Below are positions 1 through 64,000 of a DNA stretch of 64,000 nt, in pieces. The notes beneath the pieces are model-generated. The model made no database searches. It saw only the letters and a list, made by a program, of their open reading frames with translations, and had not been told where the DNA came from. Where the stretch lies: assembly GCF_900172365.1 (NCBI RefSeq), contig NZ_FWFJ01000005.1, positions 62,001 through 126,000 on the forward strand, read 5' to 3'. Within the stretch, counting starts at the first letter, position 1, and each line of letters starts with the position of its first letter. The position numbers and the translations under genes were made by a program. Source of the DNA: Roseovarius gaetbuli. GTDB taxonomy: Bacteria > Pseudomonadota > Alphaproteobacteria > Rhodobacterales > Rhodobacteraceae.

Positions 1-933
1 GCGATGAACGTAAACCGTCTCTGTGGCTCTGGCGCACAGGCGATTGTATCGGCGGTTCAGTCCCTGATGCTGAATGATGCGGACTTCGCCCTTGCCGGCG
101 GTGTCGAGAACATGTCGCGTTCGCCCTTTATCATCCCCGACCAACGCTGGGGCGCCAAGATGGGCGATGTGACCACACGCGATATGATGTTGGGTGCGCT
201 GAACTGTCCGTTTGGCACCGGCCATATGGGTGTGACCGCGGAAAACGTTGCCGCCGAGCATGACATCAGCCGCGCCGATCAGGATGCCTTTGCCCTTGAA
301 AGCCAGCGTCGCGCAGGCATCGCGATTGCCGAGGGGCGCTTTAAATCCCAGATCGTTCCGGTCGAGGTGCGCGTCAAGCGCGACATGGTTGCCTTTGACA
401 CCGATGAACACCCCAAGGCGACCACCGCCGAGGCGCTTGGCGGCCTGCGCACCGTGTTCCAGAAAGACGGCACAGTGACGGCCGGCAATGCCAGCGGCAT
501 CAACGACGGCGCGGCGGCGATTGTCCTTGCCCGCGCCAGTGCGGCCGAGGCCGCAGGCCTCAAGCCGCGCGCGCGTATCCTTGGCTATGCCCATGCCGGT
601 GTGCGCCCCGAGGTGATGGGCATTGGCCCGGTCCCCGCAGTACAAAAGCTGCTTGAAAAGACTGGGTTGAGCGTCGGTGATTTCGATCTGGTCGAATCAA
701 ACGAGGCCTTCGCGGCGCAGGCGCTTGCAGTCAACAAGGGGCTTGGCCTTGATCCGGCGCGTGTAAACCCGAATGGCGGCGCAATCGCGCTTGGCCATCC
801 GGTTGGTGCCACCGGCGCGATTCTTGTCATCAAGGCGCTCTACGAGCTTGAACGCACCGGCGGAAAACGCGCCATCATCACCATGTGCATCGGTGGTGGT
901 CAGGGGATCGCCATCGCAATCGAGCGCCTCTGA
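1..933 (+). CDS. Acetyl-CoA C-acetyltransferase (thiolase), 5' truncated
   Basis: This is the C-terminal three quarters of a thiolase; the reading frame is open from base 1, so the true start lies outside the window. Thiolases condense or cleave acetyl-CoA/3-ketoacyl-CoA in PHB synthesis or fatty-acid degradation. Visible landmarks are the nucleophilic Cys in NRLCGSGAQA (Cys codon at bases 22-24), the C-terminal GHPVGATGA block with the catalytic His, and CIGGGQG with the second catalytic Cys. Whether it is PhaA-like or a degradative thiolase cannot be decided without upstream context such as phaB. Family assignment is secure. Confidence 0.93.
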   Translation, partial: AMNVNRLCGSGAQAIVSAVQSLMLNDADFALAGGVENMSRSPFIIPDQRWGAKMGDVTTRDMMLGALNCPFGTGHMGVTAENVAAEHDISRADQDAFALESQRRAGIAIAEGRFKSQIVPVEVRVKRDMVAFDTDEHPKATTAEALGGLRTVFQKDGTVTAGNASGINDGAAAIVLARASAAEAAGLKPRARILGYAHAGVRPEVMGIGPVPAVQKLLEKTGLSVGDFDLVESNEAFAAQALAVNKGLGLDPARVNPNGGAIALGHPVGATGAILVIKALYELERTGGKRAIITMCIGGGQGIAIAIERL

Positions 934-1041
934 TCGAGCGTCACGGGCAATAATCTGCTGATTTTGGCAAGGCTTTAAGCAGTTCTTCACGACGATGTCG
1001 GATGGTGACGATGGTACATCCCGGCATGGCGGAGGACAGGC

Positions 1042-3243
1042 ATGAGCCTTGCCAATAAGCTGGCAGAGGAACGGCGCGCCCGATTGGCCGCCGAACGGCT
1101 GCTGGAACAGAAACAGGCGGAGTTGCAATCCGCCAACCGAAAGCTGGGCAAGCACGCGCGCGCCCTGTCCCACGAGATTGTCGAAACCCGTGCTCAGGTT
1201 CAGACGGTTCGTGATGAAAATCAGCGCGTCAAATCCGACCTTCACGTTGCCAATCAAAAGGTTGAAATCGCCGAACGCCGCCTGTGGCATTCGATCGAGA
1301 CGATTCAGGACGGGTTTGCCTTTTTCGACAATGACAGCCGCATGATCGCCGCCAATCATGCCTATCTCGCGGTGTTTGAAGGGCTGGAGGCGGTCGAACC
1401 CGGCGTCAGCTATATCGAGATTTTGCAATTCATCACCGAAGAAGGGATCGTGAACATCGGTGACATGACCCCGGTAGCGTGGCGCGAAAAGATGCTGGAT
1501 CGGTGGCAATCCACCGCGCCGGAGCCCGAGGTGGTGCGGCTTTGGTCCGGTGAATATATCAAGCTGATTGATCAGCGCGGCCACGGTGGTGACATGGTGA
1601 GCCTTGCACTCAATATCACCGATACGATCCGCCATGAAAAAGAGCTTCAAGAGGCGCGCCGCAAGGCCGAGGCGGCCAACCGGGCCAAATCATCCTTCCT
1701 CGCCAATATGAGCCATGAAATCCGCACCCCGATGAATGGGGTTGTGGGCATGGCCGAATTGCTGGGCGATACCGACCTGACCGACGAGCAGCGCCTTTAT
1801 GCCAGCAGGATCAAGCATTCCGGCGAGGCGCTTTTGGTGATCATCAACGACGTCTTGGATTACTCGAAAATCGAGGCGGAAAAGCTTGTTCTTCATGAAG
1901 AACCGTTTGACCTTGAGCGCTGTATTCACGAGCTCATCACCCTGCTTCAGGCCAATGCCCGCGACAAGGGCCTCGAACTTTTGGTCGATTACGACATGTT
2001 CCTGCCGACGCGGTTTGTCGGTGATCCGGGGCGCATCCGCCAGATCATGACCAACCTTCTGGGCAATGCTGTCAAGTTTACCGAGTCCGGGCATGTCTTG
2101 ATGCGCGTCACCGGCATGCCGTCGGGCGAGGGTGAAAAGGCCACGCTTCACATCACGATTGAGGATACCGGCATCGGCATTCCCGCCGAGAAGATCGACC
2201 ATATCTTTGGCGAATTCAATCAGGTCGATGATGAAAGCAACCGCAAGTTCGAGGGCACCGGTCTTGGTCTTGCCATCTCGCAAAAGCTGATTCGGCTGAT
2301 GGATGGCAAGATCTGGGTCGAATCCGAGTATGGCAAAGGCTCGACCTTCGGGTTTTCCATCGCGCTGCCGGTGGATGAGGCGGAACAGGACGATTGCCTG
2401 CAATTGCCCGAGGGGTTGAGCCGCGCGATGATTGTCGAGCCGCAGGAAGTGACCCGCTCGATCCTTGAGCGCCAGCTTGCAGTTCTCGGGGTCGAGTCGG
2501 TCTGTTACCAGAACGGCGAAGAGGCCCTGGCACAGATTGGCCCCGGCATCGACCTGGTGGTCACCGATCACAACATGCCCCGGATGGATGGTATCGAGCT
2601 TGCAGAGGCATTGCGCGAGGCGGGGCACGCCATGCCGATTGTCCTGCTCAGTCACAACACCGGCTATGCGGAACAGGATCCCGGTCGGGTGCATTTACAG
2701 GCGGTTTTGCAAAAACCAGTGCCCCGGCGCGAGTTGTTCCACGCGCTTGCCGCACTGGCGACGGGCAAGGTGCCAGGACCGCAATTGCCCGAAGAGCCAG
2801 AGATTGACGATACCCCCGGTCGCGCCATGCGGGTATTGGCCGCCGAGGACAACAAGACCAACCGCCTTGTGTTTTCCAAGATGATCAAATCCTTGGATAT
2901 CAACCTGAAGTTTGCAGAAAACGGCCATGAGGCCCTGGCGTTCTTTCAATCCTTCAAACCCGACATCGTGTTCATGGACATCTCGATGCCCGGCATGGAT
3001 GGCAAGGAGGCGACCCAGCATATCCGCCAAATCGAGGCCGCAACCGGCGGCCATGTGCCGATCGTGGCGATGACCGCCCATGCGATGGAGGGCGATGAAA
3101 CTGGGATTTTGGCGGCCGGGCTTGATCATTACATGACCAAACCCCTGCGCAAGGACACCATAATCGGCCATGTCATCGACGCCTGCCCGCCCGACGTGCG
3201 CCCGCCAGAGGGCGTGGCCGAGGATATTCAGGCCTCGGGGTAA
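1042..3243 (+). CDS. Hybrid sensor histidine kinase with two receiver domains
   Basis: A 733-residue cytoplasmic signalling protein. An N-terminal coiled coil (about 1-80, rich in Lys/Glu/Arg heptads) leads into a PAS-like sensor domain (about 82-200), a HisKA domain with the phospho-acceptor His225 in [10 protein letters not shown], a HATPase domain (N box, GTGLGLAIS), then two receiver domains. The phospho-acceptor aspartates are Asp509 (TDHNMP) and Asp646 ([11 protein letters not shown]). No transmembrane segment is visible, so the signal is probably internal. The first receiver is less canonical than the second. The gene starts at an ATG after GGAGGACAGGC, and its 3' end overlaps the oppositely oriented yaaA by 16 bp. 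No partner regulator lies next to it, so the pathway is unknown. Confidence 0.9.
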
Positions 3244-3992
3244 TCGCGCAGGAACACCCAGTTGTCGCCTTTGGATAGCCATGCGTTATAGCGATATCCG
3301 CCGCTGTCGAAATCCTTTAGGGCCTCGGGATCGCTTAGGCGGTGCTGGATCATGAAGCGGGCCATCGCGCCGCGCGCGCGCTTGGCATAAAAGCTTACGA
3401 TCTTGGGTGTGCCGACTTTTTCTTCCATGAAGACCGGCGTGATCACCCGTTGGTTTAGCGCCGCGAGATCAACCGCGCCGAAATATTCCTGACTGGCGCA
3501 ATTCACCAGAACGTCGCTGTCAACGGCCTCTGCCTGTGCATTCAGCGCCTTGGAAATGGTGTCGCCCCAATAGTCATAAAGCGATTTACCGTGATCTGTT
3601 TTCAAGCGGCTGCCCATTTCAAGGCGATAGGGCTGGATCGCGTCCAGAGGGCGCAACACCCCGTAAAGGCCCGACAAAATCCGAAGATGATCCTGCGCCC
3701 AGGCCATTTCATCGGCATCAAGCGATCCCGCCTCAAGCCCCTGATAGGTGTCGCCGGCAAAGGCCAATGCGGCTGGCTTTTCGTCCATCTTGCCGAAATT
3801 GCCAAAACGGTCGGAATTCAGCCGCGCCAAATTCTCGCTGATCTTCATAAGCTTTTGCAGATCGCCCACGCTTAGCCCGCGCGCCACCTCGGCAAGCTCA
3901 TTGGCCTCTGCCTGAAAGGCTGGGCGCGTGGGGGTGATCCCCTCGACCGGGTCCATATCCATTTTCTTGGCGGGCGAGACAACAACCAGCAT
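3228..3992 (-). CDS. yaaA: Peroxide stress protein YaaA (DUF328 family)
   Basis: A 254-residue protein of the YaaA/DUF328 family, which limits intracellular unincorporated iron during peroxide stress in E. coli. The start is set at [12 protein letters not shown], the typical family N-terminus; the reading frame continues 56 codons further upstream but that extension overlaps the end of recQ and has no family character. The conserved mid-region with [12 protein letters not shown] and the C-terminal GYRYN segment are present. It lies 32 bp downstream of recQ on the same strand, suggesting co-transcription, and its stop overlaps the end of the kinase gene on the other strand. Confidence 0.93.
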
Positions 3993-4024
3993 GCGCAAAT
4001 CCCTTTTCAAGCGTTTCCAGTGAT

Positions 4025-6064
4025 CTAGTGCGCCGCGCGCAGAACGTCCAGAAAGGCGGTGCCGAAACGTTCGGCGCGCTTGTCGCCAAGGATGCGCTCC
4101 ATTTCCTGTTCGGTGCTCGGGCGTGCGCTTGCCACCCGCGCCAAAAGCGTGGTCGAGCAACTAAGCGGCTTGTCGATCCCGTCTTCGCCGCGCGCCAGAT
4201 CGGTTTGCGCCTGAAGCAGGCGGTCATAAACCTCGCCCGCGTCGCGCCCGGCCAGTCTGCGCCGCGTCGGGTGCACGTGATCGGCGGCGCCATTGATCAC
4301 CTCAATAAAGGCATCGCCGTAACGTTCAAGCTTTTTCGCGCCAACGCCACTTATTCGCGCCATCTGATCCAGGGTGGCGGGCCGGGTCTCGGCCATCTCG
4401 ATCAGGGTGCGATCGTTGAACACCACATAGGCGGGCACCTTGGCGGCCTCGGCAAGGGCGCGGCGCTTGGCCTTGAGCGCCGACAAAAGCGGCGCATCCT
4501 CGTCCGAGACAAGCGCGCGCACCGCCGGGCGGTTTGATTTGGCCACCAGAGTGTCGCGCCGCAGGGTAATGCCTTGTTCGTCGCGCAGGATCGGGCGAGC
4601 GGCCTCGGTCATGCACAGCGCGCCGTGGCGTTCCACATCGGGGCGGATAAGGTCGTGGCCCATCATCTGGCGAAACACGCCTTGCCAACCGCGCTTGTCG
4701 ATGTCGCGCCCAACACCAAAGGTCGGCAGGGCGTCATGCCCGCGCGCGCAAATCTTGTCGGTGGCATTGCCCATCAGGATATCAATCAGATGCCCCGCGC
4801 CGAACCGTTCTTCGGTGCGCAGGATCGCCGATAGCGCCTTGCGCACCGCCTCGGTGCCGTCAAAGGTCTCGGCGGGGGTGTCGCAAAGATCGCAATTGCC
4901 ACAGGTAAACTCGGTTTCCCCGAAATACCGCAGAAGTGTCGCACGGCGGCATTCGAGCGCCTCGGCCAGCCCCAAAAGCGCGTTCAGCCGCCCGTGATCG
5001 GCCATCCGGCGTTCGGGCGGGGCAAGGCCTTCGTCAATCTGGCTGCGACGCAGGCGGATATCGTCGGGGCCAAACAGCGTGAGGGTTTCGGCCGGGGCGC
5101 CATCGCGGCCCGAGCGACCAATTTCCTGATAATAGGCCTCGATGGATTTCGGCAGGTCTGCATGCGCGACCCAACGGATATCGGGCTTGTCGACGCCCAT
5201 GCCAAAGGCCACGGTCGCCACCACGATAAGCCCGTCCTCGGTGTTGAACCGACCCTCGACATGGCGGCGATCCCCGGCCTCCATCCCGCCGTGATAGGCA
5301 CAGGCGTTATGCCCCGCCTCGCCAAGCGCGCGCGCCAGCGTTTCGGTTTTGGCGCGGGTGCCGCAATAGACAATGCCCGACTGGCCCTTGCGCGCCTTGG
5401 CAAACTCAAGGATCTGGCGGCGGGGGTTGTCCTTGGCACCAAAGGCAAGGTGGATATTGGGGCGGTCAAAGCCGTGCAAAAAGGTCTGGGGCGGCTGGCC
5501 GTCAAACAGTTTTTGCACGATTTCTTCGCGGGTTTCGGCGTCGGCGGTGGCGGTAAAGGCGGCAATCGGCACGTTAAGCGCCTCGCGCAGCGCCCCGATC
5601 CGAAGGTAATCGGGCCGGAAATCATGCCCCCATTGCGACACGCAATGGGCCTCATCGACGGCAATCAGGCTTACGCCGATACGGCGCAGCATCCCCATGG
5701 CCGATCCGGCGGCAAGGCGTTCGGGCGCGATATAAAGCAGCTTGAGCCGCCCGTCTTCCAGCGCCTGCCAGACCTCGGCGGTCTCTTCATCGGTATTGCC
5801 AGAGGTCAGCGCGCCGGCTTCGACCCCGGCCTCGCGCAGCGCACGCACCTGATCGCGCATCAGGGCAATCAGCGGCGAAATGACCACCGTCACCCCGTCG
5901 CGCATCAGTGCAGGCAATTGAAAGCAAAGCGATTTTCCGCCACCCGTCGGCATGATGGCCAGGACGTTCTGACCATCGGCCACGGCATCCACGATCTCTT
6001 CCTGCCCGGGGCGGAACGCATCATAGCCGAAAATATCGCGCAAAAGCGTGGCAGCGCCGGGCAT
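4025..6064 (-). CDS. recQ: ATP-dependent DNA helicase RecQ
   Basis: A 679-residue 3'-5' DNA helicase for recombination and replication-fork repair. Order of domains: RecA-like domain 1 with Walker A (PTGGGKS) and the DEAH box followed by the RecQ aromatic loop (DEAHCVSQWGHDFRPDY), RecA-like domain 2 with the HADLPKSIEAYYQEIGRSGRDG motif, a zinc-binding region (CRRATLLRYFGE then TCGNCDLC), the RQC winged helix, an HRDC domain (about 515-590), and a further C-terminal stretch of some 75 residues that resembles a second HRDC half. It is longer than E. coli RecQ (about 610). It is followed closely by yaaA; the YggT gene lies upstream. Confidence 0.96.
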   Translation of the reverse strand: MPGAATLLRDIFGYDAFRPGQEEIVDAVADGQNVLAIMPTGGGKSLCFQLPALMRDGVTVVISPLIALMRDQVRALREAGVEAGALTSGNTDEETAEVWQALEDGRLKLLYIAPERLAAGSAMGMLRRIGVSLIAVDEAHCVSQWGHDFRPDYLRIGALREALNVPIAAFTATADAETREEIVQKLFDGQPPQTFLHGFDRPNIHLAFGAKDNPRRQILEFAKARKGQSGIVYCGTRAKTETLARALGEAGHNACAYHGGMEAGDRRHVEGRFNTEDGLIVVATVAFGMGVDKPDIRWVAHADLPKSIEAYYQEIGRSGRDGAPAETLTLFGPDDIRLRRSQIDEGLAPPERRMADHGRLNALLGLAEALECRRATLLRYFGETEFTCGNCDLCDTPAETFDGTEAVRKALSAILRTEERFGAGHLIDILMGNATDKICARGHDALPTFGVGRDIDKRGWQGVFRQMMGHDLIRPDVERHGALCMTEAARPILRDEQGITLRRDTLVAKSNRPAVRALVSDEDAPLLSALKAKRRALAEAAKVPAYVVFNDRTLIEMAETRPATLDQMARISGVGAKKLERYGDAFIEVINGAADHVHPTRRRLAGRDAGEVYDRLLQAQTDLARGEDGIDKPLSCSTTLLARVASARPSTEQEMERILGDKRAERFGTAFLDVLRAAH

Positions 6065-6139
6065 GGGATATCCTGTAAGATTTGTTGTTCTGCTCTTACC
6101 GGAATCTTTTCATACTACGAATCGCGGGACAACCCTTGA

Positions 6140-6427
6140 TCAGTAGAACGCCGCCGCGTTGTTGATCAGGATAATGCGCAGCGCATAGACCGCCACCAGC
6201 ACCACCAAAGGCGCAAGATCAATCCCCGACATGGCCGGAAGAAACGACCGTACCCGGCTATAGATCGGCTCAAGCAACCGGTTGAGCCCATACCAGACCT
6301 GCGCGACGAATTGCTGGCGCAGGTTGAGCACCTGAAAGTTGATAAGCCAGCTCATGATCACATGGGCGATAATGAAGAACCAAACGATATCGAGGATAAG
6401 CATCAGGATCTGGAAAAGCGATTGCAT
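6140..6427 (-). CDS. YggT family integral membrane protein
   Basis: A 95-residue protein with two hydrophobic segments flanking a short amphipathic region containing the family signature around LNRLLEPIYSRVRSFLP. YggT proteins are conserved inner-membrane proteins often linked to cell-envelope or osmotic homeostasis and FtsZ localisation; the molecular role is unsettled. The start at 6427 is chosen because AAGGA sits about 8 bases upstream; an in-frame ATG six codons earlier has no such site. It is monocistronic in appearance, 75 bp ahead of recQ. Confidence 0.88.
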   Translation of the reverse strand: MQSLFQILMLILDIVWFFIIAHVIMSWLINFQVLNLRQQFVAQVWYGLNRLLEPIYSRVRSFLPAMSGIDLAPLVVLVAVYALRIILINNAAAFY

Positions 6428-6556
6428 AGAGAGGGTCCTTTGCACGAAACGCTTATGACCTAAGCGTCATGCGGTCAAAGCGCAAGGCTGACGCGCCGTT
6501 GTGGTTGACGGGCACGCGCAGAGGCCCGACAAGGCCGCAAAAGAAAGAGAGTGCCC

Positions 6557-7102
6557 ATGTACCCCTTCCTGCGCTTGTTCTGGCAGCTTTTCATCACCCG
6601 CAACCTGCCGCGGCTGCCGTTGACGGGCACTCATGTGTCGCATCATTTCTGCATGCCCTGGGATATTGATCTGTGGCGCGAACTGAACAACGGGCGCACC
6701 CTGACGATCTATGATTTGGGGCGCATTCCGCTGGCCGGGCGTGTCGGGTTGATCAGCGCGCTGCGCCGCAACCGCTGGGGCCTTGCGATTGCCGGTGCAA
6801 GCGTGCGCTATCGCCGCCGCATCCGCATGTTCGAAAAGATCGAGATGCGCTCGCGGGCGGTGTTCTGGGATGAGCGGTTTTTTTATATCGAACAGTCGAT
6901 GTGGAAGGCGAATGGCGACTGCGCCAATCACATCATCTATCGCGCTGCCGTGACCGGGCGCGAGGGGATCATGGTGCCGGATGATGTGATGGCGACAATG
7001 GAGAATCAGGAAGCCGCGCCAGAGGCCCCCGAATGGGTTGCCGCCTGGATCAAGGCCGACACCCTGCGGCCCTGGCCTCCGATGCAGGACGCACAGGAAT
7101 AG
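6557..7102 (+). CDS. Hot-dog-fold acyl-CoA thioesterase-like protein (THEM6 type)
   Basis: A 181-residue protein beginning MYPFLRLFWQLF, with a conserved HHFCMPWDIDLWRELNNGR block typical of THEM6/4-hydroxybenzoyl-CoA-thioesterase-like hot-dog proteins; the Asp in MPWDIDLW sits where these families carry a catalytic acid. A short hydrophobic N-terminus could anchor it to the membrane. The ATG at 6557 follows AAGAGAG; a GTG at 6551 is an alternative. Substrate is unknown. It precedes the MFS gene by about 50 bp and may be co-transcribed with it. Confidence 0.75.
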   Translation: MYPFLRLFWQLFITRNLPRLPLTGTHVSHHFCMPWDIDLWRELNNGRTLTIYDLGRIPLAGRVGLISALRRNRWGLAIAGASVRYRRRIRMFEKIEMRSRAVFWDERFFYIEQSMWKANGDCANHIIYRAAVTGREGIMVPDDVMATMENQEAAPEAPEWVAAWIKADTLRPWPPMQDAQE

Positions 7103-7156
7103 CTTGCGCGCGCGCCTTATCGCCTGTCATATCCCACCAAAGGCAAGGGAATGGGC

Positions 7157-8542
7157 ATGGCAGAGATTTCACCGCGCAAACGGATCTGGGGCTGGTTTTT
7201 CTTTGATTGGGCAAGCCAGCCTTATCACACCCTGCTGGTTACCTTTATCTTCGGGCCGTTCTTTGCCTCGATCGCGTCGGATTATTTCATCGCCTCGGGC
7301 CTGAGCGAAGACCTCGCCGATGCCCGCGCGCAAACCATGTGGTCCTATTGCCTGACGGTGACGGGTTTGCTGATCGGGCTTGGCGCGCCAATCATGGGGG
7401 CCTTTGCCGATACCACCGGCAAGCGGCTTCCTTGGATCGTTGCGTTTTCGGCGATGTATGTGCTGGGCGCGACCGCGCTCTGGTGGACCAACCCGGATGG
7501 GTCGAACCTGTGGTGGGGGCTTATGGCCTTTGGTTTTGGCTTTGTCGGTGCGGAATACGCGCTAATCTTCATCAACTCGCAACTGCCCTCGCTTGGCACG
7601 GCCGAAGAGGTGGGCGATTTGTCGGGCTCGGGCTTTGCCTTTGGTTATCTCGGCGGGGTTCTGTCGCTGATGATCATGCTGTTGCTGTTTGTCGAGCAAC
7701 CAAGCGGCAAGACCCTGATCGGGCTGGCCCCGGCCTTTGGGCTTGATCCCGAATTGCGCCAAGGCACGCGGTTTGTCGGGCCGTTCACCGCGCTTTGGTT
7801 CGCGGTCTTCATGGTGCCCTATTTCATGTGGGTGCGTGATGTCGGCCCGCCGCGTCAGGGGCGCGGCGTGGGCGCGGCGCTTGGCATGCTGAGCAAGACG
7901 ATCAGAGGCCTGCGCCACCGGATCAGCCTAAGCACCTATCTTGGCTCGTCGATGTTTTACCGCGACGCCTTGAACGGGCTTTATGGGTTTGGCGGCACCT
8001 ATGCGATCCTTGTGCTGAACTGGTCGATTGTGTCGGTGGGCATCTTTGGCATCATCGGCGCGATTTCTGCGGCTTTGTTCAGCTGGATCGGCGGCAAGGC
8101 CGATAAGCGCTTTGGCCCCAAGCCGGTGATCATCCTCGCGATCTGGGCGCTGATCGCGGTCTGCGTGACGATTGTCGGCATGGACCGGACCCAGATTTTC
8201 GGTATCCCGCTTGGGGTGGGATCAAAACTGCCGGATATGATCTTTTTTGGCTGCGGCGTGTTGATCGGCGGCTTTGGCGGCATGCTTCAATCCGCCAGCC
8301 GCACGATGATGGTGCGCCATACCGATTCGGCGGCGCCAACCGAGAATTTCGGCCTTTACGGGCTATCCGGGCGCGCCACGGCGTTCATGGCGCCAGCCCT
8401 GATCGGGCTTGTCACCACGCTTAGCGGCAGCGCGCGCATTGGGGTTTCTCCTGTCATTTTCCTTTTCCTGATCGGCCTTGTCCTGCTACGCTGGGTCAAA
8501 TCCGAAGGGGACAGGGAAACATGGGCGGCTATCTCAGACTAA
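7157..8542 (+). CDS. MFS transporter, UMF1/Atg22-like family
   Basis: A roughly 461-residue, 11-12-helix inner-membrane transporter. The start KRIWGWFFFDWASQPYHTL is diagnostic of the UMF1 (unknown major facilitator 1, Atg22-like) family, whose yeast member exports amino acids from the vacuole; bacterial substrates are not established. Two ATGs six bases apart (7151 and 7157) both have acceptable Shine-Dalgarno sequences; 7157 follows AAGGGA by 6 bases. Its last 22 bases overlap the start of mepA, implying translational coupling. Confidence 0.9.
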   Translation: MAEISPRKRIWGWFFFDWASQPYHTLLVTFIFGPFFASIASDYFIASGLSEDLADARAQTMWSYCLTVTGLLIGLGAPIMGAFADTTGKRLPWIVAFSAMYVLGATALWWTNPDGSNLWWGLMAFGFGFVGAEYALIFINSQLPSLGTAEEVGDLSGSGFAFGYLGGVLSLMIMLLLFVEQPSGKTLIGLAPAFGLDPELRQGTRFVGPFTALWFAVFMVPYFMWVRDVGPPRQGRGVGAALGMLSKTIRGLRHRISLSTYLGSSMFYRDALNGLYGFGGTYAILVLNWSIVSVGIFGIIGAISAALFSWIGGKADKRFGPKPVIILAIWALIAVCVTIVGMDRTQIFGIPLGVGSKLPDMIFFGCGVLIGGFGGMLQSASRTMMVRHTDSAAPTENFGLYGLSGRATAFMAPALIGLVTTLSGSARIGVSPVIFLFLIGLVLLRWVKSEGDRETWAAISD

Positions 8543-9441
8543 GCGTTCTTGTCATGGCTTTGGCGGGCTGCGTGCAATCCGCGCCAGAGCCGAAACCAAC
8601 CGGCACTCTGTCAAGCCAGAGCATTCCCGCGTCGATGCGCGGGGTGCAGGCGAAACAGCTTTTCGGCGCGCATGGGCATGGCTCGGCGCAATCGCCCGCC
8701 CCGCTTGGGGGCTATGCCAAGGGCTGTATCGCGGGGGCGACGACCCTGCCGGAAACCGGCCCCACATGGCAGGCGATGCGCCTGAGCCGGAACCGCAACT
8801 GGGGTCACCCGGAAACCATTGACATGATCAAGACCCTGTCGCGCAAGGCCGCGGCGCAACCCGGTTGGAGCGGGCTTTATGTCGGCGACATAAGCCAGCC
8901 GCGCGGCGGGCCGATGATATCGGGGCACCGCAGCCATCAGATGGGTCTTGATGCAGATATCTGGCTCAGGCCCGCCGATAATCTCTCGCTTAGTCGCACG
9001 CAGCGCGAGGACATCTCGTCGATCTCGATGCGCCGCGCCAATGGCGCCTATACCAACAGCAGCTGGACCCGCGCGCATCATGAAATCGTCAAAGCCGCCG
9101 CGCAAGACCCGCGCACCGCACGGATATTCATCTTTCCCGGTGCCAAGGTGAAGATGTGCAACGATGAAAAGGGCGACCGGGCGTGGCTTCGCAAGGTGCG
9201 GCCCTGGTACGGGCATCACTATCACTTCCATGTGCGGCTGAATTGTCCGGACAACGTTTCGGGCTGTCAGCCGCAGGCGGTGCCGCCGCCGGGCGATGGC
9301 TGCGCCGAGGCGCAAACATGGGTCCGCAACATCCTCAACCCGCCGCCGCCTGACCCGAATGCGCCCAAGCCCAAGCCGCGCCGCGAATTGACGATGCAGG
9401 ACCTGCCGCGCCAATGTGTGGCCGTGTTGCAGGCACAATAA
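8521..9441 (+). CDS. mepA: Penicillin-insensitive murein endopeptidase MepA (lipoprotein)
   Basis: A 306-residue LAS-family D,D-endopeptidase that cuts cross-links in peptidoglycan. The N-terminus carries a lipoprotein signal with lipobox LAGC near residue 18, so here it appears to be a lipoprotein, unlike the soluble periplasmic E. coli enzyme. Zinc ligands are visible in SGHRSHQMGLDADIW and in HYHFHVRL. The C-terminal tail (about 265-306) is Pro-rich with PPPPDPNAPKPKPRR and has no clear domain. The gene overlaps the upstream MFS gene. Confidence 0.94.
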   Translation: MGGYLRLSVLVMALAGCVQSAPEPKPTGTLSSQSIPASMRGVQAKQLFGAHGHGSAQSPAPLGGYAKGCIAGATTLPETGPTWQAMRLSRNRNWGHPETIDMIKTLSRKAAAQPGWSGLYVGDISQPRGGPMISGHRSHQMGLDADIWLRPADNLSLSRTQREDISSISMRRANGAYTNSSWTRAHHEIVKAAAQDPRTARIFIFPGAKVKMCNDEKGDRAWLRKVRPWYGHHYHFHVRLNCPDNVSGCQPQAVPPPGDGCAEAQTWVRNILNPPPPDPNAPKPKPRRELTMQDLPRQCVAVLQAQ

Positions 9442-9486
9442 CGCAGCATCCTGCGCATAAACCTGCGGCGACCACATCATTTTGTT

Positions 9487-9515
9487 TTGACAAACGCAAA
9501 ATTTGTGGCAGGCTA
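9487..9515 (+). promoter_or_regulatory. Candidate sigma-70 promoter of the small leader gene
   Basis: A consensus -35 hexamer TTGACA (9487-9492) is followed after exactly 17 bases by AGGCTA (9510-9515), a poor match to the -10 consensus but in the expected place. Transcription would start near 9522, just ahead of the strong ribosome binding site at 9536-9544. Confidence 0.45.
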
Positions 9516-9549
9516 GGGATGAAATCAACAAGCGAAAGGAGGTGGTCCA

Positions 9550-9606
9550 GTGTCTACAGAGGTATTGGAGCGAGGTGTCGGAACAGTTCAGGAGAGCATC
9601 GTCTAG
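9550..9606 (+). CDS. 18-residue leader peptide or small protein upstream of arfB
   Basis: A GTG-started ORF of 18 codons (MSTEVLERGVGTVQESIV, stop TAG) preceded by AAGGAGGTG at 9536-9544 with 7-base spacing, nearly the full complement of the 16S rRNA 3' end and one of the strongest ribosome binding sites in the window. The Shine-Dalgarno core GGAGGTGG (9538-9545) is exactly complementary to CCACCTCC at 9655-9662, and an intrinsic terminator follows, so the peptide sits inside a structured 5' element or small transcript. I do not recognise the peptide. It could be a regulatory leader of arfB or an independent small gene. Confidence 0.5.
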   Translation: MSTEVLERGVGTVQESIV

Positions 9607-9654
9607 GGCAGCCCCGGGGCGAAAAAGCCATCCGAATTGGTGCGCCTAACCGGC

Positions 9655-9662
9655 CCACCTCC
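9655..9662 (+). promoter_or_regulatory. Anti-Shine-Dalgarno element in the leader transcript
   Basis: CCACCTCC pairs without mismatch with the ribosome binding site core at 9538-9545 about 110 bases upstream; the pairing resumes for two G-C pairs after one mismatch. It also resembles the CACCUCC end of 16S rRNA. If formed, the helix would close translation of the 18-codon ORF. Confidence 0.45.
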
Positions 9663-9674
9663 GCTAACTTCTAG

Positions 9675-9702
9675 AGGGCCGTTCCGGGATCGGGGCGGCC
9701 CT
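9675..9702 (+). terminator. Intrinsic terminator between the leader ORF and arfB
   Basis: A 7-bp stem AGGGCCG (9675-9681) with CGGCCCT (9696-9702), containing an inner CCG/CGG pairing, followed by TTCG. The U-tract is short, so efficiency is uncertain. Its place before arfB allows either a stand-alone small RNA or attenuation of arfB. Confidence 0.6.
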
Positions 9703-9758
9703 TTCGATTGGCTTTGGGCCGGAACAGGTCTAAAACCGCGTTGAAACCGGAAAGTCCC

Positions 9759-10181
9759 ATGCTGAAAATCAACGATCAGATCACGATTGCCGACTGGGAG
9801 CTGACGGAGCAGTTCATGCGCGCCTCTGGCCCCGGCGGGCAGAACGTGAACAAGGTCAGCAGCGCGGTCGAGCTTCGCTTCGAGGCCGAGCGCTCGCCAA
9901 GCCTGCCTGATCCGGTCAAGGCGCGGCTGCGGCGACTTGCGGGGCGGCGCTGGTCGAAAGAGGGCGCCTTGATCATCCAGTGCGACGAAACCCGAAGCCA
10001 GGCCCGCAACCGCGAAATCGCCCGCGACCGGCTTGCCGCCCTGATCCTTGAGGCCACGCACAAGCCCAAACGCCGGGTGGCGACACGCCCGACGCTTGGC
10101 TCGAAAAAGCGTCGGCTCAAGGCCAAGAAGGTGCGCGGCGAGGTCAAGGCGATGCGCGGTCGCGTCGACGGTGAAGAATAA
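9759..10181 (+). CDS. arfB: Alternative ribosome-rescue factor ArfB (YaeJ/ICT1-like)
   Basis: A 140-residue peptidyl-tRNA hydrolase of the class I release-factor family that frees ribosomes stalled on non-stop mRNAs. The catalytic GGQ motif lies in SGPGGQNVNKVSSAVELRF (about residues 26-28), and the C-terminal tail is strongly basic (KPKRR, KKRRLKAKKVR), as needed to enter the empty mRNA channel. There is no codon-recognition domain, so it is not PrfA/PrfB. The start at 9759 follows GGAAAG by a few bases. It sits downstream of the structured leader element at 9487-9702. Confidence 0.95.
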   Translation: MLKINDQITIADWELTEQFMRASGPGGQNVNKVSSAVELRFEAERSPSLPDPVKARLRRLAGRRWSKEGALIIQCDETRSQARNREIARDRLAALILEATHKPKRRVATRPTLGSKKRRLKAKKVRGEVKAMRGRVDGEE

Positions 10182-10280
10182 CGCAGCGTCCGGGGTGACA
10201 AGCGCGGGCCAAGGCTGCATCCTGCGCCGGAATTCGACGTGTCGCGCGCTCTGGCTCCCACGTTTCGGATCGCGCTTTGA

Positions 10281-12320
<2,040 letters not shown>

Positions 12321-12323
12321 CGG

Positions 12324-12356
12324 CGGCTTGGCCCGCTCTTGGATGCGGGCCGCGCC
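12324..12356. terminator. Hairpin between convergent fadH and the DUF4399 gene
   Basis: GGCCCGC (12330-12336) pairs with GCGGGCC (12345-12351) over an 8-base loop, with a further GGC/GCC outer pairing. It lies in the 43-bp gap between two convergent stops and could serve both, though no U-tract is present. Confidence 0.4.
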
Positions 12357-12363
12357 AGCGGTG

Positions 12364-12807
12364 TTACTTCACCGTGATGGTGATCACATCCGAGGCCACG
12401 GGTGGCTCGTGCGGCACGTGGTTCATATCGCCCATGACCAGTTGCAGCGTATGCTGCCCCGGTGCCAGATCAAGGGTGACCTCGGTCTGTCCGCCACCGA
12501 AGTGTTTGTGATGATCATCCGCCGGGATGCCATAGGTCAGCTCTTCGGCGCCATCGGGGCCCTCACCAAGCGGCGGGCGGTCGATCAACAGGTGATGATG
12601 ACCGGTCTTTTCCTTTTCGGTGCCTGCCGGGGCGACGCCCATACCGGCGAGGCCAAAGTTGACCTTGACCGGGGCGCTGACGGTGTCGCCATCGGAAAGA
12701 TTGATAAAGTAGACTGCGGCACCTTCGGGCGCCGGGGTGTCACCGGCAAGCGCGGGGGCAGCCACCATCATAAAGGCGGCGGCGGTTATCGATAGAATGC
12801 GTTTCAT
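12364..12807 (-). CDS. Exported DUF4399 protein
   Basis: A 147-residue protein with a clean signal peptide (MKRILSITAAAFMMVAAPALA, cleavage expected near residue 21). The mature part carries the DUF4399 pattern: YFINLSDGDTVSAPVKVNFG, a GHHHLLID stretch, DDHHKHFGGGQTE and a C-terminal beta-rich LQLVMGD segment. The two His clusters suggest metal binding but this is inference; the family has no established function. AGGAGG lies 8 bases before the start. It is divergent from a LysR gene with 192 bp between them. Confidence 0.88.
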   Translation of the reverse strand: MKRILSITAAAFMMVAAPALAGDTPAPEGAAVYFINLSDGDTVSAPVKVNFGLAGMGVAPAGTEKEKTGHHHLLIDRPPLGEGPDGAEELTYGIPADDHHKHFGGGQTEVTLDLAPGQHTLQLVMGDMNHVPHEPPVASDVITITVK

Positions 12808-12999
12808 GGTAAATCCTCCTGTTTCCACTGTACCATAAATAAGCTGTCTGGCCGCGCATTCTGGTCTTTGGCGTATTGTTTCCCGGTTTCCAGCCAATCA
12901 ACGATCCTGACAAAACCCAGATATTGTCTGGCCTATGCCCCAGTTGCGCCCGATTTCGCGGTCAGAAAAGAGCCTGAGACGCAATTTAGAGGTACAAGT

Positions 13000-13905
13000 A
13001 TGGATCGCCTTACGGAAATGGAGGCCTTTGCCACGGTGGTGGATCAAGGCGGGTTTACAGATGCGGCCCGCAAGATGGGTATCTCGAAATCGGCTGTGTC
13101 CAAACATGTGTCCTCGCTTGAGGCCCGGCTTGGCGCACGGCTTTTGAACCGCACAACCCGCCGCGTGAGTCCGACCGAGATTGGCCTTGCCTATTACGAC
13201 CGGGCGCTTCGGGTTCTCAACGATGCAGGCGAGGCCGACGCCTTGGTCAGCTCGATGCAATCCGACCCGTCGGGCCTGTTGCGGATTTCCGTGGCAACCG
13301 ATTTCGGCGTCAATCACCTTAGCCCGGTTTTGGGCAGTTTCCTTGATGAATTTCCCGATATCACCGTCAATATGGTCCTCAACAACCGCTATGTAGAGCT
13401 TATCTCGGAAGGCTTTGATATGGCGATCCGGATTGGCGAGCTGGAAGACAGCACGCTTCGGGCGCGCAAGTTGACCGAGACCACAAAGCGGATGATCGCA
13501 AGCCCGGCCTATCTTGAAAAATACGGCCAACCGCAAAAGATCGACGATCTGAACGAACACAAGCTCTTGCATTATTCAAGCCAGGCAGGCGGCGCCGTTT
13601 GGAAGCTGACTGCGCCCTCGGGTGAAAAGCGCCAGGTGCGCACCGCCGGTGGCCTTTCGGTGAATGACGGGCAATCGCTTTTGAATGCTGCGATTTCCGG
13701 GCTTGGTATCGCCTATCTGCCCAGCTTTCTCTATGCCAAGGCAATGGCCGATGGCCTGATCCTGGATGCGATGCCGGAGCTGCCGACCGAAACCCAAGGC
13801 ATTTACGCGGTCTATCCGCCGGGTCGCTTTACCCAGCCCAAGGTGCGCGCCTTCATTGATTTCCTCGTGCATTCCTTTGCCGAAAAAGGCCCCAACGAGT
13901 GGTAA
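13000..13905 (+). CDS. LysR family transcriptional regulator
   Basis: A 301-residue DNA-binding regulator. The N-terminal winged helix-turn-helix is clear (MDRLTEMEAFATVVDQGGF then KMGISKSAVSKHVSSLEARLGARLLNRTTR), followed by a type 2 periplasmic-binding-like effector domain ending SFAEKGPNEW. The sequence is of the CrgA/DsdC-like subgroup that often controls neighbouring oxidoreductases. The start at 13000 follows AGAGGT; the frame remains open upstream but the added residues do not belong to the family. Its targets may be the divergent DUF4399 gene or the FMN reductase downstream. Confidence 0.92.
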   Translation: MDRLTEMEAFATVVDQGGFTDAARKMGISKSAVSKHVSSLEARLGARLLNRTTRRVSPTEIGLAYYDRALRVLNDAGEADALVSSMQSDPSGLLRISVATDFGVNHLSPVLGSFLDEFPDITVNMVLNNRYVELISEGFDMAIRIGELEDSTLRARKLTETTKRMIASPAYLEKYGQPQKIDDLNEHKLLHYSSQAGGAVWKLTAPSGEKRQVRTAGGLSVNDGQSLLNAAISGLGIAYLPSFLYAKAMADGLILDAMPELPTETQGIYAVYPPGRFTQPKVRAFIDFLVHSFAEKGPNEW

Positions 13906-13938
13906 GACTTTCCTCCCCGCCATTTATGGCCAACTTTG

Positions 13939-13969
13939 CCCCGGACGCCCCGCGCGTGCCGGGGTTTTT
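13939..13969 (+). terminator. Intrinsic terminator after the LysR gene
   Basis: CCCCGG (13939-13944) pairs with CCGGGG (13959-13964) and is followed directly by TTTTT. It lies 34 bases past the LysR stop. Confidence 0.75.
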
Positions 13970-14171
13970 GTTGGTCTGACGGCGCGCCGCGCCGCGCGAA
14001 AGATGTCATCCGGGTCACGGAAAAAACGAAAGCCCGGCGGGCGGTTTCCGTGCCGGTCCAATCCTGCTTCTGGCCTATAAGAGACCTCGTTTGGCGGTCG
14101 AAACCATGGCCGCCTAGCCCCGGATATTTTGAACTGAGGCCAAGGCGCAGACATTGAGAAAAGGAACCGAC

Positions 14172-14462
14172 ATGGTTTTGAGAACTGTAATTGCCACTGG
14201 TATCGCCTGTGCCTGGGCCACGCTTGCCCCCGCGCGGGACGCGACCATGAGCTTTTTCATCACCAGTGAGAACCCCGGAAAGGGGGCCGATTTGGGCGGG
14301 CTCGCAGGCGCCGATGCCTATTGCACCAAGCTGGCCGAGGCCGCAGGGGTCACCGGCAAGGTCTGAGCCGACTGGACAAGCGGCGACAAGGGCACTGCGA
14401 TGGTCGGCCATCATGATCGCACCGGCGGTGACGGTCTGTTTTACTGCTTTGCCAAAACCTAA
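14172..14462 (+). pseudogene. Decayed secreted lectin-like protein gene
   Basis: The frame opens with a signal peptide and the segment SFFITSENPGKGADLGGL AGADAYC, typical of a secreted lectin-like family of about 150-200 residues that I know from Rhodobacterales. It reaches GVTGKV and then an in-frame TGA at 14364-14366. Beyond the stop the same frame continues with ADWTSGDKGTAMVGHHDRTG and GGDGLFYCFAKT before TAA, which are recognisable pieces of the C-terminal half of that family. Two internal blocks appear deleted in frame, and the TGA probably replaced a Cys codon. The family identification is from memory. Confidence 0.6.
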
Positions 14463-14612
14463 AATCATCGGTGCCTCGGCACGCATCGTCGGGGCGCTTT
14501 TGTGCTCTGAACGCTCATGCACAGCGCCTGTGCGACGGATCGCAGTTGCCTTGGGCCCCTGATCGCCCCAGTTTACGCCTCAAGCAACTCATTAGGCGGA
14601 AAGGGATATCCA

Positions 14613-15152
14613 ATGACCAACCTCAAACTTATGACGATTTCCGGATCACTGCGTAAAGGTTCTTATAACCGGATGCTTCTGGCCGAGGCCGCAGAGGCCT
14701 TTGGCCCGGCGGATGTGACCGAGGGCGACCTGAACCTGCCGCTCTATGACGGTGATCTTGAGGCCGAAAGCGGCGTGCCCGAAGCCGCGCAAACCCTGGC
14801 CCGGCAGATCAAGGATGCTGACGCGGTGGTGATTTCCGCGCCCGAGTACAACAAGGGCATCACCGGCGTTCTGAAAAACGCGCTGGATTGGATCAGCCGG
14901 GTCGAGGGCGCGGCCTTCAGGGACAAGCCGACGGTCGTTATATCGGCTGCGGCGGGGCGCACCGGCGGCGAGACTGCGCAATTCATGACGCTGTCCTGTC
15001 TTACTCAGCTTCAGGCGCGGCTTTTGCCCGGCACCTCTGTCTTGATCGCCGGGGCGATGAATGCCTTTGACGAGACTGGCAAGCTCAAGGACAACACATC
15101 GCGCAAGCTGCTGGCCACACGAATGGAGGCCCTGCGCGCCGAGGTGAGCTAA
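14613..15152 (+). CDS. NADPH-dependent FMN reductase (flavodoxin-like fold)
   Basis: A 179-residue oxidoreductase of the NADPH_dep_FMN_red family that reduces FMN, quinones or azo compounds. The phosphate-binding loop is GSLRKGSYNRMLL and the second signature is SAPEYNKGITGVLKNALDWISR, which together define the ChrR/YieF-type subgroup. The start at 14613 follows GGAAAGGGATATCC. It stands alone, 85 bp ahead of the exported-protein operon. Confidence 0.92.
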   Translation: MTNLKLMTISGSLRKGSYNRMLLAEAAEAFGPADVTEGDLNLPLYDGDLEAESGVPEAAQTLARQIKDADAVVISAPEYNKGITGVLKNALDWISRVEGAAFRDKPTVVISAAAGRTGGETAQFMTLSCLTQLQARLLPGTSVLIAGAMNAFDETGKLKDNTSRKLLATRMEALRAEVS

Positions 15153-15236
15153 CGCACGGTTCGTAAGAAAGTGTTTGGTCGGATATCTAGCCGCATGGAA
15201 TACTTCCCTAACCGAACTTTGTTTCAAGGGGGATCC

Positions 15237-15689
15237 ATGCGGATAATCGCAATGTCGCTATGCCTGTTGGTGTCCGGTACGTTTGGCGCACAGGCTTCAG
15301 AAGGTGAACGCGTTCAAATCAAAGGCGAGATCATTGACACCTGGTGTTACTATTCCGGCGTGATGGGCGGCCCGGATGCCGTGACCGGAAGCGCACATCA
15401 CACCTGTGCGCTCTGGTGTTCGGCGGGGGGGATCCCGGTCGGCCTATTGGCCGAGGATGGCACGGTTTATATGGTGCTCAAGATCAAGGGCGATGCAAAT
15501 TCGGCCGGTGGCGACACACAGCTTAACCTTGCCAGTCATGAGATCACCGCCGATGGCATACTCTACAAGCGCGACGGGTTGAATTATCTCGTGGTTGAAA
15601 AGGTGGTGACCGATCACGGCATCACCAATCTCAACCACGAAGATTACGGCCCGATCCCCGGCTTTGCCATCCCCGACCCGACCAAGTGA
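15237..15689 (+). CDS. Exported Cys-rich protein of unknown function (first of CxxxC trio)
   Basis: A 150-residue protein with a signal peptide (cleavage expected after Ala20). The mature part has Asp34-Thr-Trp-Cys37, then HHTCALWC with His54, His55, Cys57 and Cys61 (a CxxxC), followed by GGIPVGLL and beta-rich sequence. I do not recognise a named family. The same layout (VVDxxC, then CxxxC, then GLL) is found in the next gene, so the two look like diverged paralogues. Eleven bases separate it from that gene and SCO follows, suggesting periplasmic copper or thiol redox work. AGGGGG precedes the start. Confidence 0.75.
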   Translation: MRIIAMSLCLLVSGTFGAQASEGERVQIKGEIIDTWCYYSGVMGGPDAVTGSAHHTCALWCSAGGIPVGLLAEDGTVYMVLKIKGDANSAGGDTQLNLASHEITADGILYKRDGLNYLVVEKVVTDHGITNLNHEDYGPIPGFAIPDPTK

Positions 15690-15700
15690 GGAGTGACCGG

Positions 15701-16267
15701 ATGAAACGTTTGATTATGATACTGGCCGCTCTTGCCTCGCCCGCCATGGCGCAGGATTTTTCGGACGGTTCCGAAGCAAAGACATGGAATCTTTATGGTG
15801 AATCCCCGGCCCGCTTCGAGGCGAAAGTCGTCGATATCCTTTGCGAGATGACCGGCGATTGCGCAGCGGAATGCGGCGGCGGCACCCGCCAGCTTGGCCT
15901 GTTGCGCAGGGCCGACGATGTGCTGGTCTTTCCCAACAAGAACGCGCAGGCCGCGTTTAGCGGCGCGGTGGTGGAATTGGCGCCGTTCTGCGGAAAGGAG
16001 GTCGAGGTTGACGGGCTGTTGATCACCGACCCCGACCTTGGGGCAAAGCATATCTACCTGGTTCAGAAAATCCGCAATCTCTGCGATGCCGAATGGACCG
16101 CCGCCAATCGCTGGACCAAGGAATGGGCCAAGGCCAACCCCGAGGCCAAGGGCAAAGGCCCGTGGTTTCGCCGTGACCCGCGCATCAAGGCCCAGATTGC
16201 CGCGCATGGCTATACCGGTATCGGCCCCGAGGCCGAAAAACCGTTCATCAAAGAGTGGTTTGAATGA
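15701..16267 (+). CDS. Exported Cys-rich protein of unknown function (second of CxxxC trio)
   Basis: A 188-residue protein with a signal peptide ending MAQA-like at Ala17. Cys48, Cys54 and Cys58 form a VVDILC then CAAEC arrangement followed by GLLRR, paralleling the upstream protein; another Cys pair lies in FCGKEVEVDG and RNLCDAEW. The C-terminal third (WTKEWAKANPEAKGKGPWFRRDP) is hydrophilic and rich in Trp and Lys and has no counterpart upstream. The start is placed at the ATG after GAGGAGTGACCGG. It overlaps the SCO gene by 4 bp (ATGA), so the two are translationally coupled. Function unknown; a copper or disulfide role is inferred from SCO. Confidence 0.75.
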   Translation: MKRLIMILAALASPAMAQDFSDGSEAKTWNLYGESPARFEAKVVDILCEMTGDCAAECGGGTRQLGLLRRADDVLVFPNKNAQAAFSGAVVELAPFCGKEVEVDGLLITDPDLGAKHIYLVQKIRNLCDAEWTAANRWTKEWAKANPEAKGKGPWFRRDPRIKAQIAAHGYTGIGPEAEKPFIKEWFE

Positions 16268-16890
16268 GAATCGCGCGCCTGATATGTGCCGCCTTGCTCT
16301 GTGGTGGCGCAAGCGGCGCGCTGGCCCATGGCAGCGAAACCCACGCCGCGCCTGCCATTCCGGAACAGAGTGCGGCGGTCACGCCTTTGCCCTGGGATAT
16401 CGGCGGGCCGTTTGCCCTTGTGGATCATACCGGCGCCGCGCGCACCGAGGCGGACCCCGACGGCAAGATGCAGCTGGTGTTTTTTGGTTACGCCAATTGC
16501 CCCGGCATCTGTAACGCCGCCTTGCCGATGATGGCCGAGGTCACCGACCTGCTTGCGGCGCGCGATATCGCGGCCAGCCCGGTCTTGATCACGATTGACC
16601 CAGTGCTTGATACGGTGGCCAGCATGGGCCCGGCGCTGGCCGAGATTTCCGATGATTTCGTCGGTCTTACCGGCACCCCCGAGGCGCTTGGCCTGGCCTA
16701 TAAGGCGTTTCAGATCAGCTTTACAAAGATCATGGATGACCCAAAGCACGGCCCGATTTATGCCCATGGCAGCCATATCTATCTGCTGGACGGGGCGGGT
16801 AAGGTTCTAACGCTTCTGCCGCCAGTTCTCTCGCCGGATCAGGCCGCCGGGGTCATCGCCAAATACGCCAAACCCCGAGGCGCGTCCTGA
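16264..16890 (+). CDS. SCO1/SenC family copper chaperone-like protein
   Basis: A 208-residue periplasmic thioredoxin-fold protein of the SCO family, which deliver copper to the CuA site of cytochrome oxidase or act as thiol reductases. A signal peptide precedes the mature start HGSETHAAP. The metal-binding CPGIC motif is Cys79-Cys83 (in FFGYANCPGICNAALP) and the third ligand is His171 (in HGSHIYLL). It is the last gene of the three-gene operon starting at 15237. No cytochrome oxidase genes are nearby, so the target cuproenzyme may be specified by the two upstream proteins. Confidence 0.92.
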   Translation: MRIARLICAALLCGGASGALAHGSETHAAPAIPEQSAAVTPLPWDIGGPFALVDHTGAARTEADPDGKMQLVFFGYANCPGICNAALPMMAEVTDLLAARDIAASPVLITIDPVLDTVASMGPALAEISDDFVGLTGTPEALGLAYKAFQISFTKIMDDPKHGPIYAHGSHIYLLDGAGKVLTLLPPVLSPDQAAGVIAKYAKPRGAS

Positions 16891-16994
16891 GGGTGCGGCG
16901 CGCGGCGATGCTCCGTTTGCGACAGAACTCCGCCAAAATAGCTTGAGGCGAGCCGCGCGCAGGGCTAGATGGGCAGCTATAAGGAGCAACGCCC

Positions 16995-18098
16995 ATGAGC
17001 CTGAACACATTCGGTCACCTGTTTCGTTTCACCACCTGGGGCGAAAGCCATGGGCCAGCCCTTGGTGCCACCGTCGATGGCTGCCCTCCGGGCATCGCGC
17101 TTGATGAGGCGATGTTGCAGCACTGGCTCGACAAGCGCCGCCCCGGCCAGAACAAGAACATGACCCAACGCAATGAGCCCGACGCGGTGCGTATTCTGTC
17201 TGGCGTTTACGAGGGTCAGAGCACCGGCACGCCGATCCAGCTGATGATCGAGAACACCGATCAGCGCTCCAAGGATTACGGCGATATTGCCCAGACCTTC
17301 CGCCCCGGTCATGCCGATATCACCTATCACCAGAAATACGGGTTGCGCGATCCGCGTGGCGGCGGGCGCAGCTCGGCGCGTGAAACCGCCGCGCGGGTTG
17401 CCGCCGGTGGCGTGGCGCGCGCCGCGCTTGGCTCGCTTGTGCCGGGGCTTGAGATCAAGGGCTATATGGTCGCCATGGGCGAGATGGAAATCGACCGTGC
17501 CCGCTTTGACTGGGACGCGATTGACGGCAATGATTTCTGGATTCCCGATGCCGCCGCCGCCCCCGAATGGGAGGCGTATCTGCAAAAGCTGCGCAAGGAT
17601 CACAACTCGGTCGGTGCCGTGGTCGAGGTGGTTGCGCGCGGTGTTCCCGCCGGTCTTGGCGCGCCGATCTATGGCAAGCTTGATACTGATCTGGCCGCCG
17701 CGATGATGTCGATCAATGCCGTCAAGGGCGTCGAGATCGGCGAAGGCATGGCCGCCGCGCGCCTCACAGGAACCGACAACGCCGATGAGATTTTCATGGG
17801 CGAGAACGGGCCGGAATACGGATCAAACCACGCCGGCGGCATCCTTGGCGGGATTTCGACGGGCCAAGAGGTTGTCGTGCGCTTTGCGGTCAAGCCAACC
17901 TCGTCGATCCTGAGCCCGCGCCGCTCGATCCGCATCGACGGCACCCCGATCGAGGTGGTGACCAAAGGGCGGCATGATCCCTGCGTCGGCATCCGCGCTG
18001 TTCCCGTCGCCGAGGCGATGATGGCCTGCGTGATCCTCGATCACCTGCTCTTGCACCGTGGTCAGGTCGGCGACGGCCCACGCGGTCAGATTGGCTAG
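16995..18098 (+). CDS. aroC: Chorismate synthase
   Basis: A 367-residue FMN-dependent enzyme that converts EPSP to chorismate, the last step of the shikimate pathway. Family signatures are complete: [12 protein letters not shown] near the N-terminus, [17 protein letters not shown] mid-way, and [17 protein letters not shown] toward the C-terminus. AAGGAG lies 8 bases before the ATG. aroA, two steps earlier in flux, is 33 kb away in this window and not co-transcribed. Two palindromic hairpins follow the stop. Confidence 0.98.
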
Positions 18099-18100
18099 GA

Positions 18101-18123
18101 TCGTTTTCTTTAAAAGAAAACGA
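18101..18123. terminator. Perfect palindrome after aroC
   Basis: Two 11-base arms, TCGTTTTCTTT and AAAGAAAACGA, flank a single central A. It starts three bases after the aroC stop and could terminate aroC or EamA transcripts, although the stem is AT-rich. Confidence 0.5.
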
Positions 18124-18149
18124 CCCGGAATTTTTTGAAAATTCCGGGT
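18123..18149. terminator. Second perfect hairpin, between aroC and the EamA gene
   Basis: ACCCGGAATTTT (18123-18134) pairs fully with AAAATTCCGGGT (18138-18149) across a TTG loop. The hairpin shares its first base with the preceding palindrome and ends three bases before the stop of the convergent EamA gene. The A/T-rich inner stem and G/C outer stem are unusual for an ordinary terminator. Confidence 0.55.
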
Positions 18150-18151
18150 GC

Positions 18152-19021
18152 CTAGATCCGGCCTTGGCGCGAAAGCTGCACCGCCAGAATGCCGCCCATG
18201 ATCACCAGCACACCGATCAGATCGCCAAGCCGCAACGCCTCACCCAACAGCATGGCGGCGATGGCCACCCCGAAGAACGGGTTGAGAAAATGGAAAGTCG
18301 CGGCGCGGGTCGCGCCGATCCGCTCGACCAGAAGGAACCACACAAGCGTGGCGGCAAGACCGGGGATAAGCGTGGTGTAGAGAAACGCCAGCACAAGCCG
18401 CGTACTCCACTCGACCACAAGAGGCTCGGTCGCAAGTCCAACTGTTCCGACAAGCACCGACCCGACGATCATCTGAAGCCCGACAACCATCAGGAAATTC
18501 CCCCCCGAGGCCGCACCGCGTACCGACAGGGTGGCGAAGGCCAGCGCAAAGACCGCAATTGCACAAAGGCTGACGCCGTAAAGGTCCATCCCCCCCTGAA
18601 GCCGCGCGCCCATGATGATCACCACCCCCGCAAGCCCGGCAACAAGCCCGAAGATCCCGACCTTGCCAAGCCGCTCGCCAAGAAACGCCCAGCTGATCAA
18701 GCCGACCAAAAGTGGCACGGTCGAGGCGATGATCGCGGCAAGCGAGGCCTCGATCGTCTGCATCGCCACAAAGTTGAGGCCAAGATAAAGCGCGTTCTGA
18801 CAGACGCCGAACACGATCGTCGCGCGCCATTGCGCCCGCGTCAGCCGCCAGGTCTGGCCGAGGATCAAGGCAATCGTGATCCCGATCACGCCGGAAATCA
18901 GAAACCGCAACCCAAGCGCGGTCAGCGGCGGCGCGGCGGCCACGATGATGCGCGCCGAGGTAAAGGCGCTTGACCACATAAGTGCAAAAGCAAGCCCCAT
19001 GACAATCGCGCGAATATCCAT
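18152..19021 (-). CDS. EamA/DMT family transporter
   Basis: A 289-residue inner-membrane protein with ten predicted helices in two EamA repeats (first repeat about 5-135, second about 145-285), the standard drug/metabolite exporter topology. Motifs such as MWSSAFTSARIIV at the first helix and LNPFFGVAIAAMLLGE in the second repeat are typical. Substrate cannot be told from sequence. It is convergent with aroC across the twin hairpins and lies beyond the HU terminator. Confidence 0.9.
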   Translation of the reverse strand: MDIRAIVMGLAFALMWSSAFTSARIIVAAAPPLTALGLRFLISGVIGITIALILGQTWRLTRAQWRATIVFGVCQNALYLGLNFVAMQTIEASLAAIIASTVPLLVGLISWAFLGERLGKVGIFGLVAGLAGVVIIMGARLQGGMDLYGVSLCAIAVFALAFATLSVRGAASGGNFLMVVGLQMIVGSVLVGTVGLATEPLVVEWSTRLVLAFLYTTLIPGLAATLVWFLLVERIGATRAATFHFLNPFFGVAIAAMLLGEALRLGDLIGVLVIMGGILAVQLSRQGRI

Positions 19022-19039
19022 CGGTCTACTCCGTCAATG

Positions 19040-19067
19040 AAAAGGGCCGCCCTTGGGCGACCCTTTT
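19040..19067 (-). terminator. Intrinsic terminator downstream of the HU gene
   Basis: AAAAGGG (19040-19046) pairs with CCCTTTT (19061-19067), enclosing CGCCC/GGGCG. On the minus strand the stem is followed by the U-run, so it terminates the HU transcript; the A/T ends would also allow function in the other direction. Confidence 0.8.
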
Positions 19068-19096
19068 ACGAAACTCGTTGCAAGTGCAAGTAGGCT

Positions 19097-19384
19097 TTAG
19101 CCGTTCACGCTATCCTTGAGCGCTTTGGCGATGGTCATTTTCACAACCTTGTCGGCCTCTTTTTTCATTTGCTCGCCGGTGGCAGGATTGCGCACCATAC
19201 GCTCGGGGCGCTCGCGGCAATAGATCTTGCCAACGCCCGGAAGGGTCACGGCACCGCCTGCGGATACTTCTTTGGTGATGATCGCGATCACCGCATCCAG
19301 TGCGCCGGTCGCGGTTTTTTTGTCACTTCCCATTTCATCAGCCAGAGCAGCGACGAGTTGGGTTTTGGTCATGGGTTTTGCCAT
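19097..19384 (-). CDS. HU-family DNA-binding protein
   Basis: A 95-residue histone-like protein. The sequence MAKPMTKTQLVAALADEMG, the GVGKIYCRERPERMVRNPATGE beta-arm and the C-terminal KMTIAKALKDSVN match the HU/IHF fold; the arm carries RNPATGE with the intercalating Pro. The start is at the ATG eight bases after GGAG; a longer frame upstream is rejected because family members begin here. It is a single-gene unit with its own terminator. Confidence 0.95.
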   Translation of the reverse strand: MAKPMTKTQLVAALADEMGSDKKTATGALDAVIAIITKEVSAGGAVTLPGVGKIYCRERPERMVRNPATGEQMKKEADKVVKMTIAKALKDSVNG

Positions 19385-19549
19385 TTTATGGTCTCCTTCA
19401 ACTGCCCTACCTATGGGCCTCATGCGCGTGATTTAACGCTATGGTGTGATCAAACACAATGACTGGTAGGCAAAAGCAAGTGTTTTTAGCGTATTTTGTG
19501 CCAATTTCCGCTAGGTCAGCGTAAGATTTCCCGCCAAAACGGCTCTGAC

Positions 19550-21168
19550 CTAGACGTCGATACCGTTTGCCCACCCCTGCGGGATATATCCGGGACCGAC
19601 CGAGTCGATCTGCCCAAGCCACCGCGCGAGCGTTTCAAACAGTTGAAGATAGGTTTCCCCGACCAGTGGAAGCAGGCTTTGCACAAGCCAGACAAGCGCC
19701 ACAAGCGGAAGGGCGAAAGACACAAACCACGTCAGCCCAAGCACCACCGTCACGCCGATTTCGGCACAGACATTATCGTCGCGCCGGTCGATCCAGCCGA
19801 CATAACGCTTGCGCAACCCCATCGGGGCCCATTGCGCAAGGCTAAGACAGCTTAGCCCGGCATGGATCAGGGTCGGCACCAGCGTTGAAAACAGCATCGC
19901 ATAAAGCCAGAGATAGCGCGCTTGCGGGGTCTCAAGCCAGGGCTGACCGGGCAAAGGGGCGCTGCGCAGATCGGCAAAGATCGGGCCAAGCGGCAGGATA
20001 TCCACCCCGGCCAGCCGGTTCATCACGGCAATGGCAAGGAGCAAGGCGGCCCCAAGACCGGTAAAGAGCAACAGCGCCGCACCGATATCGACAATCCCCG
20101 CAAGCCAGGGCACGATGCCGCCGCGCCGCAGGCCAAGACGCCAAAGGCCAAGCGTGACACCATAGGACAGAAAATCGAACACCCCGTTCAAATGCGGGAA
20201 GAGGCCAAGAAACAGGAATACGCTCGTGCGTTCGCTACTTGGCGTTTGGAGGGGCAAGCTGAGGAATAGGGCGAAAAAAAACGGATCCTGTCACTACTAT
20301 GACGTAGCAGACAAATGCTAAACTTGAGTTCCCGAGTTTGATTAGCGCAGCGACAACAAACGGTACTGCTATCATTCCATAAAGTATGACAAAAGCTGAG
20401 GCTGCGGAGGTAAATATAAATGCAAGAGTACCAACTAATACAAAGGTACTCACAAAAATGCCGGGGAAGAAGGCAACAAAAAATAACGCCAACGTGGTTG
20501 GAATCGCAAATTCGAATGAAATCGACTTTCCAACCATAAATAAAAAGGTGGTTGATAGAGTTACCATCACCGCAGGTTTGAGGAAATGGCGTACATCAAT
20601 AGTATCTGGTCCCTTCGAGGACCATTGAATTGTGCAACGCCTCATTGATGGTACGAAAGGCAAAGCGCCCCCCCAAGGCAAGAAGCACCGTCACCGGCGT
20701 AGCCCAATGACTCCACTGCGGCATGGCAACGAACTCACCCAATCGCCCTTCACCAGCAAATGCCCATTGCAATAGGAGAAGCACGAAAGGGTACATAACA
20801 GCCCAAAGCATTGCGAAGTCAAATAGCGTCCAACCAAACCACGCATAGGCGGTGTGCGTGGCAGCTTTTGCATCCCGCGCGTGGAGATCAAGCCATCCTG
20901 TATAAGGCCCCTTGGTACGGGGCCGCCGCCAGCGGGTGACGCGGCGCTACAGTGGGATCATCAGCGCGCGATAGGGCCGCAGCGTGCATTTCGCGTCAAG
21001 ACGCGCCCGCAGATCGGCGCACCACTTGTCGTTTGCCAGAGTGGCCCGCGCAAGGACAAGCGCCACCACAAACCCGACAAACAGCCAGTCAATCCAGAGC
21101 GGCGTGGCCTCGGTCTGTAAACCAAGAACGGCAAGCGCGCCTAGAATGCCTGTAATTATAATATCCAT
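19550..21168 (-). pseudogene. Disrupted large polytopic membrane protein gene
   Basis: Minus-strand pieces in different frames read like one multi-spanning membrane protein. Piece 1 (21168-20947) starts MDIIITGILGALAVLGLQ and ends at TAG (20947-20949). The same frame continues without a start through 20946-20596 (TAYAWFGWTLFDFAMLWAVMYPF, about two helices). Piece 3 (20257-19550, TTG or no start) holds FLFLGLFPHLNGVFDFLSYG, five or six helices and a normal-looking C-terminus. Between pieces 2 and 3 the frame shifts and an AT-rich segment intervenes. A run of seven C at 20668-20674 marks a possible indel site. I cannot name the protein; its full form would be a large membrane protein of unknown function. 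Confidence 0.5.
20260..20640. other. AT-rich islet inside the broken membrane gene
   Basis: About 380 bases are visibly far richer in A and T than anything else nearby. On the minus strand one frame stays open from about 20681 to 20235 and encodes a hydrophobic protein segment with several helix-like stretches (AIPTTLALFFVAFFPGIFVST, FVVAALIKLGNSSLAFVCYVI). No transposase, inverted terminal repeat or target duplication is visible. It looks like acquired DNA or a recombinant patch from a lower-GC relative. Confidence 0.55.
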
Positions 21169-21220
21169 AACCGCCCATAAGCCGTTAGGTCGTACAGGCT
21201 GTCAATCAGGGGCGGTATGA

Positions 21221-22705
21221 TCAAAGAAAGGCTGTTTCCTCAAAGCTGCGTAATTTGCGGCTATGGATGCGTTCAAGGGGCATTTTACGCAACGATTCCA
21301 TTGCGCGAATCCCTATCATCAGGTGGCGCGAGACCTGTGATTGATAGAATGCACTGGCCATTCCGGGAAGTTTCAGCTCGCCCTGAAGGGGTTTGTCGCT
21401 GACGCAGAGCAGGGTGCCATAGGGCACGCGAAAGCGAAAGCCGTTGGCGGCGATGGTGGCACTTTCCATATCAAGCGCGATGGCGCGCGATTGTGACAGG
21501 CGCTGCACCGGGCCGGATTGGTCGCGCAATTCCCAATTGCGATTGTCGACGCTCGCCACCGTGCCCGTGCGCATCACGCGCTTGAGGTCAAAGCCTTCAA
21601 GCTCGGTTTCCTGTGCCACCGCCGTTTCAAGGGCGATCTGGATTTCCGCCAGCGCCGGGATCGGCACCCAGGCCGGCAGGTCGGCGTCAAGCACCCGGTC
21701 CTCGCGCAGATAGGCATGTGCCAGAACGAAATCGCCGAGCGATTGCGAATTGCGCAGGCCCGCGCAATGGCCGACCATCACCCAGGCATGCGGTCGCAGC
21801 ACCGCCACGTGATCGGTCGCGGTCTTGGCATTGGACGGCCCGACCCCGATATTGACGAGGGTGATCCCCGACCCATCGGCGCGCTTGAGGTGATAGGTCG
21901 GCATCTGCGGCAACCGCTCGACCATCGGCAAAACCCCGTCGGGCGTGGTGATCTCGGCATTGCCTGTGCTGACAAAGGCGCAATAACCGCTTGCGGGATC
22001 GGCCAGCATCTTGCGCGCATAGGCCTCGAATTCCGAAACATAGAACTGATAGTTGGTGAACAGCACGTAGTTCTGAAAATGCTCGGGATCGGTGGCGGTG
22101 TAATGCGCCAGCCGCGCCAGCGAATAATCCACCCTCTGCGCGGTAAAGGGCGCAAGCGGGGCGGCGCCGCCCGGCGGGGTCTGATGGGTGCCGTTGACGA
22201 TATGGTCGTTCGTCGTCGAAAGATCCGGCACATCAAACACATCGCGCAGGGTGAAGTCTGCGGCGCCTTCTTGCGGGACGGTGATGCTGGCATCATTGGC
22301 GACGGCAAAATGCACCGGCATCGGCGTGTCCGACACGGTGATACAGACCGCAACACCGTGGTTTTCGATCAACAACCCGATCTGTTGTGCTAGGTAGTTG
22401 CGAAACAGGTCGGGTCGGGTGATCGTGGTGGCATAGGTGCCGGGGTTGGACACATGGCCATAGCTCAGGCGGCTGTCGATCTTGGCGAATGTCGTCGTCG
22501 TAAGGCGTATCTCGGGGTAATAAGCACGCATGCGACCCGTCGGGATATCGCCGCCAAGCGCCTTGGAAAACTCGTGACAGAGAAACGTCGTCGCCGTCTG
22601 GTAAAGCGCAACAAGCCGGTCGACCGCCGCCTTTGCATCGATGAAATCCTCGGGGCCCGGAACATTAGGCGAGGTGACGCCGGTGGTCTGATGGGTAAGC
22701 GTCAC
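21221..22705 (-). CDS. amn: AMP nucleosidase
   Basis: A 494-residue enzyme hydrolysing AMP to adenine and ribose 5-phosphate in purine salvage. The N-terminal AMP-regulatory domain (about 20-180, with RMRAYYPEIRLTTTT) and the C-terminal nucleoside-phosphorylase-like catalytic domain (GVGPSNAKTATDHVAVLRPHAWVMVGHCAGLRNSQ, DMESATIAANGFRF) are both complete. The length equals that of E. coli Amn. Adenine produced would be a substrate of the adenine deaminase encoded at 57196. It is divergent from the VOC gene. Confidence 0.96.
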   Translation of the reverse strand: MTLTHQTTGVTSPNVPGPEDFIDAKAAVDRLVALYQTATTFLCHEFSKALGGDIPTGRMRAYYPEIRLTTTTFAKIDSRLSYGHVSNPGTYATTITRPDLFRNYLAQQIGLLIENHGVAVCITVSDTPMPVHFAVANDASITVPQEGAADFTLRDVFDVPDLSTTNDHIVNGTHQTPPGGAAPLAPFTAQRVDYSLARLAHYTATDPEHFQNYVLFTNYQFYVSEFEAYARKMLADPASGYCAFVSTGNAEITTPDGVLPMVERLPQMPTYHLKRADGSGITLVNIGVGPSNAKTATDHVAVLRPHAWVMVGHCAGLRNSQSLGDFVLAHAYLREDRVLDADLPAWVPIPALAEIQIALETAVAQETELEGFDLKRVMRTGTVASVDNRNWELRDQSGPVQRLSQSRAIALDMESATIAANGFRFRVPYGTLLCVSDKPLQGELKLPGMASAFYQSQVSRHLMIGIRAMESLRKMPLERIHSRKLRSFEETAFL

Positions 22706-22805
22706 GGCGTGTCCTTGGTACAGTCAGTTTTCATCTCATACGTTGACACGGGCCGGTCGCCTTATCAAGCTGACCTCTGGAAGAATAACAAAGGCAGGCC
22801 CCGAC

Positions 22806-23252
22806 ATGGATCTGGAAACGGTCAGCGCAGAAGACTTTGGCGCCGCCCTCACGGGGATCGGCCTGAACATTCTGGTGCGCGATGTGCCCGCGCAGGTGGC
22901 CTTCCTTGAGGACATCTTTCAGATGGAGGGGCATCGCGTCAGCGCCGATTTCGCGATCATGACCTACCATGGCCAGATGATGCAGTTGCACGGCGATCAC
23001 ACCTATTCGCAAAACCCGCTATCAGGTCTTTTGCCCGAAACCCCGCCACGCGGGGCAGGGGCCGAATTGCGCCTCTATCACACCGACCCTGATGCGGCTG
23101 TGGAACGGGCAAGGGCGCGCGGGGCCCATGTGCTGCAAGAGGCTTCTGACAAGCCCCATGGTCTGCGCGAATCCTATATTCTGTGTGACAATGGCTATGC
23201 TTGGGTGGCCTCGCTGCCGCTGGCGCAATTTCCAAAGGGAGCCCCCTCATGA
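22806..23252 (+). CDS. VOC (glyoxalase/dioxygenase) superfamily protein
   Basis: A 148-residue protein with the paired beta-alpha-beta-beta-beta modules of the vicinal oxygen chelate fold (GIGLNILVRDVPAQVAFLEDIFQMEGHRV, then LRLYHTDPDAAVERARARGAHVLQ). Potential metal ligands include a His in MMQLHGDH and Glu in LRESYILCD. The reaction is unknown. Its stop overlaps the start of the aldolase gene by 4 bp, so the two products probably act in one pathway. ATG at 22806 follows AAGGCAGG. Confidence 0.82.
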   Translation: MDLETVSAEDFGAALTGIGLNILVRDVPAQVAFLEDIFQMEGHRVSADFAIMTYHGQMMQLHGDHTYSQNPLSGLLPETPPRGAGAELRLYHTDPDAAVERARARGAHVLQEASDKPHGLRESYILCDNGYAWVASLPLAQFPKGAPS

Positions 23253-24004
23253 GTGTTACCGATATCCGCCCGAACATGGACCATTGGCAAGAGCGCGTGG
23301 ATCTGGCCGCCGCCTTTCGCTGGACCGCGCGGCTTAACCTGCACGAGGCGGTCGCCAATCATTTCAGCCTGTCGATCAATGATGATGGCACGCGGTTCTT
23401 GATGAACCCGAACCAGATGCATTTTGCCCGGATCAAGGCCAGCGATCTTATCGTGGTGGATGCCAATGATCCCGAAACCCTGAGCGGGCCGGATGCGCCC
23501 GACCCGACGGCTTGGGGCCTGCATGGCGGGCTGCACCGCCATTGCGCCCACGCGCGCTGTGCGATGCATGTGCATTCGATCCACGCCACAGTTTTGGCCA
23601 GCCTCGCCGATAGCCGCCTGCCGCCGATTGATCAGAACTGTGCCACCTTCTTTAACCGCTACGTGATCGACGATGGCTATGGCGGTCTTGCCTTCGAGGA
23701 TGAGGGCGAGCGTTGTGCCGGCCTTTTGACCGATCCCAAGAAAAAGGTGATGATCATGGGCAATCATGGCGTGATGATCATCGGCGATACCGTGGCCGAA
23801 ACCTTTAACCGGCTCTATTATTTCGAACGCGCCGCCGAGACCTATATTCGCGCGCTTCAGACCGGGCAAAAGCTTCGGGTGCTCAGCGATGAGATCGCCG
23901 AGAAAACCGCGCAGGAGCTTGACGAATATCCCGGTCAGGCGGATCGTCACCTTGATGAACTCAAGGCGATTCTCGACGCTGAAGGCTCGGATTACGCCGC
24001 CTGA
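23249..24004 (+). CDS. Class II aldolase/adducin family protein
   Basis: A 251-residue Zn-dependent aldolase-type protein, as in fuculose-phosphate aldolase or ribulose-5-phosphate epimerase relatives. The expected segments are present: EAVANHFSLSI near the N-terminus, the metal-binding HVHSIHATVL, and the C-terminal GNHGVMIIGDTVAETFNRLYYFERAA. It is longer at the C-terminus than sugar aldolases, like the eukaryotic-type adducin-head proteins common in proteobacteria. Coupled by ATGA overlap to the VOC gene. Substrate unknown. Confidence 0.88.
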   Translation: MSVTDIRPNMDHWQERVDLAAAFRWTARLNLHEAVANHFSLSINDDGTRFLMNPNQMHFARIKASDLIVVDANDPETLSGPDAPDPTAWGLHGGLHRHCAHARCAMHVHSIHATVLASLADSRLPPIDQNCATFFNRYVIDDGYGGLAFEDEGERCAGLLTDPKKKVMIMGNHGVMIIGDTVAETFNRLYYFERAAETYIRALQTGQKLRVLSDEIAEKTAQELDEYPGQADRHLDELKAILDAEGSDYAA

Positions 24005-24008
24005 CCGA

Positions 24009-24497
24009 CTAGCCCGCGCGCAGGCCGGTTTGCACCAGAAGGCCTTTGCGCTTGGCCTCGTAATAATAGCCGCGCGCATACCACATGATCGCGGCATCGG
24101 GATCGCCATCCGCCACGATATAGGCGCCACGCAGATATTTGACGCCGTATTTCAAGTTGGTTTCGGCATCCAGAAGGTCGTTCGGCACGCCGCGAAATCC
24201 CATGCCGCGCGCCGTTTGCGGCAGGATCTGCAGTAGCCCGTAATAGGGGCCATTGCGCGCGCCGGGACGATGGGTGCTTTCGCGGATCGCAAGCCGATGC
24301 ACAAGCGAGCGCGGCACCTCGTAGAGATCGGCGTATTTGTTGATCAACCGGCGCAGCGCTGGCGTCTCGTTGGGATAAAGCGGCGGCTCGGATGCCACGC
24401 CGCGCGCGCGCCCCGCGGGGCGCCTTGGGCGGGAACAGCCTGCAAGGGCGGCCGAGGCAATAAGCGCAAGCGCCAGACGACGGGAATAAGCGGGCAT
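24009..24497 (-). CDS. Lytic transglycosylase lipoprotein (SLT fold)
   Basis: A 162-residue protein with a lipoprotein signal (lipobox LAGC) and a compact soluble lytic transglycosylase domain. The catalytic Glu is in LAIRESTHRPGARNGPYYG and is followed by GLLQILPQTARGMGF and the NLKYGVKYLRGAY segment. Such enzymes cleave the MurNAc-GlcNAc bond with 1,6-anhydro formation. It is convergent with the aldolase gene and divergent from the SDR gene. Confidence 0.92.
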   Translation of the reverse strand: MPAYSRRLALALIASAALAGCSRPRRPAGRARGVASEPPLYPNETPALRRLINKYADLYEVPRSLVHRLAIRESTHRPGARNGPYYGLLQILPQTARGMGFRGVPNDLLDAETNLKYGVKYLRGAYIVADGDPDAAIMWYARGYYYEAKRKGLLVQTGLRAG

Positions 24498-24628
24498 GGG
24501 CTCTCCGGTTTAAGGTCGCAATCGCGCCAATGTGACACCGTTTTGGCAGGGCGCGCCAGTGCGCGAAAAAATCACCGGCAAAACCCCGCCGCCTTGCCAA
24601 GCGGCCCCTCTCGCGCCATGTAAGCAGG

Positions 24629-25483
24629 ATGAAAAAGACACTTCTTTCGTTCGGTCACGGCTATTCGGCGCGCGCACTTGCGGCGCGGCTTGTGCCGCAG
24701 GGCTGGACAATCTTTGGCACCACCCGCAACGAGGCCAAATTTGATGCCCTCGCGGGAGAGGGTATCACCCCCGTCCTGTGGCCCGACGGCGACCTGAGCA
24801 CGGCTTTTGAAACGGCCAGCCACCTGCTGATCTCGGCCGGGCCTGACGTCGATGGCGACCCGGTTCTGAACCGCTTTCGCGATCAGATCGCAGAGATGGC
24901 GCCGCGGCTTGACTGGGCTGGCTACCTCTCGACCACCGGCGTTTACGGCGATCACCAGGGCGGATGGGTGGATGAGGCAACACCGCTTACGCCCTCTACC
25001 CGGCGCGGGCAAATGCGTGTGGATGCCGAAGCTGATTGGCGCTCTTTGCCGGGCCTGCCGCTGCATATCTTCCGGCTGGCCGGCATTTACGGCCCCGGTC
25101 GCGGCCCGTTTGAAAAGGTCCGGCAGGGCACCGCGCGGCGCATCGTCAAGCCGGGACAGGTGTTCAGCCGGATTCACGTCGAGGATATCGCGCAGGTGCT
25201 TGAGGCCTCGATTGACCGGCCCAATCCGGGTGCGGTTTACAACCTCTGTGACAATGACCCGGCCCCGCCGCAGGATGTGATCGGTCACGCCGCAGAGCTT
25301 CTGGGCCTTCCGCTTCCGCCGGAGGTGGATTTCGAGGCGGCAGAGATGAGCCCGATGGCGCGCAGCTTTTATGCAGAATCAAAGCGTGTCAGCAATGAGC
25401 GGATCAAGGACGAGCTTGGCGTAAAACTGATCTACTCCGACTATCGCAGCGGCCTTGCGGCGTTGCTTGGCGCAGGCGGATAG
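24629..25483 (+). CDS. NAD(P)-dependent epimerase/SDR (YeeZ-like)
   Basis: A 284-residue extended SDR. It opens with the degenerate Rossmann start LLSFGHGYSARALAARL, and has YLSTTGVYGDHQGGWVDE (an SxxxxYxxx catalytic region) and a C-terminal substrate domain with SRIHVEDIAQVLEAS and YNLCDNDPAPPQDVI. The family is annotated as nucleoside-diphosphate-sugar epimerase-like (YeeZ), but no substrate is known. It is followed by a 156-bp gap that holds an inverted pair of the dispersed repeat. Confidence 0.85.
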   Translation: MKKTLLSFGHGYSARALAARLVPQGWTIFGTTRNEAKFDALAGEGITPVLWPDGDLSTAFETASHLLISAGPDVDGDPVLNRFRDQIAEMAPRLDWAGYLSTTGVYGDHQGGWVDEATPLTPSTRRGQMRVDAEADWRSLPGLPLHIFRLAGIYGPGRGPFEKVRQGTARRIVKPGQVFSRIHVEDIAQVLEASIDRPNPGAVYNLCDNDPAPPQDVIGHAAELLGLPLPPEVDFEAAEMSPMARSFYAESKRVSNERIKDELGVKLIYSDYRSGLAALLGAGG

Positions 25484-25529
25484 CGGGTATTGGGGCGTTG
25501 CCCCTCTTGGCCGTTGGCCAATTCACCCC

Positions 25530-25586
25530 GGAGTACTTGTGGAACAGTGAAAGCGCCTTGTGACTTTCATCATTCCATAAATACTC
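25530..25586. repeat. Inverted pair of the dispersed GAGTATTT repeat
   Basis: A plus-strand copy at 25530-25554 and a minus-strand copy at 25563-25586 face each other with 8 bases between, matching at 18 of 24 positions, so the RNA can fold into a long imperfect hairpin between the SDR and hutF stops. Key blocks are GAGTA, TGGAA and TGAAAG. Confidence 0.6.
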
Positions 25587-25639
25587 ACTGCACAGCGCTT
25601 CACTCTGGGGGCTCGGTTAGTCGGTGATGCGCGGCGGAC

Positions 25640-27004
25640 CTACAACGTGCCGCGCAGGGGTTTCATCGCCTTCACATAGGCCGCTGTGATCGCGTCGCGC
25701 GCGATGTGGCGGCCCTGTTGCACCACGTGTCGCCCCGCCGACCAGACATCGCGCACCATCTGGTCATCCCCTGCAAAGATCCAGCAATCAAGACATTTGT
25801 CGCCGGTCTGATCCATCAGGTCGATATGGCGGTCATCCAGCGCCATGAGATCGGCCAGCTGTCCGGGGGCGATCCGGCCCGAGGCGCGACCAGCGGCCTG
25901 TGCCCCGCCTGCGACAACGGCGTCAAACAGCCGCCGTCCGGTTGGGGCCTCTGTCGTGGCAAGTGCCGCGCGGGATTTGTCGCGCAGGCGCTGCGAATAT
26001 TCCAGCGTGCGCAGCTCTTCCGACAGGGCGATGCGGATATTGGAATCCGATCCGATGGCGATCTGCCCACCGCTTTGCAACCATCGTACCCCATCGAACG
26101 TGCCGTCCCCAAGGCTTGACTCGGTGATCGGGCAGAGCCCCGCGACCGCGCCGGTTTGCGCGAGAGCGAACGTTTCATCGGGTTGCATCTGGGTGCAATG
26201 GATAAGGCACCATTGCTCGGTGATGTCGGCGTGATCCAAAAGCCATTCCACCGGACGCGCACCGTAGGTGGCCTGAATCTCGTCAACCTCGGCCAGTTGT
26301 TCGGCCAGGTGCATGTGAACGGGCCCGCCCTGTGCGAGGTCTGCGGCGTCGGCAATATCCGCGGGTGCCACCGCGCGCAGAGAGTGTGGCGCAACGCCAA
26401 GCCGGGCGTCGGTCGGAAGAACGGCGAGGGCCTGACGGCTTGCCGCCACGAGCCGTGCAAACCGCTCGGGATCATTGCCGAACCGGATTTGCCCGGCGCC
26501 CAGCCCACGTTTGTCGACCCCGCCGAATTGATACTGGACCGGCAAGAGGGTCAGCCCGATGCCGGTTTGACCCGCAGCGGCGATCACGCGCTCTGCCATT
26601 TCGGAAAGATTGTCATAGGGCGCGCCGCCGGGTTGGTGGTGAAGATAGTGAAACTCGACATTCGTGGCATAGCCCGCTTCCAGCATCTCCATCTGGACAA
26701 GGGCCGCAATGGCTTCGACCTGATCGGGGGTCAGAAGGTCGAGAAAGCGATACATCAGCTGGCGCCATGTCCAGAAGGTATCGCGGGGATTTGGGCCGCG
26801 CGCCTCGGTTAGCCCTGCCATTGCGCGCTGAAAGGCGTGGCTATGGGCATTGGCGGGCGCTGGCAGCAGAAGGCCGGTGCGATGACCTCTGGGCTGGCTG
26901 TTTGGCGTGACGCTGGCGATTTTGCCCGCGCCGTCGATTTCGATGCGAACATCGCGCGCCCAGCCGTGGGGCAAGAGCGCCTGAGAGGCCCAGATATGTG
27001 TCAT
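25640..27004 (-). CDS. hutF: Formimidoylglutamate deiminase
   Basis: A 454-residue amidohydrolase converting N-formimidoyl-L-glutamate to N-formyl-L-glutamate in the five-step histidine degradation pathway. Metal and active-site segments: PANAHSHAFQRAMAG, VHMHLAEQ, WCLIHCTQM and GSDSNIRI. The start at 27004 (MTHIWASQALL) gives the usual family length; a 13-codon upstream extension is unlikely. The divergent neighbour is hutG, which uses its product. hutH, hutU and hutI are not in the window. Confidence 0.95.
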   Translation of the reverse strand: MTHIWASQALLPHGWARDVRIEIDGAGKIASVTPNSQPRGHRTGLLLPAPANAHSHAFQRAMAGLTEARGPNPRDTFWTWRQLMYRFLDLLTPDQVEAIAALVQMEMLEAGYATNVEFHYLHHQPGGAPYDNLSEMAERVIAAAGQTGIGLTLLPVQYQFGGVDKRGLGAGQIRFGNDPERFARLVAASRQALAVLPTDARLGVAPHSLRAVAPADIADAADLAQGGPVHMHLAEQLAEVDEIQATYGARPVEWLLDHADITEQWCLIHCTQMQPDETFALAQTGAVAGLCPITESSLGDGTFDGVRWLQSGGQIAIGSDSNIRIALSEELRTLEYSQRLRDKSRAALATTEAPTGRRLFDAVVAGGAQAAGRASGRIAPGQLADLMALDDRHIDLMDQTGDKCLDCWIFAGDDQMVRDVWSAGRHVVQQGRHIARDAITAAYVKAMKPLRGTL

Positions 27005-27110
27005 CGCATGATCTTGCCTTGAAAGGGGAATATGGGCTTGCAAAGTGGCACCTTAGAGTTCTCAAATCAAGAACGCCCTGGCGGGGTATCGCGGCGGAGG
27101 TTTGTGCTAT

Positions 27111-27134
27111 GAGTATTTTTGGAATGGTGAAAGC
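27111..27134 (+). repeat. Dispersed GAGTATTT repeat, copy upstream of hutG
   Basis: GAGTATTTTTGG is followed by AATGGTGAAAGC. It ends 11 bases before the hutG start, so it would lie in the 5' leader. Confidence 0.6.
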
Positions 27135-27145
27135 AGGGGGTGGTC

Positions 27146-27940
27146 ATGACGCCGGTTGAGGTGGTTCAGGGAGGAAGCCCGGTTGTTCTGGGGTTGCCGC
27201 ATACGGGTGCGTATGTTCCGGCGGATATCAGGGCAAAGCTGAATGAGCGTGGTCGCGGGCTTGCCGATACCGATTGGAATATTCACAAACTCTACGCCGG
27301 GCTTTTGCCGGGGGTCACCACCGTGCGCGCCACCTTTCATCGCTATGTGATTGACGCCAACCGCGATTCGTCCGGCGAGAGCCTTTATCCGGGGCAGAAC
27401 ACCACCGGGCTTGTGCCGATGACGGATTTCGATGGGCGCGACATCTGGCATGTGCCGCCTTCGGGGGGCGAGGTTGAGCACCGCCGCGAGATGTTTCATG
27501 CGCCCTATCACGCCGCCCTGAACACCGAGATGGCGCGGGTAAAGGCGATCCACGGTGTAGCGGTGCTTTATGATTGCCACTCGATCCGGTCGCGCATTCC
27601 GTTTCTGTTTGAGAGCACGTTACCGGATTTCAACATCGGCACCAATGATGGCACAACCTGCGCGCCCAAGATTGCCGAGGCGGTTGCGGCGATTTGTGAG
27701 GCGGCAAAAGGATATAGCGCGATCACCAATGGCCGCTTCAAGGGCGGTTGGACAACGCGGCATTACGGGCGGCCGGGCGAGGGATTGCATGCGATCCAGA
27801 TGGAGCTGGCGCAATCGACCTACATGGAGGAAGCCCCGCCCTGGCCCTATCTTCATGAGCGCGCAGATCGGTTGCGGCCGCATCTCAAATCCATTCTCTG
27901 CGCGATTGAGCAGCTTGCCCTGCAGGGTGACCTGGCTTGA
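27146..27940 (+). CDS. hutG: N-formylglutamate deformylase
   Basis: A 264-residue amidohydrolase releasing formate and glutamate from N-formylglutamate, the last step of the HutF-dependent histidine pathway. Family sequence is seen in VLGLPHTGAYVP, DTDWNIHKLYAG, VIDANRDSSGESLYPGQNTT and the metal-binding YDCHSIRSRIPFLFE. The start at 27146 follows AGGGGG; a GTG two codons earlier is possible. It is divergent from hutF with 141 bp between; the intergenic carries one dispersed repeat copy. Confidence 0.95.
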   Translation: MTPVEVVQGGSPVVLGLPHTGAYVPADIRAKLNERGRGLADTDWNIHKLYAGLLPGVTTVRATFHRYVIDANRDSSGESLYPGQNTTGLVPMTDFDGRDIWHVPPSGGEVEHRREMFHAPYHAALNTEMARVKAIHGVAVLYDCHSIRSRIPFLFESTLPDFNIGTNDGTTCAPKIAEAVAAICEAAKGYSAITNGRFKGGWTTRHYGRPGEGLHAIQMELAQSTYMEEAPPWPYLHERADRLRPHLKSILCAIEQLALQGDLA

Positions 27941-28063
27941 GCGTTCCGCCTTTATGCCCGGTGAAGGCGTTGCATAATTGCGCAGGTAGGGTGGCATGGG
28001 CTAGTCTTCATTGCGCCCGATTTTTGGGCGTAACCGCGGTTTGAACCTGCCAGGAATATTGAA

Positions 28064-28540
28064 ATGACAATTGATGCCAAAGACACCGAGAGCCCAATAA
28101 ATGTCGAACGGTTTGTCGATGCCCAGAACCAGATCTGGCCGCAGCCGCTGAACGAAATCCTCAACGGCAGAAAGCGAAGCCACTGGACGTGGTTTGTCTT
28201 GCCGCAAATCCGCGGTTTGGGCCGATCAAGGTTTGCCATTCATTACAGCATCAAGGATCTCGATGAAGCCAAGGCCTATCTTGCCCATCCGGTGCTTGGC
28301 CCGCGCCTTGTCGAGATCAACGAGGCGATGATGGGGCTTGAGGGGGTCACCGCAGAGCGGGTTTTGGGCGGCATCGACGCGCTCAAGCTGCAATCCTGTG
28401 CGACGCTGTTTGAAGCGGCTGGCGGCGATGATGTTTTCGCGCGCGTGCTGGCCAAGTATTTCCTCAATCAGCGGTGCCCGCAAACGCTTGGCTATCTCAA
28501 AGAGCCGGCCGTGATGGAAGACCCGTCCGAGACCGCCTAG
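28064..28540 (+). CDS. DUF1810 family protein
   Basis: A 158-residue soluble protein. The DUF1810 pattern is complete: VERFVDAQNQIWPQPLNEILNGRK, the invariant HWTWFVLPQIRGLGRS, HYSIKDLDEAKAYLAHPVLG and KLQSCATLFEAA. The family is widespread and of unknown function. It begins after AGGAATATTGAA and is a single gene, ending 93 bp before the molybdenum-hydroxylase operon. Confidence 0.93.
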   Translation: MTIDAKDTESPINVERFVDAQNQIWPQPLNEILNGRKRSHWTWFVLPQIRGLGRSRFAIHYSIKDLDEAKAYLAHPVLGPRLVEINEAMMGLEGVTAERVLGGIDALKLQSCATLFEAAGGDDVFARVLAKYFLNQRCPQTLGYLKEPAVMEDPSETA

Positions 28541-28554
28541 GGTGAAACCGGCAA

Positions 28555-28569
28555 CTGTCATGTTGACAG
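28555..28569. promoter_or_regulatory. Palindromic operator candidate ahead of the Mo-hydroxylase operon
   Basis: CTGTCA and TGACAG form a perfect dyad around TGT, 65 bases before the first gene. The right arm overlaps TTGACA (28563-28568), a consensus -35 hexamer, which is the position expected of a repressor site. Confidence 0.4.
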
Positions 28570-28633
28570 GGGCGCCGACGCTGCCGCACCATTCAGGCGT
28601 GGCCACCGATGGCCCCTTGATGTCGGAGAGCGC

Positions 28634-29491
28634 ATGAGCCCCTATCACCGCCCCACCTCTCTGCAAGAGGCGCTTGGTCTTTTGGCACATCCGGGGCTGA
28701 GCATCGCGGCGGGCTGCACCGATCTTTTCCCGGCAACCGGCGCGAGGGCGCTGCGCGGCTCGGTGTTGGACATCACCGCGATTGCGGGGCTGCGCGGGGT
28801 CACGGTCGAGGGCGATGAGTTCCGGATTGGGGCGACGACCACCTGGGCCGATATCCTGCGCGCCGATCTAGCCCCCGGTTTTGACATGCTCAAACAAGCC
28901 GCGCGCGAGGTTGGCTCGGTGCAGATTCAGACATCGGGCACGCTGGCGGGCAATATCTGCAACGCCTCGCCGGCCGCCGATGGGGTGCCTTGCCTTTTGG
29001 CGCTAGAGGCCGAGGTCGAGATTGCCGCGCTTGGCGGCACACGCCGGGTGCCGCTTGCCGAGTTCATCACCGGGGTGCGCCAGACCGCGCTTTGCCCTGG
29101 CGAAATGGTCACGGCGATCCTTATCCCGAGATCGCAAACCGGCGGAGAGTCGCGGTTTCTCAAGCTCGGGGCGCGGGCCTATCTGGTGATTTCCATCGCC
29201 ATGGTCGCGGCGCGCCTTGAGATCGAGAACGGCCATATCCGCGCCGCCGCATTGGCGGTTGGTGCCTGTAGCGCGGTGGCGCGGCGTTTGCCCCGCCAAG
29301 AGGCCGCACTGATCGGCGCGCGCGCCGATGCGGGGTTGATCGAGCGGGTCGAGGCGGCGCTTATCACCCCGGATCTTGCCCCGATTGACGATATTCGCGC
29401 CGATGCGACCTATCGCGCCGAGGCCGCTGTCGAGCTTATCCGCCGGGCGGTGGATGATCTGGTGACGCGCGACGCAGAGGCGGCGGCATGA
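28634..29491 (+). CDS. Molybdenum hydroxylase FAD-binding subunit (CoxM/XdhA type)
   Basis: A 285-residue flavoprotein subunit of the xanthine dehydrogenase family, carrying electrons from the FeS clusters to an acceptor. FAD-binding segments are IAAGCTDLFPATG and TSGTLAGNICNASPAADG; the C-terminal CO-dehydrogenase flavoprotein domain ends YRAEAAVELIRRAV. It is the first gene of a five-gene operon and overlaps the next by 4 bp. The substrate is not deducible from this subunit. Confidence 0.92.
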   Translation: MSPYHRPTSLQEALGLLAHPGLSIAAGCTDLFPATGARALRGSVLDITAIAGLRGVTVEGDEFRIGATTTWADILRADLAPGFDMLKQAAREVGSVQIQTSGTLAGNICNASPAADGVPCLLALEAEVEIAALGGTRRVPLAEFITGVRQTALCPGEMVTAILIPRSQTGGESRFLKLGARAYLVISIAMVAARLEIENGHIRAAALAVGACSAVARRLPRQEAALIGARADAGLIERVEAALITPDLAPIDDIRADATYRAEAAVELIRRAVDDLVTRDAEAAA

Positions 29492-32181
29492 ACCGGATTT
29501 TCGACAGTCTGACCCTGACGGTCAACGGCACCTCTGTGGCCTTGCCGGTTGCCCCCGGTCGGCGCCTGTCCGAGGTGTTGCGCGAGGATCTGGGGCTGCG
29601 CGGCACCAAGGTAGGCTGTGACGCGGGCGATTGCGGGGCCTGCACCGTGCTGATTGACGGTGCGCCGGTCTGCGCTTGCCTCACGCCCGTGGCACAGGCG
29701 GCGGGGCGCGCGGTGACCACCATCGAGGGGCTTGATATGGCCACGCTGCAACAGGCGTTTTTGCGCCATGGCGCGGCGCAATGCGGGATTTGCACGCCGG
29801 GCATGCTGATCGCGGCCAAGGCATTGTTGAGCCGTGTGGAGACCCCGACGCGCGCCGAGGTCGAAGAAGCGCTTGGTGGCGTGCTCTGCCGCTGCACCGG
29901 TTATTCCAAGATCATAGAGGCCATTCTTGACGTCGCAACCCCCGGCGGGCCACCGCCCGCGCCCGCCGCCGGTCACGCGGTCGGCGCGCGGGTTGAGCGG
30001 CTTGATGGCGGGCCAAAGGTTTGCGGCACGGAAATCTACGGCGCCGATCATGTGCCGGATGGTGCCTTGCTGGTGCGTGCGGTGCGTGCGCCGGATGCGC
30101 CGATGACCTTTAGCCTTGGTGATATCAAAGCCTGGTGCGCGGCGCAGGCGGGCGAGGTGCAGGTCTTTACCGCCGATGATGTGCCGGGGGAGAACCGCTT
30201 TGGCGTGTTGCCCGCCTTCGCCGATCAGCCGGTTCTGGCGGACACCCACGTGCGGATGCGCGGCGAGGCGGTGGCGCTTGTCGCGGGCGTGGCTTCGGTG
30301 ATCGACGCGCTTGATCTGGCGGAGTTTCCGGTCACTTGGCATGCGTCTTCCGAGAGCCTTGTTCATGCGAGCCGCGCCGACAATCTTTTGGTCAAGGGCC
30401 GTGTCGCGCGCGGCGATCTGGCGGCCGGGTTTGCCGCCGCCACGCATCTGGCCGAGGGCGAGGTGAGCACGCCCTATATCGAACACGCCTATATCGAGCC
30501 CGAGGCCGGCGTTGCCTGGCTAGAGGGCGATCAGCTTGTCATTCAGGCCTGTACCCAGGCGCCGATCATGGATCGCGACGATACCGCTCGCGTGCTTGGT
30601 CTGTCGCCCGAGGGCGTGCGAATCATCCCGGCGGCGGCGGGCGGCGGGTTTGGGGCAAAACTTGATCTCACGGTGCAGCCGCTTATCGGTTTGGTGACAC
30701 TCAAGACCGGGTGCCCGGCGCGGATGGTGTTGAGCCGTGCAGACTCGATGGCGACCTCGACCAAGCGACACCCCTCGAAAATGCGCGCGCGCATTGGTGC
30801 GGATGCGCAAGGGCGCGTTACCGCGATGGAATTTGACGGCGAGTTCAACACCGGCGCCTATGCAAGCTGGGGCCCGACGGTTGCCGGGCGCGTGCCGGTG
30901 CATGCCTCTGGCCCCTTCCTCGTGCCCGCCTATCTTGCCTCGGCCAGTGCGCGCCATTCCTTTAGCCCCATTTCCGGCGCGTTTCGGGGCTTTGGCGTGC
31001 CGCAGGCGACGATCCTGCAAGAGGTGCTTTATGATGATCTGGCCGAGAAAACCGGCATCGACCGGCTTGCCTTTCGCCGCCTCAACGCCTTGCAGGACGG
31101 ACAGGCCACGGTCTGTGGTCAGGTGTTACAGGGCGTCGGCATCACCGCCTGTCTTGAGGCCCTGCAAGAGCCGTGGCAAGCCGCGCTCCGCCGTGCCGAA
31201 GAGAGCAACGCCAAAGGCGGCGTGATGCGCCATGGCGTCGGGATCGCGTCCTGTTGGTATGGTTGTGGCAATACCGGGCTGGCGAACCCCTCGACCATCC
31301 GCCTTGGCCTGACGGCGGCGGGCCGGGTCTCTCTGCATCAGGGCGCGACCGATATCGGGCAGGGCGCCAATACCGTGATCCCCCAGATTTGCGCCGATGC
31401 TCTGGGCCTGCCGCTGGCGGCGTTTGATCTTGTCGGGCCGGATACTGCCCTCACGCCGGATTGTGGCAAGACCTCCGCCTCGCGCCAGACCTATGTGACT
31501 GGCAAGGCGGCCTGGCTGGCGGGTCAGGCGTTGCGCGCGCAAATCCTGAGCCTGAGCAACATGGGCGCCGATGCGCGGCTGTCCCTCACCGGGCAAACGC
31601 TTGTGGTCAGCGATGGCGCGGGCGAGCGGCGGATTGATCTTGCGGCGCTCACGCCGGGCGCGCATGGCTATGCCCTCATGGCCGAGGAAACCTATGACCC
31701 GCCAACGACGCCGCTGGATGCCGACGGCCAAGGCGCGCCCTATGCGGTTTACGGTTACGGCGCGCAGATCGCCGAGGTCGCTGTCGATAGTGTGCTTGGC
31801 ACCGTCAAGGTGACACGGATCACCGCAGCGCATGATCTTGGCCGGGTGATCAACCCGCTTTTGGCCGAAGGCCAGGTCGAAGGCGGCGTGGCGCAGGGCC
31901 TGGGGCTTGCCTTGATGGAGGAATACATTCCGGGGCGCACCGAGAACCTGCATGATTACCTGATCCCGACCACCGGCGATATGCCCCGGATCGACACGAT
32001 CTTTGTCGAGGTGCCTGACCCCGAGGGGCCGATGGGCGCCAAGGGGCTGGGCGAGCATGTGTTGATCCCGACCGCCCCCGCGATCCTGAATGCGATCCGC
32101 CATGCCACCGGCGCGCGGATCACCGACCTTCCGGCGCTTCCGCATCGGGTATTGGCAGCCATCCGAAAGGCTCGGGGATGA
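29488..32181 (+). CDS. Fused [2Fe-2S]-molybdopterin hydroxylase subunit
   Basis: An 897-residue fusion of small and large subunits of an aldehyde/xanthine oxidase-type enzyme. Residues 1-160 hold two [2Fe-2S] domains (Cys44, Cys49, Cys52 and Cys62/64 in CDAGDCGACTVLIDG; then CGICTPGM and CRCTGY). From about 170 on is the Mo-MPT domain with AAAGGGFGAKLD, RGFGVPQATILQE, and the catalytic Glu856 in GAKGLGEH. These enzymes hydroxylate carbon next to ring nitrogen, as in xanthine, nicotinate or isoquinoline. In most systems the FeS and Mo parts are separate proteins. It is flanked by overlaps of 4 bp on both sides. Confidence 0.92.
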   Translation: MNRIFDSLTLTVNGTSVALPVAPGRRLSEVLREDLGLRGTKVGCDAGDCGACTVLIDGAPVCACLTPVAQAAGRAVTTIEGLDMATLQQAFLRHGAAQCGICTPGMLIAAKALLSRVETPTRAEVEEALGGVLCRCTGYSKIIEAILDVATPGGPPPAPAAGHAVGARVERLDGGPKVCGTEIYGADHVPDGALLVRAVRAPDAPMTFSLGDIKAWCAAQAGEVQVFTADDVPGENRFGVLPAFADQPVLADTHVRMRGEAVALVAGVASVIDALDLAEFPVTWHASSESLVHASRADNLLVKGRVARGDLAAGFAAATHLAEGEVSTPYIEHAYIEPEAGVAWLEGDQLVIQACTQAPIMDRDDTARVLGLSPEGVRIIPAAAGGGFGAKLDLTVQPLIGLVTLKTGCPARMVLSRADSMATSTKRHPSKMRARIGADAQGRVTAMEFDGEFNTGAYASWGPTVAGRVPVHASGPFLVPAYLASASARHSFSPISGAFRGFGVPQATILQEVLYDDLAEKTGIDRLAFRRLNALQDGQATVCGQVLQGVGITACLEALQEPWQAALRRAEESNAKGGVMRHGVGIASCWYGCGNTGLANPSTIRLGLTAAGRVSLHQGATDIGQGANTVIPQICADALGLPLAAFDLVGPDTALTPDCGKTSASRQTYVTGKAAWLAGQALRAQILSLSNMGADARLSLTGQTLVVSDGAGERRIDLAALTPGAHGYALMAEETYDPPTTPLDADGQGAPYAVYGYGAQIAEVAVDSVLGTVKVTRITAAHDLGRVINPLLAEGQVEGGVAQGLGLALMEEYIPGRTENLHDYLIPTTGDMPRIDTIFVEVPDPEGPMGAKGLGEHVLIPTAPAILNAIRHATGARITDLPALPHRVLAAIRKARG

Positions 32182-33632
32182 GCGAGCGGCGTGCGCGCGA
32201 TGAAAAGATCCGCTGCGATGCCTGCCCGGTCATGTGCTATATCGCCCCTGGCAAGGTCGGCGCCTGTGATCGCTATGCCAATGAGGGCGGCAAGATCATC
32301 CGCTGTGATCCCATCACCATACTTGACCGTAGGGTTGAGGTCGGCGGCGAAGTGCGCCCATTCCTCAATGCCGATTGGGATGGTGACTTGGGCGGTGATG
32401 ACCTGTTCCTGAGCGGTGTCGGCGCAGGCACCACCTATCCTGATTACAAGCCTGCGCCCTTTATCGTCAGCCGCGAGGTCGAGGGCGCCGATTTTGTCAC
32501 CGTGGTGACCGAGGCAATCTATTCTTATTGCGGCGTCAAGGTGAAGATCGACACCGACCGCCACCTTGGCCCCGAGGCCGCAACCGTGCGCGTGGGCGGC
32601 GAGGCGATTGGCCATGTCACCACCGCCGAATACGGCAGCCAGATGCTCTCGCTTGGTGGGGTCGAACACCTGACCGGGGGTAGCAAAGTAGAGGGCCGCG
32701 TGACCTGTGACGCCCTTTTGCGGCTCTGCAATCGCGAGGCGGTGGAATTGGACATCGACGGCGGCGCCAGCGTGATCGTAGAGGCCGGTCAGCCGCCAAT
32801 TGTCGATGGCCAGCGTGAAGACCGCATGCGTGTCGGCTGTGGCTCGGCCACCATCGGGATGTTCGCGAGCCAATGGCAGGGGCTTGTCGATGAGGTGGTC
32901 GTTGTCGACGATCACATCACCGGCGTCGTGAGCGAGCATCAGGCCGGCAAGGTTTTGGGCTGGCCCGATACCGGCATTCGCATCAAGGGGCGACGCTCGA
33001 CCCCGGGGCGGTATTTTCAGGTGGCCGGGCCGGGGCGCGGCTGGGGCGGGACCGATATCGAAGACCCGCTTACCATCCTCAACCCGTGGTGGGAAAAGAA
33101 GGGCGCACGCGCGGGACTTACCTTGTTGATGGTCTCGACCACGGGCGAGCATCACGGCTATTACGTGCTTGACGATGATCTTGTGCCAAGGCCCGCGCCG
33201 CTGCCCGAGGCGCTGCGCGCGTCGGTCGATCTTATTGCTGAAAATTGCGAACCGGCGCTTTGTACGGTGATGTTTCAGGCCGGCGCCGGCGGTTCGCTGC
33301 GCTCTGGCGTGACGGGCAATCCGGTGCGTCTGACCCGCTCGGTTCAGGCGCGCAAGACCCGCGTGACCTGTGGCGGGGCGACGGCCTATGTCTGGCCTGG
33401 CGGGGGGATCACCCTGATGGTGGATGTGCTGGCGATGCCCGAGGGCAGCTTTGGCTACGTGCCGACCCCGGCGCTTGTGGCGCCGCTTGAATTTACCCTG
33501 CCGCGCGCCGAATTCCGCGGGCTGGGCGGGCATGACGGGGCGGTGCGCTCGATTGCCGATATCCTTGAAACCGGTGGCGAATATGGCGCTGAATTCCGTG
33601 GAGTTGCTCGCGTGCCGGAGCAGGGCGAATGA
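32178..33632 (+). CDS. 6-hydroxynicotinate reductase-like protein
   Basis: A 484-residue protein resembling 6-hydroxynicotinate reductase (Hnr), known from anaerobic nicotinate fermentation in Eubacterium barkeri, where it reduces the pyridine ring to 1,4,5,6-tetrahydro-6-oxonicotinate. The N-terminal Cys13, Cys16, Cys20, Cys30 and Cys43 (CDACPVMC, then GACDRY, RCDP) look like FeS ligands. Mid-protein segments such as GVKVKIDTDRHLGPEAATVRVGGE and the Gly-rich GWGGTDIEDP are conserved in the family as I remember it. In this operon it follows the Mo hydroxylase, which could supply a hydroxylated heterocycle. The true substrate is unknown. Confidence 0.75.
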   Translation: MSERRARDEKIRCDACPVMCYIAPGKVGACDRYANEGGKIIRCDPITILDRRVEVGGEVRPFLNADWDGDLGGDDLFLSGVGAGTTYPDYKPAPFIVSREVEGADFVTVVTEAIYSYCGVKVKIDTDRHLGPEAATVRVGGEAIGHVTTAEYGSQMLSLGGVEHLTGGSKVEGRVTCDALLRLCNREAVELDIDGGASVIVEAGQPPIVDGQREDRMRVGCGSATIGMFASQWQGLVDEVVVVDDHITGVVSEHQAGKVLGWPDTGIRIKGRRSTPGRYFQVAGPGRGWGGTDIEDPLTILNPWWEKKGARAGLTLLMVSTTGEHHGYYVLDDDLVPRPAPLPEALRASVDLIAENCEPALCTVMFQAGAGGSLRSGVTGNPVRLTRSVQARKTRVTCGGATAYVWPGGGITLMVDVLAMPEGSFGYVPTPALVAPLEFTLPRAEFRGLGGHDGAVRSIADILETGGEYGAEFRGVARVPEQGE

Positions 33633-34474
33633 CAGGGCCACAGATCACGCGAATTTCGGGCGGGCGGCTTCACCTGCATCACGGGCCGATTGATATGATC
33701 GTTGGTGCAAGTGGTTCGGGACAAGAAGCCGGATTTGTCCGCGCGGCGGAGCGGTTCAAAGGGCTCTTGCAGGAGATCGTGGACGATCTGCCACGCCTGC
33801 GCTCTGCCACAGGACCGATGCCGCAGGGCCGCATTGCGCGCCGCATGGTGCGCGCGGTGGCGCCATTTGCGCCGCGTTTCATTACGCCCATGGCCGCCGT
33901 TGCCGGCGCGGGGGCCGAAGAGATATTGGCCCCGCTCTGTGACGGGCCCGGCATCGCCAAGGCCTATGTCAACAATGGCGGCGATATCGCGTTTTATCTC
34001 ACGTCGGGCGAAGTGATGCAGGGCGTTGTCGCCGCCGATCCGGTGGCGCGATTGGCGATTGGGCATGACACGGCGGTGCGCGGGATTGCCACCTCTGGGC
34101 GTGGCGGGCGAAGCCTGTCGCGCGGCATTGCCGAGAGTGTGACGGTGCTTGCCGCCTCTGCCGCGGCCGCCGATGCTGCTGCCACGATGATCGCCAATGC
34201 GGTCGACCTTCCGGGGCACCCCGAGATCACGCGCCTGCCCGCGATTGAGGTTTCGCCCGAGAGCGATCTTGGCGCGCGGCCCGTGACGCGGGCGGTGGGT
34301 CGCTTGACGTGCTCGGAGGTCGAGCACGCCCTTGACGCCGGGGTTGCCTACGCCGAAACCTGCCTTGTGGCGGGATTGATCGTCGGCGCAGTCCTCATGC
34401 TCAAGGGGCAATGCCGGATTGTCGGCGACCTGCCCGTGAAAACCTTGAATAGAACGGAGGCCCTGCATGCCTGA
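33629..34474 (+). CDS. UPF0280 family protein (ApbE-like fold)
   Basis: A 281-residue protein of UPF0280. Segments YVNNGGDIAFYLTSGE and GIATSGRGGRSLSRGIAESVTVLA parallel the flavin-binding GGDI and SGxxxR elements of ApbE FMN transferases, so the fold is probably the same; catalysis is unproven. No signal peptide, so it is cytoplasmic, whereas classic ApbE proteins are exported. It overlaps neighbours by 4 and 8 bp and may mature or assist the 6-hydroxynicotinate-reductase-like protein. Confidence 0.8.
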   Translation: MTGPQITRISGGRLHLHHGPIDMIVGASGSGQEAGFVRAAERFKGLLQEIVDDLPRLRSATGPMPQGRIARRMVRAVAPFAPRFITPMAAVAGAGAEEILAPLCDGPGIAKAYVNNGGDIAFYLTSGEVMQGVVAADPVARLAIGHDTAVRGIATSGRGGRSLSRGIAESVTVLAASAAAADAAATMIANAVDLPGHPEITRLPAIEVSPESDLGARPVTRAVGRLTCSEVEHALDAGVAYAETCLVAGLIVGAVLMLKGQCRIVGDLPVKTLNRTEALHA

Positions 34475-35048
34475 ATTTACCCTGCGCAAGACCGCGATTT
34501 TCATCGAGGACATCCATCATGATGGCGGCCCCGCTCCCGAGCAGCCGCGCCGACGAGGCGCGATTGCCGCGCTGGTGAAGAACCCCTTTGCGGGCGGGTA
34601 CACGGACGACCTTCAATCGGCGATGGAGGATCTCAAGCCGCTTGGCCTGATGATGACCGACCGCTTGATCGAGGCGATGGGCGGGATGGCCGGGATTGAT
34701 GGCTATGGCAAGGCCGCGATGGCGGGCGAGCGCGGCGAGTTGGAACATACTGCGCTTTGGCATGTTCCGGGCGGCTATGCGATGCGCGCGCGCCTTGGCG
34801 AGGCCAAGGCGATCGTGCCCTCTGCGATGAAACAGGGCGGGCCGGGCACGCGCATCGACGTGCCGCTTGGCCATATCAACGCCGCCTATGTGCGCAGCCA
34901 TTTTGACGCGATGGAAGTGGGCCTTGCCGATGGTCCGCGAGCCGACGAGCTTTTGTTCATCCTCGCGATGGCGCGGGGCAGGCGCATACACGACCGTATG
35001 GGCGGGCTGAGCCTGGCCGAGGTAATCGGCGAAGACGGCCTGCGTTAA
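34467..35048 (+). CDS. DUF1185 family protein ('amino acid synthesis')
   Basis: A 193-residue protein of the DUF1185 family, labelled amino acid synthesis in databases without firm evidence. Features: MPEFTLRKTAIFIEDIHHDGG, AALVKNPFAGGYTDDL, EHTALWHVPGGYAMRARLGEAKAIVPS and RIDVPLGHINAAYVRSHFDAMEVG. It is the last gene of the heterocycle operon and overlaps the preceding gene by 8 bp. A role as a hydrolase or isomerase on the reduced ring product is plausible but only inferred. Its TAA stop is shared with the opposite-strand stop of the ABC gene. Confidence 0.8.
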   Translation: MPEFTLRKTAIFIEDIHHDGGPAPEQPRRRGAIAALVKNPFAGGYTDDLQSAMEDLKPLGLMMTDRLIEAMGGMAGIDGYGKAAMAGERGELEHTALWHVPGGYAMRARLGEAKAIVPSAMKQGGPGTRIDVPLGHINAAYVRSHFDAMEVGLADGPRADELLFILAMARGRRIHDRMGGLSLAEVIGEDGLR

Positions 35049-36829
35049 CTCGCGGCGTAGCTTTGCTTTTGGGCGAGGTAAAGCTGGGCGTAATAGCCGT
35101 TCTTCTTCAACAGATCGTCATGCTTGCCCTGTTCGACAAGCGCGCCGGCCTCTAGCACATAGATGCTATCGGCGTCGGCAATGGACGACAGGCGATGCGC
35201 CACGACAATCGTCGTGCGCCCTTGGGTCAGACGGGTCAGGGCGGATTTGATCCGCGCCTCGGTGCCCTGATCAAGCGCGCTTGTGGCCTCGTCCAGCAAA
35301 AGGATCGGCGCATCGACCAGAAAGGCGCGGGCGATGGCGATGCGTTGTTTTTGACCGCCCGACAATTGCGCGCCCTTGGGGCCGACCGGGGCATCACCGC
35401 GTGCACGGATCAGATCGGCGATCTCGGCGTTTTCAGCGGCCTGCCAGATGTCGGCATTCGTCGCCTCTGGGTTCACGTAGCGGATGTTTTCCCAGATCGA
35501 ATTGTTGAAGATCACGATATCCTGCGCCACCACCGAGAATGCCCCGCGCAGCGCGCGAAGCTTGACCTTGTCGATGGCCGTGCCGCCGATGGTGACCTGG
35601 CCACCCTGCACATCGTAAAGACGTGACAACAGCGACAGGATCGTGGTTTTACCCGACCCGGTCGCGCCGACAATGGCCGAGACCTGTCCGCCCTTGAAGG
35701 TCATCGACAGCCCGTCAAACAGCGGCTGTTCCGGCCTATAGGAAAACCGCACCTGATCGAGGGCGATATCGCCGCCGGTATCAAACGTGGCAACTGCCCC
35801 CGGCCTGTCGGTGATGCTTGGTTTTTCGTGAAACAGGCTGCGTACCCGATCAAGCAAAACCACATGCGACTGAAGGATACCAAGGTATTGCGCCAACAGG
35901 CGCGCGGGATCAAACACAAGCACCATGCCAAGCAGAAAGGTGATGATGCCCGCGCCATCCATGTCGAAATCGGGGCTCAGCACCATATACCCGCCGCCGC
36001 CGATCACCAGCACATAGACAAAGGCCGAGCTAAGGTCGATCGAGGGCATGACGAGGGCCTGCGTAAGCTGAACCCGTGTTGCCAGATCGCGAATCCGGCT
36101 TGTGCCTTTTTCAAGCCGCGCGGCCTCGACCTGTTCCTGGTTTGAGATCTTGACCGTGCGCATCCCGCTCACGGTTTCCTCGATCCCGCTCATGTAATCG
36201 CCAAGCGCATGTTCGGCCTCGCCCTGAACCTGTTTGACGCGGGCCGAGACGAAATTCATCACCCAGATGATGAACGGCAGCACCAGAATGGCGGCGGTGA
36301 ACAGCACCGGGTTCTTGTAGATCAGATAGGTCGACACAATCACCACGGTGACCGCATCGCGCACGGCGTTGGCGGTCGAGAGGCCGACGAAATGCCCAAG
36401 CTGTTGGGTTTGCGTCACAAGCCGCTGAATGATCTCGCCGGATTTGGTGCGTTCGAAATAGGCAAGATCCAGATCCATCATATGCTTGATCAGATCGCGG
36501 CGCATTTCAAAGACGGCGCTGTTGCTGACCCAGACAGTGATGCGCGGCACGAGATAGCCCATGGCGCCGCGCACAGCGAAAAGAAAGAACACCGCAAGAC
36601 AGACCATCGCCAGCTCGCGCACCGTGCCATTCTCGAAAATAACCCGGAGGCCGTTTTCGGTGATCGACAGGAATTGCTGATAGACCACGCCCTGAACAAG
36701 GATCATGAACAACACCAGCAAAAGCCAGGGCGACCGCTGTTTCAGGTATTTGTTCCAGAACCAGCGCAGGTTGTCGCGGTCAGCGGCAGAATAGAGCGGC
36801 ACTTTGACTTTGGCGGGCTTTTTGGTCAT
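35045..36829 (-). CDS. ABC exporter half-transporter (MsbA-like)
   Basis: A 594-residue protein with an N-terminal six-helix exporter domain (about 30-320) and a C-terminal ATPase. Walker A is GATGSGKTT, the signature is LSGGQKQRIAIARAF, Walker B is ILLLDEATSALD and the H-loop is VVAHRLSS. It would act as a homodimer to flip or export lipids or hydrophobic compounds. A ribosome-binding site is not obvious upstream of the ATG. The gene is monocistronic and shares its stop bases with the DUF1185 gene. Confidence 0.93.
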   Translation of the reverse strand: MTKKPAKVKVPLYSAADRDNLRWFWNKYLKQRSPWLLLVLFMILVQGVVYQQFLSITENGLRVIFENGTVRELAMVCLAVFFLFAVRGAMGYLVPRITVWVSNSAVFEMRRDLIKHMMDLDLAYFERTKSGEIIQRLVTQTQQLGHFVGLSTANAVRDAVTVVIVSTYLIYKNPVLFTAAILVLPFIIWVMNFVSARVKQVQGEAEHALGDYMSGIEETVSGMRTVKISNQEQVEAARLEKGTSRIRDLATRVQLTQALVMPSIDLSSAFVYVLVIGGGGYMVLSPDFDMDGAGIITFLLGMVLVFDPARLLAQYLGILQSHVVLLDRVRSLFHEKPSITDRPGAVATFDTGGDIALDQVRFSYRPEQPLFDGLSMTFKGGQVSAIVGATGSGKTTILSLLSRLYDVQGGQVTIGGTAIDKVKLRALRGAFSVVAQDIVIFNNSIWENIRYVNPEATNADIWQAAENAEIADLIRARGDAPVGPKGAQLSGGQKQRIAIARAFLVDAPILLLDEATSALDQGTEARIKSALTRLTQGRTTIVVAHRLSSIADADSIYVLEAGALVEQGKHDDLLKKNGYYAQLYLAQKQSYAAS

Positions 36830-36927
36830 GCGGGTGAAACCGTCAGATCAGGGATATCAAGCCTGCTCATAGAGGGTTCTGCGTGCAAGGTCATCCCATT
36901 GCTGCAAAAATCCGGCACAAGGGCAGG

Positions 36928-37743
36928 CTACGGATAGGCGACCGGCAGATCCAACAGCTCGTCCAGCTGTCGCGCGATCCAGCCGCGCGGGATGAAGTGG
37001 CCGCGTTTGTGCACATCAAGCGTCACCTGCCCGTCGGCGCAATCGCGCCATTGGGTGCGTTTGAACGTGTCATGCCGGGTGATATCCCATGGGCCAAGGT
37101 CGCGCGGCGGGCCGTCACACCCAAGCCTGTCACGCCAGAGTTTGACCGGATAGGTCGTGTCGCCCCCCGGCCCAAAGGGAAAATCCATCACATTATCCGA
37201 GGTGCCATGCACATGGCGGATTTCCCTGGGGGCGGCGGGGCAGGTCTCTGATTGGCGCAGGGTGCCCGAGATCGCCAGAAGCGCCGCCACGCCGTTGCCG
37301 TTTTCACAGGCATAGCGCCAGGCCATGGCCGAGCCATAGGAATAGCCCGACACGTAAATCCGGCTTCGGTCGATGGGATAGCGCTTGGCGGCGTCTTCGA
37401 TCACGGCGGCGGCGAAATCGACGTCATCGGTGTCCGAGGTCCAGAAATCCCAAGTCTTTCCAGCCCCGTTGGGCGCCAAAAGCAAGACCCCGCGCCGCCG
37501 GGTCGCGCCGGAAATGCGGCCATGTTTGACGATCAGCGTGCCCTGTCGCATCCAGCCGTGAAAATGCAGCAGCACCGGAAGCGGGGATGTGCCATCCCAA
37601 TCATCCGGCTCTTTCACGTGATAGGAGCGATCCCCAAGCGGGCAGGGGATTTCCGCGTGACAGCGCGCTGTTTCGGCCTCGGGTTCTGCTGCCGGGGCCA
37701 GACCGGGAAAGAGAAGGGCAAACAGGACGAGCAGATAGCGCAT
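36928..37743 (-). CDS. Secreted PHB-depolymerase-like esterase (LpqC family)
   Basis: A 271-residue alpha/beta hydrolase with a signal peptide (MRYLLVLFALLFPGLAPAAE). The nucleophile is Ser in GYSYGSAMAW, oxyanion region HFHGWMRQG, catalytic Asp near HGTSDNVMDFP and His in KRGHFIPRGW. The family (esterase/PHB depolymerase type, LpqC) acts on polyester or acetylated substrates such as feruloyl esters; the actual target is not deducible. The start at 37743 follows GGAGG by four bases; the frame extends nine codons upstream without support. Confidence 0.85.
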   Translation of the reverse strand: MRYLLVLFALLFPGLAPAAEPEAETARCHAEIPCPLGDRSYHVKEPDDWDGTSPLPVLLHFHGWMRQGTLIVKHGRISGATRRRGVLLLAPNGAGKTWDFWTSDTDDVDFAAAVIEDAAKRYPIDRSRIYVSGYSYGSAMAWRYACENGNGVAALLAISGTLRQSETCPAAPREIRHVHGTSDNVMDFPFGPGGDTTYPVKLWRDRLGCDGPPRDLGPWDITRHDTFKRTQWRDCADGQVTLDVHKRGHFIPRGWIARQLDELLDLPVAYP

Positions 37744-37836
37744 AGGGCCTCCGGTAAGGGCGAAAATCATGCCCTTACCCTAAGGTGCTTCGATGAAATG
37801 TCACGTCACAAGCCTGTCAGGCTGTGCGGCTGAGTG

Positions 37837-38649
37837 TCAGACCATCGCGAAGATTCGCGCAGGCCCGCCGGTGCCGCCGCGATGTTTGGGCGCGCCGACG
37901 ACAATCGTTGCCCCCGAGGCGGGCAGCCTGTCGAGATTGGCGATGCATTCGATCCCGAAGCGCCCCGTGGGCAGCCATGCGTAATGGGTGGCAAAATCGG
38001 CCGAAATCCCGTGATCAAGCGAAAGCGTATCGCTGGCAATCGAGCCAGCCCCGGTTTCAAGCAGCATCTGCGCCGCCTCGACATGAAAGCCGGGAAAATG
38101 CTGTTTCTCGCCATCAAAGCCGCGAAAGGCATCGGTGGCGGTCTTGGCGCCCCAGCCGGAATAGAGTGCAACGCAGGCATGATCGGGAATCTCGCCATTT
38201 GCGGCGATCCACGCCTTGAGGTCATCAGGCGTAAGCTGTGCGTCGGGGTTCTCGGCGGCCTTGGCGGTGATGTCGATCACACAGAGTGGCGCCACCAGAG
38301 TGCTGAGCGGGATTTCATCGACCGAAGCGCCGTCGGCAGAGAAATGCAGCGGCGCATCGACATGGGTGCCGGTATGCTCGTTCACCGTCAGCGTCATCAG
38401 GTTTAGCCCGTGTTCGGCGAAATTGAAGTTCTGCTCGCTCGAAATGCCGGGCGTGCCGAAATAGGTCGGGAAATCTGCGTCATAGGTATGGGTCAGATCC
38501 TCGACGCTGCCGTGACCGGCGGCCATGGCCGCAGGAGCAGAGAGGGGGCCAAGCGCGGTGGCGGCGCCAGCGGCGGCAGTGGCGGTGAAAAAGGCGCGGC
38601 GCGACAGCATCCTGTCTTTGACCGCGTTCATGATGCATGCGTCACACAT
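37837..38649 (-). CDS. Tat-exported cyclase family protein (kynurenine-formamidase-like)
   Basis: A 270-residue protein of the cyclase/KynB fold, Zn-dependent hydrolases including kynurenine formamidase and isatin hydrolase. The metal motif is complete: HTGTHVDAPLHF (HxGTHxDxPxH). The N-terminus MCDACIMNAVKDRMLSRRAFFTATAAAGAA contains a twin-arginine signal after a Cys-containing leader (CDAC), which is odd for a Tat substrate. AAGGAG precedes the ATG at 38649. An exported member suggests an extracytoplasmic substrate. Confidence 0.87.
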   Translation of the reverse strand: MCDACIMNAVKDRMLSRRAFFTATAAAGAATALGPLSAPAAMAAGHGSVEDLTHTYDADFPTYFGTPGISSEQNFNFAEHGLNLMTLTVNEHTGTHVDAPLHFSADGASVDEIPLSTLVAPLCVIDITAKAAENPDAQLTPDDLKAWIAANGEIPDHACVALYSGWGAKTATDAFRGFDGEKQHFPGFHVEAAQMLLETGAGSIASDTLSLDHGISADFATHYAWLPTGRFGIECIANLDRLPASGATIVVGAPKHRGGTGGPARIFAMV

Positions 38650-38766
38650 GGAAATCTCCTTTTGGGGTGTTGTGGGGTGCATCCTAGCACGATTCTGCGC
38701 TAAGACCGCCTGGGATTGCTGCGACTTTGGTCGCGAGTCGCGGTTTGGGATTTAGGAAACAGGCAG

Positions 38767-39033
38767 ATGCTGGCATTGCTGCGATTGGTCATTTTCGGCT
38801 TTATCATCCTGACGGTGATCTATTTCGGCATTTCCATCTACTCGCGCTCGGCGCGGCGGCGCAAACTTCTCAAGGAATGGCAAGACACGGGTAGGCCCGG
38901 CGACAAGGATGCCTATATAGAGACAGGACTGGCGCAATATGAGCACTCGCTCAGACGACGTTTGATCTGGCTGGTTTATATCGTGCCGGTCACGGTGATC
39001 GTGCTGATCATCTATCTGATGAATTTTATGTAA
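38767..39033 (+). CDS. Small two-helix membrane protein
   Basis: An 88-residue protein with hydrophobic segments at about 4-24 and 66-86 and a basic loop (SARRRKLLKEW) between them. Similar short proteins occur in Rhodobacterales next to DUF1523 genes, but no function is known to me. The start at 38767 follows AGGAAACAGGC. Ten bases separate it from the DUF1523 gene, so the two are probably co-transcribed. Confidence 0.78.
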   Translation: MLALLRLVIFGFIILTVIYFGISIYSRSARRRKLLKEWQDTGRPGDKDAYIETGLAQYEHSLRRRLIWLVYIVPVTVIVLIIYLMNFM

Positions 39034-39043
39034 GGGGGCCGCA

Positions 39044-39625
39044 ATGGGCTATGTGAAATGGACGATCCGAGGGCTGTTCTGGCTGCTGGTGATTGCGTTT
39101 CTGCACTATACCTTGCCGCAACACGATGTGGCCCGGATCACCGACACCTATGAAAAGCGGGTCAGCCCGGGCAGCAACGCGCTGTTCTGGTCCAATGCCG
39201 ATACCGGCGAGGCCACCGATGTGAATGTGCGTGACGTCTTTTTCATTCAGGCCTTTCGCACCGATGACAAGCCGATGATCTATCGCAATGAGGATACCGG
39301 TTGGGGCTGGCCGCCCTATTTCAAGTTTGACACGTCGAACCTTCAGGCCGAAGCCTCTGACCTTATTTCCAAGAAGAACGATGCCAAGCCGCAATGGGTG
39401 GTGGTGCGCCATTATGGCTGGCGCAACGAATTCCTGTCGATCTATCCAAACGCAGTCACGATCTGGGCGGTGGATGGCCCCGATGTCAGGATCATTCCTT
39501 GGGTCAAGATCGTGCTTTTGACGCTTCTGGCGGCGCTCTTCTGGGCGATCCGGGTGCGTTGGCGGCGGTTTCGCAAGCAGCGGATCGAACCCAAGGTCGA
39601 TGAATGGACGGATGGCTGGGCGTGA
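39044..39625 (+). CDS. DUF1523 family membrane protein
   Basis: A 193-residue protein with an N-terminal helix (about 8-24), an extracytoplasmic domain with ARITDTYEKRV and VFFIQAFRTDDKPMIYRNEDTGWGWPPYFKFD, and a C-terminal helix followed by a basic tail. These segments define DUF1523, a family of unknown function mostly in Rhodobacterales. AAGGGGGCCGCA precedes the ATG. Confidence 0.9.
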   Translation: MGYVKWTIRGLFWLLVIAFLHYTLPQHDVARITDTYEKRVSPGSNALFWSNADTGEATDVNVRDVFFIQAFRTDDKPMIYRNEDTGWGWPPYFKFDTSNLQAEASDLISKKNDAKPQWVVVRHYGWRNEFLSIYPNAVTIWAVDGPDVRIIPWVKIVLLTLLAALFWAIRVRWRRFRKQRIEPKVDEWTDGWA

Positions 39626-39671
39626 TGGCCCCGCTCATCCGCCCTGACAGGCGGCCTCGCGTTCGGGCTGC

Positions 39672-40544
39672 CTAGCGCTTGCCGTAATAGAGGCCGACCA
39701 CATGCTCGGCCTCGGCAAAGAACAACCAGCGTGAGGCGGCGATGCCTGCGACGTGGCTGAGGACCGCGAAAAGCGCCATGGCATGTGTTAACGGCACAAG
39801 CAGCATCAGCACCGGCAGGACAAACCCAAGCCCAAGCGCGATGGCGCGCAGCTTTTGCGCGTGTTTGCGCCCGACATGATGCACCATTTCGCGCAGCAGG
39901 TAATTGGTCCCGGTATGCGGCGCCTCGAACGCGCGCACGCTGCCGATGGTGCCAAGCCCGGTCGCGCTTGCCATATTGGTGCCGCTGGCGGCAAAGGCCC
40001 CGTCACCGCGCACCCACCAGAGCACCTGGATCACGCCTGCCACCGGCAAGAGGATCAGCGCGGCAGTGACCTGACCGGCAAGAAGAGCGCCGCCTGCCAA
40101 AGAGATCGACACCAGCAAAGCGGGCGTCAGGGGGGTCTTCCAGCGTGGAATGGTTGAAAGCTGGGCATAGATCATCGAGGTTGTGAACACGGTGCCGAGC
40201 GACAACAGCGCACCAAGCCAGCCGAGGATCGCAATCCGGGTGTCGAGAAACACCAGGGCGGCGGCATAGAGGCCCATCACCAGAAGAGCGGCGACCGCGC
40301 AGACGCCTTCGCGGCTTAACCAGCTTGAGCGCCATTGGCTAAACGCCTTCATGGCGCGTTCGGGGTGCCCAAGGTGAAAGGTCGAGGCCAAAAGTCCGCC
40401 GACAGCCAGGCCGTAGGCGATGACAAAAAAGGCAAAAGCGACCCAGCCGGTGACCGCAGGCATGCCAAGCCCGAGCCAGACCAAGAGGCCAAAGCCAAGC
40501 CCGGAGAGAGTTGTAAAGACGATGACGGAAGGGGCGGGATGCAT
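39672..40544 (-). CDS. soeC: SoeC, membrane anchor of sulfite-oxidising enzyme (DmsC-like)
   Basis: A 290-residue DmsC-family protein with eight predicted helices, anchoring the molybdoenzyme to the inner membrane and passing electrons to quinone. HPAPSVIVFTTLSGLGFGLLVWLG and the LGHPERAMKAFSQWRSSWLSREGV loop are DmsC-type. The start at 40544 is one base away from the soeB stop; a 27-codon upstream extension would overlap soeB and is rejected. Assignment as SoeC rather than DMSO reductase subunit rests on linkage to xsc-pta. Confidence 0.85.
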   Translation of the reverse strand: MHPAPSVIVFTTLSGLGFGLLVWLGLGMPAVTGWVAFAFFVIAYGLAVGGLLASTFHLGHPERAMKAFSQWRSSWLSREGVCAVAALLVMGLYAAALVFLDTRIAILGWLGALLSLGTVFTTSMIYAQLSTIPRWKTPLTPALLVSISLAGGALLAGQVTAALILLPVAGVIQVLWWVRGDGAFAASGTNMASATGLGTIGSVRAFEAPHTGTNYLLREMVHHVGRKHAQKLRAIALGLGFVLPVLMLLVPLTHAMALFAVLSHVAGIAASRWLFFAEAEHVVGLYYGKR

Positions 40545-40545
40545 C

Positions 40546-41328
40546 TCAGATCTTCTCCAGAGCTTTGTCGAGCCAGCCAAGGAAGCCCTTGGGTTCGTCC
40601 ATGACCGGGGCCAGGAAGGGGGCAAGAATGTCGATTTCGCCGACCGGTTTGGGTTGGTCGAGCTGATCCTTGGGGCGGGGTGGCAGGTATTGGTTAACGG
40701 GCTTGGTGCCCTGTTCGGGCATCAGATCCATGCCGCCACGCTCGGCCGTCAGTTTGCTGACATTGCTTTCGGGGTCGGCAAAATCACCGAAATGGCGCGC
40801 CCCGGCCGGGCAGGTGCGCACGCAGGCGGGTTCACGATCCACCTCGGGAAGGTTTTCGTTATAGATGCGGTCCACGCAGAGCGTGCATTTCTTCATCACG
40901 CCCTCGGCGGCATCAAGTTCGCGCGCGCCGTAAGGGCAGGCCCAGGCACAAAGGCCACAGCCGATACAGTCGGTCTCGTTCACCAGAACGATGCCATCCT
41001 CGACCCGCTTGTAGCTTGCCCCGGTGGGGCAGACGGTGACGCAGGGCGCGTCCTCGCAATGCAGGCAGGATTTGGGGAAATGCACCAGCTGCGCCGCCGG
41101 ATGCGGCATGGTTGAGGTTGCCAGCGGCTGAACCTCGTAGCTGTGCACGCGGTTGAGGAAGGTGCCCGAAGGATCAGCGCCGTAGGGGTTTTGATCGCTC
41201 AGGGCCGCGCCGTAATTCTCGGTGTTCCAGCCTTTGCACGACACCACGCAGGCATGACAGCCGACGCAGGTATCAAGGTCGATCACGAGCCCCAGCTTGC
41301 GAGTGGTTTTTTCGGGTAGGGTTGTCAT
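40546..41328 (-). CDS. soeB: SoeB, iron-sulfur subunit of sulfite-oxidising enzyme
   Basis: A 260-residue ferredoxin-like electron-transfer subunit with four [4Fe-4S] clusters: CVGCHACVVSCKGWN, CLHCEDAPCVTVCPTGA, CIGCGLCAWACPYGA, and CTLC with ACVRTCPAGA. It links the Mo centre of SoeA to SoeC in the cytoplasm. The start at 41328 (MTTLPEKTTRKLGLV) follows GAGGTGGTCC; an upstream extension of 40 codons runs through repeat DNA and is excluded. Confidence 0.9.
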   Translation of the reverse strand: MTTLPEKTTRKLGLVIDLDTCVGCHACVVSCKGWNTENYGAALSDQNPYGADPSGTFLNRVHSYEVQPLATSTMPHPAAQLVHFPKSCLHCEDAPCVTVCPTGASYKRVEDGIVLVNETDCIGCGLCAWACPYGARELDAAEGVMKKCTLCVDRIYNENLPEVDREPACVRTCPAGARHFGDFADPESNVSKLTAERGGMDLMPEQGTKPVNQYLPPRPKDQLDQPKPVGEIDILAPFLAPVMDEPKGFLGWLDKALEKI

Positions 41329-41365
41329 TGGACCACCTCGGGATTGCGCGGTGTGAGCGGGGATT

Positions 41366-41426
41366 GGGGGCGCTGCCCCCGTCGCGCGGAGCGCGACTCC
41401 CCCGGGATATTTAGGGCAAGAAGAAA
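41366..41426. repeat. Composite hairpin and dispersed repeat between soeA and soeB
   Basis: GGGGGC/GCCCCC (41366-41380) and GTCGCGC/GCGCGAC (41381-41397) form two adjacent perfect hairpins, followed by a diverged copy of the GAGTATTT-type repeat (41404-41426, ATATTTAGGGCAAGAAGAAA). The block lies in the 109-bp gap between soeA and soeB. Confidence 0.6.
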
Positions 41427-41437
41427 AGCTGAACCGG

Positions 41438-44263
41438 TCATTTGCCAACCTTCCATTCGAGGTGATCGGGGCCTTGGGGGACCGGGGATTTAAGCGGTTT
41501 CATCGCCGGTTGGCTCTCAGTCGGGGCATCGGTCTTTTCGACCTTCACGCGCAGGTCGAACCAGGCGGCCTGACCGGTGACCGGGTCGGAGTTGGACCAG
41601 CGCAAGCCATCGCCCTTGGGCGGCAGGAGTTCATGGATCAGGTGGTTGAGCAGGAAGCCTTTGGTCGCCTCTGGCGCGTCCTCGGAGAGGGCCCAGGCGC
41701 CTTTGCGTTTGCCGATCGCGTTCCATGTCCAGATGGTATTTTCATTGAGCGCCGCCATATGCGCCACGGGCACGGTGATCTCGCCATGCGCCGAGGTGAC
41801 GCGCGCCCAATCGCCATCGGCAAAGCCGTTCTTTTCCCAGAGTTTGGTCGGCAGGTAGAGCGGATTGTGGCCGTGGATTTGGCGCAGCCAGGCGTTCTGG
41901 CTTCCCCAGGAGTGGTACATCGCCATCGGGCGCTGGGTCAGGGCGTGGACCGGGAATTCGGCCGTGTCGACATGGTCGTCCTCGAACGGCGGGTACCAGA
42001 TCGGCAGCGGGTCCAGCGTTGCCTTGATCCGCTCGCGCAGGTGATCGGGCGGCTGACGTTCGCCATGGCCTTCGGCGGCGAGTTGGAATTTGCGAAGGGG
42101 TTCGACGTAGAGGTCGAAAATATAGGGCTGGGGCGCGTCATAGATGCCCATGCCGACGGCCCAATCCTGATAGGCGGTGTTCCAGGGCTTGTAGTAATTC
42201 GCGCCCTCGGGGATGTGATTGACGAAAAAGCCGCCGTTTTCGATATAGCGATCAAGCTGATCGGGGTTGGGCGCGCCGCGACCGGCCTCATCCCCCGCAG
42301 CGCCGCGGAAACCAGCGAGCGGGCCGATGCCCGGGCGGCGTTCGTGGCTGGTGATGTAATCGGCATAATCGGCGTATTTCTGGCCGCCGTCGGCATTTGT
42401 GAACGCCGGCAGGCCAAGCCGCGCACCAAGATCGCAAAGCACCGACTGGAACCCGCGCACGTCGCGGTCGGGTTCGATCACCGGCCAGCGGATCGCGTCG
42501 GCGGCGGCGTCGGCCTCGCAGATCGGGCGATCGAGCAGCGAGATGCAATCGTGACGTTCAAGATAGGTGGTGTCGGGCAGGATCAGGTCGGCATAGGCGA
42601 CCATTTCCGAACTATACGCATCCGAATAGATGATGCGCGGGATCACGTAATCGCCGTTCTCATCCTTGTCGGTCAGCATCTTGATCACGCCGCCGGTGTT
42701 CATCGACGAGTTCCACGACATATTGGCCATATACATGAACAGCGTGTCGATCTTGTAGGGATCACCGGCGTGGGCGTTGGAAATCACCATATGCATCAAC
42801 CCATGCGCCGACATCGGGTTTTCCCAAGTATAGGCTTTGTCGATGCGCGCCGCACTTCCGTCCTCTGCAAGGCAGAGATCGTCCGGACCTTGCGCATAGC
42901 CAAGATGCGGCCCGTCAAGCGGCGCGCCGGGCGTGACCTTGCAATGCGGTTTGGGGTGGGCGCTGACCGGTTTGGGATAGGGCGGCTTGAAGCGGAAACC
43001 GCCGGGCACCTCGACCGTGCCCAGAAGGATTTGCAGCACATGCAGCGCACGACAGGTCTGAAACCCGTTCGAGTGGGCCGAGATTCCGCGCATGGCGTGA
43101 AAGCTGACTGGGCGGCCGGTCATGGTCGCGTGCTTTTCGCCGCGGAAATCGGTCCATTCATGGTCAAGCGTGATGGCCTCGTCAAAGGCGACGCGGGCGA
43201 TCTCGGCGGCGATGCGGTGGATTTTCTCGGGCGTGATGCCACAACGTTCGGCGACCGCCTCGGGGGCGTATTGCGGATCAAGGTAGCGCTCGGCCATGTG
43301 GTGCATCACCGGGCGATGGGTCACGCCCGCCGCGCGGTGCGTGGCAGAGAGGTCAGGGCGGATGCCGGGCGTGTCAAACGCCGCCAGCTTGCCGGTATTG
43401 CGGTCGATCACCAGCGGCTTGCCATCATCATCGCGCAGGAACAGGCCGAATTCGGGTGAGGTTTCATCGCCGTTCAGAAGAACCGGCGCGTTGGTGAAGC
43501 GCGACAGGTAATCAAGGTCGATCTTGCCGGATTTGATCAGCACGTGCACCAGCGACAGGATGAAAAGACCATCGGTGCCCGGCGTGATCCCGACCCAATC
43601 ATCGGCTACCGCGTTATAGCCGGAGCGGATCGGGTTGACGCCGATAACCTTGGCGCCGCGCGCCTTGATCTTGCCGATGCCCATCTTGATCGGGTTGCTG
43701 TCGTGATCCTCGGCGACACCGAAAATCATGAAAAGCTTGGTGTGGTCCCAATCCGGCTGGCCAAATTCCCAGAACGCGCCGCCCATGGTGTAGATGCCGG
43801 CAGCGGCCATGTTGACCGAGCAAAAACCGCCATGCGCGGCATAGTTTGGCGTGCCAAAGCTTTGCGCCCAGAGGCTTGTAAAGCTCTGGCTTTGATCGCG
43901 GCCGGTGAAGAAGGCAAGCTTTTCGGGATGCTTTTCGCGGATCGGCGCAAGCCAGTCGGTCGCCATTTCAAGCGCCTCATCCCAGCTTATTTCCTCGTAT
44001 TCGCCAGAGCCGCGCGGCCCCACCCGTTTTAAGGGCGCGCGCAGGCGTGAGGGGGCGTTGACCTGCATTATGCCGGCAGAGCCCTTGGCACAAAGCACGC
44101 CCTTGTTGACCGGGTGGTCGCGGTTGCCCTCGATATAAGAGACCTTGCCGCCCTTGAGGTGCACATTGATCCCACAGCGACAGGCACACATATAACAGGT
44201 GGTCTTGCGTATCTCGTCCGACACTTTCGGTGAGGTATCAATTTTCGGCTGGTGATGGGTCAT
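41438..44263 (-). CDS. soeA: SoeA, molybdopterin subunit of sulfite-oxidising enzyme
   Basis: A 941-residue molybdopterin-guanine-dinucleotide oxidoreductase of the DMSO reductase superfamily. The N-terminal [4Fe-4S] ligands are Cys23, Cys26, Cys30 and Cys58 (CYMCACRC ... VLCAKG). No Tat signal is present, so it is cytoplasmic, in line with SoeABC of Allochromatium and roseobacters, which oxidises sulfite to sulfate on the inner face of the membrane. Length and gene order soeA-soeB-soeC match. It follows pta by 128 bp, an interval containing a large dyad. ATG at 44263 follows AGGGA by 8 bases; a GTG one codon earlier is possible. Confidence 0.88.
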   Translation of the reverse strand: MTHHQPKIDTSPKVSDEIRKTTCYMCACRCGINVHLKGGKVSYIEGNRDHPVNKGVLCAKGSAGIMQVNAPSRLRAPLKRVGPRGSGEYEEISWDEALEMATDWLAPIREKHPEKLAFFTGRDQSQSFTSLWAQSFGTPNYAAHGGFCSVNMAAAGIYTMGGAFWEFGQPDWDHTKLFMIFGVAEDHDSNPIKMGIGKIKARGAKVIGVNPIRSGYNAVADDWVGITPGTDGLFILSLVHVLIKSGKIDLDYLSRFTNAPVLLNGDETSPEFGLFLRDDDGKPLVIDRNTGKLAAFDTPGIRPDLSATHRAAGVTHRPVMHHMAERYLDPQYAPEAVAERCGITPEKIHRIAAEIARVAFDEAITLDHEWTDFRGEKHATMTGRPVSFHAMRGISAHSNGFQTCRALHVLQILLGTVEVPGGFRFKPPYPKPVSAHPKPHCKVTPGAPLDGPHLGYAQGPDDLCLAEDGSAARIDKAYTWENPMSAHGLMHMVISNAHAGDPYKIDTLFMYMANMSWNSSMNTGGVIKMLTDKDENGDYVIPRIIYSDAYSSEMVAYADLILPDTTYLERHDCISLLDRPICEADAAADAIRWPVIEPDRDVRGFQSVLCDLGARLGLPAFTNADGGQKYADYADYITSHERRPGIGPLAGFRGAAGDEAGRGAPNPDQLDRYIENGGFFVNHIPEGANYYKPWNTAYQDWAVGMGIYDAPQPYIFDLYVEPLRKFQLAAEGHGERQPPDHLRERIKATLDPLPIWYPPFEDDHVDTAEFPVHALTQRPMAMYHSWGSQNAWLRQIHGHNPLYLPTKLWEKNGFADGDWARVTSAHGEITVPVAHMAALNENTIWTWNAIGKRKGAWALSEDAPEATKGFLLNHLIHELLPPKGDGLRWSNSDPVTGQAAWFDLRVKVEKTDAPTESQPAMKPLKSPVPQGPDHLEWKVGK

Positions 44264-44337
44264 CACGAAATCCCTGTTCTTGCGGCTTTCACGCTAGGGC
44301 AGTTTCTGCGCCGTCGCGACCGTTTTCTTGTTTGTTT

Positions 44338-44367
44338 GGTTTTCCTGAACATATGTCCCGGAAAACC
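44338..44367. promoter_or_regulatory. 30-bp dyad between pta and soeA
   Basis: GGTTTTCC (44338-44345) and GGAAAACC (44360-44367) flank ACATATGT, all on the same centre (44352/44353), giving 13 of 15 matched pairs. It lies 75 bases upstream of the soeA start and 25 bases after the pta stop. It could be an operator or a transcript-end hairpin; no U-tract follows. Confidence 0.45.
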
Positions 44368-44391
44368 CGAAATTCACGTTACATCATTCCG

Positions 44392-45405
44392 TCAGTCACG
44401 TTTGGCCATGGATTGAAGCACAGTAACGGCAATCATTTGGGTCACGTCACCGGCAACACAGCCGCGCGACAGATCGTTGGCGGGTTTGGCAAGGCCCTGA
44501 AGGATCGGGCCGATGGCGGTATAGCCGCCAAGACGCTGGGTAATCTTATAGGCGATGTTGCCCGCATCCAGATTTGGGAAGATCATGACATTGGCCTGAC
44601 CCGCGACGCGTGAGCCGGGCGCTTTTCCTGCGCCGATGTCGGGGACAAAGGCGGCGTCGAACTGCAACTCGCCGTCGGCCTCAAGATCGGGGTGATCGGT
44701 GGTCAGCCGCTCCAGCGCCTTGGTGACCTTGGTGACCTTTTCGTGCCGGGCGCTTCCCTTTGACGAGAATGACAGCAGGGCGATCTTGGGCTCTTGGCGC
44801 AAAAGCGCGCGACAGGACGCGGCCGAGGCGGCGGCAATCGCGGCCAGCTCGTCAGACGAGGGATCAATCACCAATCCACAATCGGAATAGAGCATCGCAC
44901 GGGCGTCGCCGCCAACGCCTTGCGGTGGATACATCAGGAAAAAGCTTGAGACCATGGCGCTGTCGGGCGCCTTGCCGATCACCTGAAGCGCGGTGCGCAC
45001 CACATCCGAGGTGGTGGCAACGGCGCCACCAACGGTGCCGGTGGCATGGCCTTCGCGGACCAGCATCGCGGCATAGACAAGCGGGGTTTCAACGGCCTTG
45101 CGGGCGGCATCGGCATCGACACCCTTGTGGCGGCGCAGCGCGTGAAAGGCCGCGGCCAGATCGGCCGTGAGCGGCGAGGTGACGGGATCATGAATGGCGA
45201 TTCCGTTACCCGCGGTCGCACCTTGGGCCTGTAACGCGGCGGTAATGGCATCGCCGTCACCGACAAGGATCAGATCGGCGATCCCGGCGTCACGGGCGGC
45301 AAGCGCCCCCGCGACAACGCGGGGATCACTGCCTTCGCTTAGCGAAACGGTGGGGCGGGCGGCTGGTGCCTCGGACAGCAACAGATCAAGAGGTGTCTTT
45401 GTCAT
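44392..45405 (-). CDS. pta: Phosphate acetyltransferase
   Basis: A 337-residue short-form Pta (PTA_PTB domain only) converting acetyl phosphate from Xsc into acetyl-CoA. The N-terminal regulatory DRTGG domain of long Pta is absent. Family segments: SEGSDPRVVAGALAARD, GTVGGAVATTSDVVRTALQV, SDCGLVIDPSSDELAAIA and MIFPNLDAGNIAYKITQRLGG. It lies 23 bp downstream of xsc, the standard order in roseobacter taurine loci. Confidence 0.95.
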   Translation of the reverse strand: MTKTPLDLLLSEAPAARPTVSLSEGSDPRVVAGALAARDAGIADLILVGDGDAITAALQAQGATAGNGIAIHDPVTSPLTADLAAAFHALRRHKGVDADAARKAVETPLVYAAMLVREGHATGTVGGAVATTSDVVRTALQVIGKAPDSAMVSSFFLMYPPQGVGGDARAMLYSDCGLVIDPSSDELAAIAAASAASCRALLRQEPKIALLSFSSKGSARHEKVTKVTKALERLTTDHPDLEADGELQFDAAFVPDIGAGKAPGSRVAGQANVMIFPNLDAGNIAYKITQRLGGYTAIGPILQGLAKPANDLSRGCVAGDVTQMIAVTVLQSMAKRD

Positions 45406-45428
45406 CGGCTCCGGCCCGGCCCCCCCTA

Positions 45429-47204
45429 TCAGACTTGCTGAGGGCGCATGTCGGCGGGATCGATCCCGGCAACCGCAACCGGGTTTTTCATCGCGTCACG
45501 GCGGAAGGGTTCGCCCAGTTCCTGATTGATCATCGCCTCGATCAGGGTGGTGATGCCGTTTTCCATCTGATCCTTGATCGCCTGATTAAGCGCCTCGGTC
45601 AGCTCGTCCATGGTGCGTGCGATCACGCCCTTAAGGCCACAGGCCTTGGCGATACCGGCATAAGACACCTGTGTGTCAAGCTCGGTGCCGACGAAGTTGT
45701 CGTCAAACCACAGGGTCGAGTTGCGCTTTTCCGCGCCCCACTGATAGTTGCGGAACACCACCTGCGTGACGGCGGGCCATTCGCCCCGGCCAATCGCCGT
45801 AAGCTCGTTCACCGCGATGCCAAAGGCGCCGTCGCCGGCAAAGCCGACAACCGGCACGTCGGGCTGGCCGATCTTGGCGCCGACGATGGCGGGAAGGCCA
45901 TAGCCACAGGGACCAAACAGACCCGGCGCAAGGTATTTGCGGCCCTCGTCAAAGCTCGGGTAGGCGTTGCCGATGGCACAGTTGTTGCCGATGTCGGAGC
46001 TGATGATCGCTTCGCGCGGCAAAGCGGCCTGAATGGCGCGCCACGCCATGCGCGGGCTCATCCAGTCGGGCTTGTCGGCGCGGGCGCGCTCGTTCCAGCT
46101 GGTGCCGGGATCGTCATCCTCGTGGTCCATCGACGAAAGCTGCTGTGCCCATGTGGATTTGGTCTTGGCAATCAGCGCCTTGCGGTCGGCGCGCCCTGCG
46201 TCACCGGCGTTATCGGCCAGCTGCTCAAGGATCGAGGTTGCCACTTTCTTGGCGTCGCCAACGATGCCGACAGTGACCTTCTTGGTCAGGCCGATGCGGT
46301 CGGCGTTGATGTCGACCTGAATGATCTTCGCGTCTTTGGGCCAGTAATCAATGCCATAGCCCGGCAGGGTCGAGAACGGGTTCAGGCGGGTGCCGAGGCA
46401 GAGAACCACGTCAGCCTTTGAGATAAGCTCCATCCCGGCCTTGGAACCGTTATAGCCCAGAGGCCCGGCAAAAAGCGGGTGCGCGCCGGGGAAGGCGTCG
46501 TTGTGCTGATAGCCGACGCAAACCGGCGCATCGAGGCGCTCGGCCAATTCGCGCGAGGCGTCAATGCCACCGGCCAAAACCACGCCGGCCCCGTTCAGGA
46601 TAACCGGGAACTTGGCGGTGCTCATAAGTTCTGCGGCCTTTGCAATCGCCTGATCGCCACCCGAGGGGCGTTCGAATTCGACAATCGCCGGAAGCTCGAT
46701 ATCAATAACCTGCGTCCAGAAATCGCGCGGGATGTTGATCTGGGCCGGGCCGCTGGCGCGCTTGGCCTGCATGATCACGCGGTTCAGGGTCTCGGCGATG
46801 CGGGTCGGGTCGCGCACCTCTTCCTGATAGGCAACGCAATCGGCGAACAGGTTCATCTGTTCCATTTCCTGAAAGCCACCCTGACCGATGGTCTTGTTGG
46901 CGGCCTGCGGCGTCACCAGCAACAGCGGGGTGTGGTTCCAATAGGCGGTCTTCACGGCGGTCACGAAGTTGGTGATGCCGGGGCCGTTCTGGGCGATCAT
47001 CATCGACATCTTGCCGGTGACGCGGGTGTAGCCGTCTGACATCATCCCGGCGCTGCCCTCATGGGCGCAATCCCAGAATGTGATTCCCGCTTTCGGGAAA
47101 ATATCAGAGATCGGCATCATGGCCGAACCGATGATGCCAAAGGCATGCTGAATGCCGTGCATTTGCAAGGTTTTTACAAAGGCTTCTTCGGTGGTCATTT
47201 TCAT
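45429..47204 (-). CDS. xsc: Sulfoacetaldehyde acetyltransferase
   Basis: A 591-residue thiamine-diphosphate enzyme cleaving sulfoacetaldehyde with phosphate into acetyl phosphate and sulfite; the central step of taurine, isethionate and sulfoacetate catabolism. The N-terminal PYR domain (MKMTTEEAFVKTLQMHGIQHAFGIIGSAMMPISD, with Glu in AHEGSAGMMSDGYTR) and the C-terminal ThDP domain (GDGAFGIAVNELTAIGR ... NYQWGAEKRNSTLWFDDNFVGTELD) are those of Xsc. It is preceded by tauR on the same strand and a 208-bp gap with several candidate control elements. Confidence 0.97.
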   Translation of the reverse strand: MKMTTEEAFVKTLQMHGIQHAFGIIGSAMMPISDIFPKAGITFWDCAHEGSAGMMSDGYTRVTGKMSMMIAQNGPGITNFVTAVKTAYWNHTPLLLVTPQAANKTIGQGGFQEMEQMNLFADCVAYQEEVRDPTRIAETLNRVIMQAKRASGPAQINIPRDFWTQVIDIELPAIVEFERPSGGDQAIAKAAELMSTAKFPVILNGAGVVLAGGIDASRELAERLDAPVCVGYQHNDAFPGAHPLFAGPLGYNGSKAGMELISKADVVLCLGTRLNPFSTLPGYGIDYWPKDAKIIQVDINADRIGLTKKVTVGIVGDAKKVATSILEQLADNAGDAGRADRKALIAKTKSTWAQQLSSMDHEDDDPGTSWNERARADKPDWMSPRMAWRAIQAALPREAIISSDIGNNCAIGNAYPSFDEGRKYLAPGLFGPCGYGLPAIVGAKIGQPDVPVVGFAGDGAFGIAVNELTAIGRGEWPAVTQVVFRNYQWGAEKRNSTLWFDDNFVGTELDTQVSYAGIAKACGLKGVIARTMDELTEALNQAIKDQMENGITTLIEAMINQELGEPFRRDAMKNPVAVAGIDPADMRPQQV

Positions 47205-47224
47205 GGGCTACATCCTTGGGTCGC

Positions 47225-47240
47225 GGTGCCGAACGGCACC
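47225..47240 (-). promoter_or_regulatory. Perfect hairpin in the xsc 5' leader
   Basis: GGTGCCG and CGGCACC flank two bases (GGTGCCGAACGGCACC on the plus strand). It lies 21-36 bases before the xsc start, next to the ribosome binding region, so it could modulate translation or mRNA stability. Confidence 0.45.
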
Positions 47241-47301
47241 TGAAGGGGAAATCTGGGCTGAAACTAACCCCCGGAGGCCCGCGCTTCTAGGGCCAGAAAG
47301 G

Positions 47302-47320
47302 GTCCGAGAGTATGTCCAGA
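47302..47320 (-). promoter_or_regulatory. Direct-repeat TauR site candidate
   Basis: On the minus strand TCTGGAC (47320-47314) and CTCGGAC (47308-47302) repeat with a 12-base period, about 100-115 bases before xsc. From memory, TauR of Rhodobacter capsulatus recognises direct repeats with a CTGGAC core; the match is suggestive only. Confidence 0.4.
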
Positions 47321-47330
47321 CTGCTTTGAA

Positions 47331-47351
47331 ATTGAGAATAACAATCTCAAT
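47331..47351. promoter_or_regulatory. Inverted repeat upstream of xsc
   Basis: ATTGAGA and TCTCAAT flank ATAACAA, a perfect 7-bp dyad with 7-base spacer in an AT-rich stretch between tauR and xsc. It could be a second operator or part of the xsc promoter. Confidence 0.4.
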
Positions 47352-47412
47352 AATGAATAGCAAGAAAGGTTTGGAATGGCGCAAAGCTGGCTGACTTATA
47401 CGGCAAAGTCTT

Positions 47413-48921
47413 TTATTTTTCAGTCTTTTCGTCGGATTTTCCGCGATTCGCACCCGTGCCGCGCGCTTTTTCCAATTCCCTTGCCAATAGCTCGATGCCC
47501 GGCGCAATGCGCTCTGCGGGCACCGAGGAATAGGCCAGGCGGTAGTAATTGCGCGGACGATTGGTGCCATAAAAGAACGGATGGCCCGGCTCGATCAGCA
47601 CGCCGACGTCACGCAAGCGCGGTTCGACTTCGGTTATATCCACATCCTCGGGCGCGCGCATCCAGATCGACGATCCGCCAAACACCCCGCGCCCGGCCAC
47701 GCCAAGGCCTTGATCGGCGAGCGCCGTTTCCATCGTGTGACGGCGCTTGGTAAACACCTGGCCCATGCGGCGCACAAGACTGTCGTAATGTCCAAGCGAC
47801 AGGAAATAGGCCGCTGTGCGTTGGATATGGCCGGGCGGGTGGCGCAACACACTGGCGCGCAACGCACGGCATTCGCGGATAAAGGATTTGGAGCCAACCA
47901 GATAGCCAAGCCGCAAGCCGGGAAAGATCGACTTGGAAAAGCTGCCGACATAAATCACCCGCCCTTCGGAATCGAGCGATTTGAGCGCCGGCAAGGGCGC
48001 GCGCAGGAAGGAGATTTCAAACTCGTAATCATCCTCGACGATCAGCGCATCCATCGCCGCTGCCTTGGCCAAAAGCGCCTTGCGTCGCGCCAGGGGCATG
48101 GTGGCATTGGTCGGGGCCTGATGGCTTGGGGTGGTGAAAATCACATCCGCATGATCCGGCAATGCCTCGGGCGGAAGGCCGTCGCGATCCACATCAATCG
48201 GCGTAAGATGACAGCGCGATTGCACAAGAATATCGCGCAGGGCGTGGTAGCACGGGTTCTCGATCACCGCCGTGCGCCGCTGGGTCAAAAGCACCTGCGC
48301 CGTGAGCCAAAGCGCGTTCTGTGCGCCCATCGTCACAAGAATTTCATCCGACTGCGCCAATATCCCGCGCCGCGGAAGGGTATGACGGGCGATGAATTCG
48401 ATCAGCTTGGGGTCGTCCTGATCATAGTAATCCGAGGTCAGCGATTGAAAATCCTTCTGGCCCAGGGCCTGAAGCGCACAGTGGCGCCAGTTGGCATGAT
48501 CAAACAGCGAGGGGTCGGTCTGGCCATAGATGAAGGGATAGGGATAGCTCGCCCAGTTCAGGGGCTTTTCCGGGGTATCGCCGCCGGTAAAGCGACGGCC
48601 AAGCGCGCGGGACCAGTCGATCGTATCGCGCGCCGGGCCCTGTGCCCCAAAGGCGGGCGGTTCCGGTGCGTTCTGCGACACGAAATAGCCCGAGCGATCC
48701 CGCGCCTCGAGGTAATCATTGGCCTGCAATTCGGTCAGTGCGAGCGTCACTGTGATTCGGCTGACCCCAAGATGCCCGGCCAGTTTGCGCGAGGACGGAA
48801 GCTTTTCGCCCTTGCGAAAACGCCCCGACAGGATGCCCTGCGCGATCATCTGCTGAATCTGCGCCTGAAGGGTGCCCTGTGCGTCGGGAGCAAGGAAAAA
48901 GGTTTCGACCGGTATCGCCAT
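47413..48921 (-). CDS. tauR: TauR-type MocR/PdxR family regulator
   Basis: A 502-residue fusion of an N-terminal GntR-type winged helix (LSGRFRKGEKLPSSRKLAGHLGVSRITVTLALTEL) and a fold-type I aminotransferase-like domain (about 120-480). The PLP lysine is in YVGSFSKSIFPGLRLGYLVG and the Asp in IVEDDYEFE. TauR in R. capsulatus activates taurine genes; the position immediately upstream of xsc supports the name. The C-terminus is followed by a Lys/Glu-rich tail. Confidence 0.88.
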   Translation of the reverse strand: MAIPVETFFLAPDAQGTLQAQIQQMIAQGILSGRFRKGEKLPSSRKLAGHLGVSRITVTLALTELQANDYLEARDRSGYFVSQNAPEPPAFGAQGPARDTIDWSRALGRRFTGGDTPEKPLNWASYPYPFIYGQTDPSLFDHANWRHCALQALGQKDFQSLTSDYYDQDDPKLIEFIARHTLPRRGILAQSDEILVTMGAQNALWLTAQVLLTQRRTAVIENPCYHALRDILVQSRCHLTPIDVDRDGLPPEALPDHADVIFTTPSHQAPTNATMPLARRKALLAKAAAMDALIVEDDYEFEISFLRAPLPALKSLDSEGRVIYVGSFSKSIFPGLRLGYLVGSKSFIRECRALRASVLRHPPGHIQRTAAYFLSLGHYDSLVRRMGQVFTKRRHTMETALADQGLGVAGRGVFGGSSIWMRAPEDVDITEVEPRLRDVGVLIEPGHPFFYGTNRPRNYYRLAYSSVPAERIAPGIELLARELEKARGTGANRGKSDEKTEK

Positions 48922-48970
48922 GGCTGTCAGTCTAGATTGGACTTATCTCCTGCGCAATCTGGTATGGTTA

Positions 48971-49654
48971 TCAGAGCGCGGGAAAAGCGGCGTTGAATGC
49001 GGCCTGTCCGCGCGGCGTAAACCGGATGATCCGGCTGTCGGGCACGCGGCTGGCCCAGCCGGTTGTCTCGAAATGGGCCAGCAATCCGCGCCCAAGCCGC
49101 CCCGCCAGATGCGAGCGCCGCTCTGACCAGTCAAGGCAATCGCGGCACAGCGGTGCGCGCGGCGAGGGCAGGGTGTCAAGATCAAGGCCAAGGTTCGTGA
49201 CAAACGCGCGCCCCTGCGTTCCAAGCGTCAGGGCGTCGCCGCTATGGTCAAGAAATCCGCGTGCGACCATGCTGTCATACATCCGCGTGCCCATGTCGCC
49301 TGCAAGGTGGTTATAACAAATCCGCGCATGGCGCATTTCCGGGTCACGCGGGCCGGGGCGGGTGCGCAATTGCCCGCTGCCTGCCGCCAGACCCATCATC
49401 GCCTTTAGAACATGCGCCACATCATCGGAGGCAAGTGTGATGTATTTATGCCGCCCTTCGCGCCGCACTCGGATCAGAGCGCCCTGTTCCAGCTTGGCAA
49501 GATGCGAAGATGCGGTTTGCAGGGTCACGCCCGCCTCACCTGCAAGCTCTGACGCGGTCAGGGCCTTGCCGCTCATCAGGGCGGTCAGGATATTGGCGCG
49601 CGCCGGATCACCGATCAGCGCGCCAAGGCGGGATATGTCAGGGCCGTCTTTCAT
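48971..49654 (-). CDS. ArsR-family winged-helix regulator with C-terminal domain
   Basis: A 227-residue repressor-like protein. Residues 10-85 form an ArsR HTH (GDPARANILTALMSGKALTASELAGEAGVTLQTASSHLAKLEQGALI). The rest is an extension with a CYNH segment and CRDCLDW that may bind a ligand or metal. The start at 49654 (MKDGPDISRLGALIGDPARANI) is chosen because it gives the usual ArsR N-terminus. It is divergent from the NIPSNAP/ABM pair, with a candidate operator right at its start. Confidence 0.88.
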   Translation of the reverse strand: MKDGPDISRLGALIGDPARANILTALMSGKALTASELAGEAGVTLQTASSHLAKLEQGALIRVRREGRHKYITLASDDVAHVLKAMMGLAAGSGQLRTRPGPRDPEMRHARICYNHLAGDMGTRMYDSMVARGFLDHSGDALTLGTQGRAFVTNLGLDLDTLPSPRAPLCRDCLDWSERRSHLAGRLGRGLLAHFETTGWASRVPDSRIIRFTPRGQAAFNAAFPAL

Positions 49655-49655
49655 A

Positions 49656-49673
49656 CTTCGACCGTAGCCGAAG
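49656..49673. promoter_or_regulatory. Candidate ArsR operator
   Basis: CTTCG and CGAAG flank ACCGTAGC just before the ArsR start codon, in the 78-bp gap between divergent genes. A dyad here could control both directions. Confidence 0.35.
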
Positions 49674-49732
49674 CATTTGCGCCGCGCAATATGCCAGAAC
49701 AGCAAGGCCACCCAACCCAAAGGAGACCCGAG

Positions 49733-50056
49733 ATGCTGACCTGTGTGATCCGCTATCAGATCGACCCGACCAAGAAAGACCAGTTTGCCCGATATGCCCG
49801 TAATTGGGGGCAGGCCATTCCGCGCTGTGGCGCCGATCTTATCGGCTATTTCGCCCCGCATGAGGGCAGCAGCACCCTGGCCTACGGCATCTATAACATC
49901 CCCTCGCTCGCCGCCTACGAGGCCTATCGCGAACGCTTGGCCGCCGATCCGCTGGGGTGTGAAAACTATGCCTTTGCCCAACAGGGAAAGTTTCTGTTGC
50001 GCGAAGACCGCACCTTCCTCAGGCTGGTCAGCGCCCCAACAGGAGACGCGCAATGA
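49733..50056 (+). CDS. NIPSNAP family protein
   Basis: A 107-residue dimeric alpha-beta-barrel protein. LTCVIRYQIDPTKKDQFARYARNWGQAIPRCG and the C-terminal FLREDRTFLRLV are typical of NIPSNAP proteins, whose bacterial members have no settled role. AAAGGAGACCCGAG precedes the ATG. Its stop overlaps the next gene by 4 bp. Confidence 0.88.
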   Translation: MLTCVIRYQIDPTKKDQFARYARNWGQAIPRCGADLIGYFAPHEGSSTLAYGIYNIPSLAAYEAYRERLAADPLGCENYAFAQQGKFLLREDRTFLRLVSAPTGDAQ

Positions 50057-50400
50057 TCGCAGTGATATTCGAAGTCATCCCCGGCGAAGGCCAGACAGAG
50101 CCCTATCTTGAGATGGCCGCGAAAATGCGCCCTCTGGCCGAAAGCATTCCGGGATTCATCAGCGTCGAGCGGTTTCAAAGCCTGACCAATCCCGGCAAGG
50201 TTTTGTCGCTGTCGTTCTGGCAAGATGAGGCCGCCGTGATCCAATGGCGCCAGCTTGAGGCCCATCGTGGCGCGCAAAAAGCCGGGCGTGCGGTGATGTT
50301 TTACGACTATCGCCTGCGGGTCGTGAGCGTGATCCGTGACTATGGTAAGTTCGAGCGCGTTGAGGCCCCCGAGGATAGCCGTGCCGCGCATGGCGCCTGA
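50053..50400 (+). CDS. Antibiotic biosynthesis monooxygenase (ABM) domain protein
   Basis: A 115-residue ferredoxin-like-fold protein: MIAVIFEVIPGEGQTEPYLEMAAKMRPLAESIPGFISVERFQS, SLSFWQDEAAVIQWRQLEAHRGAQKAG and FYDYRLRVVSVIRDYG fit the ABM/heme-degrading-like family. It is coupled to the NIPSNAP gene, which has the same alpha-beta-barrel fold; together they could form a heterodimer or a heme- or quinone-handling pair. Substrate unknown. Confidence 0.87.
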   Translation: MIAVIFEVIPGEGQTEPYLEMAAKMRPLAESIPGFISVERFQSLTNPGKVLSLSFWQDEAAVIQWRQLEAHRGAQKAGRAVMFYDYRLRVVSVIRDYGKFERVEAPEDSRAAHGA

Positions 50401-50514
50401 GGGGCGGGGCATGACCGGGTGAAACACCCTCTCGCCAAGCTGTGATTTGCTTGTAACGCGCGCCCTCGCTAGGGCTGAGGGCAACATTTCGCAGATATCA
50501 AGAGAGTCATCGCC

Positions 50515-50988
50515 GTGGACCCCAAAGGCATCTTATCGCCGCAAGACAAACTTGATGCCCTTGCCCTGCTGATCCTTCGGCTGGGGTTGGCGTGGTTCAT
50601 TTTCCTCTGGGCGGCGCATAAGATCATCACGCCCAAGCAATATCAGAACCTCGCGCGGCACTTTGACGGTGTCGATGTCAGCTTGACGCAGGTTTATGTC
50701 GGCGGCGGGGTTCAGATCGCGCTCTGTCTTTTGGTGGCCTTTGGCGTGCTGCGGTATTTCTCTTACGGAAGCTTGCTGATCATGCACCTGTTTACGGTGT
50801 TGCGCCGCTGGGAAGGGTTCTTTGATCCCTTCGCGATCAATGACCGCGGCTTTCCCATTCACCGCAACCAGGTGATTGATCTCGCGGTACTTGGTGCCTT
50901 CATCGCCCTGGTGTTGCTGATCCGGCGGGATCACTTCAGTATCGGCGGCTGGATGGCGCGCCACGACCGCCCGCGGTGGTGGAACTAG
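50515..50988 (+). CDS. DoxX-like integral membrane protein
   Basis: A 157-residue protein with four hydrophobic segments: LALLILRLGLAWFIFLWAAHKI, TQVYVGGGVQIALCLLVAFGV, YGSLLIMHLFTVL and VIDLAVLGAFIALVLLI. The arrangement resembles DoxX-like proteins. The GTG start at 50515 follows AAGAGAG. It stands alone. Confidence in the reading frame is high; the family call is tentative. Confidence 0.7.
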   Translation: MDPKGILSPQDKLDALALLILRLGLAWFIFLWAAHKIITPKQYQNLARHFDGVDVSLTQVYVGGGVQIALCLLVAFGVLRYFSYGSLLIMHLFTVLRRWEGFFDPFAINDRGFPIHRNQVIDLAVLGAFIALVLLIRRDHFSIGGWMARHDRPRWWN

Positions 50989-51081
50989 CGCAATAGCGCG
51001 GCCTTGCGTCGTTTTCCTGTGGCGCGGCCCGGGTGGCCTGCCTAGAAAGGGCAAAGCACACCAACCGAAAGGACCGCCCCA

Positions 51082-51432
51082 ATGAGCGATATCACCCGCC
51101 ACCACACCGGCGAACGCATGAGCCAGATCGTCACCCACAACGGCACCGTCTACCTTGCCGGCCAGGTCGGCACCGCTGGCGACACTGTGGTCGATCAGAC
51201 CAAGACCTGCCTTGAAAAGGTCGATGCCCTTCTGGCCGAGGCCGGATCCGACAAGACCCGCATCCTGCAGGCGGTTGTCTGGCTCGCGGATATGGCCGAC
51301 TTTGCTGAGATGAATTCGGTTTGGGATGCCTGGGTTGCTCCCGGTCATGCACCGGCCCGCGCCTGTGGCGAGGCCAAGCTGGCCACCCCCGACTACAAGG
51401 TCGAATTCATCATCATCGCCGCGCAGGCCTAA
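51082..51432 (+). CDS. RidA family protein
   Basis: A 116-residue Rid-family protein. RidA deaminates reactive enamine/imine intermediates from PLP enzymes. The core VYLAGQVGTAGDTVVDQTKTCLEKVDALLAEAGSDKTRILQAVVWLADMADFAEMN and a C-terminal VEFIIIA strand match, and Arg in the PARACGEAKLA block is where RidA carries its substrate-binding Arg, with one Cys next to it. GAAAGGACCGCCCC precedes the start. Confidence 0.9.
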   Translation: MSDITRHHTGERMSQIVTHNGTVYLAGQVGTAGDTVVDQTKTCLEKVDALLAEAGSDKTRILQAVVWLADMADFAEMNSVWDAWVAPGHAPARACGEAKLATPDYKVEFIIIAAQA

Positions 51433-51450
51433 GCCGACGCGCGGGACGTG

Positions 51451-51474
51451 ACTTTCATCGTTCCCTAAATACTC
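51451..51474 (-). repeat. Dispersed GAGTATTT repeat, copy upstream of aroA
   Basis: Reverse complement of the repeat: ACTTTCATCGTTCCC followed by TAAATACTC. It sits 18 bases after the RidA stop. Confidence 0.6.
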
Positions 51475-51586
51475 CCGCCGGAGGCATCCTTTCGGCGGGC
51501 CAAAACTGCGGCGCTTGCGGGTCATGGACCCAGGGCCGTGATTGCGCTATCAGGCGGTTAACCCAACGTTTCCAAGAGGCACCCCC

Positions 51587-52933
51587 ATGTCTGGCCACGC
51601 CACCCCCATTCGCATGACATCGCATAAATCCGGACCGTTAAGCGGTCAGGCGGATGTGCCCGGTGACAAATCCATCTCTCACCGCTCGCTTATTCTTGGC
51701 GCTCTGGCGGTCGGCGAAACGGTGATCACCGGCCTGCTGGAAGGCGAAGACGTGCTCGACACCGCCCGCGCGATGCGCGCCTTTGGCGCCGAAGTCACCC
51801 GCGACGAGGCCGGAACATGGCATGTGCACGGCGTTGGTGTAGGCGGGTTCTGCGAACCTGAAAATGTGATTGATTGCGGCAACTCCGGCACCGGCGTGCG
51901 CCTGATCATGGGCGCGATGGCGACCTGCCCGATTACGGCAACCTTTACCGGCGATGCCAGCCTCAACAAACGCCCGATGGCGCGGGTGACCGATCCGCTG
52001 GCGCTGTTTGGCGCGCAGTCGGTCGGGCGCTCGGGCGGGCGGCTTCCGATGACGATTGTCGGCGCGGCCGATCCGGTGCCGGTGCGCTATACCGTGCCGG
52101 TGCCCTCGGCGCAGGTGAAATCGGCCGTGCTTTTTGCCGGGCTGAATGCGCCGGGCCAAACGGTGGTGATCGAGCAGGAGGCGACCCGCGATCACACAGA
52201 GCGGATGCTGGCCGGCTTCGGGGCCGAGATCGTCACGCAGGAGACGGACGAGGGCCGCGTTATCACCCTCACCGGTCAGCCCGAGTTGACGCCCCAAACC
52301 ATCGTCGTGCCGCGCGACCCAAGTTCGGCGGCCTTCCCTGTCTGTGCGGCGATCATCACGCCCGGCTCGGATGTTCTTGTGCCCAATATCGGCCTCAACC
52401 CCACGCGCGCGGGTCTCTTTACCACGCTGCGCGAGATGGGGGCCGACCTTAGCTATGAAAATCCGCGCGAAGAGGGGGGCGAGCCGGTGGCCGACCTGCG
52501 CGCGCGCTTTTCGCCCGACCTCAAGGGCATCGAGGTGCCGCCCGAGCGGGCCGCTTCGATGATCGACGAATACCCGGTCCTGTCGGTTGTTGCCGCCTTT
52601 GCCCAAGGCAAGACCGTGATGCGCGGCGTCAAGGAATTGCGCGTCAAGGAAAGCGACCGGATCGAGGCGATGGCCGCAGGCCTGCGCGCGGGCGGGGTTG
52701 AGGTTGAGGATGGCCCTGATTGGTGGATTGTCACCGGCCTTGGCCATGGCAATGTGCCCGGTGGGCAGACCTGTGCCAGCCATCTTGACCACCGGATTGC
52801 GATGTCATTCATGGTGATGGGCATGGCCACGCAAAACCCGGTCAGCGTTGACGACGCCAGCCCGATTGCCACGTCGTTTCCGATCTTCGAGGGGCTTATG
52901 GCCGAGCTTGGGGCCGATATCCGACGCGATTGA
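51587..52933 (+). CDS. aroA: 3-phosphoshikimate 1-carboxyvinyltransferase (class II, CP4-like)
   Basis: A 448-residue EPSP synthase, the sixth shikimate step. The sequence is close in pattern to the class II enzyme of Agrobacterium CP4: [71 protein letters not shown] and [13 protein letters not shown]. At the position of CP4 Ala100, which confers glyphosate insensitivity, this protein has Gly101 in [12 protein letters not shown]. The start at 51587 follows GAGG by 7 bases; an in-frame ATG 15 codons upstream is less likely. Confidence 0.97.
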
Positions 52934-52962
52934 GCGCGGTGAGGTCAGGGCGCCTTCGGCGA

Positions 52963-52985
52963 GAGTATTTTTGCCAAGAAGAAAC
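52963..52985 (+). repeat. Dispersed GAGTATTT repeat, copy between aroA and the CoA transferase
   Basis: GAGTATTTTTGCC followed by AAGAAGAAAC, a variant with CC in place of GG, 30 bases past the aroA stop. Confidence 0.6.
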
Positions 52986-53028
52986 CGGGACGCCAGTCAT
53001 GTCTGGAGTTTGAGAGGGAGAGCCGCCG

Positions 53029-54177
53029 ATGAGCGCACCGTTACAGGATTTGATCGTGTTGGACCTGACCCATGTTCTGGCGGGGCCGTTTGCGTCGATG
53101 AGCCTTGGCGATCTTGGGGCGCGTGTGATCAAGGTTGAGCGGCCCGGCGCGGGCGATGACACCCGCAGCTTTCCGCCTTTCAAGGACGGCCAGAGTGCCT
53201 ATTTTGCCGCCATCAATCATGGCAAGCAGTCAATTGCGCTTGATCTCAAGGCCGAAGCGGATCGCGAGATTTTTGACCAGCTTCTGGCGCGCGCCGATAT
53301 CGTGCTTGAGAATTACCGCCCCGGCGTGATGGAAAAGCTCGGGCTTGGCTGGGAGGCGCTGCATGAGCGGTTCCCGCGTTTGATTTATGGCGCGGTCAGC
53401 GGCTTTGGACATACCGGCCCGGATGCGTTGCGCCCGGCCTATGACATGGTCGTGCAGGCGCGCGGCGGTGTGATGTCGATCACCGGCGAGAAGGATCGCG
53501 ACCCGGTGCGCGTGGGGGCCTCTATCGGCGATATCGTGGCAGGGATGTTCCTGGCGCAGGGTGTGCTTGCGGCGGTGATTGATCGCGCCAAGACCGGTCT
53601 TGGGCGCAAGGTGGATGTGGCGATGCTTGATAGTCAGCTTGCCATTCTGGAGCACGCGATTGCGCTGACCACGGTCACCGGCACGCCGCCTGCGCCCTCG
53701 GGGGCGCGGCATCCGTCGATCACGCCGTTCGAGACCTTTCACGCCGCCGACGGTCTGTTCGTGATCGCGGCCGGCAATGATGCGCTTTTTGCCAAGTTGT
53801 GCGAGGTTCTTGGCCTGCCTTTGGTGGATGATCCGCGCTTTGCCACCAACCCGGCGCGGTGCGATAACAACCGTCTTTTGAAGCGGTTGATCGAGGCTGT
53901 CACGCTTGGGGAGACAAAGGCGCATTGGATTGCGACACTGGAGGATGCAGGCGTGCCGACAGGGCCGATCCAGAACCTTGTCGAGGTATTGCAGGACCCG
54001 CAGATCCTAGCGCGCAACATGGTGGTCGATGTGCTGGATCGCGCCGGAAAGCCAACCTTTGTGGCTGCCGGAAATCCGATCAAGATCAGCGGCTTGAGTG
54101 ATCCCAAGACTCGCGCACCGGCGCCCGAGCTGGATGGCGATCGGCAGGCGGTTCTCGATTGGTTGAAAAGACCGTGA
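53029..54177 (+). CDS. CaiB/BaiF family (class III) CoA transferase
   Basis: A 382-residue enzyme that moves CoA between carboxylic acids by a ternary-complex mechanism. Signatures: LTHVLAGPFASMSLGDLGARVIKVERPGAGDDTR, catalytic Asp within the region AYDMVVQARGGVMSITG, and the C-terminal [25 protein letters not shown] precedes the ATG. No dehydrogenase or ligase partner lies adjacent, so the acyl substrate is unknown. Confidence 0.93.
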   Translation: MSAPLQDLIVLDLTHVLAGPFASMSLGDLGARVIKVERPGAGDDTRSFPPFKDGQSAYFAAINHGKQSIALDLKAEADREIFDQLLARADIVLENYRPGVMEKLGLGWEALHERFPRLIYGAVSGFGHTGPDALRPAYDMVVQARGGVMSITGEKDRDPVRVGASIGDIVAGMFLAQGVLAAVIDRAKTGLGRKVDVAMLDSQLAILEHAIALTTVTGTPPAPSGARHPSITPFETFHAADGLFVIAAGNDALFAKLCEVLGLPLVDDPRFATNPARCDNNRLLKRLIEAVTLGETKAHWIATLEDAGVPTGPIQNLVEVLQDPQILARNMVVDVLDRAGKPTFVAAGNPIKISGLSDPKTRAPAPELDGDRQAVLDWLKRP

Positions 54178-54229
54178 TCGCCTTGTGATTTACTTGGTCA
54201 AGGCGGGGCAATGCGCCTAGAGTTGTGCC

Positions 54230-54925
54230 ATGGATGAACACCCCCCTTCCCGTAAAATGACGCCAGAGCCCCCCTCGGTCAAAATAAGCCTTATGCGCAC
54301 GCTTGTGCGCCTGCTTGTGGTTGTGGTGGTGGTGATCGCTTTGCATGCGCTGATCACCCGAACAGAGGCGTGGATTTCGACCAGCCAGTACAGCTGGGCG
54401 ATGCCGGGGCTGACGCTGGCCGTATTGTTGATCTATGCGCTGATGATTGCCATTCCGTTTGTGCCGGGGGTCGAGATCGGGCTTTCGGTTCTGGCGCTGA
54501 GCGGGCCAAGCGTGGCGCCGATGGTGTGGATTGCCACCACCCTTGGCCTGTCTCTGGCCTATGTGGCAGGATGCAAGGTGCCTTATCGCTGGCTGCACCG
54601 GGTGTTTCTTGATCTCCATCTGACCGGGGCCTGCCGGTTGTTGCAACGCTTTGAGGGGCTGCCGCCCAAGGGGCGAGTTGCGTTTCTGCAATCGCAATTG
54701 CCGACGCGGTTTGGCCCTTACGTGTTGCGGTTTCGCTATTTGGGGCTGGCGGTCCTGATCAATATTCCGGGCAATTCAGTGATTGGCGGCGGTGGCGGGA
54801 TCACGCTTTTGGCGGGGGTTTCGGGGCTTTTCCGGATGCCTGCCACCGTGCTTACCATCGCGCTTGCAACGGCACCGGTGCCGATGGCGATCTGGCTTTT
54901 CGGCTGGGAAATCCCCTGGCGCTAG
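54230..54925 (+). CDS. Polytopic membrane protein, VTT/DedA-like
   Basis: A 231-residue membrane protein with a charged N-terminus and five or so hydrophobic segments. ALMIAIPFVPGVEIGLSVLALSG resembles the re-entrant FxPG(x)E-like loop of DedA/VTT proteins, and LINIPGNSVIGGGGGITLLAGVSGLFR resembles the second re-entrant hairpin. The similarity is weak and no ATP or metal site is visible. If correct, a role in lipid scrambling is the family inference. Confidence 0.6.
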   Translation: MDEHPPSRKMTPEPPSVKISLMRTLVRLLVVVVVVIALHALITRTEAWISTSQYSWAMPGLTLAVLLIYALMIAIPFVPGVEIGLSVLALSGPSVAPMVWIATTLGLSLAYVAGCKVPYRWLHRVFLDLHLTGACRLLQRFEGLPPKGRVAFLQSQLPTRFGPYVLRFRYLGLAVLINIPGNSVIGGGGGITLLAGVSGLFRMPATVLTIALATAPVPMAIWLFGWEIPWR

Positions 54926-55044
54926 CGGCGCGGGCCACGGGATGCCGCCAAGGGGATATTTTCTGACGGTTGCGGGCTGTTCGCGGCGCGCGAATGGCTT
55001 ATGTTCGGGCCGCAGGACACAGGCCAATGAACAGGATTCTAAAG

Positions 55045-57093
55045 ATGTCGAATGATCCCCTTGTTGTTTTTACCCCCTCGGGCAAACGTGGGCGGTTTCC
55101 CAAGGGCACGCCGGTCCTGACGGCGGCGCGGCAGTTGGGCGTTGACCTTGATTCGGTCTGCGGCGGTCGCGGGATTTGTTCGAAATGCCAGATCACGCCG
55201 GGCTATGGCGAGTTTTCAAAGCATGGCGTGACCGTGCAAGATAGGGCGCTGTCAGAGTGGAACAGTGTCGAGCAGCGCTATCAGGACAAGCGCGGCCTTA
55301 AGGCGGGGCGTCGCCTTGGCTGTCAGGCGCAGATCATGGGCGATGTGGTGATCGACGTGCCGCCCGAAAGCCAGGTTCACAAGCAGGTGGTGCGCAAGGC
55401 CGCCTCGGCCCGGGTGATCGAGATGGACCCGGCCACCAAGCTTTACTTCGTCGAGGTTGAAGAGGCCGATATGCACGAGCCGACCGGCGATCTGGAGCGG
55501 GTGGCGCGGGCATTGCGCGAGCAATGGGAAATCCCCGAAATCCACACCGACCTTAGCCTTTTGTCCAAGCTTCAGTCGGTGGTGCGCAAGGGCAAGTACC
55601 AGGTGACCGTGGCGCTTCACAAATCGCATAATGACACATCGGCGCGGGTGCTTGAGATCTGGCCCGGCCTGCATGAAGGCGGGCTTTATGGGCTTGCCAT
55701 CGATCTTGGCTCGACCACGGTTGCGGCGCATCTGACCAATCTTGAAACCGGCGAAGTGGTGGCAAGTTCCGGCATCATGAACCCGCAGATCCGCTTTGGC
55801 GAAGACCTGATGAGCCGGGTCAGCTATGCGATGATGAACCCCGGCGGCGACAAGGAAATGACCGCCTCGGTGCGCGATGCGCTCAACACTCTGGCCGAGG
55901 AAATCGCCAAGGAGGCGGGTATTGCCCCGGCGTTGATCGTGGAAACCGTGTTCGTCTGCAATCCGGTCATGCACCACCTTTTGCTTGGGATTGATCCGGT
56001 CGAACTTGGACAGGCGCCGTTTGCTCTTGCGACCTCGGGAAGCCTGTCGATGGATGCCAAAGAGCTTGATCTTAGCGTGATCAATCCGCGCGCGCGGGTC
56101 TATATCCTGCCGTGTATTGCGGGGCATGTGGGGGCCGATGCCGCCGCTGTGGCGCTGAGCGAAGAACCCGGCAAATCCGAGGATCTGGTGCTTATTGTCG
56201 ATGTGGGCACCAATGCCGAGATCCTGCTTGGCGACAAGACCCGCGTGCTGGCCTGTTCGTCGCCCACCGGCCCGGCGTTCGAGGGCGCGCAGATTTCAAG
56301 CGGACAGCGCGCAGCCCCCGGCGCGATTGACGCCATCCGGATTGATCCGGTCACCAAGGAGCCGCGCTTTCGCGTGATCGGAAGCGATCTTTGGTCGGAT
56401 GAAGAGGGTTTTGACGCGGCCACCGAGGGTAGCGGAATCACCGGTATCTGTGGCTCTGGCATCATCGAGGCGGTGGCCGAATTGCGCATGGCCGGCTTGC
56501 TCGACGAAAGCGGGCTTATCGGCTCGGCCGAGGCGACGGGCAGCGCGCGCATGATCGCCGAGGGGCGTACCCATGCCTATCTTATCTGTGACGCCACCGA
56601 TCAGGGTGGGCCGCGTATCACCGTCACCCAAGGCGATATCCGCGCCATTCAGCTTGCGAAATCGGCGCTTTATGCCGGCGCGCGCCTGTTGATGGACGAG
56701 CGCGGGGTCGACAAGGTCGATCGTGTGGTGCTGGCCGGGGCGTTTGGCGCCCATATCAGCAGCAAACATGCGATGGTTCTTGGCATGATCCCCGATGTGC
56801 CGCTGGACAAGGTCACGAGTGCGGGCAATGCGGCGGGCACCGGCGCGCGGATCGCGCTTTGCAACGTCGCCGCGCGTGCCGAGATCGAGCGTGTGGTCGG
56901 CCAGATCACCAAGGTCGAAACCGCGATCGAGCCGAAGTTTCAGGAACATTTCGTGGCCGCCAATGCCATTCCGCACAAGACCGACCCGTTCCCGGAGCTG
57001 GCCAAGATCGTCACACTGCCGAACCCGAGTTTTAACACGCGTGGCGAGGATGGCGAGGGCGACGGCGGGCGGCGCAGACGGCGGCGTTCGTAA
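55045..57093 (+). CDS. RamA-like corrinoid-activation protein (2Fe-2S plus ASKHA/DUF4445)
   Basis: A 682-residue protein. Residues 1-100 are a plant-type [2Fe-2S] ferredoxin (Cys39, Cys45, Cys48 and Cys93; CGGRGICSKC). From about 215 it is a DUF4445/ASKHA ATPase domain, with phosphate loop IDLGSTTVAAHLTNLETGE at about 219, VDVGTNAEILLG and AGAFGAHIS. Such proteins reductively reactivate Co(II) corrinoid methyltransferases using ATP. The C-terminus ends in a run of arginines (GRRRRRRS). No corrinoid protein gene is adjacent. The start at 55045 follows AGGA by 8 bases; an ATG six codons earlier is an alternative. Confidence 0.88.
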   Translation: MSNDPLVVFTPSGKRGRFPKGTPVLTAARQLGVDLDSVCGGRGICSKCQITPGYGEFSKHGVTVQDRALSEWNSVEQRYQDKRGLKAGRRLGCQAQIMGDVVIDVPPESQVHKQVVRKAASARVIEMDPATKLYFVEVEEADMHEPTGDLERVARALREQWEIPEIHTDLSLLSKLQSVVRKGKYQVTVALHKSHNDTSARVLEIWPGLHEGGLYGLAIDLGSTTVAAHLTNLETGEVVASSGIMNPQIRFGEDLMSRVSYAMMNPGGDKEMTASVRDALNTLAEEIAKEAGIAPALIVETVFVCNPVMHHLLLGIDPVELGQAPFALATSGSLSMDAKELDLSVINPRARVYILPCIAGHVGADAAAVALSEEPGKSEDLVLIVDVGTNAEILLGDKTRVLACSSPTGPAFEGAQISSGQRAAPGAIDAIRIDPVTKEPRFRVIGSDLWSDEEGFDAATEGSGITGICGSGIIEAVAELRMAGLLDESGLIGSAEATGSARMIAEGRTHAYLICDATDQGGPRITVTQGDIRAIQLAKSALYAGARLLMDERGVDKVDRVVLAGAFGAHISSKHAMVLGMIPDVPLDKVTSAGNAAGTGARIALCNVAARAEIERVVGQITKVETAIEPKFQEHFVAANAIPHKTDPFPELAKIVTLPNPSFNTRGEDGEGDGGRRRRRRS

Positions 57094-57195
57094 GGGGCAC
57101 CGGCGCTCGCCAGCCCTGACGGGCTGTCTCGCTTTGGGGTTGTGGCGGTGACGGTGCTGCGCGACACTTGACGCGAGACAGACGGAGGGCGACCC

Positions 57196-58890
57196 ATGGC
57201 AGAGCTGGAAGCGCGGATTGCACAGGGGCGGGGCGATGCCCCGGCCGATCTTGTGTTGCGCGGCGGCACGGTGTTTGACCTTGTGACCGGCGCGATGATC
57301 CCCGGCGATGTGGCGATTTGCGGTGATACCATCGTGGGCATCGGCGCGGTTTACGAGGGGCGCGAGGTGCTGGATGTGACTGGCATGACCTTGGTGCCCG
57401 GCTTTATCGACACCCATCTGCATATCGAAAGCTCGCTTGTCACGCCGTTTGAATTTGACCGCTGTGTTACGCCCCACGGGGTGACCACCGCGATCTGTGA
57501 CCCGCATGAAATTGCCAATGTCATCGGTCTTGACGGCATCCGCTATTTCCAAGAGGCCAGCACCCGCACGGTGATGGATATCCGGGTGCAATTGTCGTCT
57601 TGTGTGCCCTCGACCGACATGGAAACGGCGGGCGACGAGATTGACGCAGGGGCCCTTGCTGAGGTGATGGGGCATCCTTCGGGCATCGGGCTTGCCGAGT
57701 TCATGAATTACCCCGGCGTCATTCATCGTGATCCCGGTGCGATGGCCAAGCTGGCGCTGTTTGAGGGCGGTCATATCGACGGGCATTGCCCGCAACTCTC
57801 TGGTCGTGACCTCAATGCCTATTGTGCGGCGGGTATCCGCACCGAGCATGAGGCGACCACAGCCGAGGAGGCGCGCGAAAAGCTTCAGAAAGGCATGCGC
57901 GTGCTGATCCGCGAAGGATCGGTGAGCAAGGACCTGATCGCGCTTCAGCCGGTTTTGACCGATATTACAGCGCCTTACATGTGCCTGTGTACCGATGATC
58001 GCAACCCGCTTGATATCGCGGAAGAGGGCCATCTTGATCACATGATCCGCACCCTGATTGCGCGCGGCACGCCGGTTCTGGCGGCCTATCGCGCCGCGTC
58101 GCTGTCGGGTGCCGAGGCCTTTGGCCTTAAGGATCGCGGTGTGATCGCGCCCGGCAAGCGCGCCGATGTCGTCGCGGTTAAATCGCTTGAGGCTTGCGAT
58201 GTGCAACTTGTGCTCTGCGCCGGGCAACTGGCCGATCCGGCGGCCTTTGAGGCGCGCGCCACGGTGGCCCCGGTGGCGCGCGGATCGGTGAAGGCGCCCA
58301 AGGTCACGGCGCAGGATTTTCGCAGCGCGGGCAACCGCGAGGAAACCCATGTTATCGGCATTATCGAAGGTAAGATCATCACCGAACATCTGAATGAGGA
58401 CATCGCGATCAAGGACGGTGACAAGCGCCCCGATGTCGCGCGTGATCTGGCGCGGATCGCGGTGATCGAGCGGCATGGCAAGAACGGCAATATCGCCACC
58501 GGCTTTGTGCGCGGCTTTGGCATCAGGGCGGGGGCGATTGCCTCGACCGTCTGTCACGATCACCACAATATCGCCTGCGTCGGGGTCGATTACGCCGATA
58601 TGGCGCGCGCCGCCAACCGCCTTGGCGAGATTGAGGGCGGCTTTGTCGTGGTTCGCGATGGCGAGGTTCTGGCCGAACTGGCCCTGCCGGTGGCGGGCTT
58701 GATGAGCCTTGAGAACTTTGAGGTGGTGCGCGACCGTCTGATTGACCTGCGCGCGGCGGCCAAATCGCTTGGCGTCGGGTTACAGGAACCGTTCTTGCAG
58801 CTGGCGTTCCTGGCGCTGCCGGTCATTCCCGCGCTCAAGATCACCGATCGCGGGCTGGTCGATGTGACCCGCTTTGAGATTATAAGCTAG
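57196..58890 (+). CDS. ade: Adenine deaminase
   Basis: A 564-residue amidohydrolase converting adenine to hypoxanthine. Metal ligands HLHIESS, the DPHEIANV segment, [18 protein letters not shown] and the Asp in [11 protein letters not shown] all match AdeC/Ade enzymes; the C-terminal specific domain ends [20 protein letters not shown] precedes the ATG. Together with AMP nucleosidase (21221) it gives a salvage route from AMP to hypoxanthine. Its stop shares bases with the opposite Lrp-like gene. Confidence 0.96.
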
Positions 58891-59123
58891 AACGCCTTGA
58901 AGGTCAGGGTGGTCTCGGTCCGCTCGATCCCGCCGATATCAAGCAGGTTCTCGTTGATGTAATGCCCGACGTCCGCATTTTCCGGAATGTAGAGTTTCAG
59001 CAAAAGATCAAACGGCCCGCTGATCGAATAAAGCTCGGAGTGGATTTCGCGCAGAGCGATCTCTTCGGCGACGCGATAGGACGTGCCGGGCTTGCAGCGG
59101 ATATTCACGAAGACACAGCGCAT
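58887..59123 (-). CDS. Stand-alone Lrp/AsnC ligand-binding (RAM) domain protein
   Basis: A 78-residue protein consisting only of the RAM effector domain: [42 protein letters not shown] and [16 protein letters not shown]. There is no DNA-binding helix-turn-helix. Such single-domain proteins form decamers or modulate full-length Lrp proteins in some archaea. AAAGAGG lies 8 bases before the ATG. It is convergent with ade. Confidence 0.88.
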
Positions 59124-59195
59124 CTGAAAACCTCTTTTGAATGGTGGGCTGAGTTAACCACCGATTGCCCTGAAAGGGAAACCGGGAAAATCGCC

Positions 59196-59612
59196 TTAAT
59201 CCTCAATCCGGATCACGGTGTTGGCGCGACCGTTCGCAAGCACCATGTCAAACAGCGCCTTGGCGTTCTCGGGATGCAGGCGCACGCAACCGGCCGAGGC
59301 CGGGGTGCCAAGGCGGTCGATCTGGGTGGTGCCATGGATGGCGTAATTGCCGTTGAAAAAGATCGACCACGGCATCGGCGCGTTCTTGTAGAGCGTTGAA
59401 TAATGCATGCGCTTCATCGACTGCACGCCATAGGTGCCGATGGGCGTGCATTTGCCCGCCCGCGCGGTCGAGACCGGCCAGAAATACTGCGGCCGATCAT
59501 CAAGTGAGACGGTTATTTCCTGATCCGACAAATCAATGCGCACGTCGACCATCCCGGCCCGGGCCGTCAGCGGAAGCAAAAGAATGGCGAGCGTGGCGAG
59601 TGCGCGGATCAT
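59196..59612 (-). CDS. L,D-transpeptidase family protein (YkuD)
   Basis: A 138-residue secreted protein: signal peptide (MIRALATLAILLLPLTARAG), then a minimal YkuD domain with HGTTQIDRLGTPASAGCVRLHPE, where Cys is the nucleophile and His the base. L,D-transpeptidases make 3-3 cross-links or attach lipoproteins to peptidoglycan. No peptidoglycan-binding module. The start overlaps the terB-like stop by 4 bp, so the two are coupled. Confidence 0.92.
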   Translation of the reverse strand: MIRALATLAILLLPLTARAGMVDVRIDLSDQEITVSLDDRPQYFWPVSTARAGKCTPIGTYGVQSMKRMHYSTLYKNAPMPWSIFFNGNYAIHGTTQIDRLGTPASAGCVRLHPENAKALFDMVLANGRANTVIRIED

Positions 59613-60034
59613 AGGGTCATGTGGCGCGCCCGCGAGCCGCGCTCGATCGCGGCGGCATGCAGCCGGTCGATGTTGAGCTCATAGCGCAGCTCTTCCAAGA
59701 GCCGCAGTTCGCGTTCGTTCAGCGTTCCATCCGCCGCACCCACGTCACAGGCCAGGGCATAGGCCGTCTCGTTAAGCCGCTCCGGCAGGTCCGAGCGGAT
59801 GAGACCAAACAGCGCATCAAGCCCATCTTCGACGCTGAACAGGTCGAAAACGGTCCGAGAGACCACGCCAACCCGGTCCATATCGTAATCCGCAAAAATC
59901 GGCAGATTGTTGACGGCGCTTTCGATTTTCACCAATTCGGCAGTGCGGATGTCTTCGTCAGAGGCGGAAACGGCAATCATGACGGCCACAAGGCAATCTT
60001 GCGGGGTAAGGGAATGTTCGATCTGCTCGGTCAT
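59609..60034 (-). CDS. TerB-like tellurite resistance family protein
   Basis: A 141-residue helical protein of the TerB/DjlA-N superfamily: LTPQDCLVAVMIAVSASDEDIRTAELVKIESAV, then YALACDVGAADGTLNERELRLLEEL, the two halves carrying acidic Asp/Glu motifs thought to bind Ca or other metals. AAAGGCAACCCA precedes the ATG at 60034; the frame is open far upstream but only as shadow of lysK. It lies 120 bp from the divergent lysK start. Confidence 0.88.
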   Translation of the reverse strand: MTEQIEHSLTPQDCLVAVMIAVSASDEDIRTAELVKIESAVNNLPIFADYDMDRVGVVSRTVFDLFSVEDGLDALFGLIRSDLPERLNETAYALACDVGAADGTLNERELRLLEELRYELNIDRLHAAAIERGSRARHMTL

Positions 60035-60154
60035 TGGGTTGCCTTTCAGGCTTGCGCTGTTGCGGTGCAGAATATTGACTGTTGCGCCCCCCGGCAATAG
60101 GTAGCGGCGATGCCTTGTCGGTCTTTCGGCAAGGCGAATCCTGGAGAATACCCG

Positions 60155-61729
60155 ATGTCTGATCTGCGCGACGCTGCTATGAATTCGAAAGCCTGGCCTT
60201 TTGAAGAGGCGCGCCGCGTGCTCAAACGGTATGAAAAGGCGCCGCCGGAAAAGGGCTATGTGCTGTTTGAGACCGGGTATGGCCCCTCTGGCCTGCCGCA
60301 TATCGGCACCTTTGGTGAGGTGGCGCGCACCACGATGATCAAGCGCGCCTTTGAGGTGATAAGCGATATCCCGACGCGTCTTATCTGTTTTTCCGACGAC
60401 CTTGACGGCATGCGCAAGGTGCCGGGCAATGTGCCCGATCCCGAGGCGCTTGCCGAGCATCTGCAAAAGCCGCTGACAAGCGTGCCCGATCCCTTTGGCA
60501 CCCACGACAGTTTCGGCGCCCATAACAACGCCATGCTGCGCCGCTTCCTTGATACCTTCGGGTTTGAATACGAGTTCATCTCGGCCACGGAATTCTACGG
60601 CACTGGCCGGTTTGACGAGGTGCTTCTGCGCGCTGCGCGTGAGTATGACAAGGTCATGGCGATCATGCTCAAGTCGCTGCGCGAAGAGCGCCAGCAGACC
60701 TATTCGATCTTCCTGCCGATCCACCCCGAAACCGGTCGCGTGCTTTACGTGCCGATGAAAGAGGTGAACGCCGCCGAGGGCACCATCACCTTTGATGACG
60801 AAGACGGGCGCGAATGGACGCTCCCGCTGACCGGCGGCAACGTCAAACTGCAATGGAAGCCCGATTTCGGCGCACGATGGGCCGCGCTTGGTGTTGATTT
60901 CGAGATGTACGGCAAGGACCATTCCGCCAATACCCCGATCTATGACGGGATCTGCCGGGTGCTTGGTGGCCGCGCGCCCGAGCACTTCACCTACGAGCTG
61001 TTTTTGGATGAAAACGGCCAGAAGATTTCGAAAAGTTCGGGCAATGGCGTGTCGATCGACGAATGGCTGACCTATGCCGCCACCGAGAGCCTGTCGTACT
61101 TCATGTACCAAAAGCCCAAAACCGCCAAGCGGATGCATTTCGATGTGATCCCCAAGGCGGTTGACGAGTATCACCAGCAGTTGCGCGCCTATGCGACGCA
61201 GGATACGGCGGCGCGGCTCAACAATCCGGTCTGGCACATCCACGGCGGCGACGTGCCCGAAAGCCATATGGTGGTGTCGTTCTCGATGCTGCTCAATCTG
61301 GCCTCGGTCGCCTCGGCGCATGACAAAGAGGCGCTCTGGGGCTTTATTCGCCGCTATGCGCCCGATGCCAGCCCCGAAACCCACCCCGATCTGGATGCGG
61401 CGGCGGGCTATGCGGTCAAATATTACGAAGACTTCGTGGCGCCCGCGAAAACCTATCGTGCGCCGAATGATCTTGAGCGCGAGGCGCTGATTGACCTGCG
61501 CGATCAGCTTGCTGCCTATGATGGCCCGCTTGACGACGAAGCCCTGCAAAGCATCGTCTACGGTGTTGGCCGTGATCGGTTCGATCCGCTGCGCGACTGG
61601 TTCAAGACGCTCTACGAGGTGCTCTTGGGCGCAAGCCAGGGCCCGCGTTTCGGTGGCTTCATCGCGCTTTACGGGGTCAAGGAAACCGTGGCGCTGATCG
61701 ACGGGGGCCTTGCAGGCGAGCTGTCCTGA
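60155..61729 (+). CDS. lysK: Lysyl-tRNA synthetase, class I
   Basis: A 524-residue class I LysRS, the form found in archaea and alphaproteobacteria in place of the class II enzyme. The HIGH-type motif is in [15 protein letters not shown], and the KMSKS-type motif in [13 protein letters not shown]. The rest shows the alpha-helix-cage anticodon-binding region. GGAG precedes the ATG at 60155 by 9 bases. No second LysRS gene is visible, so this is probably the essential copy. Confidence 0.96.
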
Positions 61730-61864
61730 GCGAGGGCGGATGAGCGGCACCCTTCATTGCGCCGATTCTATCGCGCGGCTAGACTGCGTGTGACGCCCGT
61801 TTGCTTGCGCGAGATCAATGCAATGCAATGACAGGGCGGCTATCAAAACGGCAGGGAGAGCGTG

Positions 61865-62266
61865 ATGAAATATCTGATCGGATTTGGATTGATTGCGGCG
61901 GTCGCCGCCTGTGTGCAAAGCGCCACCATGCCAGACGCCAGCGAGGGTGCCGCGATTTTCGCCGAGAATTGCGCGCAATGTCATGGCACAGGCGGCAAGG
62001 GCGACGGGCCTTGGGCCAAGGGCATGACCCCGCCGCCTGCGGACCTGACCCAACTCTCGCCCGGCGGTGAATTCCCGCGCGCACATGTGCTCTCGGTGAT
62101 CGACGGATATGACCGCACTGGCCTTCCGGGGCAGGAGATGCCGGAGTTCGGCCTATTGCTTAAGGGCGACACCGTGCCTGTTGATGTGGGGGACGGCGTG
62201 CTGACCCCAACCCCGCGCCCCTTGGCGGCACTGATGGCCTATTTGCAAAGCATTCAGCAGGGCTAG
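61865..62266 (+). CDS. Cytochrome c lipoprotein
   Basis: A 133-residue monohaem c-type cytochrome. The N-terminus carries a lipoprotein signal (MKYLIGFGLIAAVAAC). Haem binding is CAQCHG, and the distal ligand candidate is Met in GQEMPEFG. GGGAG lies 6 bases before the ATG; a GTG one codon upstream is possible. It is flanked by lysK and, convergently, a polyamine-type permease, with no redox partner adjacent. Confidence 0.9.
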   Translation: MKYLIGFGLIAAVAACVQSATMPDASEGAAIFAENCAQCHGTGGKGDGPWAKGMTPPPADLTQLSPGGEFPRAHVLSVIDGYDRTGLPGQEMPEFGLLLKGDTVPVDVGDGVLTPTPRPLAALMAYLQSIQQG

Positions 62267-62277
62267 GGCGGCAAGGT

Positions 62278-63129
62278 TCAGGATTTGCGCTGAAACGCGA
62301 TCATCACCAGCGCAAGGCAGGACGAGCCGAGCATCAGCAACAGCGACACGGCATTGAGAAGCGGAGTAGAGCCTTCTTTGAGCCGGTCAAACATCGCGAT
62401 GGTCAGCGGTGCGTCAGAGCCGACAAGCATCAAGGTCGTGTTGAAGTTCTCGAAACTCATCAGGAACGCCACCACAAACGCCCCAATCATCGCGGGCATG
62501 AGATAGGGCAGGGTTATCGTGCGAATGGCCGTCAGCCGGTCTGCACCGAGGTTCAGGGCGGCCTCTTCCAGGGTGCGGTCAAACTTTTGAAGCCGCGCGG
62601 CGATCACCAGCGTGGCAATCGTGGTGATAAAGGAAAACTGCCCCAGAACCACCAGAACAAGGCCGGGGCGCAGGGCGGTGATATCCCACTTAACAGCGTC
62701 CCATGCACCGTTCGCAACCGTGCTTGAAAACACCAGGATCGAGATGCCAAGCACAATGCCGGGAATGACCAGCGGCAAGAGCATCAGCACGTATAAAAGG
62801 CCACGCCCGCGAAACTGATACCGATTGAAGAGAAACGCATTGCTCGTACCCACCGCCAGCGACAGCGCCGAGACGCACAAGCCCACAAAGGCCGAGGTGC
62901 CAATCGCGCGCAGGATCGGGCGTTCATGAAAAGCGCCAATTTGCGGGCGCGCATCGCCAAAGAACCAGTTCCAGGTAAACCCTTCCCAAGGCAGCGAGGG
63001 AAACTGGCTATCGTTGAAGGCAAACACCGCAACCACCGCCAGCGGCAGGCCGAGATAGACGAAGAACAGCACGATATACCCGGTATAGATAAGCCGGTAA
63101 GCGCGCGGTTGCGGCATCGAAGGTATCAT
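62278..63129 (-). CDS. ABC transporter permease, PotC type
   Basis: A 283-residue inner-membrane permease with six helices. The EAA loop is EEAALNLGADRLTAIRTITLPYLMPAM. The second permease of a spermidine/putrescine-type (polyamine or opine) importer. The start at 63129 follows GAGGGGG; the frame extends 11 codons upstream over the previous stop and is rejected. The binding protein and ATPase genes are outside the window. Confidence 0.93.
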   Translation of the reverse strand: MIPSMPQPRAYRLIYTGYIVLFFVYLGLPLAVVAVFAFNDSQFPSLPWEGFTWNWFFGDARPQIGAFHERPILRAIGTSAFVGLCVSALSLAVGTSNAFLFNRYQFRGRGLLYVLMLLPLVIPGIVLGISILVFSSTVANGAWDAVKWDITALRPGLVLVVLGQFSFITTIATLVIAARLQKFDRTLEEAALNLGADRLTAIRTITLPYLMPAMIGAFVVAFLMSFENFNTTLMLVGSDAPLTIAMFDRLKEGSTPLLNAVSLLLMLGSSCLALVMIAFQRKS

Positions 63130-63142
63130 CGCTTTGGCCCCC

Positions 63143-64000
63143 TCAACCCATTGTCTTTTCAAGCGTCTGGCCGGTCACGCGCAGCATGCCCCAGACAATC
63201 ACCGACGACAGGATCAAAAGCATGAAGCCAAACGCCGCGCCCAATTCCCAGTTAAAGCGCACGATGAACTGAGAATAGATCAGCTCGGTGAACCAGAGGC
63301 TATCCTTGCCGCCAAGCATGGTCGGCGTCAGGTAATTGCCGAGGCTAAGCATGAAGACCACGATCGACCCGGATACGATGCCCGGCGTGGCATGCGGGAT
63401 GATGATCTCGCGCAGGACGCTTATGCCGCTTCCGCCAAGGTCGTAACCCGCCTCGATCACCGCGTCGTCAAGGCTTTCAAGCGTCGTGACAAGCGGCACG
63501 ACCATGAACAGCATCGAGGTATAGACAAGCCCCACCATCATCGCCGCATCATTGTAAAGCATCTCGACCGGCCCCGAGGCGAGACCAAGATATTGCAGCA
63601 AGGTCGAGATCAACCCGGTTTCGCGCAGCAGGATCATCCAGCCAAACGTGCGCACAAGTTCGGACACCCAGAACGGCACGAGACAGAGCAGAAACAACGA
63701 GGATTGCGCCCGCCCCTTGGCGATCTTGGCAATGTAGAACGACACCGGAAAGGCGATCAAAAGGGTGATCACCGTGGCCAGCACCGACATCACGGCCGTG
63801 CGCATGAATGTCCGCAGGTAAAGCGGCTCGCCAAAGAAGGTCAGGTAATTGGCCGGGCTGGTGGCATATTGCCCGACGCCGACCCTTTCGCGCAGCGACA
63901 ACAGGAGCATGTCGATATGCGGGATGATGATCAGCAGTGTCAGCCACAGCAAAAGCGGCGTCAGCAAGAGGATAAAGCCAAGGCGGGTCCCGGCCTGCAT
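63143..64000 (-). CDS. ABC transporter permease, PotB type (partial at right edge)
   Basis: At least 285 residues of the first permease of the same importer. The EAA loop is VIEAGYDLGGSGISVLREIIIPHATPG. Its apparent start codon coincides with the last base of the window, so it may be an internal Met and the gene may extend further. It lies 13 bp upstream of the PotC-type gene and is co-transcribed with it. Confidence 0.9.
   Translation of the reverse strand: MQAGTRLGFILLLTPLLLWLTLLIIIPHIDMLLLSLRERVGVGQYATSPANYLTFFGEPLYLRTFMRTAVMSVLATVITLLIAFPVSFYIAKIAKGRAQSSLFLLCLVPFWVSELVRTFGWMILLRETGLISTLLQYLGLASGPVEMLYNDAAMMVGLVYTSMLFMVVPLVTTLESLDDAVIEAGYDLGGSGISVLREIIIPHATPGIVSGSIVVFMLSLGNYLTPTMLGGKDSLWFTELIYSQFIVRFNWELGAAFGFMLLILSSVIVWGMLRVTGQTLEKTMG

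Follow-up and report, generated by a model that had tools for sequence, protein, structure and literature searches.

The closest described relative of the RNA presented here is CC2171, a Caulobacter sRNA that is listed in Rfam as RF01867 and for which we found no function in the literature; as far as the accessible parts of the sources go, it is named in table rows of the Rfam release paper and in a Mesorhizobium prediction list. A comparable mode of action has been proposed for the duf1127_1 leader of S. meliloti, which contains a short translated uORF whose ribosome-binding site pairs with its own RNA and for which its authors propose a monitoring of ribosome availability, so that such a principle is plausible in the class. 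However, Rho and C-rich codons are proposed to take part in the attenuation by this leader, its downstream gene is a different one, and a complement to the 16S tail is not mentioned in the accessible passages of the report (PMC12218461). In Staphylococcus aureus, pairing to the 16S tail reaches past the canonical Shine-Dalgarno (SD) sequence, and the accessible text describes this as a feature on which the species relies (PMC13009471), whereas the block discussed below is near-unique in its genome. For Caulobacter, passages of PMC4117421 state that 75.4% of the CDSs have no SD and that translation was found for two RNAs that had earlier been predicted to be non-coding. Finally, rnTrpL/peTrpL (PMC10117765; PMC7298713) and Pos19 (PMC5036791) are likewise transcripts of sRNA size with a translated short ORF; in the passages at hand, peTrpL differs in that its tested role is that of a peptide, and Pos19 in that its authors did not find it outside R. 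sphaeroides, and neither was related to the RNA before arfB in any test made.

In the 64-kb stretch of Roseovarius gaetbuli DNA that was analysed as a whole (the window), positions 9521-9704 represent a structured RNA gene of about 180 nt between mepA and arfB (Table 1). The SD, the 18-codon ORF and the complementary octamer that had been noted in this region were all recovered. The RNA matches RF01867 over the full length of the model (9526-9701, model positions 1-159 of 159, 50.5 bits, E 6.1e-9). Because this score lies below the gathering score of 75 bits, a standard Rfam scan misses the RNA, and the scan of the 64-kb window accordingly returned no Rfam match at gathering score, nor a tRNA. 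Our main reading, to which we assign as a whole a rough probability of 45%, is that the RNA before arfB represents, within a class-wide RNA related to RF01867 (CC2171), the branch of the Rhodobacterales, and that it would be closed on itself and opened by the 30S subunit as a readout of ribosome availability, with read-through into arfB as one output. If the RNA indeed measures free 30S subunits, it would provide a direct genetic handle on translation-capacity sensing in Alphaproteobacteria and would assign a function to an sRNA family that had none in our literature search. While the family is already known by name, a literature search that covered few subscription journals returned no report that the RNA complements the 16S tail, contains a short ORF under apparent selection, forms a Rhodobacterales branch closed by SD:octamer pairing or is linked to arfB, and no functional study of it.

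Table 1 Features of the RNA gene and its neighbours (positions refer to the window).
Feature	Position	Strand	Details
mepA	8521-9441		upstream of the RNA
Putative promoter	9487-9514	+	-35 TTGACA (9487-9492) and weak extended -10; predicted start ~9521-9523
16S-tail-complementary block (extended SD)	9534-9550	+	17 nt, one G-U, GAAAGGAGGTGGTCCAG
SD core	9538-9545	+	GGAGGTGG
Closing helix, SD-side arm	9538-9543	+	pairs with 9657-9662 in 97.8% of 317 cells; no variation on the SD side
Start-codon hairpin	9546-9569	+	9546-9554 with 9561-9569; 95.6% paired, 2/9 pairs changed on both sides
ORF, 18 codons	9550-9606	+	GTG (9550) to TAG (9604-9606); peptide MSTEVLERGVGTVQESIV
Helix	9574-9656	+	9574-9581 with 9650-9656; 92.7% paired, 3/7 pairs changed on both sides
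Helix	9584-9638	+	9584-9592 with 9630-9638; 81.7% paired, 6/7 pairs changed on both sides
Anti-SD octamer	9655-9662	+	CCACCTCC, exact complement of 9538-9545, mimic of the 16S tail
Terminator-like hairpin	9673-9704	+	GC-rich, 12-14 bp, three T only (9702-9704)
arfB	9759-10181	+	alternative ribosome rescue aminoacyl-tRNA hydrolase; NCBIfam NF006718, 190.6 bits (cut-off 100)

The relation to RF01867 is apparent from the full-length match, the 5' block CAACAAnCGAAAGGAGGUGAUCCAGUGUCU, the terminal hairpin and class-wide intermediates that score above and below the cut-off. In the alignment, the conserved 5' block that precedes GUGUCU in RF01867 is present in the RNA before arfB, whereas the closing helix of RF01867, in which codons after GUGUCU pair with a stretch before the terminator, has unpaired positions in both arms here. 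The Rhodobacterales RNA further differs from RF01867 in its 18-codon ORF and in arfB, which mostly lies behind it. RF01867 matches were obtained in 160 of the 198 genomes of the family (one genome per genus), none of them above the gathering score, and our own model, built from 54 Rhodobacteraceae-type sequences, found matches in 106 of 120 family genomes, among them genomes that had supplied rows to it. Among the loci chosen by RF01867 covariance score, 28 of 30 carry the exact block. Outside the family, 18 of 20 distant loci that we picked match the full model with E ≤ 0.01, four of them above the cut-off, although the pattern used to retrieve them belongs to the RF01867 model itself, so the match is not independent. 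A second RF01867 match in the own genome (L002, window 2994-3144, 29.2 bits) lies inside a histidine-kinase-like frame (1042-3243) and was rejected as chance. On the minus strand, window positions 19041-19087 reach 17.4 bits with the Rhodobacteraceae model over 47 nt only, which is probably a chance hairpin.

The sequence ahead of the start codon had originally been described as a near-perfect SD. The SD core is present, but the complementarity extends beyond it and comprises the whole 3' tail of the 16S rRNA, which was read in the window's own genome (GGCTGGATCACCTCCTTTCT at the 3' end of the gene, L032 46-1514) and pairs with 9534-9550. Since the last of the 17 pairs uses the G of the start codon and the letter before the start varies in other lineages, we regard 15 nt as the core of the block. 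The predicted energy of the duplex with the 16S tail is -31.6 kcal/mol, compared with -11.6 kcal/mol for AAGGAGGU and with -17.7 kcal/mol for the best duplex obtained when 87 long frames of the window were scanned at their start sites. The block is near-unique within its own genome: with up to one mismatch, AAAGGAGGTGRTCC occurs at four places in the 4.13 Mb draft assembly, namely in the 16S gene itself, in the RNA before arfB and inside two long open frames. Most genes of Caulobacter lack an SD according to passages of PMC4117421, yet one short RNA of many genomes of the class matches the whole 16S tail. In VSHCH-type loci (e.g. L192, L125, L061), the codons for T-W-I-V-A/T-S spell CTGGATCGTCRCCTCC, which resembles the 16S 3' end CTGGATCACCTCC and represents an internal mimic of the 16S tail facing the block.

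Screening for the block revealed that it is widespread in the class. Allowing one mismatch, GAAAGGAGGTGRTCCAGTG was found in 54 of 385 class genomes and its reversed pattern in one of 385. By hand count, the first letter of the start codon in these 54 genomes is G in 36, A in 14, T in four and C in none, and no mismatch fell on the T or G of the start codon, although one was permitted anywhere. Exact matches to AAGGAGGTGRTCCNDTG occurred in 52 of 299 genomes of the phylum (reversed pattern: three of 299), directly before a start codon in 51 of 86 class genomes and in one of 213 others (hand tally), with one match per genome except for one genome with two. Conversely, the block is absent from 35 of the 86 class genomes when the exact pattern is used and from 331 of the 385 with the pattern allowing one mismatch. 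A scan of named genomes returned at least 118 loci; among the 80 titles listed, two are Gemmatimonad MAGs and three read Proteobacteria only, and we take the remaining ones to carry alphaproteobacterial names. Both the far and the named loci were fetched by patterns containing the block and the start codon, so conservation within these patterns is not independent evidence. L002, the Gemmatimonad records L072 and L097, and L146 were left out of later tallies, and genes called around the far loci as the longest ORF proved unreliable at the G+C of these sequences and were discarded. The class and the family counted here are taken to be Alphaproteobacteria and Rhodobacteraceae from the titles of named relatives.

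Conservation of the ORF concerns its frame more than its product. A length of exactly 18 codons was found for 29 of the 30 loci that had been selected by RF01867 score and for 54 of the 55 of the Rhodobacteraceae type. In the latter, codon 19 is TAG (23), TGA (21), TAA (10) or CCG (1) and never TGG, though the separate letters predict it (Fisher p 9e-8 over the 55 loci, with relatedness ignored). None of the 55 loci has an in-frame stop inside the ORF, while 25 of the 55 contain one in each of the other two frames; since the type was sorted by a pattern over approximately the first 11 peptide residues, the frame is open there by construction, but not over codons 12-19. Across 188 class loci the ORF comprises 14-59 codons and is shorter than 14 codons in none, compared with about 38% in other frames. 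For a set of 29 sequences, codons 2-12 give a pN/pS of 0.56 and codons 13-18 one of 1.15, and the value for codons 2-18 (0.81) is not below those of the other two frames (0.72 and 0.79); L005, with an odd 26-codon frame, was dropped from this set and from A2, and L074 and L077 were dropped from A2. An L-E-x-x-V-G-T core is kept among the 29 sequences. Start, length and stop look as if they were under selection, and the last third of the peptide is not kept.

These features bear on the possibility that the RNA is simply a small mRNA, in which a strong SD would only ensure that a useful micropeptide is made in quantity, with the fold protecting the mRNA. The apparent selection on start and stop, the low pN/pS of codons 2-12 together with the conserved core, and four loci (L039, L053, L054, L154) that encode 54-59 aa with signal-peptide-like N-termini are consistent with this explanation, and the strong SD may serve high expression only. 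We nevertheless consider it rather unlikely, given that codons 13-18 show no such constraint, that the peptides of different lineages are unalike, and that no Pfam or NCBIfam family scored above cut-off for 10 peptides of 23-57 aa (the 18-codon peptides fall below the 20-residue limit). In addition, codons 3-5 of the VSHCH type are explicable by RNA pairing, because they can pair with a stretch located mostly just before the terminator, with all seven of seven pairs formed in 36 of 53 loci, compared with 7.0 loci expected from shuffled downstream sequence. In the four loci mentioned above, which were found by pattern, the frames of 54-59 codons lie behind the same block, as though some lineages had extended the ORF to encode a small protein that looks secreted. 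We also considered whether the rhizobial member corresponds to S. meliloti SEP1, a 23-aa protein with top translation efficiency among novel sORFs according to passages of PMC10117765; the 23 codons agree (L196-L203), but the computed pI of 5.4-6.5 deviates from the published 4.18 (PMC10117765), which makes the identity tentative at best.

The transcript is predicted to fold more stably than expected by chance, with a z-score of -2.88 and two of 200 shuffles being equally stable. The consensus fold of 53 distinct sequences comprises 49 pairs with 91.4% of the cells paired; 26 pairs show changes on both sides in a total of 136 cells, which is more than in any of 500 shuffles, with the reservation that one alignment served both for predicting the fold and for counting covariation. 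When the fold was predicted from one half of the sequences and the changes were counted in the other half, with the terminator excluded, the counts lay above all 200 shuffles in all four splits, each of which also yielded the SD:octamer helix in its prediction, although the halves contain related sequences and are not independent. One of the inner helices (9584-9592 with 9630-9638) joins codons 12-15 to sequence 3' of the stop codon. Concerning the six SD:octamer pairs, 272 of the 317 cells hold the commonest pair, 38 a G-U-compatible change and seven are unpaired. The pairing between SD and octamer is thus kept in nearly all cells, but because the SD side is invariant, the covariation that had been proposed as a check cannot arise here, and the G-U-compatible transitions count as weak evidence. 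In Rhodobacteraceae, a covarying fold that is predicted to hide both the SD and the start codon is borne out by these comparisons. This outcome agrees with the original view of a self-contained unit of promoter, ORF, structure and terminator in which the 3' half is able to close the SD. In relatives, the length and stop of the ORF and the SD:octamer pairing are conserved, so that the lack of conservation named at the outset as a refutation was not found.

As a class-wide rule, the hiding of the SD was rejected, since it holds well in Rhodobacteraceae only. The freedom of GGAGG was 0.22 over 131 loci compared with 0.29 with shuffled downstream sequence, which is a small difference, and a duplex test gave a moderate result, with 46 of 188 loci among the best 5 of 100 and none of 25 in the Sphingomonad type. 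The branches differ here: in the VSHCH type, codons 3-5 are able to form the closing pairs with sequence ahead of the terminator, and the Rhodobacterales RNA closes by SD:octamer pairing.

Based on these findings, the main reading would comprise the following steps. As long as no free 30S subunit is available, the RNA would remain closed on itself via SD:octamer pairing. A 30S subunit may then enter at the unpaired GAAA and displace the octamer along 15-17 base pairs, after which the ribosome would run over the 18 codons and unfold the inner helices. In this way the RNA would read or tie up available 30S subunits, and arfB read-through would be a family-specific output in Rhodobacteraceae. Opening the block within the RNA is predicted to cost 11.8 kcal/mol, and since this is less than the predicted gain from the 16S duplex, the process would be favoured energetically. 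The weak hiding of the SD across the class, the Sphingomonad type and an unsupported antiterminator (see below) are points against a 30S sensor. A broader version is tentative: an RNA present across the class, mostly as a single copy, would sense free 30S subunits or soak them up, its ORF would matter through a ribosome run of limited length and not through the peptide, and some lineages would have wired it to ribosome rescue by way of arfB. Small RNAs with CCUCC-type loops are known in Alphaproteobacteria, and the block could alternatively pair with such pyrimidine-rich, anti-SD-like loops, or CCACCTCC could block the SDs of mRNAs, with the ORF being secondary. Such a base-pairing sRNA would fit the relation to the sRNA family RF01867, but we regard it as very unlikely, as it leaves the selection on stop and ORF length unexplained and as not every lineage shows a clear downstream sequence complementary to the block.

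Upstream of the RNA, the consensus -35 element of the original prediction was confirmed and is kept in relatives. A TTGACA sequence with at least five of six letters is found in the stretch from -58 to -36 before the block in 47 of 55 Rhodobacteraceae-type loci, compared with eight of 55 shuffled stretches, and 44 of these 47 elements are positioned at -47 to -50. As a -10 candidate we propose the weak extended TGG-CAGGCT (hexamer CAGGCT at 9509-9514), while a promoter scan made no call here, finding no good -10 behind TTGACA. Many Rhodobacteraceae-type loci also share the sequence that separates -35 and -10 (ACACAAAATCTGTGNCA), which is partly palindromic and hints at a bound regulator, and a subgroup (e.g. 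L007, L013, L019) carries a different upstream stretch, CTTTGTG...CTTGCGTTTTCAACAG, in place of ACACAAAATCTGTGNCA. At the 3' end, the intrinsic terminator claimed earlier proved to be a strong hairpin that covaries (92.7% of the cells paired, 11 of 13 pairs changed on both sides in 53 sequences), but the hairpin, with its run of only three T, was missed by a stricter terminator scan, which requires at least five T in eight.

The downstream gene arfB encodes a protein with a single match in the whole genome, and it follows the RNA as the next, co-directional gene in 41 of 56 Rhodobacteraceae-type loci. The distance from the block to the arfB start is 180-317 nt in 37 of these 41 and 1.08-1.58 kb in the other four. 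In six loci the spacer between hairpin and arfB, estimated from the alignment start, is 14-16 nt. Some spacers appear to offer no space for a further promoter, and with such short spacers arfB probably owes its transcription to RNA polymerase reading through the weak terminator. Along the lines of the original prediction, the RNA could be a cis-acting leader of arfB, in which translation of the ORF or stalling in it would choose between termination and read-through. The co-directional arrangement, the short spacers with little room for a promoter and the short T run are in line with this idea, which we nonetheless consider unlikely. Of the 15 Rhodobacteraceae-type loci without arfB, five have less than 1 kb of sequence left, but the other 10 hold at least 1.6 kb downstream and keep the RNA. 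Moreover, there is no conserved C-terminal stalling peptide, and the one antiterminator tested (9651-9656 with the 5' arm of the hairpin) was rejected for want of covariation support, being paired in 86.8% compared with 85.9% in shuffled sequences, with 65 of 500 shuffles as high. Outside the Rhodobacteraceae type, arfB lies near one of 139 loci only, upstream and on the opposite strand (sequence of at least 1.4 kb was available downstream for 124 of the 139, and on either side for 107). Regulation of arfB is for this reason not a general role of the RNA: judging from gene order, the RNA does not depend on arfB and must act without it elsewhere in the class. The description as a leader ahead of arfB fits the Rhodobacteraceae type only, in which the gene is mostly next and co-directional, and does not extend to the RNA as a class-wide entity related to RF01867.

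Two deviating arrangements were seen among the loci with arfB. The gene lies about 1.1-1.6 kb behind the block in L066, L074, L092 and L102, compared with the usual ~0.2 kb, as if something had been inserted, and a Hyphomonadaceae MAG (L124) represents the locus with arfB beside the RNA, upstream on the other strand.
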